Notes under the pieces: model-generated
The model's database searches: none
Told to the model about the DNA's origin: nothing
What the model saw: only the letters and a program-made list of their open reading frames with translations
NCBI GenBank assembly: GCA_029777945.1
Contig: JAKORG010000096.1
Span: 1-39,417, forward strand
Direction: 5' to 3'
From: Deltaproteobacteria bacterium
GTDB taxonomy: Bacteria; Desulfobacterota; Syntrophorhabdia; Syntrophorhabdales; Syntrophorhabdaceae
DNA: 39,417 nt
Translations under genes and position numbers: made by a program
Shown: positions 1-39,417 of the stretch, one piece after another
Numbering within the stretch: position 1 is the stretch's first letter
How the letters are laid out: each line of letters opens with the position of its first letter

Positions 1-109
1 CCTTTTCTTTATAATTCGGCGTCTCTGCATTAGCAATATTGCCTGCAAGTATCTTGTGGTAAAAGGTCCTTATATTTAATGCCTTCTCAACAAAATCAAT
101 TACATCCAT
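1..109 (-). CDS. flgB: Flagellar basal-body rod protein FlgB, N-terminal part (runs off the window)
   Basis: This is the first 36 or so residues of FlgB, a proximal rod subunit of the flagellar basal body. The reverse strand reads MDVIDFVEKALNIRTFYHKI and then a segment containing L-A-G-N-I-A-N-A-E-T-P-N-Y, the conserved N-terminal rod-protein signature (NIANxxTPxY) of the FlgB/FlgC family. The ATG at 107-109 has a GAGGT ribosome site a few bases upstream. It overlaps the last 14 bases of flrC, so the rod genes are probably translated from the same transcript as the flrBC regulators. The gene continues beyond position 1, so its C-terminus and the expected flgC/fliE neighbours cannot be seen. 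Confidence 0.9.
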   Translation of the reverse strand, partial: MDVIDFVEKALNIRTFYHKILAGNIANAETPNYKEK

Positions 110-1406
110 AACCGACCTCTTTTTCTATTAAAACACCCATTTCTTTATATTCTTTTATTTTGTTTCTCAGCGTCCTTGCCGTAATGCCCAGTAATGATGC
201 AGCCCTCGTCTTATTACCACCGCATGTCTTTAAGGCATCGATAATCAGTTTCATCTCCATCTCTTTTATCGAACCCATTCCATTAATCTCATTGGTGCCA
301 CCCACATCCATTTCCTTTAGGTGTGTCAATTTTATAACCGAATAATTGGACAGTATACATGCCCTTGCTATGACATTTTCCAGCTCCCTTGCATTCCCCC
401 TCCAATCTCTACCCTTTAAAAATTCCATAGCATCATCACTTATACTTACATCCATACCTTTTGAATGCTTACGCAAGAAATGTGCCACAAGCTCAGGTAT
501 ATCCTCTTTTCTTTCCCTTAAAGGTGGTATGTAAATGGGGAATACATTCAGTCGATAATAAAGGTCTTCTCTGAACTTTCCCTCTTTTACCATCTTCAGG
601 ATATTCCTGTTCGTTGTGGCAATAACTCTTACATCGACCTTTTTGGGAAATCTTGACCCTATAACCTCTATCTCTTTTTCCTGTAATACCCTTAAAAGTT
701 TAGCCTGCAGCCTTATATCCATCTCTGTTATCTCGTCAAGGAGTATCGTCCCCTTATCAGCAAGCTCAAATTTACCCATTTTTCTTCCATTTGCCCCTGT
801 AAATGCCCCTTTTTCATAACCAAAGAGTTCACTTTCCAGAAGATTTTCAGGAAGTGCCGCACAATTTACTGGGACAAAGGGATTTTTTGCCCTATCGCTT
901 GTCTCATGGATAAAACGGGACACAAGCTCTTTGCCAACGCCACTTTCACCTTGAATCAAAACTGTAACATCCGATTTTGCAACCCTTTCCGCCCTGATGA
1001 GCACATCTCTCATAGCAGTAGATTTATATATAATCTTACCGTTTGTGACTCCCAGGGCACGCTTTATAGTATTAAACAGCAATTCAGCGGTAAAGGGTTT
1101 CTGTATATAATCGAATGCACCTTCTTTTATAACGGTCACTGCATCCTGAATGGTTCCGTATGCGGTAATAAGTATCACAGGAAGTAAAGGATGTTCTTTT
1201 CTTATATGCTTTAGTAAATCTATGCCGTTAAGATGGGGCATCTTGACATCGGTTATAATCAAATCAAATACCTTTTTCCCTATCTCGTCTATTGCCTTTA
1301 TTCCATTTTCTGCAATTGACACCGCATAGCCTGCCTTTGAAAGTGTCTCTTTCAATGCAAGTCTCATGTGATAATCATCGTCAATAACAAGGACGTTCGC
1401 CTTCAT
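96..1406 (-). CDS. flrC: Sigma-54-dependent flagellar response regulator (FlrC type)
   Basis: A 436-residue NtrC-family activator with the usual three domains. The receiver domain has an acidic pocket at residues 9-11, phospho-acceptor D53, T81 and K103. The AAA+ domain has Walker A GESGVGKE at 153-160, the sigma-54 contact loop GAFTGA at 200-205 and Walker B at about 219-226. A Fis-type helix-turn-helix lies near 393-420. Its start codon overlaps the end of the histidine kinase gene (ATGA-type overlap at 1403-1406) and its 3' end overlaps flgB, so kinase, regulator and rod genes form one unit. That matches FlrBC, which switches on middle flagellar genes such as hook and basal-body genes. The flrC name rests on this context; by sequence alone it could be any NtrC-type regulator. 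Confidence 0.88.
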   Translation of the reverse strand: MKANVLVIDDDYHMRLALKETLSKAGYAVSIAENGIKAIDEIGKKVFDLIITDVKMPHLNGIDLLKHIRKEHPLLPVILITAYGTIQDAVTVIKEGAFDYIQKPFTAELLFNTIKRALGVTNGKIIYKSTAMRDVLIRAERVAKSDVTVLIQGESGVGKELVSRFIHETSDRAKNPFVPVNCAALPENLLESELFGYEKGAFTGANGRKMGKFELADKGTILLDEITEMDIRLQAKLLRVLQEKEIEVIGSRFPKKVDVRVIATTNRNILKMVKEGKFREDLYYRLNVFPIYIPPLRERKEDIPELVAHFLRKHSKGMDVSISDDAMEFLKGRDWRGNARELENVIARACILSNYSVIKLTHLKEMDVGGTNEINGMGSIKEMEMKLIIDALKTCGGNKTRAASLLGITARTLRNKIKEYKEMGVLIEKEVGYGCN

Positions 1407-2497
1407 GTTTTCCTTTCCTTGGGAAGATAAATATAAAAAGATGTCCCCATGCCCTCAGTAGAATCAACCTCTATATATCCATTATGGGCCTGAATAATAT
1501 TGTGGGCTATAAAAAGGCCAAGCCCCACCCCTTTATCCTTTGTGGTAAAAAATGGATTAAATATGTTCTTTATTATATCTTTACCCATTCCGCAGCCATT
1601 ATCAGCTATTACGATAATAATGTTTTTCTCATCCTTTTTTATATCTATTCTGATTTGACCTTTACCTTTTATGGCATCTATGGCATTACTTATAAAATTC
1701 ATAATAACGAGCTTCATCATGTCAGGATCAAAAAGTAAACTTCCATCATACTCGATATTGCACATAACGGATATATTTCTCGACTCAATGGATAGTCTCA
1801 TAAAATCGAGTATCTCTTCCACCATTTTACCTATCTTTTCTTCCCTTAATGCAAGTGTTTTAGGCCTTGTATAAGAAAGAATATTATTTATGATTCTATC
1901 TATTGTCTGGATACCGTATCTTACATATTCTGCATATTTTTTCTCTTTTGATTTAATATTGCCCTCTAAAAGCATGGTGAGAAACAATTCCATACTTCCC
2001 AAAGGATTTTTGATCTCATGGGCAATCCTTGCTGCCATCTCACCCATGGCTTTGAGCCTTTCATCTCTTTCAAGTCTTTCTTTCATCTTTTCGAACTCTG
2101 TTACATCTTCAATTATTAAAACCTCCTTGCCCCTAAAGCCATTCTGGAGCATATCCTTTTTCCATCTATAAAAGCCCTTACCATTTCTTACAAGGCCTGC
2201 CTTTTCATTTTTTGTGTTTGCTCCATCGAGTATAGTCTCAAAATTCAGTTTATCTGCCGTCTTATTTGAAAAGGATACGGAATTTTTATCATAGACAATA
2301 ATGCCCAGGGGTATGGAGTTTAGAATATTCTCAAGGTATTCCCTTGCCCTTTCGAGTTCTTTATTCTTTTTTTCAACCTCTTCTTTCAATAGTCTGATCT
2401 GCGTTTCAAGGACGTGATAGTAATTTATTATGGAATCCGATGCCTTTGTAAATTCTGAAAAGGCATCCTTTAGTAGTTCTGTCTCTGGCACGACCAT
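1403..2497 (-). CDS. flrB: Cytoplasmic PAS histidine kinase, flagellar (FlrB type)
   Basis: A 364-residue histidine kinase with no membrane segment, as expected for FlrB/FleS. A coiled coil (about 30-55) leads into a PAS-like region (55-135). The dimerisation/phospho-acceptor helix has H160 in IAHEIKNPLGS. The ATPase domain has N271 of the N box, DNGCGMG at 299-305 and GVGLGLF at 323-329. It is translationally coupled to flrC and should phosphorylate it. No Shine-Dalgarno sequence precedes the ATG at 2495-2497. A sigma-54 -24/-12 element lies immediately upstream, so the transcript would start about one base before the ATG unless a downstream GTG (codon 3) is used. Confidence 0.86.
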   Translation of the reverse strand: MVVPETELLKDAFSEFTKASDSIINYYHVLETQIRLLKEEVEKKNKELERAREYLENILNSIPLGIIVYDKNSVSFSNKTADKLNFETILDGANTKNEKAGLVRNGKGFYRWKKDMLQNGFRGKEVLIIEDVTEFEKMKERLERDERLKAMGEMAARIAHEIKNPLGSMELFLTMLLEGNIKSKEKKYAEYVRYGIQTIDRIINNILSYTRPKTLALREEKIGKMVEEILDFMRLSIESRNISVMCNIEYDGSLLFDPDMMKLVIMNFISNAIDAIKGKGQIRIDIKKDEKNIIIVIADNGCGMGKDIIKNIFNPFFTTKDKGVGLGLFIAHNIIQAHNGYIEVDSTEGMGTSFYIYLPKERKT

Positions 2498-2508
2498 GCA
2501 AATATAAA

Positions 2509-2524
2509 TGCAAATTGCATACCA
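2509..2524 (-). promoter_or_regulatory. Sigma-54 (-24/-12) promoter for flrBC
   Basis: On the minus strand the sequence is TGGTATGCAATTTGCA, with exactly ten bases between the invariant GG (2523-2522) and GC (2511-2510). This matches the RpoN consensus TGGCAC-N5-TTGCW. The predicted start of transcription is about 2498, one base before the flrB ATG. The three sigma-54 activators in this window and three further elements of the same form support the call. Confidence 0.72.
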
Positions 2525-2616
2525 AAAAAACCTTTTATTAGATTGTATTATTTATTTCAACGGGTTAAAAATGAAATAAAGAGATTAAAAGGATTGTCAA
2601 ATTATTGACAAGAACA

Positions 2617-4074
2617 CTATTCCATGCCTAATCTTTTCATCTTCTCTATCAGGGTTGTCCTATTCATGTTAAGAATGCTTGCTGCCTTACTTTTTATACC
2701 CTTTGTTTCCCTTAATGCCTTCATTATGATTGCCCTTTCGAATTCTGTCACAAGGGTATCATACCCTTTCTGTATGTCTATCTGCTCCTCTTTTTCCTTA
2801 GACACCCATAACTTTTCTGGTAGGTCCTTTATTGTAATCATTCCCCTTTTTTTCAAAACTACAACCCTCTCCACTATGTTGTTTAGTTCCCTTACATTTC
2901 CAGGATAATTGTAGGCCATCATTACCTCTAAGGCACCTTCATCAAACCCTTCAACATTTGCATCGTTTAGGCGATTTGCATGTTCGAGAAAATAGTTAAT
3001 AAGCAGTGGTATGTCCTGCTTTCTCTCCCTGAGAGGTGGGATATGGATAGGCACCACATTTAGTCTGTAAAAAAGGTCTTCCCTGAACTTACCCTCTTTA
3101 ACCATCTGCTCTAAATCTCTGTTGGTTGCTGCTATAAACCTCACATCTACCTTTATAGGTTTTGAGCCACCTATCCTTTCAAAGGTCTTTTCCTGAAGCA
3201 CCCTAAGCAACTTTACCTGAAGATTAAACGTCATATCGCCTATCTCATCGAGGAATATGGTCCCCTTATTTGCTATTTCAAACTTTCCATATTTTGTATT
3301 GTATGCACCGGTAAAGGCTCCTTTTTCATAACCGAAGAGTTCACTCTCTAAGAGGTTTTCAGGAATTGCCCCGCAGTTTACTACAACCATAGGGTTATCT
3401 CTTCTTAAAGAATTATAGTGTATGGCCTTTGCTACGAGCTCCTTACCTACGCCGCTTTCACCTGTTATAAGCACTGTGGCATTTGTCTCTGTAACCTTTT
3501 CTATAAGCTCAAACACCTTTTGCATCCCGAAACTTATACCTATTATATTATTGAACTTATACTTTTCTTTAAGCCTTTCTTTAAGCAAGGCATTTTCCAA
3601 AAGCAATCTGCTCTGGGAAAACCTCTTCATTAAATTTGCCTTTGATGAAAGCTTTTGATTGAGACCAACATTTGTCATTAGATTATAATAATATAGAGCA
3701 GATTCAACAACAGACAATATGTCTTCTAACTTGAATGGTTTTAATATGTAATCAAAGGCACCACATCTCATGGCGTTTATGGCATTTTCGAGGCTACCAT
3801 AGCCTGTTATTACTATGCCTAATGTATTTAGATATTCTTTTTGAATATAACTTATAAGCTGTAATCCATCGATTTTGGGCATGGCCATATCTGTTATAAG
3901 TATCTGGTATTTCCCTGTCTTTAGTGCTGAAAGGGCCTCAATACTGTCTCTAAAAGAATCTACCTCATAACCATTTTCCTGTAAAAATTCTGTAAGGAGC
4001 ATCAATATGCTCTCTTCGTCATCTACTATTATGATTTTACCCTTTGCCTTTTTTTCTTCCATAGATGAAGACAT
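2617..4074 (-). CDS. FleQ/FlrA-like sigma-54 activator with an intact receiver domain
   Basis: A 485-residue sigma-54 activator: receiver domain (about 12-130, putative phospho-acceptor D62), AAA+ domain with GESGVGKE at 205-212 and GAFTGA at 252-257, and a C-terminal helix-turn-helix ending [15 protein letters not shown]. That last segment closely resembles the DNA-binding end of FleQ/FlrA, the top-level flagellar activators. It lies upstream of flrBC with a 119-bp gap that holds a sigma-54 promoter, so it is the likely activator of flrBC. In classical FleQ/FlrA the N-terminal receiver-like domain is degenerate; here the phosphorylation pocket looks intact, so control by an unlinked kinase is possible. 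No clear ribosome site precedes either candidate ATG (residue 1 or 5). Confidence 0.82.
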
Positions 4075-4174
4075 TCTAATTAAAAAGATTAAAAGATTTT
4101 GGAAATTTTGTAAAGTATTTGCTTAAATTCTTTCTTGCCCTTTATTTTTTATTGAATGTGTCGATAATAAAAAT

Positions 4175-4330
4175 ATGAACCAGAAGGCAATAGATTTAAA
4201 ATCCATGAGGGAGATTATAGGGATTCTTATGGAAAGCAGTAATTATTTCAAACTTAATCTAAAAGAGCGGTATGAATTATTAAAATACTTTATCTTCAAT
4301 AACTTAATCCATGTTGCCCGTTCAGAATAA
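4175..4330 (+). CDS. Small hypothetical protein (51 aa) in the gap between the flr and che genes
   Basis: A 51-residue reading frame starting MNQKAIDLKS and ending NNLIHVARSE, transcribed away from the FleQ/FlrA-like gene. It is rich in charged and amphipathic helix-forming residues (for example FKLNLKERYELLKYF), has no signal peptide or membrane segment, and uses codons like its neighbours. I recognise no family. The 362-bp stretch at 4075-4436 holds nothing else clear. A sigma-28-like -10 sequence, GTCGATAA (4160-4167), sits just before the ATG, but the matching -35 is poor (TTTA), and no good ribosome site is present. Its position suggests a motility-related role; this is a guess from location only. 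Confidence 0.5.
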   Translation: MNQKAIDLKSMREIIGILMESSNYFKLNLKERYELLKYFIFNNLIHVARSE

Positions 4331-4436
4331 ATAAATTTATGATTATCAAAAATATGAAAATTCCTTGATTTTACTAAAAATTATTTTATGTCAATACTTT
4401 GACACCAGATAATACAACGAAGCTGTTTTGCCTATT

Positions 4437-4919
4437 TTACTCAAAAGAAAAATCTATGTATATAACCTCCTTTTCATCTGGCTGACCGTTATTGATGGCA
4501 AAATAAAACGGTAGAGATATGATGGGAAGCTTTGTTATAAAGTTCATCTCCACCTGCTTTCCCACAATAACCATAGGTATAGCAGCATTGAGGTTGATCC
4601 CTTTTTTTTCAAACTCCTTCCTTGCCTGTCCTGAGATAATGTTTGTAATCTCTCCTACCGCATCCACAACATTCTGATTTATTGTTTCACATTCATCGCC
4701 TATTAATGTCTTATACACGTATTTTGCACCTTTTTCCCGAAAACTTATAGCCACTGTCCCCTTTTTATCTCCTGCAAGGCCCATGATTCCCGTTACTTCA
4801 CCGGAGGTAACACAAGTGTTTTTTAATTCAGGCTTACCCATACCCACATCAATACCGAGCATTGTTTTAAAAACCACCTGTGCAGCAACAATAAAAGGAT
4901 TAATATACTGGACATCCAT
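4437..4919 (-). CDS. cheX: CheX-like chemotaxis phosphatase
   Basis: About 160 residues of a CheX/CheC-type protein, a phosphatase that removes phosphate from CheY-P and so resets the flagellar motor signal. The signature helix is D-A-V-G-E-I-T-N-I-I-S-G with E90 and N93, the ExxN pair that positions the attacking water in CheX. There is a single such helix, as in CheX, whereas CheC has two. The frame can be opened at a TTG (4931), but the ATG at 4917-4919 is preferred because GGAGGAG (4923-4929) sits directly before it. It lies 15 bp downstream of cheY in the same direction, so enzyme and likely substrate are co-transcribed. Confidence 0.83.
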   Translation of the reverse strand: MDVQYINPFIVAAQVVFKTMLGIDVGMGKPELKNTCVTSGEVTGIMGLAGDKKGTVAISFREKGAKYVYKTLIGDECETINQNVVDAVGEITNIISGQARKEFEKKGINLNAAIPMVIVGKQVEMNFITKLPIISLPFYFAINNGQPDEKEVIYIDFSFE

Positions 4920-4934
4920 AATCTCCTCCAAAAC

Positions 4935-5309
4935 TTATTTTCCTACTCTTTCTTTTGCCTTTTCAATGGCAGTCTGAAGTTTTTCAGGCGTAAAGGGCTT
5001 AACAATATAATTATCGACTCCTGATTTTATTGCCTCCATTATATTGCCCTTCTGGGCCTCAGCCGTCACCATTATAAAAGGTATCTTTTTTGTTTGCTCT
5101 TCGCTTTTGCAGGCCTTTAAAAAGTCAATACCTGTCATCTCTGGCATAATCCAGTCGCTTATTATAAGATCTATCTGTTCCTTTTTCAAAAGTTCCAAAG
5201 CCATCTTTCCGTTTTCTGCCTCTATAACGCTTTCGATCCCAATCTGTTTTAAAACATTTTTAATGATCTTTCTCATGGTGGAAAAATCATCTACTATAAG
5301 GACATTCAT
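4935..5309 (-). CDS. cheY: CheY-like single-domain response regulator
   Basis: A 124-residue stand-alone receiver domain: acidic pocket D7/D8, phospho-acceptor D52 (ISDWIMP), T82 and K104 (VKPF). These are the full set of active-site residues of CheY, which binds the flagellar switch when phosphorylated. A GGAGGG ribosome site lies just before the ATG. It is first in a two-gene unit with the CheX-like phosphatase. No CheA is present in the window, so the phosphodonor kinase is elsewhere. Confidence 0.87.
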   Translation of the reverse strand: MNVLIVDDFSTMRKIIKNVLKQIGIESVIEAENGKMALELLKKEQIDLIISDWIMPEMTGIDFLKACKSEEQTKKIPFIMVTAEAQKGNIMEAIKSGVDNYIVKPFTPEKLQTAIEKAKERVGK

Positions 5310-5400
5310 TTAATCCCTCCAGAGTTTAGTTAAAACTTTCTAAATTAATTTATCGTTACTTATTATGATTTCTTAAGGGTATTTTTATAAAAAATTTAGT

Positions 5401-5427
5401 TTAATTAAATTTAAAAAAATTCGATAA
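5401..5427 (+). promoter_or_regulatory. Possible sigma-28 (FliA) promoter
   Basis: TTAA, a 15-bp spacer and TTCGATAA resemble the sigma-28 consensus TAAA-N15-GCCGATAA (3/4 and 6/8 matches). The element lies about 30 bp before the small exported-protein gene and next to mot and che genes, where sigma-28 promoters are common. The surrounding DNA is extremely AT-rich, so chance matches are easy. Confidence 0.35.
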
Positions 5428-5456
5428 TCAATAATAAAGAAATTTAAGGAGAAAAA

Positions 5457-5678
5457 ATGAAAATATTTATTTCCTCAGTAATTTTTATAACCCTTTTATT
5501 AACAAACGCATACGGAGAGAGCGCAAAAAATGAAATGGATATAAAAAGGGATAAGGAAAAGACCGTATATATAATAGGTAGTCCAGATAGCACAAAAGAG
5601 AAAGACACAACAGAAGAAGACAGAAAAAATTCTTGGGATATGCTTAAGAACGCAAACATAAGGATAGATAAAAGATAG
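5457..5678 (+). CDS. Small exported hydrophilic protein (73 aa)
   Basis: A 73-residue protein with an N-terminal signal peptide (MKIFISSVIFITLLLTNAYG, cleavage probably around residue 20) followed by a highly charged mature part of about 50 residues, rich in K, D and E (for example KEKDTTEEDRK). A strong AAGGAG ribosome site precedes the ATG. No conserved domain is recognised. It opens the plus-strand motility run and is followed by a sigma-54 promoter and the muramidase gene. A periplasmic role connected with the flagellum is possible but inferred only from position. Confidence 0.65.
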   Translation: MKIFISSVIFITLLLTNAYGESAKNEMDIKRDKEKTVYIIGSPDSTKEKDTTEEDRKNSWDMLKNANIRIDKR

Positions 5679-5688
5679 ATAGAATAAG

Positions 5689-5704
5689 TGGTATAAATTT
5701 TGCA
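5689..5704 (+). promoter_or_regulatory. Sigma-54 (-24/-12) promoter for the muramidase-motAB genes
   Basis: TGGTATAAATTTTGCA has exactly ten bases between GG (5690-5691) and GC (5702-5703). It is almost the same as the element driving the Hdr operon at 25409-25424 (TGGTATAAACATTGCA). The predicted transcription start is about 5715, two bases before the ATG at 5717, so the message would be nearly leaderless. Confidence 0.72.
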
Positions 5705-5716
5705 TAAAATTGCGTT

Positions 5717-6403
5717 ATGGGTTTGTATACTGAATTGCTTGATATAATTATTCTTTCCAAGATGGCTGAAAAAAGGAAAAATGACCTTTCAAGGCTATCT
5801 CAAACAAATGAAACAGATTTCCAAAATCTTTTAAAAGAAAATCTGACAAAAATAAATACACTCCCCCAGAATAACATCAAAAGAAATGTTTATAATCCAG
5901 TTGTTATTAATCAAATTTTTGAACTGAGTGGAGATAAGGACAAATGTTTTGAGGTGGCCTATGATTTTGTCTTAAAACAGGAAGGGGACAGGTTCGTTCA
6001 AAGGGATGGCATAAAAAACGAATCATCTAAATACGGGATTTTGCAATCCACTGCAAAGGAATTTGGATATAAAGGCGATATAAAACATATGACAAAAGAA
6101 CAGGCAAAGATCATCTATAAAAAAATATGGGATAAATCAGGGGCTGGTAATCTGTCTTATCCTTTAAGTATTGTATATTTCGATACATATGTGAATTCAC
6201 CGACCATGGCAAAAAAACTACTTGAAAAATCAGGAGGAGATATAGTTAAGTTTTTAGACATGAGGGAACAGAGGTATATAAGGCTTTCAAAAATAAGACC
6301 TGACATATTTGGCGTTTACTTAAAAGGGTGGATAAAAAGGGTGGATAATCTAAGGGCTATGATAATTGATTATGGCAAATCTCATGGAACGAAAAAGACA
6401 TAA
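5717..6403 (+). CDS. GH108-type peptidoglycan hydrolase (muramidase-like), probably flagellar
   Basis: A 228-residue protein. The first 75 residues have no clear domain. From about residue 80 it follows the glycoside hydrolase 108 / putative peptidoglycan-binding pattern: FVLKQEG with candidate catalytic E89, then RDGIKNESSKYGIL in place of the usual DxGGxTxxGIT, and a C-terminal half with YFDTYVNSP and LKGWIKRVDNL. Proteins of this family cut the glycan strand of peptidoglycan. No signal peptide is visible. In a flagellar setting it could open the cell wall for the rod, the job FlgJ does elsewhere; no FlgJ is seen here, but the flgB neighbourhood is cut off. The ATG lacks a Shine-Dalgarno sequence and lies two bases after the predicted sigma-54 transcript start. 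Confidence 0.72.
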   Translation: MGLYTELLDIIILSKMAEKRKNDLSRLSQTNETDFQNLLKENLTKINTLPQNNIKRNVYNPVVINQIFELSGDKDKCFEVAYDFVLKQEGDRFVQRDGIKNESSKYGILQSTAKEFGYKGDIKHMTKEQAKIIYKKIWDKSGAGNLSYPLSIVYFDTYVNSPTMAKKLLEKSGGDIVKFLDMREQRYIRLSKIRPDIFGVYLKGWIKRVDNLRAMIIDYGKSHGTKKT

Positions 6404-6431
6404 ATCTGTTTTAATTAAGAAAATCTGAACA

Positions 6432-7286
6432 ATGCTTACTATTGTTGGTATTGTCGTAGTTATAATATCTGTTATCGGTGGTTTTATATTAGAAGGCGGG
6501 CCTGTCCTTGTCTTAATTCAGGTAGCAGAGTTTATGATTATCGGTGGCTCTGCCATAGGTGCATTACTTATTTCCACGCCGAGCACAATACTCAAAAAGA
6601 TTATAAATAATATTATAAAATCCCTAAAAGGCACAAAGACAACAAAGCAGACATATCTTGACCTTTTAAAACTCCTTTATGAACTATTCAGCATCATAAG
6701 AAAAGACGGTCTCATTGCCATTGAATCCCACATTGAAAGACCAGAAGAAAGCAGTGTCTTTAAAAACTATCCACAATTTTTAAGCCAGCACCATACTATA
6801 GAATTTATATCAGACACGCTACGCCTTGTGATTATGGGTGGTGTCCCGCCCCATGAGATCGAACTACTTATGGACGCAGATATAGAACTACATCACCATG
6901 AAGGCTCAAAACCTGGTATGATATTGCAGAAGATAGGTGATTCTCTACCAGGACTTGGCATTGTTGCCGCAGTCCTTGGCATCGTAATCACCATGCAGGC
7001 AATCAACGGTCCTCCTGAAGAGATAGGCCATAAGGTCGCTGCAGCCCTTGTTGGAACATTTCTCGGTGTTTTTGCTTCATATGGTTTTATCCAGCCCCTT
7101 GCAACCAATTTAGATTTATCTAACGATGACGAAACCCGTATATTTCATGTAATAAAGTCGGGCATTATCTGTGCGGCCAAGGGCCTAAACCCCATCCTTT
7201 CCGTAGAATTTACCAGACGCTCAATAGCATCTGATTTTAGACCTTCATTTCAGGAAATGGAGAGTTATGTAAAGGGCACAAAATGA
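6432..7286 (+). CDS. motA: Flagellar motor stator protein MotA
   Basis: A 284-residue inner-membrane stator subunit that, with MotB, forms the ion channel driving flagellar rotation. Two N-terminal membrane helices (about 1-20 and 30-48) precede a long cytoplasmic loop carrying the torque-related FSIIRKDGLIAIE segment with R90 and E98, the charged residues that contact the rotor in the family. Helices 3 and 4 follow at about 171-190 and 201-222, with the conserved GDSLPGLGIVAAVLGI and ALVGTFLGVFASYG. The length and sequence match the proton-type MotA group. It lies 28 bp after the muramidase gene and overlaps motB by four bases (ATGA). Confidence 0.95.
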   Translation: MLTIVGIVVVIISVIGGFILEGGPVLVLIQVAEFMIIGGSAIGALLISTPSTILKKIINNIIKSLKGTKTTKQTYLDLLKLLYELFSIIRKDGLIAIESHIERPEESSVFKNYPQFLSQHHTIEFISDTLRLVIMGGVPPHEIELLMDADIELHHHEGSKPGMILQKIGDSLPGLGIVAAVLGIVITMQAINGPPEEIGHKVAAALVGTFLGVFASYGFIQPLATNLDLSNDDETRIFHVIKSGIICAAKGLNPILSVEFTRRSIASDFRPSFQEMESYVKGTK

Positions 7287-8134
7287 ACGAAGACAAGCAA
7301 AATATTCCCATAAGGATTATCGTTAAAAAAAAGGGTCATGGTGGTCATCACGGCGGCGCATGGAAGGTGGCGTATGCTGACTTTGTCACAGCCATGATGG
7401 CGTTGTTTATTGTTTTGTGGATTGTAAGCCAAAATAATAGTATAAAGCAGGCTATTGCTGCATATTTTAAAGACCCTACCATTTTTACAGGGGGAAGCGG
7501 CATACATACAGGTATAGCAAAAACGCCCAACCCCATTTTATTTCCAAGGGAGGAAACCCAATCAGATAATAATGCCTTTAAGACATTTAAAGATGAAATA
7601 ACAAAAGTAAAAAACGAAATACAAAAACTTACAGAGGAAAGCAAAAAGATCGAAAAAATAGTATCTAATACACCTGGTTTTGAAAAGTTTAAAGACAAAG
7701 TTCAACTCACCGTAAACGAAGAAGGGCTAAGGATAGAACTCATTGAAAATTCAGAAGGTCTTTTTTTCGATGTGGGAAGTGCAAAGGTTAAACCTGACAC
7801 AGTAAAACTCTTAAAACTTATTGCCCAGGAGTTAACAACTCTTAGTAACAAGATAATAATAGAGGGTCACACCGATGCGCTTCCGTATGTATCCCCTGGT
7901 TACTCAAACTGGGAGCTAAGTGCCGACAGGGCAAATGCGGCAAGGAAGATCCTCGAGGAGGCAGGTGTAAAAAAGGAACAAATAGTTGGGATTAAGGGAT
8001 ATGCAGACAGGATGTTAAAACACCCTGATAAACCTCTGGATTTTGCCAACCGAAGGGTTGCCATACTGGTAGCCATATCAAAATCGAACTTAATAACACC
8101 TCCAGATAACATAAAAAAAGAACATAAAAAATGA
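7283..8134 (+). CDS. motB: Flagellar motor stator protein MotB
   Basis: A 283-residue peptidoglycan-anchored stator subunit. It has a short basic, His/Gly-rich N-terminus (KKKGHGGHHGG), one membrane helix with the proton-binding aspartate D33 in YADFVTAMMALFIVLW, a charged linker, and an OmpA-like peptidoglycan-binding domain with GHTD at 195-198 and NWELSADRA at 209-217. This is the standard H+-type MotB layout. It is translationally coupled to motA at its start and overlaps the next gene, a response regulator, by four bases at its end. Confidence 0.95.
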   Translation: MNEDKQNIPIRIIVKKKGHGGHHGGAWKVAYADFVTAMMALFIVLWIVSQNNSIKQAIAAYFKDPTIFTGGSGIHTGIAKTPNPILFPREETQSDNNAFKTFKDEITKVKNEIQKLTEESKKIEKIVSNTPGFEKFKDKVQLTVNEEGLRIELIENSEGLFFDVGSAKVKPDTVKLLKLIAQELTTLSNKIIIEGHTDALPYVSPGYSNWELSADRANAARKILEEAGVKKEQIVGIKGYADRMLKHPDKPLDFANRRVAILVAISKSNLITPPDNIKKEHKK

Positions 8135-9321
8135 GAAACAATACTTACACAATACTCATAGTGGATGACGAAAAGACTGCAGTGAACATTATAAAGGGAG
8201 TTTTGTCAAAACATAGCGAATATATGATCTTTGAAGCTTATAACGCAATGGATGGCCTTATGATTGCCCAAAAGGTAAAGCCGGACATTATAATTAGCGA
8301 CTACTATATGCCTGATAAAAATGGATTAGAATTCTGTAAGGACATAAGGCGCAACCCAGAACTATCCAATGTTATTTTTATACTCCTTACCGCAGAAACA
8401 AGCGTTGAAAAAAAGATTGAAGGACTTGAGACAGGCGTTGATGATTACATTGAGAAGAATATCTCTTTAAAGGTGCTGGAAGGAAAAATAAAGGCCTTTT
8501 TAAAGATAAAGTCCTTGCAGAATGAACTTTTAGTAGAAAAAGAAAAATTACGCATTGCCAACGAACAACTGGAAAAAAACTTTAAAGAAATTGTATATGT
8601 GTTATTAAAAATTTTAGAAATAAATATCCCACAGGCAAAAATGCGCTCTGATAATGCAAAACGCATAGCCCAGTATATATCGGAAAAATTGGGCATAGAC
8701 GAAGATACTAAGAACAAGATAATCTTTGGTGCCCAGCTGCATGAGATAGGAAAGGTCGGCATCCCCCATAAGATTATGGCATCTAACCCAAAGACATTAA
8801 CACAGGAAGAACTGGAAGCATACAATCAATACCCCATTATAGGCTCTATTATCGTATCGTCAATTACAGGCTATGAAGAAACAGCAGGATACATTTACTA
8901 TCAGCTTGAAAACTTTGACGGTTCTGGAAAACCAGCAGGCCTAATAAAAGATCAAATACCAATTGGTGCAAAGATTTTAAGGGCTATAACGATAATAGAT
9001 GAACTAACAATGGAAAAATGTTCTTACGAAGAATCGATAGAAATTGTAAGGCTTTCCATGAACTCAAAGCTCGATCCTGTAATTGCATCCCATCTTTTAA
9101 AATATCTCGTAGAGAACAAATCAGATAAGACCAGAGAGATTATAAATATATCTGTGGAAGAGTTAAAACCTGGCATGATTGTGGCAGAAGATGTGTTCTC
9201 CATCACCGGTGTTAAAATTATGCCAAAGGATATAACCATTAACGAGAAGATATTAAATATTATTTTAGAGCGCCATGGGATTGACCCAATAATCGGTGGT
9301 ATATACATCTACAAAGAATAA
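8131..9321 (+). CDS. Response regulator with a degenerate HD-GYP-like output domain
   Basis: A 396-residue protein: receiver domain with phospho-acceptor D57, a coiled-coil linker (about 125-155), an HD-GYP-like domain (about 155-300) and a C-terminal segment (VEELKPGMIVAEDVF) often found in HD-GYP proteins. Active HD-GYP enzymes hydrolyse cyclic di-GMP using a conserved set of metal ligands. Here the HD pair is H204-E205, the HP histidine is replaced in NQYPIIG, the usual HHE is YQLE (257-260), and GYP is GKP. Most metal ligands are therefore missing and catalysis is unlikely; a cyclic-di-GMP-sensing or protein-binding role at the motor is more plausible. It overlaps motB by four bases, so it is made with the stators. 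Confidence 0.82.
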   Translation: MRNNTYTILIVDDEKTAVNIIKGVLSKHSEYMIFEAYNAMDGLMIAQKVKPDIIISDYYMPDKNGLEFCKDIRRNPELSNVIFILLTAETSVEKKIEGLETGVDDYIEKNISLKVLEGKIKAFLKIKSLQNELLVEKEKLRIANEQLEKNFKEIVYVLLKILEINIPQAKMRSDNAKRIAQYISEKLGIDEDTKNKIIFGAQLHEIGKVGIPHKIMASNPKTLTQEELEAYNQYPIIGSIIVSSITGYEETAGYIYYQLENFDGSGKPAGLIKDQIPIGAKILRAITIIDELTMEKCSYEESIEIVRLSMNSKLDPVIASHLLKYLVENKSDKTREIINISVEELKPGMIVAEDVFSITGVKIMPKDITINEKILNIILERHGIDPIIGGIYIYKE

Positions 9322-9326
9322 TTCTT

Positions 9327-11651
9327 TTATTCTCCGAGGATCTCCTTTAATTTAACGGAAAGCTCGTTTAGATTAAATGGCTTCTGTATAAAACCACTAC
9401 AACCTCTACCCATAATACGTTCTGCTGAACCTTCAATACTGTAACCGCTTGTAAGAAGCACTTTTATATCCCTGTTTATCTCCTTTAATTCTACGAATGT
9501 CTCCTCTCCTCCCTTACCTGGCATAATCATATCCAGTATCACAAGGTCTATCTCATCCATTCTATCTTTATAAATCTTTACAGCCTCTAACCCATTAGAT
9601 GCCGTTAATACCTTATAACCCATTACTTCAAGAAGCTCCTTGCCTACCTCAAGTATAACCATTTCATCATCTACAAGTAATACTGTTCTATCTTTTTGCT
9701 TTTTAGCCCTGGGCATTACAATTCCTACTTTATTGGGTGTTTGTGATGCAGGAAGATATACGGTAAATGTAGAACCTTTACCTAACTCGCTTTTTACATC
9801 TATTATGCCCTTATGGTTTTTTACAATACCATAAACCGTTGTAAGACCAAGACCAACGCCCTTTCCCACTTCTTTTGTTGTAAAAAACGGGTCAAATATC
9901 TTTTCCATGGTCTTCTCATCCATTCCGACACCTGTGTCCCTGACTGAGATCCTAATGTATCTTCCCTGGGGCACCAAAAAATTATCTGTAAACCTTTTAT
10001 CAAGGAAAATACCTTCAGCCTCAACGAATATCTCACCATTTTCTTCCATTGCCTGCCATGCATTTATAAATAGGTTTATTAACATCTGTTCGAATTGGCT
10101 GGCATCAGCCTCTATAATCTCAGGTTCTCCTTTGTAGTCAAAGTGAACGGTTACCTCTTTTTTCATCCTTCTAAACATATCTATGGTCTTTTCTATTGCC
10201 TCTTTTACGTATAAGGGTTTTATTTCCTTCTTGGCACCCCTTGAAAATTCAAGAAGCTGCCTTGTAAGGAGTGCACCGTTCTTAATTAGATTTTCTATTG
10301 TGGTAAGTCTCTTATAAAAGGGATGGGTTTGTTCAAGTTTAAAGAGCATCAAAGAAACATTTCCCTGAATGGCCATTAAAAGATTATTGAAATCATGGGC
10401 TACCCCTCCTGCAAGCACACCTATTGCCTCCATTTTCTGGGCGTGCATAAGCCTCTGTTTCAAGAGGTGCTGTTCTGTTATATCCTCACAAACTGTTAAA
10501 GTCTGACCTGTTGGCAGTAGGGTTGTGTGGAACTGTATATCCCTTTCATTGCCATTTTTATCCTTTATTTTCATATCTCTTATAACCTTACTCTGAGTCT
10601 TAAGGGTATTTACATCTTCTATCCACAGTCTTAATGCCTTTTTTCTATCATTTTCATCGGGAAATGCCTTTCTAAACCACTCTCTTCCGTTTGGTATCTC
10701 ATCTATGGTATAACCTACCATTTTTGTAAATTCTGGATTTAAATAACTGTATGACCCATCATTTTCAATGAGCATTACTCCGATAGGCAGGCTCTCGAGC
10801 AGCGATTTCAATCTCTCCCTTTCAATCTTCAAGGCGTTTTGTATTTTTTTTATCTCTGTAATATCCCTTACTGACTCTATGGCCCCGATTATTTTTCCGT
10901 TTTCATCGAAAAGCCTTTTTGCAGATGCCCAGAGATAACCACCTCTTCCATTATAAATCTTAGGAACATAGACTTCTGTATAGTACGTATCATTGATTTT
11001 CTTAACAAAGTCATAATGTTTTTCGATTTCAGGATGTTCTTCAAAGAGAAAATCAATAAGAATGGGCCTTTTTTCTCCATAGAATGGAACAGCATAGGCA
11101 TAATCACCTTTTCCTACAATATCCTTTTTTTCTATACCTGTTATCTCTTCTATTGCCCTATTCCATGCAATCACCTTTCTTTCAGAATCCACAACAAATG
11201 TTGCATCTGGTAAAAATTCTATTATAGCCTCTAATGTCTTACTGAATAATTGGAGGCCCATAAATTCTTTTTGTGTTGAACTTATATTTCTCGTGATAAC
11301 GAGAAAGATTTCATTCGATAAACTTCTGATGGGCGTAATTCTTGCCTCGAAAAATTGCTCTACCCCTTCAATAAAGGTAGAGTATTCAATATTTGCAATT
11401 TGACCTGTCCTTTTAACATCCTCAAAGGCATCCTTGAATTTTTGGGCTTCTCCTCCAATAGGTGTATCGAATATCTTTTTCCCTATGAGTTTTTCCCCTG
11501 GGACATACTGGTTTGAAGGTAAGCCAGCCTTACATTCTAAAATAGTTCCATCACAATCGAGCAAAAACAACAAATCAGGGTTCGCCTCGGTAAATGCCTT
11601 AAAGGTATCCCTTTCTTTTATAAGGCCATATACAAAATCTGATATCTCCAT
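9327..11651 (-). CDS. Cytoplasmic PAS-rich hybrid histidine kinase
   Basis: A 774-residue soluble hybrid kinase. Three PAS-type sensor regions are visible (about 18-125, 138-268 and 280-395). The kinase core has H419 in GGVAHDFNNLL, RDTGVGMD at 571-578 and GKGVGLGLT around 597-604. A C-terminal receiver domain carries D707 and K758. No membrane segments are present, so it senses a cytoplasmic signal, possibly redox or energy state through the PAS domains. It begins 43 bp after the glycogen phosphorylase gene in the same direction, with a GGGGG-type ribosome site, so the two are probably co-transcribed. No separate response-regulator partner is adjacent. Confidence 0.85.
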   Translation of the reverse strand: MEISDFVYGLIKERDTFKAFTEANPDLLFLLDCDGTILECKAGLPSNQYVPGEKLIGKKIFDTPIGGEAQKFKDAFEDVKRTGQIANIEYSTFIEGVEQFFEARITPIRSLSNEIFLVITRNISSTQKEFMGLQLFSKTLEAIIEFLPDATFVVDSERKVIAWNRAIEEITGIEKKDIVGKGDYAYAVPFYGEKRPILIDFLFEEHPEIEKHYDFVKKINDTYYTEVYVPKIYNGRGGYLWASAKRLFDENGKIIGAIESVRDITEIKKIQNALKIERERLKSLLESLPIGVMLIENDGSYSYLNPEFTKMVGYTIDEIPNGREWFRKAFPDENDRKKALRLWIEDVNTLKTQSKVIRDMKIKDKNGNERDIQFHTTLLPTGQTLTVCEDITEQHLLKQRLMHAQKMEAIGVLAGGVAHDFNNLLMAIQGNVSLMLFKLEQTHPFYKRLTTIENLIKNGALLTRQLLEFSRGAKKEIKPLYVKEAIEKTIDMFRRMKKEVTVHFDYKGEPEIIEADASQFEQMLINLFINAWQAMEENGEIFVEAEGIFLDKRFTDNFLVPQGRYIRISVRDTGVGMDEKTMEKIFDPFFTTKEVGKGVGLGLTTVYGIVKNHKGIIDVKSELGKGSTFTVYLPASQTPNKVGIVMPRAKKQKDRTVLLVDDEMVILEVGKELLEVMGYKVLTASNGLEAVKIYKDRMDEIDLVILDMIMPGKGGEETFVELKEINRDIKVLLTSGYSIEGSAERIMGRGCSGFIQKPFNLNELSVKLKEILGE

Positions 11652-11694
11652 GTGAACCCCCTGCCCTTTTTATAAAAATGCCTAAAGGTCTTTA

Positions 11695-14127
11695 TCACAC
11701 AAGCACAGGCTTTATGCCCCAGACCTTCTCTGCATATTCCTTTATGGAACGGTCACTGGAGAAAATACCAGAACGGGCTACATTTAAAATGGCCATTTTA
11801 GTCCATCTGTCCGCATCAAGATATGTTCTACCCACGCGTTCCTGGCACTCTATATACGATTCATAATCGGCAAGGACAAAATATTCGTCTCTTTGAAGAA
11901 GTGCATTTACAATAGGCTGAAAAAGATTTAGCTGTTCAGGTGAAAAATATCCATCCCTTATCTGGTCTATTGCCTTTTTAAGCTCTTCATTTTTTTCATA
12001 ATACATGAAGGGATTATAGCTCTGTCTCAAATTCATTATCTCTTCGGCAGTTAAGCCGAATGCAAAAAAGTTTTCCTCCCCCACCTCGTCTTTTATCTCT
12101 ATGTTTGCGCCATCGAGGGTGCCAATGGTTATTGCACCATTTAATGCAAACTTCATATTACCCGTGCCTGAAGCTTCATAACCTGCTGTTGATATCTGCT
12201 CTGACAGCTCTGCTGCAGGGATTATCTTCTGTGCAAGGGTTACGCTATAATTGGGCGCAAATACAACCTGAATTTTATTTTTTAGCCAATCGTTTCCATC
12301 TATAATCATCTTAACATTGTGTATGAGTTTTATTATAAGTTTACATAGATAGTATGCAGGTGCAGCCTTCCCGGAAAAAAGAAATGTCCTCGGGACAAAA
12401 TAATCTCCTAACCTTCCTTCCCTTATTCTGTTATAAACTGTAATAATGTGGAGCACATTCAAAATCTGTCTTTTGTATTCGTGAAAACGTTTTATCTGAC
12501 AATCGAGAAGAAAGTCCTTTTCAAAATGCAACTGATACATATTTGTTAAATATCTCGAAAGTTCTTCCTTATTTGACTCCTTAATCTTTCTAAATTGAAT
12601 ACAAAATTCACTGTCATCTACGAATTGCTCAAGTTTTCTTAACTCCGTAAGTTCCGTTATCCATTTATCTCCTATTGCCTCTGTGATTAATTGGGAGAGT
12701 TGAGGATTTGATTGAAGGAGCCACCTCCTCTGAGTAATGCCGTTTGTTATATTTATGAATTTTTCAGGCATCATTTCATAAAATTCTTTAAAGACCTTTT
12801 TTTTAAGTATCTCTGTATGTAACTTAGAAACACCGTTTATTTTATGACTCCCTACGATTGCAAGGCGAGCCATATGAATTGTGCCGTCTTTATCACCTGT
12901 TATAATACCCATTTTATTATGGATATCGTGGTTTTCAGGAAATCTTTCCTTTACCTGAATCATAAATCTTCTGTCTATTTCCTGGATAATCTGCAAATGA
13001 CGAGGTAAAAGCCATGCAAAAAGACCTGCAGGCCATATTTCTAATGCCTCTGGAAGTATAGTGTGGTTTGTATAAGCAAAGACCCTGTTGGTGATATCCC
13101 ATGCAGTATCCCAGGGAAGGTTTTCCTCATCCACAAGTATTCTCATAAGCTCTGCAATGGCAATTGAAGGATGTGTATCGTTTAACTGAATGGCTACCTT
13201 TTCTGGAAGCTTCTTAAATGTCCTGTATGTCTTTTTGTACCTTCTTAGTATGTCTTTTAAGGTAGCACTTACAAAAAAATACTGCTGCTTAAGTCTTAAT
13301 TCTTTTCCTGCCATGGACTGGTCATTGGGATACAGCACTTTTGATATGTATTCACTGGAAAATTTGTCCTCCACTGCCTTTATATAATCACCGCTATTGA
13401 AATACTCAAGATTAAAATCCCTTGTTGCCTTTGCAGCCCAGAGTCTTAAAGTGTTTACAGTATTATTTTTATAACCTGGCACAGGATAATCGTATGCCAT
13501 TGCCATAACATCCTCTGTATCCACCCATTCCATCCTGAATTTGCCGTTCTGGCCTTGAATGGTCTTTACCTTTCCATAAAATTTTATGTTATATAAAAGC
13601 TCTGGTCTTGGAAATTCCCAAGGATTTCCATATCTTAACCAGTTATCCGGTGCCTCTACCTGATAACCATCTTTTATCTTTTGTGTAAATATACCGAACT
13701 CGTATCTTATGCCGTAACCGTATCCTGGATACTGAAGTGTTGAAAGGGAATCAAGAAAACACGCTGCAAGTCTCCCTAAACCACCGTTTCCAAGACCTGC
13801 ATCCCATTCATGCTCCAATACCTCTTCAAAGCTAATACCTAAGATATCTACAGCCTGACTGTATTCATCGGACATATTTAAATTGATTATGTAGTTTCTT
13901 AAAAGTCTTCCCAGTAGAAACTCAAGGGAGAGGTAATATACCCTTTTTGCACCTACATTGTAATACATCTGTTGGGTCTCAATCCATTTCTTTGCGAGGT
14001 TTTTCCGCACAGACAGGACAACGGATTCGAATTTATCCCTTGATGTGGCAGAATATAAATCTTTTGCAAGCTCATGGATAAGATTATCCATGAGGCTCTT
14101 ATAAAGGGCTTCGAGGTTTTCTATCAT
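11695..14127 (-). CDS. glgP: Glycogen/starch phosphorylase
   Basis: An 810-residue alpha-glucan phosphorylase (GT35), close to the usual bacterial length. It releases glucose-1-phosphate from stored glycogen using pyridoxal phosphate. The cofactor lysine is K659 in EASGTGNMKFALNGA, and other family hallmarks include YYLSLEFLLGR, the glycine-rich GNGGLGRLAACFLDS, QLNDTHPS and KRFHEYKRQ. It has no N-terminal extension of the eukaryotic regulated type. It lies first in a two-gene unit with a hybrid histidine kinase. Other glycogen genes are not in the window. Confidence 0.96.
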   Translation of the reverse strand: MIENLEALYKSLMDNLIHELAKDLYSATSRDKFESVVLSVRKNLAKKWIETQQMYYNVGAKRVYYLSLEFLLGRLLRNYIINLNMSDEYSQAVDILGISFEEVLEHEWDAGLGNGGLGRLAACFLDSLSTLQYPGYGYGIRYEFGIFTQKIKDGYQVEAPDNWLRYGNPWEFPRPELLYNIKFYGKVKTIQGQNGKFRMEWVDTEDVMAMAYDYPVPGYKNNTVNTLRLWAAKATRDFNLEYFNSGDYIKAVEDKFSSEYISKVLYPNDQSMAGKELRLKQQYFFVSATLKDILRRYKKTYRTFKKLPEKVAIQLNDTHPSIAIAELMRILVDEENLPWDTAWDITNRVFAYTNHTILPEALEIWPAGLFAWLLPRHLQIIQEIDRRFMIQVKERFPENHDIHNKMGIITGDKDGTIHMARLAIVGSHKINGVSKLHTEILKKKVFKEFYEMMPEKFINITNGITQRRWLLQSNPQLSQLITEAIGDKWITELTELRKLEQFVDDSEFCIQFRKIKESNKEELSRYLTNMYQLHFEKDFLLDCQIKRFHEYKRQILNVLHIITVYNRIREGRLGDYFVPRTFLFSGKAAPAYYLCKLIIKLIHNVKMIIDGNDWLKNKIQVVFAPNYSVTLAQKIIPAAELSEQISTAGYEASGTGNMKFALNGAITIGTLDGANIEIKDEVGEENFFAFGLTAEEIMNLRQSYNPFMYYEKNEELKKAIDQIRDGYFSPEQLNLFQPIVNALLQRDEYFVLADYESYIECQERVGRTYLDADRWTKMAILNVARSGIFSSDRSIKEYAEKVWGIKPVLV

Positions 14128-14166
14128 GACTGCAATCCCATAATAATTTTATCGTCTTTTATGCTA

Positions 14167-14194
14167 ATAATATAATAAGTTTTAAAAAATGCAA
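14167..14194 (-). promoter_or_regulatory. Possible sigma-70 promoter for glgP
   Basis: On the minus strand TTGCAT (14194-14189), a 16-bp spacer and TATTAT (14172-14167) resemble -35/-10 boxes, about 40 bp before the glgP start. The region is AT-rich, so confidence is moderate to low. The rest of the 168-bp gap 14128-14295 shows nothing clear. Confidence 0.4.
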
Positions 14195-14295
14195 GAAAAA
14201 TTCATGGCTCTAACAATTTTTTTGAATAGATTTAATTTGACCTTTTAAAAAAAACTGATTTTTTAATTTTAGGGTCATTGTTACATTTGCATGCC

Positions 14296-15519
14296 TTAGT
14301 TTTTAACGCTGCGACTTACTATATATAAAAGGGGAATGGAGGCGAACTGGATTGCTACAGAAAAGATTACCATGGCCACGATGGAATAATCATAAAGCAC
14401 TCCCATTAAAGCACTACCAAAAAACCAGAAAATGCCAAAACTCATGTTAAAAGTACCAAATGCAGTGCCACGGATGCTGGCAGGCGACATATTTGCTACA
14501 TGTGCCTTCATGACTGACTCCTGTAAACCCATACCTATTCCCCATAGGATAGAACCTGCAAAACCAGCACTGAATCCCCCGAAGAAGACAAGGGGAACTA
14601 AGGGGACAGGAATTGCTGCCCCTATAATGAGAACTCGTATCCCCAAGCAATCATAAAGACGGCCGTATGCCAGTGCAGTAAGGCCGTCCACGCCCATGGC
14701 AATGGCGTATAGAATTGGAATCCATTCAGGCGGAACACTACTGGTTTTATTAAAATGATAGGCAATGAGCGGGTAATCGGCGAAACCGGCTGCAATACAG
14801 GCCGTAGCTGCCAGATATAGCCAGAAAACTCCAGTATACCCGTGGGTATCCAGTTTTGGGGTCATAGATTCAAGGTTACGAGGGTTAGGATAGAAAAATC
14901 GCGCTATTACGAGCACACCCAGTGAGATAAATGCAGGTATGATTAGCACTGCAAAAGACAGACGGTAATCATTGCGGAAGAACATCACTGTTGCAACAAT
15001 TAGCGGTCCTATTGTGGCACCTATCTGGTCCATTGCTTCATGCAATGCAAAGGCCCATCCACGTCCCACACGTTCGCTGGCAAAGGAAAGCATGGCGTCT
15101 CTGGAAGGGCTACGCACTGCTTTACCGGTGCGCTCAACTAACATAAGTAAGACGGCAAGCTGCCAGTTTCCCGCCAGTGCCAGGGCAGGCACTGCCAAAA
15201 GGTTAAGACAATATCCAAAGATCGTCACTGCCCAGTAACGACCAGTGCGGTCGGCTATCCTTCCAGAAACAAATCTCAGTGCATACCCGAGCAACTCTCC
15301 GAGCCCCGCAGCAGCACCAACCACCGTTGCACTTGCGCCGAGCAGGGTGAGAAAGGGTCCAGTTATGCTTCTGGCTGATTCGTAGGTCATGTCAGCAAAA
15401 AGGCTTACAACACCTAATAGTATAACAAATATCGTGGAAGACCTATGATTTTTTAGCTTTTGGTTGATATAAGTGCCTGTATGGCCTCCGTTGTGTTCAC
15501 GCAACCATTTCATAATCAT
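14296..15519 (-). CDS. MFS transporter, probably horizontally acquired
   Basis: A membrane protein of about 407 residues with roughly 12 hydrophobic segments and major-facilitator features: the loop RIADRTGRYWAVTIFGY after helix 2 and a second repeat with YGRLYDCLGIRVLIIG. The substrate cannot be told. The frame stays open to a TTG at 15603, but ATG 15519 (just after GAGGATGG) or 15513 fits better, because the upstream residues lack a ribosome site and do not look like a transporter N-terminus. Sampled lines of this gene are about 52-60% G+C, clearly above its neighbours, and it uses more GC-ending codons, so it looks like a transferred single gene. It has its own orientation and no operon partner. 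Confidence 0.85.
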   Translation of the reverse strand: MIMKWLREHNGGHTGTYINQKLKNHRSSTIFVILLGVVSLFADMTYESARSITGPFLTLLGASATVVGAAAGLGELLGYALRFVSGRIADRTGRYWAVTIFGYCLNLLAVPALALAGNWQLAVLLMLVERTGKAVRSPSRDAMLSFASERVGRGWAFALHEAMDQIGATIGPLIVATVMFFRNDYRLSFAVLIIPAFISLGVLVIARFFYPNPRNLESMTPKLDTHGYTGVFWLYLAATACIAAGFADYPLIAYHFNKTSSVPPEWIPILYAIAMGVDGLTALAYGRLYDCLGIRVLIIGAAIPVPLVPLVFFGGFSAGFAGSILWGIGMGLQESVMKAHVANMSPASIRGTAFGTFNMSFGIFWFFGSALMGVLYDYSIVAMVIFSVAIQFASIPLLYIVSRSVKN

Positions 15520-15757
15520 TCCATCCTCATGGAAAACCATGAATAATATGAGAGACAGCTTATCAACAGTAGGAGTTAAAAGCCCTAATAGACGACGATA
15601 CAAAAAGAGCCATCACCTGTTAAAATTTATCATGGAACAGTGCTTTTGTCAAAACATTTGGGTAACTCGTTGACATATTTTTAATAAAATGTTAGTTAAA
15701 AATTTGTATTATCATGTCCTTTTTTAAATAAATTTAAAGGGATTTTTTAATCTTTGT

Positions 15758-16963
15758 ATGATAGGTCTTGATAGAAAAGTAAAAGCGTTAATGGAAAAAG
15801 GGGCTTTTATACCTAATCCTTTCTCGATTTATGTAGGAGAAGAGGTAAATATTGACCTTATATCTGGCGATAAGGTGGAAATATATCCTGGCTGCAGGAT
15901 CTTAGGAGAAAAGACCGTTATATCAAAGGGGGTTAAGCTTGGTTATGAGGCACCGGTAACATTGGAAGACTGTCAGTTGGGAGCCCATGTAGAGCTCAAA
16001 GGTGGTTTTTTTAAAAAATCAGTATTCCTCGAAAAATCACATATGGGCTCAGGTGCCCATGTCCGTGAAGCATGTATCCTTGAAGAAGAGGCAAGCGGTG
16101 CCCATTGTGTTGGTCTTAAACAAACTATTTTGTTTCCTTTTGTTACCCTGGGGAGTTTGATTAACTTCTGTGACTGTCTTATGGCAGGTGGGACAAGCAG
16201 GCGCAACCACAGTGAGGTAGGAAGTTCATACATACACTTCAATTTTACCCCTGAAGGGGACAAAGCTACCCCATCCCTTATTGGCGATGTGCCAAGGGGT
16301 GTTATGCTCGATAAACCCCGCATTTTCCTCGGTGGTCAGGGAGGTATGGTAGGGCCCGTCAGGATAGGTTTTAGAAACGTTGTTGCCGCAGGTTCCATTA
16401 TCAGAAAAGACTATCCCTTTGAGAATAAACTCATTTTAGCCTCTTTATCGTCAGATATAGTAAGGGATATGCCCAAAAGGAACGTTTTTTCTCTCAATCG
16501 TATAATAAAAAATAACATCATCTACATTTCAAACTTAATAGCCCTTGAGGATTGGTACATCCATGTAAGGCAGCCCTTTTTAAAAAGGACTGAATTCGGT
16601 GATTTTATATATAATGGTTTGATAGATAAAATCCATTTGTCCATAGAGGAAAGGTTAAAAAGACTGAAAGAATTATTAGAGAAATATAGAGAACAAAAAC
16701 CTGAATTTTTTAATAAATTCGAAATTTTGAAAGAGGTAATAAAAAACAAAGAACAGATTAAAGAAGGTATAAAAGAACGTGATAAATTCATAAATACCCT
16801 TAATATGCACATTACAAATAGCAAATTAAATTATATCGAATTTATAAAAAATTTAAATGAAGAAACCAAACAATACGGCACAGATTGGCTTTACAGGATT
16901 ATAAATAACATCTGTGAAAATGTGGAAATGATCCTTCCGGCATTAGCCCCTATACTAAAATAG
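15758..16963 (+). CDS. Left-handed beta-helix (hexapeptide-repeat) protein, GlmU C-domain-like
   Basis: A 401-residue protein whose first 225 residues or so are imperfect hexapeptide repeats ([LIV]-G-x4), for example VEIYPGCRILGEKTVISKGV and RIGFRNVVAAGSIIRKDY. This is the left-handed beta-helix of acyltransferases and of the GlmU C-terminal domain. Such proteins are often annotated as UDP-GlcNAc pyrophosphorylase-related, but the nucleotidyltransferase domain (with its GxGTRM motif) is absent, so pyrophosphorylase activity is not supported. From about 225 on it is helical and very charged (ERLKRLKELLEKYREQ), probably coiled coil. Its acceptor is unknown, perhaps a nucleotide sugar or envelope precursor. 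It stands alone. The ATG lacks a strong ribosome site; AAAGGGA lies about 15 bp upstream. Confidence 0.7.
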   Translation: MIGLDRKVKALMEKGAFIPNPFSIYVGEEVNIDLISGDKVEIYPGCRILGEKTVISKGVKLGYEAPVTLEDCQLGAHVELKGGFFKKSVFLEKSHMGSGAHVREACILEEEASGAHCVGLKQTILFPFVTLGSLINFCDCLMAGGTSRRNHSEVGSSYIHFNFTPEGDKATPSLIGDVPRGVMLDKPRIFLGGQGGMVGPVRIGFRNVVAAGSIIRKDYPFENKLILASLSSDIVRDMPKRNVFSLNRIIKNNIIYISNLIALEDWYIHVRQPFLKRTEFGDFIYNGLIDKIHLSIEERLKRLKELLEKYREQKPEFFNKFEILKEVIKNKEQIKEGIKERDKFINTLNMHITNSKLNYIEFIKNLNEETKQYGTDWLYRIINNICENVEMILPALAPILK

Positions 16964-17053
16964 GGATAAATATTTTAGATAAAAGGTGTTATTATATAAA
17001 ACATCATAGAATTAAAAAAACAAAAACCGGTTTTTTTATTGATATTTAATATT

Positions 17054-17071
17054 TTGTGAATTTTTTCATAA
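17054..17071. promoter_or_regulatory. Rex-like operator upstream of the pyrophosphatase gene
   Basis: TTGTGAATTTTTTCATAA matches the widespread Rex operator TTGTGAA-N4-TTCACAA at 13 of 14 defined positions. It ends five bases before the -35 box of the pyrophosphatase promoter. A rex gene is present in this window at 38002-38643. The match suggests NADH/NAD+-dependent control of the pyrophosphatase. Confidence 0.5.
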
Positions 17072-17076
17072 GTTGA

Positions 17077-17106
17077 TTGACAATGGATAAAAAAAAGTTT
17101 TATAAT
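17077..17106 (+). promoter_or_regulatory. Sigma-70 promoter for hppA
   Basis: A perfect -35 TTGACA (17077-17082), an 18-bp spacer and a perfect -10 TATAAT (17101-17106), followed by a leader of about 60 bases to the start codon. This is the best sigma-70 promoter in the window and fits a highly expressed energy-conserving enzyme. Confidence 0.75.
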
Positions 17107-17172
17107 AAAATCACAATCCCCAAATTAGGGTAAATATATAAATGGAGTTTAAACTTTTATAAGGAGGTTATA

Positions 17173-19611
17173 ATGGTATCAGTTAAACGAAGTCTATGTT
17201 ATTTGCTTCTTGCATTTTCTTTGATGTTTCTAACTGCACCGCTTGCATGTGCCAGTGAAGCTGACATCATTCTTCCCGATTTGTCCCAGGTAAAATTCGG
17301 TATATTTGGAGGCACAAGTGGCGTATCCATTATGTATTTCGGTCTATTTGTGTGTATCATAGGTCTTATATTCGCATTGGTGCAATACAGTCAGACTAAA
17401 AATAGACCGGTCCATAAATCTATGTTAGAGGTCTCTGAGATAATCTGGGAGACATGTAAATCTTATCTAACTCAACAGGGTAAATTCCTTATAATCCTGT
17501 GGATACTCGTGGCAATTTGTATGGTTTATTATTTTATGGGCCTTTCACATCTTTCAATTGGACCTGTAATCGTTATACTCGTATGTTCAATTCTTGGAAT
17601 CCTCGGTTCATACGGTGTTGCATGGTTCGGCATGAGGATTAACACAAGGGCAAATTCAAGGGCGGCCTTTGCATCCCTTACTGGAAAACCCGTTGATGTT
17701 GTAAACATTCCCTTAACATCTGGTATGAGCGTTGGGCTTCTCCTTGTAAGCGTTGAGTTATTCTTTATGATTTGTATCCTTGTGTTTCTCCCGAAAAACC
17801 TTGTAGGTCCAAGCTTTATAGGTTTTGCAATCGGTGAATCCTTAGGTGCTAGCGCACTTAGGATTGCTGGTGGTGTCTTTACAAAGATCGCCGATATAGG
17901 CTCTGACCTCATGAAGATCGTTTTTAAACTCCCAGAAGATGACCCCAAAAATCCTGGCGTTATAGCAGACTGCACAGGTGACAATGCTGGTGATAGTGTT
18001 GGCCCCACAGCAGACGGCTTTGAAACATACGGTGTAACAGGTGTGGCTTTAGTTACTTTTTTAGCACTTGCCCTCGCTGCAAATCCAATTATGTCTGGAA
18101 CACTTATCATATGGATATTCTCCATGCGTATCCTTATGATACTTACCTCACTGGTATCTTATTTTGTTAATCTCGGCATTACAAATTCAGTATATGGTTC
18201 AAAGAAAAAATTTAACTTCGAACAACCCCTTACAAACCTCGTATGGATTACCTCTGCCATATCCATAATCGTTACTTTCTGGGCTAGCTATATGCTCCTT
18301 GGCGATTTAAACGACAAATATCCAGGTCTATGGTGGGCACTTTCTATTATCATCTCCTGTGGCACTATTGCCGGTGCACTTATACCTGAATTTACAAAGA
18401 TTTTTACAAGCACAAAATCACGCCATGTCCAGGAAGTTGTAGGTGCTGCCCGTCACGGTGGTGCCTCCCTTGATATTCTATCAGGTTTTGTTGCAGGTAA
18501 TTTCTCTGCCTTCTGGGAAGGCCTCGTAATACTCTTTCTCATGTTTATTGCCTATAGGGTATCACAGCATCCCTCCATTATAGCTGTTATGCCACAACAA
18601 TTTGCCTTTGCGGCCCCTGTGTTTGCATTCGGTCTTGTGGCTTTTGGTTTCCTCGGCATGGGTCCTGTCACAATAGCAGTTGATTCATATGGTCCTGTAT
18701 CGGACAATGCCCAATCTGTTTATGAGCTTTCAAGGATTGAATCCCGTCCAAATATTAAAGAAGAGATAAAAAAAGAATTCGGGTTTGATCCAGACTTTGA
18801 AAATGGAAAGGATTATCTCGAAGAGGCAGATGGCGCTGGAAATACATTCAAGGCAACGGCAAAACCTGTGCTTATAGGAACTGCCGTGGTCGGTGCCACT
18901 ACCATGGTCTTTGGTATTATTATACTCCTCGAAAATATGTTTAAAAATGTTATAGCCAAATTAAGTTTAGTGCAACCTGAAATCATCCTCGGTCTGCTTA
19001 TGGGCGGCGCTGTTATATACTGGTTTACAGGTGCAGCAACACAGGCGGTTACAACAGGTGCATACCGTGCAGTTGTTTTTATCAAGAAGAATATTAACCT
19101 TGACAAAGAAGAGGCATCCATTGAGGACAGTAAAGAGGTTGTCAAGATATGCACACAGTATGCCCAGAAGGGTATGATAAACATTTTTATAGTGATATTC
19201 TTCCTCGCCCTTGCCTTATCCTTCTTCAACCCGTATTTCTTTATCGGTTATCTTGTTGCCATTGCATTCTTCGGGCTTTTCCAGGCTATCTTTCTTGCAA
19301 ATGCAGGTGGTGCATGGGATAACGCAAAGAAGATAGTAGAAGTGGATTTGAAGGAAAAGGGCACAGATTTACATGCTGCAACAGTTGTCGGTGATACAGT
19401 GGGTGACCCATTTAAGGATACATCGTCTGTCTCCATGAACCCGGTTATTAAGTTCACCACACTTTTTGGTCTTCTTGCCACTGAAATTGCCGTTACCATG
19501 CAGTCCCAGGCCATGAAGACAACTATTGGCATAATCTTCTTCATCATTGCCCTTATCTTTGTGTATCGTTCATTCTACGGCATGAGAGTGGGACAGGAAA
19601 AACTCGAATAA
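17173..19611 (+). CDS. hppA: Membrane-bound ion-translocating pyrophosphatase (divergent type)
   Basis: An 812-residue integral membrane pyrophosphatase with about 16 membrane helices, which couples pyrophosphate hydrolysis to pumping H+ or Na+. It starts with a likely signal sequence ending near ACA-SEA (26-29). The Mg-pyrophosphate site is recognisable: KIADIGSD (238-245), PEDDPKNPGVIAD, and DCTGDNAGD with D266, D270 and D274. Most family members have DNVGDNVGD here, so this is a divergent clade with the aspartates kept. The segment GNTFKA has K560 where potassium-independent enzymes carry lysine (GNTTKA) and potassium-dependent ones alanine, so K+ independence is predicted. The pumped ion cannot be told. 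A strong AAGGAGG ribosome site precedes the ATG, with an upstream sigma-70 promoter and Rex-like site. Confidence 0.93.
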   Translation: MVSVKRSLCYLLLAFSLMFLTAPLACASEADIILPDLSQVKFGIFGGTSGVSIMYFGLFVCIIGLIFALVQYSQTKNRPVHKSMLEVSEIIWETCKSYLTQQGKFLIILWILVAICMVYYFMGLSHLSIGPVIVILVCSILGILGSYGVAWFGMRINTRANSRAAFASLTGKPVDVVNIPLTSGMSVGLLLVSVELFFMICILVFLPKNLVGPSFIGFAIGESLGASALRIAGGVFTKIADIGSDLMKIVFKLPEDDPKNPGVIADCTGDNAGDSVGPTADGFETYGVTGVALVTFLALALAANPIMSGTLIIWIFSMRILMILTSLVSYFVNLGITNSVYGSKKKFNFEQPLTNLVWITSAISIIVTFWASYMLLGDLNDKYPGLWWALSIIISCGTIAGALIPEFTKIFTSTKSRHVQEVVGAARHGGASLDILSGFVAGNFSAFWEGLVILFLMFIAYRVSQHPSIIAVMPQQFAFAAPVFAFGLVAFGFLGMGPVTIAVDSYGPVSDNAQSVYELSRIESRPNIKEEIKKEFGFDPDFENGKDYLEEADGAGNTFKATAKPVLIGTAVVGATTMVFGIIILLENMFKNVIAKLSLVQPEIILGLLMGGAVIYWFTGAATQAVTTGAYRAVVFIKKNINLDKEEASIEDSKEVVKICTQYAQKGMINIFIVIFFLALALSFFNPYFFIGYLVAIAFFGLFQAIFLANAGGAWDNAKKIVEVDLKEKGTDLHAATVVGDTVGDPFKDTSSVSMNPVIKFTTLFGLLATEIAVTMQSQAMKTTIGIIFFIIALIFVYRSFYGMRVGQEKLE

Positions 19612-19625
19612 ATAAAAAATAGTGC

Positions 19626-19658
19626 AAAAAAAACGCCCCTTATAAGGGGCGTTTTTTT
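19626..19658. terminator. Bidirectional intrinsic terminator
   Basis: A run of eight A, stem CGCCCC (19634-19639), loop TTATAA, stem GGGGCG (19646-19651), then seven T. It works on either strand. It ends hppA transcripts and also those of the convergent membrane-protein gene, whose stop codon (TAA, 19642-19640) lies in the loop and whose last codons form one arm of the stem. Confidence 0.93.
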
Positions 19659-20701
19659 ATTTTTGCAGCCTTTAAAAATAACCTTATCCTTCTTTTTCTT
19701 TGTTCATCTATAATCTTTGACAGAGTCTCTTCATCAATAGTGGATAGCTCCTCTACAGACTTTATATTGTTCTGCCTTAATTTTTTAAGGTTAATGATGC
19801 CCAAACCTTTGAGATGCATTAATTCTAACATATCCCTCTCATATTTATCGAGGGACTTCACATCTATTTTAAAGCTGGTCTTAATACCTTTATTTTTAAA
19901 TGTCTCAATCTTTTGTTTATCTATAAAGTCTATTTCATCTATTTTGGCAATATAAGAAAAAACAGTATATCTGTCTATTAAAGGAAATGTAAAAAAACAT
20001 ATAAATGCCATTAATGTTAATGCCATCATCTTTTTCGTCACTGACCATAGGCCTTCTAAAAAATTTAAAAAGGCAATTGTTTCGAAACCGAAGGCAATAA
20101 AACCTACATATCCTAAAACAGGCATTTCAAAAAGTTTTAACTCTTCAAAAAAGGGGACTGTATACACCCATTTTGTTACAGCCCAGTTGTTCCAAAATTC
20201 CCATAAGATGCCACAAAATAATCCACCAAGCATGGATGCCAAAAGATTGTCTATGCATCCCTTTTCCATATCTTTGGCAAAGGATCTATTGCGCACTTTA
20301 TAATTATATCCATCAAAGATAAGACCAAAAGATACCCAGGCAAGACCGAAAAAATATTCAGGCAATAAAAGGGTAATAAAGAACATAAAAAGACCAACTG
20401 TTATTGCATAGACAGCATAGTTTTTTATATACATGTTTTTAATCTTTATTTCTCCCATTAGAGAATGAATTATTTCCTTTGTCACATAAATGGCTGGGAT
20501 TACAGTGCCGTATGACAAAAGGTAGCCCAAAATCCACCTCTGGTTTATTTCCCTGGGTAGATTTATATAAAACCAGTTTTGGATCCTTAAATTGATAAGC
20601 TCAAAGATACACCAGAAGCCACTAGAGATGACGATTAAAAAGATTAAAGAATGCTTTAAGATTAGAAATTTTTTATTTTTTAAGGCATATATGGCATCCA
20701 T
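19640..20701 (-). CDS. Multi-pass membrane protein with C-terminal helix-hairpin-helix domain (N-terminus probably interrupted)
   Basis: A 353-residue frame with about six membrane segments in residues 15-245, a soluble linker, and a C-terminal region of about 65 residues (LKGLGIINLKKLRQNNIKSVEELSTIDEETLSKIID) that looks like tandem helix-hairpin-helix motifs of the DUF4332 kind. I do not recognise the whole-protein family. No ribosome site precedes the ATG at 20699-20701. The same frame continues upstream with protein-like sequence (EPLYIFFYPLVWWSYILI) until a TGA at 20759-20761, and beyond it with another hydrophobic stretch, so the true N-terminus is probably about 43 codons longer and broken by one stop. 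The 3' end forms part of the terminator shared with hppA. Confidence 0.6.
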   Translation of the reverse strand: MDAIYALKNKKFLILKHSLIFLIVISSGFWCIFELINLRIQNWFYINLPREINQRWILGYLLSYGTVIPAIYVTKEIIHSLMGEIKIKNMYIKNYAVYAITVGLFMFFITLLLPEYFFGLAWVSFGLIFDGYNYKVRNRSFAKDMEKGCIDNLLASMLGGLFCGILWEFWNNWAVTKWVYTVPFFEELKLFEMPVLGYVGFIAFGFETIAFLNFLEGLWSVTKKMMALTLMAFICFFTFPLIDRYTVFSYIAKIDEIDFIDKQKIETFKNKGIKTSFKIDVKSLDKYERDMLELMHLKGLGIINLKKLRQNNIKSVEELSTIDEETLSKIIDEQRKRRIRLFLKAAKIKKRPL

Positions 20702-20830
20702 TATAAGTATATAAGACCACCAGACAAGGGGATAAAAAAATATATACAGCGGTTCAATTCAATTATAAAGAATTATATAGCTTAAAATGTGTAAGACAAT
20801 GCCTATAGATAAGGCGAGATACTTAATCAC
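20702..20830 (-). pseudogene. Probable lost N-terminus of the membrane/HhH protein, with in-frame TGA
   Basis: Reading in the same frame as the downstream gene from a GTG at 20830-20828 gives V-I-K-Y-L-A-L-S-I-G-I-V-L-H-I-L-S-Y-I, a membrane-helix-like segment. Then come L-Y-N, a TGA (20761-20759), and IEPLYIFFYPLVWWSYILI leading straight into the ATG of the downstream frame. One base change (TGG to TGA) would turn a tryptophan codon into this stop. The GTG lies just after the NlpC/P60 gene's stop codon. Whether the downstream part is still made from the internal ATG is unknown. Confidence 0.45.
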
Positions 20831-20833
20831 ATC

Positions 20834-21748
20834 TTATGATTTACTAACTTCATCATCAGGGGTTGTGTTTCTTTTTACATCGGCATTTTCTTCTATATAG
20901 GGTTTCTTTACCCTTGTGGCCCCTACATAGGTTCTTGAATAAAAATCAGAGCTAAGGGAATCTATCTTCACCCCTATTCTTCCATTCCCTGAAGAAGAAT
21001 GAATGAAATAACCATCGCCTATGTATATACCCACATGGGTTGGATATTTTATATACCTTTTTGTCCTGAAAAAAACAAGGTCGCCAATTGCAAGCTCTTC
21101 TTTACTTATCTTTGTGCCCACATGAAACTGTTCCCTTGCACTCCTTGGTAGCTGCACATCAAAAATCTCGTAAATCTTTTTTACATACGCAGAACAATCA
21201 AGGCCTCTTACAGAGTTTCCACCGTATTTATACGGTGCACCTATAAAACTCTTTGCCACCTTAACGAGCAGATACTTTTCGTCGTTACTCTTCCAGGGTT
21301 TCAGATTTTTATTTGTTAATTCCACAAATTCTTCCATTTTTTCTTCAGATAAGGTTTTCGGGATAAGGATAACCATATTCTTATTAAGTTTTACCCCATC
21401 TTTCAAATTATTTGCTTCGAGGAGCTCTTCTTTATCTATATTGAATCTTTTTGCAATGCCATCTAAAGTATCACCTTTTTTTGTCCTATATTCTATAAAT
21501 TCACCATCAGTTTCTAAAACAGGCTCTTCAAGGCTTATATTCTTTTTTTTCTTATTCTTTAAATTCTTCTTTGCTAAGACAGTTTTTTTATTTTTTGTTG
21601 AAGCAGCTTTTATGGTTTTTTTTGTTTGATTATTTGATACCTGTTTCGTTGTATTTTTATTATTTGTTGTCTGCTGCGAGAAGGCATCACATGTCCATAT
21701 TAAAAACAAAAAAAATGATATGATTGTTATCAATATGTTTTTCTTCAA
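20834..21748 (-). CDS. LysM-NlpC/P60 cell-wall endopeptidase
   Basis: A 304-residue exported peptidoglycan hydrolase. It has a signal peptide (residues 1-25, ending near DAFSQ), a Lys/Asn/Thr-rich linker (26-70), a LysM peptidoglycan-binding domain (about 85-131, YRTKKGDTLDGIAKRF) and a C-terminal NlpC/P60 cysteine-peptidase domain (about 160-285). The catalytic residues are visible: C185 in LDCSAY, H238 in THVGIYIG and H250 in FIHSSSG. Family members cut the stem peptide, typically between D-Glu and diaminopimelate. It may have been co-transcribed with the membrane/HhH gene that follows directly. It is divergent from the small membrane-protein gene at 21902. Confidence 0.92.
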   Translation of the reverse strand: MKKNILITIISFFLFLIWTCDAFSQQTTNNKNTTKQVSNNQTKKTIKAASTKNKKTVLAKKNLKNKKKKNISLEEPVLETDGEFIEYRTKKGDTLDGIAKRFNIDKEELLEANNLKDGVKLNKNMVILIPKTLSEEKMEEFVELTNKNLKPWKSNDEKYLLVKVAKSFIGAPYKYGGNSVRGLDCSAYVKKIYEIFDVQLPRSAREQFHVGTKISKEELAIGDLVFFRTKRYIKYPTHVGIYIGDGYFIHSSSGNGRIGVKIDSLSSDFYSRTYVGATRVKKPYIEENADVKRNTTPDDEVSKS

Positions 21749-21855
21749 TTTTTACCCCTTTTAGCCTTAAATATTAACCCCGCTATGTGATATGAATCAT
21801 TTTTTATCAAAACAGGTATAAATCTGTCAAGAATTTTTATTTTTATCAAATGATA

Positions 21856-21884
21856 TTGTTTTAAATTTTAAAATTTTGTGTAAT
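21856..21884 (+). promoter_or_regulatory. Possible sigma-70 promoter
   Basis: TTGTTT, a 17-bp spacer and TGTAAT, about 18 bp before the ATG at 21902. This is a modest match in very AT-rich DNA. Nothing else clear is seen in the divergent intergenic region 21749-21901. Confidence 0.33.
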
Positions 21885-21901
21885 AATTTAAATACATTTC
21901 C

Positions 21902-22243
21902 ATGATTATAATAAAGTGGTTCATCATGGCTTTTTCCATTCTGGTTATAAGCTATTATCTTCCAGGGGTTACTGTTAGCAGTTTTTTATCTGCCCTTTGG
22001 GTAGCCTTATTTCTCGGTATAATCAACATTTTCATAAAACCCGTTCTCATATTCATCACCCTGCCCATAAACATCTTAACATTAGGTTTATTTACATTTG
22101 TAATAAACGCAATCCTTGTCCTTTTTGCATCAAGTGTGATCAAAGGATTTTATGTCCAAGATTTCTTATCTGCCCTACTATTCGGAATAATACTTTCTGC
22201 CATAAATTATATATTAAATTCTATTTTTTTCAGATCAAGGTAA
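21902..22243 (+). CDS. Small four-helix membrane protein, phage-holin-4_2 / YvlD-like family
   Basis: A 113-residue, almost wholly hydrophobic protein with four predicted membrane helices (about 2-22, 28-50, 55-78 and 84-108). The pattern YYLPGVTVSSFLSALWVALFLGIINIFIKPVLIFITLPINILTLGLFTFVINAILV is typical of the YvlD/phage-holin superfamily IV proteins common in bacterial chromosomes. Despite the family name these are usually not phage genes, and no phage genes surround it. The function is unknown. Its stop is one base before the next gene's ATG, so the two are probably co-translated. Confidence 0.83.
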   Translation: MIIIKWFIMAFSILVISYYLPGVTVSSFLSALWVALFLGIINIFIKPVLIFITLPINILTLGLFTFVINAILVLFASSVIKGFYVQDFLSALLFGIILSAINYILNSIFFRSR

Positions 22244-22244
22244 C

Positions 22245-23183
22245 ATGGAAAAAACGATTGTTTATGTAGAACTAAATAGCCTTTTAGGTCTTTCAAAAGT
22301 GCTTAAAACACAAGACCTCGATGTGGATGAACAAGAAGCCCTTAAAAATATATGGACCCTATTCAATGAAGAAAAGATAAGACTTGTTACCTCTGGGGAT
22401 GACATAAAAATGGATATAATCATGTGGCTCAATAACCAGGGATGTTGTGTCACAGATACCCTTACACCTATAGAAGCAATAAAAGAATTCGAAAAATGGG
22501 AAAAGGCAGATAAAAATATCTTAAAAGCGTGGCGGAGAATCTTTTATTATTACGACAGGATAGAATCTATTCCAAAACAATACAACGACAACTCTGCGTA
22601 TATAAAAGTGCTTCCATGGGAACTCTTATCAGTTAAAAGTGGAAAGGACCCTGATTTTTTTCTTGATAATCTCCATACAGTAAAAGAAATACTCAAAGAT
22701 TGTGCAAACGGCCTCAGTGAAATATTTCCACAAGAAAAATGGCATGATTTGAGTTGCATTGATTATCAACTAAACTGGATGGTATTGGAACGGACATTTA
22801 AAAAATTGGGAATCGAATTAGACTTAGAGGGTTCATATGGAGAAGAAATAAAAAGGATATTCGGGCTTTTAAATAGGGTTATAAATTTAAGTAAAAAAAG
22901 CAGTAAAAACCCAAAATTAAATCCAGAGCATCTCGATTTTATAATAAATACAGTTATAAATAAATATTTCACAGAAAAAAGCAGCTACATTAAACATATT
23001 ATGAACTGCATTTCTTATGGCATAGAATACATGTTGACAACGGATAAAAAATTCATAGAAAGATTCAGGAAGATAAAAAAAGAAAATACTGAGAAGTTTA
23101 AATTACTACCAAAAAAATTTAACCTTCTGACGCCATGCGAACTTCAATCAGAGCTATTTAAAAACAAAAACCTATTTCTATAA
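22245..23183 (+). CDS. Unrecognised 312-aa protein with PIN-like N- and C-terminal ends
   Basis: A soluble protein of no family I can name with confidence. Residues 5-15 (IVYVELNSLLG) and 255-272 (CISYGIEYMLTTDKKFIE) resemble the first and last motifs of PIN-domain nucleases (hDTNxLL and GxxYhLTxDKDF). Between them lies a long helical insertion of about 200 residues that normal PIN domains of about 130 residues lack. The usual first aspartate is glutamate (E9), while D267 fits the terminal acidic position. No antitoxin-like gene is adjacent; the partner is the small membrane protein one base upstream. PIN-like fold is a hypothesis; the family assignment remains open. Confidence 0.6.
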   Translation: MEKTIVYVELNSLLGLSKVLKTQDLDVDEQEALKNIWTLFNEEKIRLVTSGDDIKMDIIMWLNNQGCCVTDTLTPIEAIKEFEKWEKADKNILKAWRRIFYYYDRIESIPKQYNDNSAYIKVLPWELLSVKSGKDPDFFLDNLHTVKEILKDCANGLSEIFPQEKWHDLSCIDYQLNWMVLERTFKKLGIELDLEGSYGEEIKRIFGLLNRVINLSKKSSKNPKLNPEHLDFIINTVINKYFTEKSSYIKHIMNCISYGIEYMLTTDKKFIERFRKIKKENTEKFKLLPKKFNLLTPCELQSELFKNKNLFL

Positions 23184-23258
23184 TTAACTTGACATAAAAC
23201 TCTAAATAGTAGAACATAATATAATAAAGTTTATAAAAAACATAAAGGAGGTTCTCAT

Positions 23259-23666
23259 ATGAAGAGATTTATTATTTTTGTTCTTGCCCTATTTTTATGT
23301 TTTGCCCTTTCATCATTTGGCATAGCGCAAACAAAACCTGCAGCACCTGAAAAGGCCAAGGTTGAAGCCCCTGCACCTGAAAAGGCAGAAAAACCAGAAG
23401 CTAAAAAGCCCGAGGCGCCAAAAGAGGCTGAAAAACCTAAACCAAAAACTTATCCTGGAATCGTTGGAACTGTAGAAAGTGTTGATTCTACACTTCTTAC
23501 AATAAAAAGCTCAAAAGGCGTTTTGACCTTTGATATTTCCAATGCAAAATTTAAAGGATACAAAAATGCAAGCGAAATAAAAGTTGGGGATAAGGTCTCA
23601 GCCACCTCAATAAAAGGTACAATGACTGTGCAAAAAATAGCCGGGGCAAAAAAGGTAAAAAAGTAG
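23259..23666 (+). CDS. Small secreted protein with Ala/Pro/Glu/Lys-rich linker and OB/SH3-like C-domain
   Basis: A 135-residue exported protein. It has a signal peptide (about 1-23, ending SFGIAQ), a low-complexity linker (24-67) built of repeated APEKA/KPEA units, and a small beta-rich domain (68-130, GIVGTVESVDSTLLTIKSSK through EIKVGDKVSATS). The last part has the G-x-h-x-x-h-D-x-x-x-x-h-x-h pattern of DUF5666-like and other small beta-barrel domains. A strong AAAGGAGG ribosome site precedes the ATG, suggesting good expression. The function is unknown; a periplasmic or wall-associated role is plausible. Confidence 0.75.
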   Translation: MKRFIIFVLALFLCFALSSFGIAQTKPAAPEKAKVEAPAPEKAEKPEAKKPEAPKEAEKPKPKTYPGIVGTVESVDSTLLTIKSSKGVLTFDISNAKFKGYKNASEIKVGDKVSATSIKGTMTVQKIAGAKKVKK

Positions 23667-23682
23667 CCAACTAATCTATGAT

Positions 23683-23717
23683 GAACACCCTTGTCTTATT
23701 TTGCAACAGGGGTGTTC
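23683..23717. terminator. Hairpin between convergent genes, possible terminator
   Basis: GAACACCC (23683-23690) pairs with GGGTGTTC (23710-23717) around an 18-base loop that can pair further (TTG/CAA). It lies between the convergent secreted-protein and regulator genes. No long T tract follows on either strand, so it may be a weak or factor-assisted terminator. Confidence 0.45.
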
Positions 23718-23749
23718 AAAAATATAAATCTAATCGTTTGGTTTTTATT

Positions 23750-25117
23750 TCACGTTTTATTATATTCTTTTTCTATCTGTTCAAGTCTGCTGTATAGTTT
23801 TTTTCTGCTGATACCTAATATTCGGGCAGCCTTGCTTTTATTCCCTCCTACAGAATCTAATACACTTCTAATATGTTCAGTCTCTAATCTTGCAAGGGTA
23901 GAATCCATTTTTTTATTTGTTATATCCATTACTACTGTCTGACCATAATTTGAATAAAAGATCGCATCAGGAAGATCCTCCGGTAATATCTCCATCCTGT
24001 CAGTACTTATAAGACATGCCCTTTCTATCACATTTGCAAGCTCCCTTACATTTCCAGGCCAGTGGTACGCCTTTAATAATTCCATTACCCTTTCGGAAAG
24101 AATTTTCTTTTTGCCTGGCCTTGCGAACTTTGCAAGAAAATATTCTGCCAAAGGAGGTATGTCCTCTTTTTTTTCCCTAAGAGGTGGAAGATGTATAACA
24201 AAAGCATTCATTCTAAAAAAAAGGTCTTTTCTGAATTTCCCCTCTTTTATCTCATAAGTCAGGTCTTTATTCGTAGCAAATATAAATCGAATATTTACCT
24301 TTGTCTCTTTTGTGTCACCTAATTTTAAAAAGGTTCCGTTTTCAAGCACCCTTAAAAGTTTTGCCTGGATGGCAGGGCTCATATCCCCAATTTCATCCAC
24401 AAAAAATGTGCCTTCATTGGCTATCTCAAGAAGGCCAGGCTTATTCGTATGAGCACCTGTGAAGGCACCCTTTTTATATCCAAAAAGCTCACTTTCGAGC
24501 ATGGATTCCTGAAGGGCGCTGGAATTTATGGCAACAAAAGGATTTGATGCCCTTGGGCTTAGGCTGTGGATTGCCCTTGCGGCAAGTTCTTTTCCTGTGC
24601 CTGTTTCACCCTGGATAAGCACAGGTGTATCAGACGGTGCAACAAGGGATATTAAATCCTTAACCCTTTGCATCTGTTTGCTGTTGCCCACGAATTGATC
24701 CTGGATGCTGAGCCTCTGGATATGTTCTTTGAGGAGTATATTTTTATCCTTCAAGGACTTCTTCTCATAAGCCTTTAATATTATGGTGGATAGCTCTGAA
24801 GTTTTGCACGGCTTTGTAAGGTAATCATAGGCCCCAAGTTTCATAGATTTTATTGCCGTATCCACAGAGGCATACCCTGTCAACATCACAATTTCAATTG
24901 TAGGCTCATACTGTTTTATCTTGGAGAACAATTCAATGCCATCAATATCCGGTAATTTTATGTCAAGGACTGCCACATCAAAATCATTTTCCTCCACCCT
25001 TTTTAAGGCCTCTTCTCCAGATGTGGCAATGGTTATGTCCATATTCTCTTTTGATAGTTGTTTTTTAAAGGCCTGGGCCAACTGTATTTCATCGTCTACA
25101 ATTAAGACCCTTATCAT
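23750..25117 (-). CDS. Sigma-54-dependent response regulator next to the Hdr/Etf operon
   Basis: A 455-residue NtrC/AtoC-type activator. The receiver domain has D9, phospho-acceptor D52 and K99. The AAA+ domain has GETGTGKE at 167-174 and the sigma-54 loop GAFTGA at 214-219. A Fis-type helix-turn-helix lies near 426-447 (NKSKAARILGISRKKLYSRL). No histidine kinase is adjacent. It is divergent from the Hdr/Etf operon, and both have good -24/-12 promoters with two shared 17-bp palindromes between them. It is therefore the natural candidate activator of the operon and of its own gene; that is inference from layout. The PAS hybrid kinase at 9327-11651 is too far away to be assigned as partner. Confidence 0.9.
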   Translation of the reverse strand: MIRVLIVDDEIQLAQAFKKQLSKENMDITIATSGEEALKRVEENDFDVAVLDIKLPDIDGIELFSKIKQYEPTIEIVMLTGYASVDTAIKSMKLGAYDYLTKPCKTSELSTIILKAYEKKSLKDKNILLKEHIQRLSIQDQFVGNSKQMQRVKDLISLVAPSDTPVLIQGETGTGKELAARAIHSLSPRASNPFVAINSSALQESMLESELFGYKKGAFTGAHTNKPGLLEIANEGTFFVDEIGDMSPAIQAKLLRVLENGTFLKLGDTKETKVNIRFIFATNKDLTYEIKEGKFRKDLFFRMNAFVIHLPPLREKKEDIPPLAEYFLAKFARPGKKKILSERVMELLKAYHWPGNVRELANVIERACLISTDRMEILPEDLPDAIFYSNYGQTVVMDITNKKMDSTLARLETEHIRSVLDSVGGNKSKAARILGISRKKLYSRLEQIEKEYNKT

Positions 25118-25209
25118 TATATACCCCTTTTATTTTTACCATCGAAAATGTCTAAAAATTTAAATCGCCCCCTTACCGCCAAAATAAAGATTCTCATGAA
25201 TAATCTATC

Positions 25210-25225
25210 AGCAATTTAAATGCCA
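25210..25225 (-). promoter_or_regulatory. Sigma-54 (-24/-12) promoter for the response-regulator gene
   Basis: On the minus strand TGGCATTTAAATTGCT, with ten bases between GG (25224-25223) and GC (25212-25211), is the closest match to the RpoN consensus in the window. The predicted transcript start is about 25199, giving an 82-base leader. The two palindromes at 25281-25336 would lie about 90 and 129 bp upstream. Confidence 0.8.
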
Positions 25226-25280
25226 TAAACTTTTCTCCATGAACATTTACACAATATTATATCTAACGGGTTTATCAAAT

Positions 25281-25297
25281 TGTTTATAATGTAAACA
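25281..25297. promoter_or_regulatory. Enhancer-like palindrome, copy 1
   Basis: TGTTTATAATGTAAACA is a 17-bp inverted repeat with 6-bp arms. Its outer half-site TGTTT-N7-AAACA is shared with the copy at 25320-25336. Its centre is about 146 bp upstream of the predicted Hdr-operon start and 90 bp upstream of the regulator-gene start, the usual distance for binding sites of sigma-54 activators. Confidence 0.65.
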
Positions 25298-25319
25298 CAT
25301 TGTATCATATAGTGATATG

Positions 25320-25336
25320 TGTTTCCATAGGAAACA
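25320..25336. promoter_or_regulatory. Enhancer-like palindrome, copy 2
   Basis: TGTTTCCATAGGAAACA is a perfect 17-bp inverted repeat with 7-bp arms and the same length and outer half-site as copy 1; the centres are 39 bp apart. It is about 107 bp upstream of the operon's predicted start. A longer dyad (AAACACAT at 25293-25300 with ATGTGTTT at 25317-25324) links the inner halves of the two copies. Confidence 0.65.
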
Positions 25337-25408
25337 ATTTATGGGTGAAAAAAAACAAAAAAATATAAATATTTCTTATTAGTTGTAGAAGTAGAACAGT
25401 GTTGTTTG

Positions 25409-25424
25409 TGGTATAAACATTGCA
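25409..25424 (+). promoter_or_regulatory. Sigma-54 (-24/-12) promoter for the Hdr/Etf operon
   Basis: TGGTATAAACATTGCA has ten bases between GG (25410-25411) and GC (25422-25423). It differs by only two bases from the element before the muramidase-motAB genes. The predicted start is about 25435, leaving a 50-base leader before the first ATG (25485). Confidence 0.8.
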
Positions 25425-25433
25425 TATAGAAAT

Positions 25434-25455
25434 TAGACCGTTTTTAAAAGGTCTA
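25434..25455 (+). other. 5' leader stem-loop of the Hdr/Etf transcript
   Basis: TAGACC (25434-25439) pairs with GGTCTA (25450-25455), and the TTTT/AAAA between them extends the stem with one bulged G. It begins at the predicted sigma-54 transcript start, so the mRNA would start in a hairpin, an arrangement that can protect 5' ends. The ribosome site (AAGGGG) lies downstream and is not sequestered. Confidence 0.4.
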
Positions 25456-25484
25456 AAAAGAAAAAACTCATTAAGGGGTTATGT

Positions 25485-26579
25485 ATGCAAGATGAGGCAG
25501 CAAGTCGTGTGCTGGTTTGTATCCAGTGTGGAAAATGCACAGGCGGTTGTCCTGAATCCGGAAGGACACCTTTTAATATAAGAATGCTCGTTAGAAAAAG
25601 ATAATTTAATTATGCCATAGATGAATCCATGCCATGGTATTGCACTGCCTGTAATGCCTGCACGATTCGCTGCCCCAGGGATGTAAAACCATCAGAGATG
25701 ATTATAGAAATTAGGTCTTCATTGGTTGAAAACGGGGATATCCCTTTGGCAATTCAAAAGGCCCTTGAAAATACCTTTGTCCAGAAAAATCCATGGGGTA
25801 AGCCGAGGTCTAAAAGGGGTGAATGGGTGGAAAAATTAGATTTTAAGGTCCCCCACATATCAGAAACCAAGCACAAAAGACTCTTGTTTTTGTGTTGTGT
25901 CCACGCCTATGATCCCAGGTGTATGATAATACCTGTAAATGTGGCCCAACTATTGAATAAAGCAGGTTATGAATTCGGTATTCTTGGTGAAGAGGAGTGC
26001 TGCTGCGGTAACGAGATAAGAAGAATAGGCGAACTCGGATTGTTCGAAGAATTGATGGAAGAGAATAAGGCAAATTTTAAAGAATACGGTGTAGAAGAGA
26101 TAATAGCCCTTTCACCACACTGCATGAATACCTTAAAAAATGAATACGGAGATATGGGTATAAAGGTTATGCATTACACAGAGGTTTTGTCAAACCTCAT
26201 TAAAGAAGGTCTATTAAAGCCTGAAAAAACCTTTGAAAAGGAGTTAATCTATCACGACCCGTGTTTTTTAGGAAAGCAAAATAAAATCTTTGAACAACCA
26301 AGAGAGATTTTAAACAACATAAACAATGTAAAACTCAAAGAATTTTCCAGGTCAAGGGAGATATCCCTTTGTTGTGAAGGTGGTGGTGGAAGGATGTTTT
26401 TTGAGGTAGAGGCCCAATACAAAAGAAACAGTGAAACCAGGGTGGAAGAGGCGCAGGAAAAAGGCGCAGAGGTTATAACCACTGCCTGTCCTTTTTGTGT
26501 AATGACCCTTGAAGAAAAGGCAGTTGAAAAAGGGCTTGCAGTAAAAGAATTATCCGAGATATTGATGGAGGTGATATAA
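25485..26579 (+). pseudogene. HdrC-HdrB (HdrD-like) iron-sulfur oxidoreductase, interrupted by an in-frame TAA
   Basis: The intact form would be a 364-residue soluble fusion of HdrC and HdrB, which passes electrons from Etf or HdrA to a disulfide or other acceptor. Codons 1-39 (ATG at 25485 after AAGGGG) carry the first [4Fe-4S] motif CIQCGKCTGGCP. Codon 40 is TAA (25602-25604). The same frame then continues with FNYAIDESMPWYCTACNACTIRCP, the second [4Fe-4S] motif, and two CCG domains: CC...C, ECCCGNE, SPHCMNTL and DPCFLG, SLCCEGGGG, CPFCVMTL. A restart at ATG 25629 would give a 316-residue protein lacking one cluster, with only a weak ribosome site. A point mutation, a sequence error or a genuinely split gene are all possible. 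It is coupled to etfB one base downstream. Confidence 0.75.
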
Positions 26580-26580
26580 T

Positions 26581-27357
26581 ATGGATATTCTCGTATTTGT
26601 AAAAAGGGTTGCAGCAACCCAGGAAGAAGAATTAAGGATTATAGATGATGGTAAAAATATTGACCTTTCCAAGATCCCTTTCAAGATGAACGACTGGGAC
26701 AACTATGCTGTGGAAGAGGCAGTAAAGATAGTGGAAGATAAGGGAGGTTCTGTTACTGCCATATCAATAGGAAGTGGAGAATCTGATGAGGTCTTAAGAA
26801 GGGCAATAGCAATGGGCTCAAAAGATGGTATTTTAATAGAGTCAAATGAGACGATTCACGACCCGGCGCTTAGGGCACTGGCAATATATAATTTCATTAA
26901 AAAAGAGAATATGCAATTTGATGCAATTTTTACAGGTGTTCAATCAGAAGATGACCAATTTGCCGCAACAGGTGGATTTTTGGCAGGTAAAATGGGCCTT
27001 TCTTATGCATCTATGGTAATAGGCATAGATGCCATTGAAAATGGATATTTTGTTTTAAGAAGGGAACTCGAAGGCGGGCTTCAAGAAAGAATAAAGATAA
27101 AGACACCCTGTGTCTTGTCAATTCAGAGCGGCATAAACGAGCCGAGATATGTATCCATTATGGGCATAAGAAAGGCATCCAAGGTAGAAAGAAAGATAAT
27201 GAAATTCAATGATTATGCAGGAAGTGGAGATGCTGTTATAGATTTAATCAGGTGGTCTTATCCTGAGAAAAAGGGAGGGGCAACAATGCTGACCGGAGAA
27301 GTGGATGCTCAATGTAAAGAACTTTTGGAAATCCTTAAAAATAAGGGGGTGTACTGA
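26581..27357 (+). CDS. etfB: Electron transfer flavoprotein beta subunit
   Basis: A 258-residue EtfB/FixA-type subunit: N-terminal MDILVFVKRV, MNDWDNYAVEEA (36-47) in the nucleotide/flavin region, TGVQSEDDQFAATGGFLAGKMG, and a C-terminal arm. It dimerises with EtfA and, in the bifurcating members of the family, its flavin splits electron pairs between high- and low-potential acceptors. Whether this one bifurcates cannot be decided from the motifs I can read. It starts one base after the HdrCB gene and its last base is the first base of etfA, so translation is coupled. An Hdr-like iron-sulfur protein directly before etfBA is a known arrangement in syntrophs. Confidence 0.94.
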   Translation: MDILVFVKRVAATQEEELRIIDDGKNIDLSKIPFKMNDWDNYAVEEAVKIVEDKGGSVTAISIGSGESDEVLRRAIAMGSKDGILIESNETIHDPALRALAIYNFIKKENMQFDAIFTGVQSEDDQFAATGGFLAGKMGLSYASMVIGIDAIENGYFVLRRELEGGLQERIKIKTPCVLSIQSGINEPRYVSIMGIRKASKVERKIMKFNDYAGSGDAVIDLIRWSYPEKKGGATMLTGEVDAQCKELLEILKNKGVY

Positions 27358-28298
27358 TGGGTTACGCACTAATTATCTCTGAAGTAAGGCGCGGTGTTTT
27401 CGAGGAAAGAAACCTCGATGCCATAGGAATTGCAAACCTTGCAGGAAAAGATGCATATCTTCTTATCCCAGAAGGCAACTATAATATAAACGGCAATATG
27501 GTGGATAAAATAATAAAGGTAAAAACAGAAGAATCTATGTTTTTAAATCCTTTGATAATAACCGGGTTAATCACAAAAATTATGGATTCTTCAGCCTCAC
27601 CTGAAATGGTGATCTTTACCCATTCTTCATCAGGTATAGAGATGGCAAGTTATCTGGCAGGCAAGATGGGTCTCCCAATCATAACAGATATAAGCGGTTA
27701 TGAAAAAAACGGGGACATTTTCTTTAAAAGCTACTATTCGGATAAGGTCTTTGGTCAGTTCAAAAAAACAAAAGAAAGCCCTTTAATTCTAACAGTTAGA
27801 AGCGGTAGCTTTAAAGATTTTGCAACAGATAAGGGGAAACAGGCAGAAGAAACAACAGTAGAAGGTCTTTCGGGCATCGAGGAAAGAAGCTTTATAGAGT
27901 ATGTTGAGGAAGAAAAGACAGGGGTTGATATCACAAAGGCAGAGTTTCTTCTCTCCCTCGGTAGAGGTGTCGGCAACAAAGACGAGATACCGAAATTTGA
28001 AGAGCTTGCCCAACTCTTGAAGGCAACCATATCCGGTTCAAGACCAGTAGTGGATAAGCAATGGTTGCCTAAAGAAAGACAGGTTGGAACATCGGGGAAG
28101 ACTGTAAAACCAAAGGTTTATCTTGCCATGGGAATTTCAGGGGCATTCCAGCATATTGCAGGTATGAAAGACTCGGAATGCATCATAGCAGTCAATAAAG
28201 ACCCTGAAGCACCTATCTTTCAATATGCCCACTACGGGATTGTAGGAGACGCAAATAAGATAAGGGATAAATTAAAAGACATAATCCAAGGTGGATAA
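27357..28298 (+). CDS. etfA: Electron transfer flavoprotein alpha subunit
   Basis: A 313-residue EtfA/FixB-type subunit carrying FAD. The C-terminal FAD-binding signature is clear: [19 protein letters not shown] (226-244), [25 protein letters not shown] (246-270) and [19 protein letters not shown] (280-298). There is no N-terminal ferredoxin extension of the kind seen in some anaerobe EtfA proteins. It overlaps etfB by one base and is followed after 14 bp by the HdrA-GltD fusion, so Etf probably docks on the Hdr module encoded in the same operon. Confidence 0.95.
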
Positions 28299-28312
28299 AG
28301 GGAAAACACAAC

Positions 28313-31030
28313 ATGCAAGGGGAGCAGAGAGAAATAGAAAAAAGGGTCCTTGTCGTGGGAGGTGGTATAGGAGGGATTACCGCTGCCCTTGAACTTGCAG
28401 GATGTGGTGTAAAGGTAACCATGCTGGAAGAGACATCTTCCATAGGCGGGAGGATGATACAACTCGATAAGACCTTTCCCACCCTTGATTGTTCCACATG
28501 CACCCTTTCTCCTAAGATGGTGGAGGTGGCCTTAAATAAAAATATAGAACTTATCTCTCTGGCAAAACCCATAGGTATAAAAAAGAACGGCAAGGGTTTT
28601 AAGGTTACCATATTTAAAAAGGCAAGGTTTGTGGATGTGAAAAAGTGCACTGCCTGTGGCACGTGTTTTGCTGGTTGCCCTGTTGTCATGAAAAGCGAAT
28701 TTAACATGGGTATAGGTGAAAGAAAGGCAATATATATCCCCTTCCCCCAGGCAATACCCAATAAGGCCACAATAGATAAAAGGGAAGAAAGACCCTGCCA
28801 CGCTGCCTGCATTGATGCATGCCCCATAAATACCAATGTAGCTGGTTATCTTAGACTTATAAGGGACGGCAGATTTAAGGATGCCTATCTACTCATAAGG
28901 TCCACAAACCCGTTACCCTCTGTATGTGGAAGGGTATGTTATGCACCTTGTGAAGGTGTATGTAACAGGGGACAACTCGATGCCCCTCTTGCCATAAGGG
29001 ACTTAAAAAGATTTGCCGTTGATTCCTTCAATATCGATGAACTACCCATCCCTCAGGTCCAGAAAACGGACAAAAAAGTAGCCATAATAGGCGCAGGCCC
29101 TTCAGGCCTTGCATGTGCCCATGACCTTGCACTGGAAGGTCATAGTGTCACCATCTTTGAGGCACAACCTGAACCAGGTGGGATGTTAAGATATGCCATA
29201 CCTGAATATAGGCTTCCCAAAGATGAACTCCGTAAAGAAATCGACTACATAAAAAGGCTCGGCGTTGAAATTAAATGCAATAAAGAGGTGGGAAGGGATA
29301 TCACCTTCCTTGACATAAAAAACTCATTTGATGCAGTCTTTATAGGGGTAGGTGCCAGAAAAGGGGTAAACCTAAATATTGATGGTGAAGACCTAAAAGG
29401 AGTAATAGACGGCATCAGATTTTTAAGAATGGTCAACATGGGAGAAAAGATAGAACTCGGCAATGTGGTTGCAGTTATAGGTGGTGGCAACACGGCCATT
29501 GACTGTGCAAGAACAGCCCTTAGATTAGGCTCAAAAGAAGTCAAGGTCATATACAGAAGAACACAGGCAGAAATGCCTGCAGCCCATGAGGAAGTGGAGG
29601 CATTGATTAAAGAGGGGATTGTCATAGAGTTTCTCACAACACCAAAAAGGTTTATTTCAGAAAATGGCGCATTAAAAAAGATGGAATGTATAAGGATGGA
29701 ACTCGGTGAACCAGACTCATCTGGAAGGAGGAGGCCCGTAGAGATACCTGGTTCTGAATTTACCATTGATGTAGATACAGTAATCACGGCCCTTGGACAG
29801 AGACCGGAGACAGACTTTCTAAAAGACAGCATTAATCTCGGAAAAGACAGCACTATTAAGATAGATACAAAGACAGGGATGACGTCATTAGAAGGTGTCT
29901 TTGCCGGAGGCGATGCAGTCACAGGACCGGCATATGTAATAGATGCCATTGCTGCAGGAAAAAAGGCTGCCATTAACATTTCGAGGTATCTTAAGGGAGA
30001 GCCGCCTTATGAATTCGAAACATGTAAGGCCCCAAAATCCCTTACGGAAAAAGAGGTATCTCAATTAAAAGAAAAATACGGCACTGCCTCCCGTATTTAT
30101 GTAAAAGAAAAAGATGTGTCTCAGAGGATTAAAGATTTTAGCGAAGTTGTTATAGGTTATGACAGAGATAATGCCATATTAGAGGCATCAAGATGCCTTG
30201 CCAGTATGATCGAAGGTTGTATTGAATGCGGTGAATGCAAGAGGAGATGTGAAGCAGGTGCAGTAGACTATCAGATGAAAGATGAAGTGGTGGAGATGGA
30301 TTTTGACGGAATAGTAATAGCGCCTGGTTTTGATCTTTACGACCCAACAGAAAAGAAAGAATTGGGATACAAAAGATTAAAAGGTGTGATGACAGGCATT
30401 GAATTCGAACGTTTAAGCTCTGTTACAGGGCCCACCGGTGGAGAAATACTCTTTAACGGCAAAGTGCCTAAAAGATTTTATTTTATCCAGTGTGTTGGCT
30501 CACGGGATAGACAGACCGGTGCAAGATATTGTTCAAGGGTCTGCTGTATGTATACGGCCAAACATGCAAGTATAGTAAAGGACAGGATTAAGGATGCCAC
30601 AGTCTATATCTCATATATAGACGTAAGGGCCTATGGTAAAGGTTATGAAGAATTCTATAAAAGCACCCAAGAGGCAGGCGTCAAATACATTAGAGGCATT
30701 CCTGGTGAGATAGTAGAAGGTAAAAACGGTCTTATTGTAAGGGTGGAGGATATGTTAAGCGGCGAATTAAACGAGGTGGAGGTAGATCTTGTTATTCTTG
30801 CCACAGGGGTGAGACCAAAGGCACATATAAAAGAACTGGCAGAAATCATGTCATTGGCACTGGATGAATACGGTTTTGTAAAGGTCGACCCTGTTAATCC
30901 TTCTAAAACAAGCACCGATGGTATATTCGTATGTGGCATGGGCTCAGGCCCAAAAGACATACCCGATACAGTGGCATCAGCAGGTGAGGCTGCCTCTGCC
31001 TGTATGGAATATATAAAGGCGGATTTATGA
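28313..31030 (+). CDS. HdrA with an inserted GltD-type NAD(P)H oxidoreductase domain
   Basis: A 905-residue flavin/iron-sulfur protein of unusual design. Residues 10-125 are the first part of HdrA: VVGGGIGGITAALELAG, DCSTCTLSPKMVEV and the cluster motif CTACGTCFAGCP at 112-122. Residues 158-565 are a complete GltD-like domain: PCHAACIDACP, CGRVCYAPCEGVC, VAIIGAGPSGLACAHDLA, AVIGGGNTAIDCARTA (387-402), YRRTQAEMPA (414-423) and FAGGDAVTGPAYVIDAI. Residues 625-650 hold another cluster motif (CIECGECKRRC), and the rest is the second half of HdrA with CVGSRDRQTGARYCSRVCCMYTA. GltD uses NADPH to feed electrons through FAD and Fe-S clusters, so this subunit probably supplies NAD(P)H electrons to, or takes them from, the Hdr complex. 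It overlaps the next hdrA by four bases. Confidence 0.88.
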   Translation: MQGEQREIEKRVLVVGGGIGGITAALELAGCGVKVTMLEETSSIGGRMIQLDKTFPTLDCSTCTLSPKMVEVALNKNIELISLAKPIGIKKNGKGFKVTIFKKARFVDVKKCTACGTCFAGCPVVMKSEFNMGIGERKAIYIPFPQAIPNKATIDKREERPCHAACIDACPINTNVAGYLRLIRDGRFKDAYLLIRSTNPLPSVCGRVCYAPCEGVCNRGQLDAPLAIRDLKRFAVDSFNIDELPIPQVQKTDKKVAIIGAGPSGLACAHDLALEGHSVTIFEAQPEPGGMLRYAIPEYRLPKDELRKEIDYIKRLGVEIKCNKEVGRDITFLDIKNSFDAVFIGVGARKGVNLNIDGEDLKGVIDGIRFLRMVNMGEKIELGNVVAVIGGGNTAIDCARTALRLGSKEVKVIYRRTQAEMPAAHEEVEALIKEGIVIEFLTTPKRFISENGALKKMECIRMELGEPDSSGRRRPVEIPGSEFTIDVDTVITALGQRPETDFLKDSINLGKDSTIKIDTKTGMTSLEGVFAGGDAVTGPAYVIDAIAAGKKAAINISRYLKGEPPYEFETCKAPKSLTEKEVSQLKEKYGTASRIYVKEKDVSQRIKDFSEVVIGYDRDNAILEASRCLASMIEGCIECGECKRRCEAGAVDYQMKDEVVEMDFDGIVIAPGFDLYDPTEKKELGYKRLKGVMTGIEFERLSSVTGPTGGEILFNGKVPKRFYFIQCVGSRDRQTGARYCSRVCCMYTAKHASIVKDRIKDATVYISYIDVRAYGKGYEEFYKSTQEAGVKYIRGIPGEIVEGKNGLIVRVEDMLSGELNEVEVDLVILATGVRPKAHIKELAEIMSLALDEYGFVKVDPVNPSKTSTDGIFVCGMGSGPKDIPDTVASAGEAASACMEYIKADL

Positions 31031-32700
31031 AAGCGGGTATATTTATCTGTCACTGCGGACATAACATAAAACATACAGTGGATGTAAGGCGTTTGAGCGA
31101 ATATTTTAAAAAGATACCAGGAGTGGAGGTTGCCATTGACTACGCCTTTGTCTGTTCAGAACCAGGGCAGGATATTATAAAAGAGAGTATTGAAAATAAA
31201 CATCTGGACAGGGTTGTAATAGCCTCATGCACCCCATCTCTGCATGGGGATCTCTTCAAGGACCTCCTTAAAAAATCAGGGATAAACCCGTTCTATTTAA
31301 GACGTGTAAGCATAAGGGAGCACTGTTCATGGGTCGGCGATGACATTGAAGCAAATACAGAGAAGGCAAAAAGACTCATACTTTCAGGGCTCTATTCTGC
31401 AAGTCACTATATTCCCCTTGAAGAAAAAATGGTTGAAGTGAATAAATCTGCCCTTGTAATAGGTGGCGGTGTCTCTGGATTGAATGCTGCACTGTTTCTG
31501 GCTAAGATGGGAATAAAGGTATATCTCGTGGAGAGAGAAGAAGAATTAGGTGGTCATGTAAGACTTTTAAACAGTGTATGGCCGTCTAAAAGAAGTGGCA
31601 GAGAAATAGTAGCAGAGATGGTAGACGAATTAAATAGGCTTGCCAATGTAGACATATATACGAATACAACTATTACGAATTTTGAAGGTTTCTTCGGCAA
31701 TTATCAGGTAACATTAAAAAAGGGCGAAGATGAAAAGAAAATCATTGTTGGCGGAGTAGTTGTGGCAACAGGCTTTGTTCCCTTTGACCCTTCTATAAAG
31801 CCTGAATTGCATTACAATAAAGACAAAAGGATAGTCACTACCCTTGACCTTGAAAAAGGTTTAGAAACCCTTGAAATCTCTAAAAAACCTCGGGTAGCAA
31901 TACTCCATTGTATTGGCTCCAGAGATGAAACAATAGGGAAGTCCTATTGTTCGAGGATCTGTTGTATAAATGCCATAAAAACAGCAGAGGCATTAAAAGA
32001 AAAATATCCCGAATCCTATATAGAATCATTCTATATGGATGTAAGGGCCCATCCTAAAGGAGGGGAAGAATATTTTGAATCTGTCCAGGAAAAGGGTGTG
32101 CTCTTTACAAGGGGGAATGTGGCAGAGATAATACCCACTGATAAGAGTATAATAATCAGAGGAGAGGATACGCTTTTAGGAGAAGTTTACGAGAAGGAGT
32201 TCGACCTTGTCGTTTTATCAATAGGCATGTCATCCCCGGTGGAAAATAAAGCATTGGGCCAATTATTAAAGATATCCCTTGACAAGGATGGTTTTTTTCT
32301 CGAGGCACACATAAAGCTAAGACCGTTTGATACTGCGGTAAAGGGGATATTTATAGCAGGTTCATGCTCTGGACCCAAAGATGCCGAAGAATCCATTAAT
32401 CACGGAAAGGCTTCTGCCCTGAAACTTTTTGGTATGTTAAACCTCGGTTATACATTTGTTGATCCCTTTATATCCTATGTAGACCCCAAAAGGTGCAGTG
32501 GTTGCCGACAGTGTGAAGAGGCATGCATAGCCAAGGCTATAAAATTCGATGAAAAATTGAGGATTGTAAAGGTGGAAGAGGCTGCCTGTATGGGATGTGG
32601 TCTATGTAATGCCACATGTCCATCATCGGCCATATCATTGAAAGGATATTTCGACAGTTATATATCCGACGAGATAAGTGGACTTCTTGAGATAGCATAA
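31027..32700 (+). CDS. hdrA: HdrA-like flavoprotein, second copy, with two C-terminal ferredoxin motifs
   Basis: A 557-residue HdrA. The N-terminal domain (1-135) has GIFICHCGHNI and VIASCTPSLHG. The FAD domain starts at LVIGGGVSGLNAALFLA (about 142-158), and the flavin-proximal cysteines are in CIGSRDETIGKSYCSRICC. The C-terminal pair of [4Fe-4S] motifs is CSGCRQCEEAC and CMGCGLCNATCP. HdrA carries the FAD that bifurcates electrons between ferredoxin and the HdrBC disulfide site. It lacks the inserted ferredoxin of methanogen HdrA and complements the upstream HdrA-GltD, which has no N-terminal domain or C-terminal ferredoxin. The two may pair as an HdrA heterodimer. It is followed 22 bp later by mvhD. 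Confidence 0.92.
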   Translation: MKAGIFICHCGHNIKHTVDVRRLSEYFKKIPGVEVAIDYAFVCSEPGQDIIKESIENKHLDRVVIASCTPSLHGDLFKDLLKKSGINPFYLRRVSIREHCSWVGDDIEANTEKAKRLILSGLYSASHYIPLEEKMVEVNKSALVIGGGVSGLNAALFLAKMGIKVYLVEREEELGGHVRLLNSVWPSKRSGREIVAEMVDELNRLANVDIYTNTTITNFEGFFGNYQVTLKKGEDEKKIIVGGVVVATGFVPFDPSIKPELHYNKDKRIVTTLDLEKGLETLEISKKPRVAILHCIGSRDETIGKSYCSRICCINAIKTAEALKEKYPESYIESFYMDVRAHPKGGEEYFESVQEKGVLFTRGNVAEIIPTDKSIIIRGEDTLLGEVYEKEFDLVVLSIGMSSPVENKALGQLLKISLDKDGFFLEAHIKLRPFDTAVKGIFIAGSCSGPKDAEESINHGKASALKLFGMLNLGYTFVDPFISYVDPKRCSGCRQCEEACIAKAIKFDEKLRIVKVEEAACMGCGLCNATCPSSAISLKGYFDSYISDEISGLLEIA

Positions 32701-32722
32701 AAGCTATAGGAGGAATAGATAT

Positions 32723-33139
32723 ATGTCTGATAAAACAGAAAGAGAACCTGAAATAGTTGGCTTTGCCTGTTCTTATTGCACATTTAAGGCATCGGAAATG
32801 GCAGGCAGTCTCAGAATGAAATATCCGGAAAAGGTAAGGGTAATACAGGTGCCCTGTTCCAGTAGGGTTGATCCTGCCTTTGTAATAAAGGCTATTTTTG
32901 AAGGTGCAGATGGGGTGTTTGTCTCGGGCTGCCATCCAGGCGATTGTCACTTCATCAAAGGAAATTACTATACCAGGAGAAAGATGGCTGCATTGAAAGA
33001 GATGTTTAAGGCATTCTCCATGGACGGAAAGGTAAAACTCTTCTGGATTAGCGCAGCAGAGGCAAGGAGATTTATAGAAAAGATAACGAATATGTATAAC
33101 GAATTAAGGGAAGAGAAAAATGCAGGGAAAAAAAATTGA
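32723..33139 (+). CDS. mvhD: MvhD-like [2Fe-2S] electron-transfer subunit
   Basis: A 138-residue MvhD-type protein (methyl-viologen-reducing hydrogenase delta subunit family), which hands electrons to the HdrA flavin. The family cysteines are present: C16 and C19 in FACSYCTF, C45 in VPCSSRVD, and C70 and C75 in SGCHPGDCHF. It has an AGGAGG ribosome site. No MvhA or MvhG hydrogenase subunits are nearby, so the electrons must come from another partner, presumably the FrhB-like subunit encoded next, whose gene overlaps this one by 20 bases. Confidence 0.93.
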   Translation: MSDKTEREPEIVGFACSYCTFKASEMAGSLRMKYPEKVRVIQVPCSSRVDPAFVIKAIFEGADGVFVSGCHPGDCHFIKGNYYTRRKMAALKEMFKAFSMDGKVKLFWISAAEARRFIEKITNMYNELREEKNAGKKN

Positions 33140-34133
33140 TAAGGAAAAGCTAAGGGTTGCATTAAACAGGTTTGTGGAAAAACAAAACCAGATTGTATAC
33201 GGTTACGGAAAAAACGGCATTTTCATTACACACAAAATATATACAGATCATGTGGAAGACCTTTCCCTTTTCAATCCTTATTTTGGTATAAACGGTGCGA
33301 CCTTTTTTTACAGGGTCTTCAGCAAGGATATAAAGGTGGTGATGCTACTTAGGCCTTGTGAGATCAGGGCAATGATTGAACTTGTAAAATTAAACCAGAT
33401 AGAACCTGAAACAATAACCATGATATCTACAGACTGTCCAGGCACTGTCTCCCTAAAAAAGGCCAAAGCAGACCTGCCCGATGATTTTTTAGAGATACAA
33501 AAGGCAGCTGAGAAAGATGATGGCGGATTGAGATGGGCATGTAAATTCTGCAGGGAAAAAAGAGGCGTTTTTGGAGATGCAGGTATAAGGGTCCAAGAAG
33601 ACGGTGGCATGTGGATATTCCCATATACAGATAAAGGTAGCGATTTTTTAAACTTAATAGACGAAGAATTAGTTGAATATACAGGTAAATTCGTTATTTT
33701 AGAAAGCATGAAGACAGAACCTTTTGTTACTGATATGGATACATTCCATAAAGATTTTTCAAAATGTATCCTCTGTAAGAACTGTAGAGATATGTGCCCT
33801 GTATGCTACTGTGTGGATTGCCTGTTCAATGGAGACGAATATCTGCCAAAGGGTGACGCATTTATAAATAAGATGTTAAGAACAGGCACAGAAAACCTTC
33901 CATACGGAAAAGAAATCTTCCACATGATAAGGATGTATCATGTTTCTCAGACATGTGTAGGTTGTGGGGCGTGCGAAGAAGCATGTCCCCAGGATATCCC
34001 CATTACCAAATATTTTAAAGGTATATCTGAGAGACTGCAGAATCTCTTCTCCTATATGTCAGGAAGAGATGTAAAGGAAACGATACCATATCTAACATTT
34101 AAAGAGGATGAGCTAAAAGATACAGAAGATTGA
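33120..34133 (+). CDS. FrhB/FdhB-like iron-sulfur flavoprotein subunit
   Basis: A 337-residue protein related to the beta subunits of coenzyme F420 hydrogenase and of formate dehydrogenase. Residues 60-150 contain VVMLLRPCEIRAMI (C80), STDCPG (C106) and CKFC (C141, C144). Residues 216-234 carry a cysteine-rich cluster motif (CILCKNCRDMCPVCYCVDC), and CVGCGACEEACP at 279-290 binds a second [4Fe-4S] cluster. Relatives hold FAD and connect a nicotinamide or F420 site to Fe-S carriers. It starts inside mvhD (20-base overlap, ribosome site AGGGAAGAG), which argues for a tight MvhD-FrhB-like contact. No formate dehydrogenase or hydrogenase catalytic subunit accompanies it, so its electron donor is unknown. 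Confidence 0.85.
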   Translation: MQGKKIDKEKLRVALNRFVEKQNQIVYGYGKNGIFITHKIYTDHVEDLSLFNPYFGINGATFFYRVFSKDIKVVMLLRPCEIRAMIELVKLNQIEPETITMISTDCPGTVSLKKAKADLPDDFLEIQKAAEKDDGGLRWACKFCREKRGVFGDAGIRVQEDGGMWIFPYTDKGSDFLNLIDEELVEYTGKFVILESMKTEPFVTDMDTFHKDFSKCILCKNCRDMCPVCYCVDCLFNGDEYLPKGDAFINKMLRTGTENLPYGKEIFHMIRMYHVSQTCVGCGACEEACPQDIPITKYFKGISERLQNLFSYMSGRDVKETIPYLTFKEDELKDTED

Positions 34134-34134
34134 T

Positions 34135-34584
34135 ATGGAAAAGATAATAGCATATACTGGTTACAAGAAAAAAGATTTTTCCGCATGTTTGGGCTGTAAG
34201 ATATGTGCCTCTGTCTGCACATTAAACGATTTCTCCATGCATGCAAACCCACAAGGTCTTCTTCTGAAAATACTTTTAGGTGATAACACAATTACCGATG
34301 ATCCCCTTATAAAAAATTGTGTAAGCTGCTACAGGTGCACTGATGCATGCCCCTGGCAGATAAGGGTGCCTGAAGTGGTAAGGGCAATAAGAGAGACTTT
34401 GGAACTGTCCTCTCCCTTTGAAAAGGCCTTTAAAGGTTCCATTTCTATCTGGGGAAGGGTTTATGAACCATATATATTTATGAATGCCATAGGCTTTCTT
34501 ATAAAAAACGGATACTTAAAACATCTTATGAAATGGACAGAGTATATAAGCTTTCATTTACCACATAAAATAAAAAGGATTTGA
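34135..34584 (+). CDS. hdrC: HdrC-like iron-sulfur subunit
   Basis: A 149-residue HdrC with the two expected [4Fe-4S] motifs, CLGCKICASVC (about 19-29) and CVSCYRCTDACP (about 62-73), followed by a helical tail with a hydrophobic, aromatic stretch (YEPYIFMNAIGFLI). HdrC wires the HdrA flavin to the catalytic HdrB. It starts one base after the FrhB-like gene and stops three bases before hdrB. It is the second HdrC in the operon, the first being the broken N-terminal part of HdrCB. Confidence 0.92.
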   Translation: MEKIIAYTGYKKKDFSACLGCKICASVCTLNDFSMHANPQGLLLKILLGDNTITDDPLIKNCVSCYRCTDACPWQIRVPEVVRAIRETLELSSPFEKAFKGSISIWGRVYEPYIFMNAIGFLIKNGYLKHLMKWTEYISFHLPHKIKRI

Positions 34585-34587
34585 GAT

Positions 34588-35265
34588 ATGGAATACAGTT
34601 ATTACCCGGGTTGTTCTCTAACTGGTTCTGCAAAAAGGCTTGATATGGCTACAAGAAAAATACTTTTAACCCTTGGCTACACGATAAAGGAAATACCTGA
34701 ATGGAACTGTTGCGGTGCCGTAGAATACGGTAACAAAGAAGAGCTTATAAGGCTATCCCGAGAAAATCTCAAAAAGGCAGAGGCAGTATCTAAAACCATT
34801 ATAGCCCCCTGTCCTGCCTGTTATAGAAATCTGAAAGAATCTAATAGAGATGGCGATTTTAATATCTATAATCCCCTTGATATGTTCAATGTAGCAGACA
34901 TTAACAAACTGGAGATAAAAAAAGATCTAAAAAAAATGGTCTTTACGCCTTATTATGGTTGTGTGCTTCTAAGACCAAAGGAAACGGCCATTAAAAACAG
35001 AAATATAATTGAAGAGATAATAACAAATTTCGGTGGAGAAATAGACGGTGAAAAAATAAGAGACAGATGCTGCGGAGGGAATCTCTTCTTTTCCAATAAA
35101 GAGATGACAGAAAAATGTGTAAATCTCATTGCATCGAGGTCAAAGGGTATATTTGTAGTTTATTGTCCCCTATGCCATATGGCACTGAACACCTTTTCTA
35201 ACAGAAAGGTCGTATATATTACAAACATAATACTATATATGCTGGGAGAAAGAAAAAATATATGA
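34588..35265 (+). CDS. hdrB: HdrB-like subunit with two CCG domains (short form)
   Basis: A 225-residue HdrB, shorter than typical HdrB proteins of about 290 residues. Both CCG cluster-binding domains are still complete: YYPGC, WNCCGAVEYG and APCPACYRNL in the first, then YYGC, DRCCGGNLFF and YCPLCHMAL in the second. In methanogen Hdr these bind two non-cubane [4Fe-4S] clusters that cleave the heterodisulfide; in bacteria the true substrate is mostly unknown. The shortening lies in the linker between domains and in the loops. Its stop overlaps the start of the third hdrA by four bases. Confidence 0.92.
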   Translation: MEYSYYPGCSLTGSAKRLDMATRKILLTLGYTIKEIPEWNCCGAVEYGNKEELIRLSRENLKKAEAVSKTIIAPCPACYRNLKESNRDGDFNIYNPLDMFNVADINKLEIKKDLKKMVFTPYYGCVLLRPKETAIKNRNIIEEIITNFGGEIDGEKIRDRCCGGNLFFSNKEMTEKCVNLIASRSKGIFVVYCPLCHMALNTFSNRKVVYITNIILYMLGERKNI

Positions 35266-37010
35266 ATGTACTTATAATCGGTGGTGGAATTAGTGGTATC
35301 TCTGCGGCAAAGGTCCTTCTCAAAGAAGGCCACAGGGTTACAATAGTAGAATCTACAGAAGATTTGGGCGGCCTTATGGCAAAAATAGCCAATTGCCGTG
35401 TAGGTTTTAAAACCTTTTTTGATGAAATCCATGATAGAAGAAACCTCACCATCATAAAAGGAAAAAATATAGAACACGTAGAAAAAAATAATGATGGGAT
35501 TTATAAGGTAAGGATAGAAAAAGAAGGGGAAATAGAGGCAGAAAAGGTAATCATAGCAACAGGGCTTATGCCCTATGACCCTGTTGAAATAAAAGGAAAA
35601 AGGATCTTAACGAGCCTTGAATACGATTCTATAATCGACCAGAAAAAGGAGAAAATGCCTGAAGATTTTAATAAAATCGCCTTTATCCTCTGTGTGGGAT
35701 CAAGGTCGAAAGAATATCCCCTCTGTTCATCAGTGTGTTGCTCTTATACAATAAGGGAAATAAAATGGACCCTTATGAGGTCAAACCCTGAGATAACGGT
35801 CTTTTATAATGATTTAAGATTATTCGGACAGGAGTTCTTTCTCGAAAGAATGTTCAGGGAAAGGGGGGTTCGCTTTATCAGAACAAATACGAGATATTTT
35901 GAGGAAGACGAAAATGGTGTAACAATAAGATTTTACATAGACGGTGAAATCAAAGAAGAAAGGTTTAATTATGCTGTACTCGCTATAGGGTTGAGGCCAA
36001 ATCAAAGCCTCATCAACTTGTCACGACTATTCGGTTTTTCCCTTAATAACCATGGATTTGTATATGAAACAGCACCCCTTACCGCAGTAGATGGAAAAAT
36101 CTACATATGCGGAGGGGCAATAGAACCCATGAACATAAAGGACTCAATCCTTACCGGTTTTGGTGCAGGACTACTCGCTTCCATGGGAAAAGATAAGATT
36201 AACGATTTCTTAAAACACCATGAAAGATATCTTTACAAAGAAAGGGAGCCAGAATTCATTATAGACAAAGATGCCAGTTCATACCTTTTCTACATAGGAG
36301 CAGATGATACCTTTTCTTCCATGTTCTATGAATATGCCTCCAGCAGATTTGTGAAAATTGCAAAAGAACTCATAGGTTTAGGCAAAAAGGTTTATGTAAT
36401 AACAAAAAACCTTGTAGTACCATCGTATGGTGAAATAGAATACGAGCTCATAAAAGAAGAAGGAGTTATTTTTATTAACCTTGAGGAAGGGGAATACCTG
36501 GAAACAAAAGATGGCAAGGTAGTTATTACAGGGGGGAAAAGAGAACTATCCTTTAATGTGGATAGGATGGTCTTCATGGAGGATCTCATATCAGGGCATA
36601 AAACAAAAGAGTTTCTTTCCTTTTACAGGTCAGAACCACAACTGAGGTGGTCACCTACAAAATGGAACAGAGAAAGGTTCCATATTGGATTCATAAGACA
36701 TCCAAGGGCAGAAAGATGGGAAGGAAGAGAAATCATAGGTGCACTGGCAGAAATTTTACTCGATAAAGAAGAAGAAAGGGTAATCCCTGAGGTGAACGAA
36801 GAAAGGTGCAGCGGCTGTGGTTCATGCAAAAATGCCTGTCCCCATAATGCCATTGAGATTACTCAAGTCCCAAAAGATGTGGCCATCTTCGGCCTTTTAA
36901 GTAATACTTTAAATCCTGTGGCAAAGATAAACTCAGACCTGTGCATGGGCTGTGGTCTATGTGCCTCCACATGCCCATCTGATGTAATAAATTTACCCAC
37001 TGCCCAGTAA
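35262..37010 (+). CDS. HdrA-like flavoprotein, third copy, with extra domain
   Basis: A 582-residue HdrA relative. It opens directly with the FAD motif (MNVLIIGGGISGISAAKVLL), so it lacks the N-terminal HdrA domain. It keeps the flavin-proximal cysteines (CVGSRSKEYPLCSSVCC) and ends with two ferredoxin motifs, CSGCGSCKNACP and CMGCGLCASTCP. Between the flavin domain and the ferredoxins (about 325-500) lies an extra region (YLFYIGADDTFSSMFYEYASSRFVKIAKE...) that I do not recognise. QmoA-like or HdrA-like naming would both be defensible. It is the last gene of the operon; its final codons and stop lie within a 42-bp tandem duplication. Confidence 0.85.
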   Translation: MNVLIIGGGISGISAAKVLLKEGHRVTIVESTEDLGGLMAKIANCRVGFKTFFDEIHDRRNLTIIKGKNIEHVEKNNDGIYKVRIEKEGEIEAEKVIIATGLMPYDPVEIKGKRILTSLEYDSIIDQKKEKMPEDFNKIAFILCVGSRSKEYPLCSSVCCSYTIREIKWTLMRSNPEITVFYNDLRLFGQEFFLERMFRERGVRFIRTNTRYFEEDENGVTIRFYIDGEIKEERFNYAVLAIGLRPNQSLINLSRLFGFSLNNHGFVYETAPLTAVDGKIYICGGAIEPMNIKDSILTGFGAGLLASMGKDKINDFLKHHERYLYKEREPEFIIDKDASSYLFYIGADDTFSSMFYEYASSRFVKIAKELIGLGKKVYVITKNLVVPSYGEIEYELIKEEGVIFINLEEGEYLETKDGKVVITGGKRELSFNVDRMVFMEDLISGHKTKEFLSFYRSEPQLRWSPTKWNRERFHIGFIRHPRAERWEGREIIGALAEILLDKEEERVIPEVNEERCSGCGSCKNACPHNAIEITQVPKDVAIFGLLSNTLNPVAKINSDLCMGCGLCASTCPSDVINLPTAQ

Positions 37011-37061
37011 TATTAGTTGTCTGATGTAATAAATTTACCCACTGCCCAGTAATATTAGTTG
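36978..37061. repeat. Perfect 42-bp tandem duplication at the Hdr-operon/bioD junction
   Basis: Positions 36978-37019 and 37020-37061 are identical. The first copy contains the last codons and the TAA (37008-37010) of the third hdrA; the second repeats them out of use and abuts the bioD stop codon (37062-37064). No hairpin terminator is evident between these convergent genes. Confidence 0.95.
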
Positions 37062-37787
37062 CTATAAATCGAGGGCATTGAGCATCTTTTCTGTATCCAC
37101 GTGTGTTGCAAAGAGCCTTGCAAGGTATTGTCTGTTCATGGCGTCCCTTAATAGGTTTTTCTTGTATGGAAAAGTACCCAGAATGGGACAATCAAGGTAA
37201 TTTGAAAGTATGGTAGGATTTGTTTTTGCTGCAAGGTCACCAGTTCCGTCGTTGTTGTTAAGTATAACCCCTATTATCTTTATACCCCTTGTTTTTAGAT
37301 ATCCTACTGTAAGCAGTGTATGGTTTATAGTACCAAGCCCTAATCTCGAAACTATTAAGGTCGGGCATCCCCATCTTTTTATAAGGTCTCCGTAAAAAAA
37401 ATTTTTCTTAATAGGGACAAGGACTCCTCCGGCACCTTCTATGACAACGATATCGTGTTCGTTCAATATTTTTTTATATATTCTATCCACCATATTTAAA
37501 TCGATTTTTACATTCTCTAAAGATGCGGCTACTTCAGGTGCCAAAGGTGCTTCAAATGTATATGGGCTTATGGAGTTTAGGTCATCTGAACTGCCTGATG
37601 CCTCTTTAAGACATATGGCATCCCATGGAAGTTCATCTTTATTACGTTTTGAAAGGCCACTCTCAAAGGGCTTCATAACCCCGACATTTAGCTTTCTCTT
37701 CAAAGACAAAAACGCAGATAAACATGCAGAGATTGTTGTCTTGCCTACCCCTGTATCTGTCCCTGTTACAAATATGAATTTCATCAT
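37062..37787 (-). CDS. bioD: Dethiobiotin synthetase
   Basis: A 241-residue BioD, which makes dethiobiotin from 7,8-diaminopelargonic acid, CO2 and ATP in biotin synthesis. The P-loop is GTDTGVGKTT (9-18), followed by VGVMKPFESG with the conserved substrate lysine, IEGAGGVLVPI and VSRLGLGTINHTLL. It begins with two Met codons; the first overlaps the stop of the upstream small membrane-protein gene by four bases. No other bio genes are in view. It appears to be co-transcribed with rex, an unusual partner. Confidence 0.94.
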   Translation of the reverse strand: MMKFIFVTGTDTGVGKTTISACLSAFLSLKRKLNVGVMKPFESGLSKRNKDELPWDAICLKEASGSSDDLNSISPYTFEAPLAPEVAASLENVKIDLNMVDRIYKKILNEHDIVVIEGAGGVLVPIKKNFFYGDLIKRWGCPTLIVSRLGLGTINHTLLTVGYLKTRGIKIIGVILNNNDGTGDLAAKTNPTILSNYLDCPILGTFPYKKNLLRDAMNRQYLARLFATHVDTEKMLNALDL

Positions 37788-37993
37788 CTAAACACTGAAG
37801 ATATAATAATTGCAATTCCTATTAGAAAGCATCCACATATGATAGACAAACCTGCATTACCCTCAACGGAAATTCTTTTCTCAAAATCAGCACTCAACGA
37901 TGCACCGAGTATCTTCAATGCCACCATGGCGATAATTATATATACTGCTGAATATATGAACATTTCAATTATATTGCTAATTATCTTCCACAT
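37784..37993 (-). CDS. Small two-helix membrane protein, DUF350-like
   Basis: A 69-residue protein with two membrane helices (about 8-28 and 48-67) separated by a charged loop (ASLSADFEKRISVEGNAG). The second helix, GLSIICGCFLIGIAIIISS, has the small-residue, GIAI pattern of DUF350 (UPF0719) proteins. The function is unknown. It starts nine bases after the rex stop, with AGGTGATG as likely ribosome site, and overlaps bioD by four bases. Confidence 0.72.
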   Translation of the reverse strand: MWKIISNIIEMFIYSAVYIIIAMVALKILGASLSADFEKRISVEGNAGLSIICGCFLIGIAIIISSVFR

Positions 37994-38001
37994 AACATCA
38001 C

Positions 38002-38643
38002 CTAATTGGTTAGATAATAAACAAGATTGTCAAGGGCAGATGTGAAAAAGAGATTTCTTACCTTTACGTGTTCCGGCGCACTCACCGGTGCCGGTGATAG
38101 GTTTAGAATGCCTTTAATATTGGCATCTACAAGCTGGTTCGCCACCTTTTGTGCCTCTGATGGTGGCACTGTTATGATGCCAATTTCTATATTTCTCGCC
38201 TCTATCACCTCTTTTAATCTACTTACATGGAGGATCTCAACAGGCCTACCCATCCTTTCTGATATATTTCCTATCACCTTAATGGGGTCTATATCAAAGG
38301 CAGCCACTATCCTATAATTCTGTTTTAAAAAATCTTTATATACAAGGAGGGCGCTCCCGAGATTTCCTATACCCACAACTGCAATCCTCCATTCCCTGTC
38401 TATACCCAAAATCTTCCTGATGTGATTTTTGAGTTCCCCTATGTTGTAGCCCATACCCCTTATACCGAATTCACCGAAATAGGCAAAATCCTTTCTAACC
38501 TGGGCAGGGTTTACATTACATAGATTGGCGAGGGTTGTGCTGGATGCAACCTTTTCGTTCTTTGATTCCAGCTCTTCAAGACACTTCAGGTAATTCGATA
38601 ACCTTCTTATAGTCGCTTCAGGTATCTTTGAGTATTTAGCCAT
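38002..38643 (-). CDS. rex: Redox-sensing transcriptional repressor Rex
   Basis: A 213-residue Rex. The N-terminal winged helix (about 5-80) contains NPAQVRKDFAYFGEFGIRGMGY, the family's DNA-contacting segment, and the Rossmann domain has VVGIGNLGSAL (90-100). Rex senses the NADH/NAD+ ratio and leaves its operators when NADH is high, releasing fermentation and energy genes. A candidate Rex operator lies before hppA at 17054-17071 in this window. AGGTGG precedes the ATG. The gene is followed closely by the DUF350-like gene and bioD. Confidence 0.95.
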   Translation of the reverse strand: MAKYSKIPEATIRRLSNYLKCLEELESKNEKVASSTTLANLCNVNPAQVRKDFAYFGEFGIRGMGYNIGELKNHIRKILGIDREWRIAVVGIGNLGSALLVYKDFLKQNYRIVAAFDIDPIKVIGNISERMGRPVEILHVSRLKEVIEARNIEIGIITVPPSEAQKVANQLVDANIKGILNLSPAPVSAPEHVKVRNLFFTSALDNLVYYLTN

Positions 38644-38718
38644 ACTTCCACCTAATAAAAATCTTTTTGAAATATCTAACAGTTATTTTATTTAAATGCA
38701 AGAGAAATTTTTAACAAG

Positions 38719-39417
38719 CTATAAGCCCAATACATCCTTCATAGTATAAAAACCGTTTTTTTGCTTAACAACCCATTTTGCCGCAATGAGGGCACCCTTT
38801 GCAAAATTTTCTCTTGAGCTTGCCCTGTGGGTAATCTCTATTCTTTCACCTATCCCTGCAAAATAAACGGTATGTTCGCCTACAATGTCGCCAGCCCTTG
38901 ATGCCAGAATTCCTATCTCTTCTTTTCGCCTTTCTCCAGTTACCCCTTCCCTTCCGTATATTTCAATCCAGTTTTTCTCTTTGTCTACCTGTTCTATAAT
39001 CTCTTTTAACCTTATCGCAGTTCCACTTGGTGCATCCTTTTTCCATTTATGGTGCATCTCGAATATCTCAATATCGTATCCATCTCTCAATGTCTTTGCT
39101 GCCCTTTCAACAAGGTCGAACATAAGGTTCATACCGATACTCATGTTAGGGGAAAATACAATCCTTGTATCATCTGTTCCCTTTATTAGATTCAGTTCAT
39201 CATGGCTAAAACCTGTTGTGCCTATAACCATTGCCTTTTTGTATTTTTTTGCGATTTTCAGATGTCCCATGGTTGCCTTTGGCTCTGTAAAATCTATTAT
39301 AACATCCCCTTCTTCTACTATCCCTTCTATATCATCTATGATTTCAATACCTGTGTCTAAATCTTTGCTGCCCACTGCACTATGACCTTTTTTTTCAATA
39401 AGTCCCTTAATCTCAAA
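38719..39417 (-). CDS. dapB: 4-Hydroxy-tetrahydrodipicolinate reductase, N-terminus cut by the window edge
   Basis: About 233 residues of DapB, which reduces hydroxy-tetrahydrodipicolinate with NAD(P)H in lysine and diaminopimelate synthesis. Visible hallmarks are DVIIDFTEP, VIGTTGF, FSPNMSIGMNLMF, the catalytic EMHHKWKKDAPSGTA with its His and Lys, and a C-terminal segment ending GFYTMKDVLGL. The frame stays open to position 39417 (FEIKGLIEKKGHSAVGSKD), so the Met at 39375 is not the real start, and the Rossmann nucleotide-binding motif lies outside the window. It precedes rex by 75 bp in the same direction. Confidence 0.94.
   Translation of the reverse strand, partial: FEIKGLIEKKGHSAVGSKDLDTGIEIIDDIEGIVEEGDVIIDFTEPKATMGHLKIAKKYKKAMVIGTTGFSHDELNLIKGTDDTRIVFSPNMSIGMNLMFDLVERAAKTLRDGYDIEIFEMHHKWKKDAPSGTAIRLKEIIEQVDKEKNWIEIYGREGVTGERRKEEIGILASRAGDIVGEHTVYFAGIGERIEITHRASSRENFAKGALIAAKWVVKQKNGFYTMKDVLGL

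What the first reader, a model, noticed from the sequence alone, without database searches (positions are those of the whole stretch)
25199..25435. Sigma-54 divergon: two outward RpoN promoters sharing two 17-bp palindromes control an Hdr/Etf operon and its presumed activator
Seen: TGGCATTTAAATTGCT facing the response regulator and TGGTATAAACATTGCA facing the Hdr/Etf operon, each with the exact GG-N10-GC spacing. Between them lie two 17-bp inverted repeats with the same half-site (TGTTT-N7-AAACA), centred -107/-146 from one predicted start and -90/-129 from the other. Known: NtrC-family activators bind paired palindromes of about 17 bp some 100-150 bp upstream of -24/-12 promoters. Inferred: the regulator at 23750-25117 binds both sites and drives both directions, making this Hdr/Etf machinery a signal-induced system and not a housekeeping one.
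Basis: partly seen in the sequence, partly recalled or inferred. Interest (0 to 1): 0.85.

Follow-up and report, generated by a model that had tools for sequence, protein, structure and literature searches.

The report
Sigma-54 switch for Etf/Hdr operon
A stretch of control DNA between two back-to-back genes of an uncultured syntrophic bacterium carries a conserved on-switch (two sigma-54 promoters and a cluster of activator-binding palindromes), so its electron-transfer machinery is very probably turned on by a signal rather than always on.

Summary
Both -24/-12 boxes and both palindromes are present. They are conserved in the one other genome of the genus, and both boxes plus the operator block carry over to the next genus. 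The Hdr/Etf box and an operator about 80-140 bp upstream of its start recur across Syntrophorhabdales: 26 of 29 boxed promoters, against 0.05 expected by chance. The half-site needs correcting: the family-wide operator is TGTWTC-N5-GAWACA, not TGTTT-N7-AAACA. It occurs exactly once in the 2.4-Mb genome, at 25320-25336. The regulator is an intact NtrC-type response regulator, and its orthologues lie beside this operon, usually with a PAS histidine kinase. In this genus that kinase is gone and the regulator is an orphan. A second target was found: a TRAP-transporter gene beside an acyl-CoA dehydrogenase and an orphan kinase of the sister clade. Best reading: a phosphorylation-controlled sigma-54 module that switches on substrate uptake, acyl-CoA oxidation and its Etf/Hdr electron outlet, with self-activation. 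Binding, start sites and the kinase partner are untested. It is a well-supported new member of a known kind.

The parts
23750..25117 (-). NtrC-family response regulator (receiver, AAA+ with GAFTGA, Fis-type HTH), clade RR-A; presumed activator of both promoters
   Evidence: Pfam Response_reg, Sigma54_activat, HTH_8; orthologues linked to the same operon; tree
25211..25225 (-). -24/-12 box TGGCATTTAAATTGC facing the regulator; predicted +1 near 25200
   Evidence: identical in the sister genome, TGGCACTTAAATTGC facing the kinase gene in the next genus
25281..25297 (.). operator site 1 TGTTTATAATGTAAACA (genus-level; 10 of 12 to the family consensus)
   Evidence: TGTTTAAAAAGTAAACA in the sister genome
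25301..25317 (.). degenerate middle operator TGTATCATATAGTGATA, aligned with the main site TGTATCATTTTGATACA of the neighbouring genus
25320..25336 (.). operator site 2 TGTTTCCATAGGAAACA, 12 of 12 to TGTWTC-N5-GAWACA; the only exact match in the genome
25403..25419 (.). third TGTTT-N7-AAACA copy overlapping the plus -24 box; probably incidental
   Evidence: left half not conserved
25409..25423 (+). -24/-12 box TGGTATAAACATTGC facing the Hdr/Etf operon; predicted +1 near 25434
   Evidence: an exact box lies within 130 nt of the start in 25 of 36 genomes, 0.02 expected
25485..26579 (+). first operon gene (P1): HdrC/HdrB-like iron-sulfur protein with CCG domain; in-frame TAA at 25602-25604
26581..28298 (+). 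EtfB and EtfA
28313..37010 (+). HdrA-like flavoproteins (28313-31030, 31027-32700, 35262-37010), MvhD/FlpD (32723-33139), iron-sulfur protein (33120-34133), HdrC-like (34135-34584), HdrB-like (34588-35265)
   Evidence: order conserved in relatives

Best explanation
The 367-bp intergenic region is a sigma-54 divergon. The response regulator, once phosphorylated, binds a cluster of in-phase operators (25281-25336; family consensus TGTWTC-N5-GAWACA, about 19-20 bp apart) and, as an enhancer-binding AAA+ ATPase, opens sigma-54 polymerase at both -24/-12 boxes. This turns on the EtfBA/Hdr operon and its own gene (positive feedback). The same regulator activates a second locus on another contig, a TRAP solute-binding protein gene next to an acyl-CoA dehydrogenase. 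The module therefore co-induces substrate uptake, acyl-CoA oxidation and the Etf/Hdr electron outlet. Shown by sequence: sites, conservation, linkage, uniqueness of the operator, an intact regulator, rpoN present. Inferred: binding, activation, autoregulation, the physiological role. The kinase is unknown; the ancestral partner is lost, and an orphan sister-clade kinase next to the second target is the best candidate in this genome.
For: Boxes and palindromes are real and non-random. Both are footprinted across two genera. Operator of at least 11/12 at -140..-80 in 26 of 29 boxed relatives, 0.05 expected; exact boxes in 25 of 36 genomes, 0.02 expected. Exact operator occurs once in 2.4 Mb. The regulator has all domains and stays linked to the operon, with a kinase in sister genera and kinase-regulator-operon in line in family f3. 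Regulator and kinase trees show two parallel clades. The second target has box and operator at -129, with the same layout in f3 (-136) and G006 (-108). 57 exact boxes in the genome against 8 for the reversed control; rpoN present.
Against: No binding, transcript or mutant data. Only two genomes of the genus are held. The kinase that should feed the regulator is missing from the locus in both. At one mismatch the operator is no commoner than its control (34 against 32), so the second target rests on position and conservation, not on the motif alone. About a fifth of relatives (7 of 36) lack a recognisable box before the operon. The TAA in the first gene, if real, would damage the operon in this strain.
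Confidence: 0.85

Rival explanations
1. The operon promoter is sigma-54 dependent and the operators are real, but the regulator does not activate its own gene: the box facing it is a relic of the kinase-regulator operon, and the regulator is transcribed constitutively from a sigma-70 promoter.
For: In the neighbouring genus the homologous box faces the kinase, not the regulator. Weak sigma-70-like matches exist on the minus strand, at chance level. Many enhancer-binding proteins are not autoregulated (general knowledge).
Against: The box is letter-identical in both genomes of the genus, with +1 and operator spacing inside the normal range (-89/-128), although the surrounding DNA has diverged.
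Confidence: 0.12
2. The palindromes bind a different protein, such as a repressor or global regulator with a TGTTT/AAACA-like site, and not the adjacent response regulator.
For: Site 1 departs from the family consensus; no footprint exists; a third copy overlaps the promoter itself as a repressor site would.
Against: The exact operator is unique in the genome, excluding a global regulator; it sits at enhancer distance from a sigma-54 box in relatives and tracks the genes linked to this regulator family.
Confidence: 0.06
3. Chance: AT-rich intergenic DNA produced boxes and palindromes that do nothing.
For: The intergenic region is 27% G+C.
Against: Shuffles, family-wide conservation and footprinting exclude it.
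Confidence: 0.01

Closest known systems
NtrC-family two-component enhancer-binding proteins at sigma-54 promoters (AtoC, ZraR, NtrC as best NCBIfam models)
   Same: Receiver, AAA+ with GAFTGA, Fis HTH; inverted-repeat operators about 80-145 bp upstream of -24/-12 boxes; divergent, self-activating layout.
   Different: Scores fall far below every named equivalog cut-off, so it is not AtoC, ZraR or NtrC itself; operator TGTWTC-N5-GAWACA and target operon differ; the kinase is missing from the locus.
Sigma-54 regulons reconstructed in Desulfovibrio (PMC4641369)
   Same: Same class of evidence: conserved sigma-54 promoter plus palindromic operator next to an enhancer-binding-protein gene, controlling metabolic operons.
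   Different: No mention of heterodisulfide reductase in that paper's text; different order of bacteria.
Flox-Hdr and Fix/Etf electron-transfer systems of syntrophs (PMC5017805, citing the Syntrophorhabdus aromaticivorans genome paper)
   Same: Etf and Hdr modules for electrons from acyl-CoA oxidation in syntrophic bacteria, including Syntrophorhabdus.
   Different: Here EtfBA and several HdrA-like proteins are combined in one operon with an HdrCB-like first gene; no regulation was described there in the passages read.

Membership tests
Sigma-54 (-24/-12) promoter | TGGYAY-N5-TTGC with GG-N10-GC spacing | tested here: met
   Two exact matches, conserved
Sigma-54 (-24/-12) promoter | rpoN gene in the genome | tested here: met
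   PF04552 at C34:26694-27170, 208.9 bits
Sigma-54 (-24/-12) promoter | transcript start 12 nt after the -12 element, lost without rpoN | not testable with these tools
   needs RNA data
NtrC-family response regulator (enhancer-binding protein) | receiver domain, sigma-54 interaction AAA+ domain, Fis-type HTH | tested here: met
   Pfam, all over cut-off
NtrC-family response regulator (enhancer-binding protein) | GAFTGA loop, Walker A, phospho-acceptor aspartate | tested here: met
   GAFTGA, GETGTGKE and VLDIKLPD read directly in the translation
NtrC-family response regulator (enhancer-binding protein) | inverted-repeat operators about 80-150 bp upstream | tested here: met
NtrC-family response regulator (enhancer-binding protein) | cognate histidine kinase | tested here: inconclusive
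   absent from the locus in both genomes of the genus; an orphan clade-B kinase lies elsewhere in this genome
NtrC-family response regulator (enhancer-binding protein) | binds these operators | not testable with these tools
   needs footprinting or gel shift
AtoC / NtrC / ZraR equivalogs | score over the NCBIfam curated cut-off | tested here: not met
   AtoC 424 against 714 bits; NtrC 384 against 559; ZraR 368 against 760

The most novel reading that the evidence does not exclude
A rewired two-component system: this genome lost the kinase that belonged to the regulator (clade A) and keeps a kinase of the sister clade B, without that clade's regulator, on a second locus absent from the sister genome at that site. 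The clade-B kinase now drives the clade-A regulator, which works because the two clades share an operator. A catabolic island would thereby have been wired into the host's own Etf/Hdr switch.
Probability: 0.3. Interest if true: 0.62.

Novelty: new member of a known kind. Interest (0 to 1): 0.5.

Why it matters
How syntrophic bacteria decide when to build the costly Etf/Hdr machinery that disposes of electrons from acyl-CoA oxidation is largely unknown. This gives a concrete switch: a named regulator family, an operator motif unique in the genome, conserved promoters across Syntrophorhabdales, and co-regulated uptake and dehydrogenase genes that point to the inducing substrate. It also offers a natural case of a kinase and a regulator from sister two-component systems left to pair with each other.

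Tried and rejected
TGTTT-N7-AAACA as the regulator's genome-wide motif: 11 hits in the genome, but seven of the eight outside the divergon lie inside genes and none was seen to have a sigma-54 box in place. Third palindrome at 25403 as a functional repressor site: left half not conserved. Stop-codon reassignment to explain the TAA in the first gene: relatives read Gln there and have no stop. Contamination as the source of the C32 kinase contig: its neighbouring 884-aa gene is 90% identical to the sister genome. IHF consensus WATCAAN4TTR between operators and promoters: none found. Viral relatives of the first operon gene: none. Plasmid relatives of the regulator: none of 60% identity or more. 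Published description of sigma-54 control of Hdr/Etf in Syntrophorhabdus: none found in the open library, which lacks most subscription papers.

Full report
What was checked. The intergenic region 25118-25484 (367 bp, 27% G+C) separates a response-regulator gene on the minus strand (23750-25117) from an iron-sulfur/Etf/Hdr operon on the plus strand starting at ATG 25485. Both -24/-12 boxes are exact TGGYAYN5TTGC matches in the stated orientation. Shuffling the region almost never yields one box (3 of 2000) and never two palindromes. With +1 at 12 nt after the G of the -12 GC (25434 and 25200), the palindrome centres lie at -145/-106 and -89/-128.

Where it is. Related records place the organism in Syntrophorhabdaceae/Syntrophorhabdales; the sister genome (G001) corresponds to MAG SKW285, labelled Syntrophorhabdaceae. 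The window's own genome has 2.4 Mb in 102 contigs and encodes sigma-54. It holds 57 exact -24/-12 boxes against 8 for the reversed control pattern, so this box is very probably a working motif in this organism.

Conservation. Aligning the intergenic region of the two genomes of the genus with two of the neighbouring genus leaves three conserved blocks in otherwise diverged DNA: the minus-strand box, the operator block around 25280-25336, and the plus-strand box; the ribosome-binding site is conserved too. Beyond these genera, an exact box lies within 130 nt of the operon's first gene in 25 of 36 genomes (0.02 expected). Of 29 promoters with a box, 26 carry an operator matching at least 11 of 12 positions of TGTWTC-N5-GAWACA at -140 to -80 (0.05 expected), and 12 match all positions. 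The consensus was derived from these same sequences, so these counts measure recurrence more than they provide an independent test; the independent check is that the exact motif occurs once in the window's genome, at 25320-25336.

The operator. In the window's genus the block holds three elements at -145, -125 and -106, spaced 19-20 bp, about two helical turns. The middle one is degenerate here but is the best site in the neighbouring genus (TGTATCATTTTGATACA).

The regulator and its lost kinase. The regulator has receiver, AAA+ (GAFTGA, Walker motifs) and Fis-type HTH. In the neighbouring genus and in genus g4 a PAS histidine kinase gene lies between it and the operon, with the regulator directly downstream of the kinase. 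In family f3 kinase, regulator and operon run in line. Trees of 34 regulators and 33 kinases show two parallel clades, A and B. The window's regulator is clade A, sister to regulators that keep a clade-A kinase; in both genomes of the window's genus that kinase is gone from the locus. The closest related kinase left in this genome is clade B, at C32:33813-35366; no regulator other than the window's own scores at E 1e-150 in this genome. The neighbouring gene shows that C32 belongs to this genus. Contigs of the sister genome and of G020 carrying that neighbour do not show the kinase, dehydrogenase or TRAP genes beside it. The sister genome (about 90% complete) shows no such kinase at E 1e-90, so there the regulator's partner is unknown too.

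A second target. On C32 the TRAP solute-binding-protein gene has an exact -24/-12 box and, centred at -129, a one-mismatch operator TGTTACCTTTAGAAACA. Next to it lie an acyl-CoA dehydrogenase and the clade-B kinase. The same layout with a TRAP gene is seen in f3 (G042, -136) and G006 (-108), and acyl-CoA ligase/dehydrogenase operons in g4 genomes also carry operators and boxes. In G042 one stretch runs TRAP transporter, acyl-CoA ligase, acyl-CoA dehydrogenase, kinase, regulator, Etf/Hdr operon. Of 57 boxes and 34 one-mismatch operators in the window's genome, I found only the window divergon and this locus to combine both at the right spacing (comparison of the coordinate lists). One-mismatch operators as such are not enriched over control (34 against 32).

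How it most likely works. Inferred from the above and from established knowledge of enhancer-binding proteins: a signal linked to a TRAP-imported carboxylate or to its oxidation leads to phosphorylation of the regulator, which assembles on the operator block and remodels sigma-54 polymerase at both divergent promoters and at the TRAP promoter. Uptake, acyl-CoA oxidation and the Etf/Hdr outlet rise together and the regulator amplifies itself. That sigma-54 controls the operon is strongly indicated; that this regulator binds the operators is likely; which kinase feeds it is open.

What is known. Sigma-54 regulons of this design have been reconstructed in Desulfovibrio (PMC4641369), and Flox-Hdr and Fix systems are reported for aromatic-degrading syntrophs including Syntrophorhabdus (PMC5017805). 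I found no description of this operator or of sigma-54 control of an Etf/Hdr operon in the open library. I therefore file it as a new member of a known kind, with the possible kinase re-pairing as the most novel reading.

Noticed in passing
25602-25604: In-frame TAA at codon 40 of the operon's first gene, at an invariant Gln in all aligned relatives; no close relative has a stop there. Either a real nonsense mutation or an assembly error in this MAG.
   Followed up: partly
25434-25455: The predicted operon transcript begins with a hairpin (UAGACC...GGUCUA, z -2.8); the sister genome has a longer stem at the same place (AGACCC/GGGTCT), though not better than its shuffles.
   Followed up: partly
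2510-2524 (minus): Exact -24/-12 box 13 bp upstream of a histidine kinase gene (1403-2497) that lies beside a second NtrC-type response regulator (2617-4074).
   Followed up: no
5689-5703: Exact -24/-12 box so close to the start of a Glyco_hydro_108-like gene (5717-6403) that the transcript would be nearly leaderless, or the true start codon lies further on.
   Followed up: no
L135 5335-9367 (G000:C32): TRAP solute-binding protein, acyl-CoA dehydrogenase and orphan clade-B kinase, about 83-85% (first two) and 60% identical to a family-f3 cluster, absent beside the same neighbour gene in the sister genome: possible horizontal gain.
   Followed up: partly
G000:C40:7930-8532: A second, truncated copy of the TRAP solute-binding-protein gene, 87% identical to the C32 copy.
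   Followed up: no
L155: A MAG labelled Spirochaetes carries the operon's first gene at 69% identity: horizontal transfer or a binning/labelling error.
   Followed up: no

Follow-up and report, generated by a model that had tools for sequence, protein, structure and literature searches.

An HdrA interrupted by a GltD-type module (HdrL), predicted to use NADP(H), in an Etf-linked Hdr operon

Gene content of the locus

The analysed stretch of DNA (the window; 39,417 nucleotides) contains an operon of ten genes on the plus strand, in which the gene for the HdrA-GltD-HdrA protein (hdrL) is followed by the gene of a second HdrA. The operon consists of the following features.

25409..25424, plus strand: sigma-54 -24/-12 promoter-like site TGGTATAAACATTGCA, an exact match about 60 nt upstream of the first gene
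25485..26579, plus strand: first gene, HdrC/HdrB-like (TfrB-like) Fe-S CCG protein, HdrCB-like for short (domain searches)
26581..27357, plus strand: EtfB (closest solved relative: Methylophilus W3A1 ETF)
27357..28298, plus strand: EtfA (closest solved relative: Methylophilus W3A1 ETF)
28313..31030, plus strand: hdrL, HdrA-GltD-HdrA, 905 aa, a single unbroken ORF (domain and PDB sequence searches, AlphaFold2)
31027..32700, plus strand: second HdrA, 557 aa, with N-terminal Fe-S domain and C-terminal ferredoxin, without Cys197 and inserted ferredoxin domain
32723..33139, plus strand: MvhD/FlpD (PF02662, E 3.7e-43)
33120..34133, plus strand: FdhB/FrhB-like Fe-S protein, 337 aa (profile match to methanogen FdhB, E 2e-28)
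34135..34584, plus strand: HdrC-like protein (domain search)
34588..35265, plus strand: HdrB-like protein with two CCG domains (domain search)
35262..37010, plus strand: third HdrA-like flavoprotein with C-terminal ferredoxin, 582 aa, used as operon marker

The gene order is identical across the complete operons that we examined, and hdrL and the second hdrA overlap by 4 nt. Among 395 sampled genomes of the phylum, the operon marker turned up in 17, all of them from the host's order. A minus-strand reading of the hdrL locus was discarded given the many stops in the opposite frame.

The first gene carries an in-frame TAA at codon 40 (25602-25604), where a sister genome with an intact gene encodes Gln. 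This stop is either a real truncation, which removes one Fe-S motif, or an assembly error. A recoding of TAA had been considered since an in-frame TAA was flagged in dsrA; this TAA is the normal stop of dsrA, and the idea was dropped.

With regard to regulation, four canonical sigma-54 sites are found in the window (0.16 expected), among them those at 2509-2524 and 5689-5704. A canonical match is located near the start of 8/19 orthologous operons, with 0.008 expected for each. The gene of a sigma-54 response regulator (23750-25117, minus strand) adjoins the operon divergently, as it does in several relatives. Downstream of the operon, a Rex-type redox repressor is encoded (38002-38643, minus strand). 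Near the operon no Rex operator was found; the single match in the window, with 3 mismatches, is at 17054.

For both EtfB and EtfA, the best PDB match by sequence is the W3A1 ETF. This ETF is non-bifurcating, and the EtfAB of the operon is probably of the same kind. The host genome shows seven acyl-CoA dehydrogenase matches as well as dsrA and dsrC, and it holds three further EtfA genes.

Domain order and predicted structure of HdrL

The 905-aa protein decomposes into three parts.

28313..28783, plus strand: HdrA N-terminal half, residues 1-157 (aligned to 5odc_A 142-291), with FAD Rossmann motif, C63 and the first ferredoxin cluster motif C112/C115/C118/C122, which are invariant in relatives
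28784..30211, plus strand: GltD-like insert, residues 158-633 (approximate; PRK12771, E 1.4e-163; structural match to StnC/NfnABC)
30212..31027, plus strand: HdrA C-terminal half, residues 634-905 (aligned to 5odc_A 291-560), with the second cluster motif C636/C639/C642/C646, the FAD-proximal cluster C727/C740/C744/C745, K750 and E699

Pfam/NCBIfam and PDB sequence searches place the HdrA matches at about residues 6-157 and 634-903, while the GltD/PRK12771 match spans residues 163-665 (E 1.4e-163). In the PDB sequence matches, HdrL 8-157 aligns to residues 142-291 and HdrL 634-896 to residues 291-560 of the HdrA of M. thermolithotrophicus, such that no HdrA residue is missing at the junction. 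Residues 159-643 match the GltD part of the large subunits of NfnABC and Stn. The original prediction had two HdrA halves flanking a complete GltD segment within one chain, and this order is confirmed by domain searches and fold, with FAD, NAD(P) and Fe-S sites intact; its boundaries for the halves (10-125 and about 650-905) have to be replaced by 1-157 and 634-905.

In the inserted ferredoxin domain of HdrA, the insertion point separates the two [4Fe-4S] motifs, i.e., the protein has the defining arrangement of HdrL, or type III HdrA. The idea that the GltD segment is wired straight into the HdrA flavin does not agree with this position: the module is spliced into the ferredoxin domain, and the path would lead via the clusters of this domain and an N-terminal cluster shared with the partner HdrA, as seen in a published structure (PMC9012536). 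Unlike a complete type I HdrA, the 905-aa chain has neither the N-terminal Fe-S domain nor the C-terminal ferredoxin domain; both are found in the 557-aa HdrA encoded next to it. In all 33 operons compared, the second HdrA has the N-terminal domain and lacks Cys197, while HdrL shows the reverse pattern (its C63 corresponds to Cys197 of methanogen HdrA). Such complementarity has been read as a sign of a heterodimer (PMC9012536), and we predict by analogy that the 557-aa protein is the heterodimer partner of HdrL.

A structure prediction, suggested beforehand as a way to see whether the insert forms a discrete lobe, is in accordance with the domain searches. The AlphaFold2 model of HdrL, built from 60 sequences and without cofactors, has a mean pLDDT of 90.9 and a pTM of 0.85. 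Residues 8-905 minus the insert superpose on M. marburgensis HdrA over 420 residues (1.5 Å, Z 51.5), that is, the interrupted HdrA retains the HdrA fold. Residues 158-646 superpose on NfnABC (9bov; 477 residues, 1.9 Å, Z 48.5) and on StnC (8oh5; 475 residues, 1.9 Å, Z 47.5). Residues 634-646, which hold the second ferredoxin cluster, are common to the HdrA and the GltD matches, and because they belong to both, this cluster would form the natural joint of the two modules.

Cofactor sites and nucleotide

Within the GltD module, we located the following sites.

29006..29008, plus strand: K232, at the position of StnC K170 (alignment)
29084..29107, plus strand: GltD FAD motif IIGAGPSG, residues 258-265 (G260/G262/G265 in 60/60 sequences)
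29474..29497, plus strand: GltD NAD(P) motif VIGGGNTA, residues 388-395 (60-row alignment)
29552..29560, plus strand: Y414-R415-R416, predicted 2'-phosphate (NADPH) site (31/31 of the orthologous group)

These cofactor motifs are invariant among ten close relatives that we aligned. On the HdrA side, the protein has the thioredoxin-reductase-like FAD domain, and the residues connected to bifurcation are retained, i.e., K750 and E699 correspond to K409 and E356 of methanogen HdrA, and the four FAD-proximal cluster cysteines C727/C740/C744/C745 to C386/C399/C403/C404.

We take Y414-R415-R416 to be the usual arrangement for NADPH. StnC, which binds NADPH, and NfnI with bound NADP(H) show it as well. 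The Arg-Arg pair occurs in all 31 sampled members of the orthologous group, the window protein included, and in 44-45 of 60 sequences of the wider family, and thus bears out the NADPH preference claimed in the original prediction, as far as residues can tell. An NADH-dependent module is the first alternative to be weighed. It has been proposed for type III HdrA on the basis of a GXGXXG motif (PMC12054007), and 13/60 HdrL show the NADH-type signature Leu-Glu in place of Arg-Arg (e.g., those of Desulfotruncus arcticus, locus L088, and of loci L092, L105 and L120), such that this subfamily may use NADH. For the window protein, the conserved Arg-Arg, its counterparts in StnC and NfnI and the motif GGGNTA make NADH use unlikely; it may be the FAD motif on which the published GXGXXG argument is based. 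Of the HdrL sampled, 57/60 have an NAD(P) motif with a terminal Ala.

The Fe-S ligands were assigned to the GltD clusters by homology. Six cysteines (C162, C170, C209, C213, C217, C628) are invariant in 60/60 rows, and the wider family adds C631. Within the operon group, C631 is found in 0/31 and C166 in 31/31 sequences, while the long HdrL forms described below show the opposite (C631 24/24, C166 0/24). This is apparently a lineage-specific exchange of one ligand for another with an unchanged count. The Lys at the K232 position is present in 31/31 sequences of the operon group and in 51/60 of the wider set. In StnC, the corresponding K170 is a ligand of the flavin-proximal [4Fe-4S] cluster, where NfnB has Glu; the GltD-like domain of StnC binds NADPH and its FAD is non-bifurcating (PMC10482914). 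Given the StnC-like nucleotide and cluster residues, NADP(H) and a non-bifurcating GltD flavin are thus predicted for HdrL, i.e., its GltD FAD is probably not a site of bifurcation.

This bears on a second alternative, according to which the GltD FAD bifurcates as in NfnAB and each chain has two bifurcating flavins, as suggested for HdrA9-11 of ANME-1 (PMC9012536). The module is homologous to NfnB, and R300 aligns with NfnB R201, the Arg that contacts N5 of the FAD (PMC10482914). The same Arg is, however, also kept in non-bifurcating StnC, which shares the Lys in place of the Glu ligand, and an NfnA-like partner (PyrK-like, with 2Fe-2S and FAD) was not found among the ten operon genes. We thus regard a second bifurcation site as quite improbable. 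Still less probable is a GltD module without electron exchange that now serves a structural or regulatory purpose, comparable to the inactive FdhF domain retained by StnC (PMC10482914). While nine relatives do without the module, even widely diverged sequences that have it retain the positions for FAD, nucleotide and cluster ligands, and the loss of C631 is apparently compensated by the gain of C166, such that we consider an inactive module very unlikely.

Occurrence of the fusion

Although the window stems from a draft genome of 102 contigs and a neighbouring gene, the first of the operon, contains a stop, a chimera or sequencing artefact is hardly conceivable, since the uninterrupted frame recurs together with its operon in dozens of genomes that were assembled independently, and the fusion recurs across many phyla; the assembly chimera named beforehand as a possible refutation is thereby ruled out. 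The same continuous reading is present in about 30 independent relatives. Among the 395 sampled genomes of the phylum, 172 show a strong match to the whole fusion (E <= 1e-140). Following the earlier proposal of a domain-architecture search, the order HdrA-GltD-HdrA was checked domain by domain and found in 59 loci whose named host organisms represent many phyla, with labels such as Desulfobacterota, Chloroflexota, Aminicenantes, Bacillota, Gemmatimonadota, archaea and others. The fusion is thus common in the phylum and not the unusual arrangement that had been implied.

Many HdrL are long forms of 1470-1500 aa (L049-L057, L059-L133), in which a second HdrA is joined at the C-terminus within the same chain, whereas the window encodes it as the separate next gene. 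Several relatives in the phylum show one in-frame TGA in their long HdrL, which is probably a selenocysteine codon. A long HdrL is also encoded in a complete genome of 3,655,731 bp (G058, locus L055). At locus L147 (6225-9290, minus strand), a 1022-aa protein has a C-terminal GltD module with 52% identity to the HdrL insert, and its genome encodes HdrL as well.

Operons with and without GltD

Among 46 genomes of the order, 32 carry HdrL with GltD at this locus and nine an orthologue without GltD (including G025, with the gene spread over two contigs, and G034, where it contains a TAG), while the operon gene is missing from five assemblies. The GltD-less orthologues are about 428-445 aa long, and in them one HdrA half directly follows the other; both states occur within genus g4. 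At the same place, the type I ferredoxin motif CLFxSxGKCxxxCxxxC persists in the GltD-less genes, while in GltD-bearing genes the insert ends with the GltD-type motif RCL..GCIECGECxxxC. It follows that about 20 residues were replaced by GltD together with its own Fe-S tail. The GltD-less form is probably ancestral.

We compared the phylogeny of the HdrA core with that of the other operon genes. On the tree of eight other operon genes, the presence of GltD takes at least four changes, and a single clade of the GltD-bearing rows is rejected (p-AU 8e-88). In contrast, the HdrA-core tree (mixture model, order) unites the GltD-bearing rows in one clade with support 100/100, which also holds when the junction columns are removed (100/98). 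The HdrA-core data reject the grouping of genus g4 (p-AU 0.001) as well as that of G042 with its family members (p-AU 0.016); these groups had been chosen with a first tree at hand, and G042, G038 and G040 form long branches. Per-gene identities point in the same direction, i.e., the flanking genes of G042 are mostly closer to GltD-less members of its family, while its HdrA core and second HdrA are closer to the window's lineage.

Since the core tree yields one GltD clade that the other operon genes reject, hdrL alleles would have been exchanged between operons, and a single gain of GltD followed by allele exchange appears to be the simplest account. The case for a single origin is good within the order and not secure for the long-branch G042; in a quick 54-row tree that includes distant HdrA, the GltD-bearing operon rows do not form one clade. 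Also, HdrA cores that adapted to GltD in a common way could produce the same pattern as exchange.

Relation to known systems

The architecture as such is already known. The name HdrL dates from 2009 and was given to a heterodisulfide reductase/glutamate synthase fusion of Desulfobacterium autotrophicum HRM2, which is described as a large type with a predicted NADH site and adjoins mvhD (PMC2702500). As far as this description was accessible, a ten-gene Etf operon distinguishes the window's case. HdrA9/10/11 of ANME-1 show a similar NfnB-like insert of about 500 residues in the HdrA ferredoxin domain with NADPH as the proposed nucleotide; they are archaeal, and their setting is described without EtfAB and with a proposed second bifurcation site (PMC9012536, 2022). 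Type III HdrA, in which GltD lies near the inserted Fd domain and is proposed to replace Fd, was described from nine archaeal sequences, with NADH as the proposed nucleotide and two inferred insertions of GltD (PMC12054007, 2025). Compared to this description of type III HdrA, Arg-Arg and GGGNTA of the window protein point to NADPH, and the distribution found here is far wider. An HdrL-like protein is also discussed in a proteome paper of 2025 (PMC12142623).

The closest solved homologues of the GltD module are StnC of the Sporomusa Stn transhydrogenase (PMC10482914, 8oh5) and NfnABC (9bov, 9n5u). Both share the Lys ligand position and the C-terminal Fe-S motif with HdrL, while their GltD forms one chain with a NuoG-like part and supplies an FMN module instead of HdrA. 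The core of HdrA and MvhD with HdrBC is the same in FlxABCD-HdrABC, MvhADG-HdrABC and the window operon. In FlxABCD-HdrABC, the nucleotide input is provided by separate subunits at the MvhD end. The same holds for the H2 input of MvhADG-HdrABC (PMC9012536).

For HdrA-GltD fusions, both NADH and NADPH have thus been proposed, and the accessible parts of the descriptions of HdrL, HdrA9-11 and type III HdrA contain no biochemical test. Nor did we find reports on NfnABC combined with HdrA in the part of the literature covered. Within the same partial coverage, which leaves room for earlier mention elsewhere, the Etf-linked operon, the alleles with and without GltD, the StnC-type Lys signature, the ligand exchange, the Arg-Arg/Leu-Glu split and the wide bacterial distribution may be new.

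Proposed function

With moderate confidence, we read HdrL as a type III HdrA whose inserted ferredoxin domain was rebuilt around an NADP(H) module of the StnC/NfnABC type and which, within an Etf-linked Hdr complex, couples electrons from acyl-CoA with NADP(H). Complex assembly, nucleotide and electron path are inferred. Electrons would pass, in one direction or the other, between NADP(H), the GltD FAD and the two GltD [4Fe-4S] clusters, one of them Lys-ligated, and from there to the two clusters of the inserted ferredoxin domain, the cluster in the N-terminal domain of the partner HdrA and the HdrA FAD. Since GltD is built into this ferredoxin domain, the low-potential partner is likely to be NADP(H), which would substitute for free ferredoxin on that branch.

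The heterodimer of HdrL and the next gene product would be part of a soluble complex that also holds MvhD, the FdhB-like protein, two modules of the HdrBC type and the probably non-bifurcating EtfAB. The HdrCB-like protein encoded beside EtfAB is a likely link to acyl-CoA oxidation. Most likely, the complex would link two electron pools by bi- or confurcation at the FAD of HdrA: acyl-CoA dehydrogenases would deliver electrons to its high-potential side through EtfAB and the HdrCB-like protein of the first gene, and NADP(H) would serve the low-potential side. Given the three other EtfA genes of the genome, the operon's EtfAB need not serve acyl-CoA dehydrogenases.

Since nine relatives run the same operon without it, GltD is dispensable for the core reaction. 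We tentatively suggest, as a possibility somewhat short of probable, that the forms with and without GltD are interchangeable alleles of one gene in a conserved Etf-linked Hdr operon, which are exchanged by recombination between related bacteria and switch the low-potential partner between ferredoxin and NADP(H). If so, the exchange of a single gene would let anaerobes alter the currency of an electron-bifurcating machine. As the two states form a natural pair, even within one genus, their comparison would directly test a redirection from ferredoxin to NADP(H).

We also considered GltD as a stand-in for a FlxA-like flavoprotein. This idea was set aside, since the 337-aa protein encoded nearby resembles FdhB, and since operons without GltD contain the same genes and no additional NAD(P)H subunit. 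Etf-Hdr genes without GltD are also found outside the Desulfobacterota, i.e., in a Firmicutes MAG (locus L135, 117-7588) with a cluster of HdrCB, EtfBA, type I HdrA, MvhD, FdhB-like and HydB-like genes.
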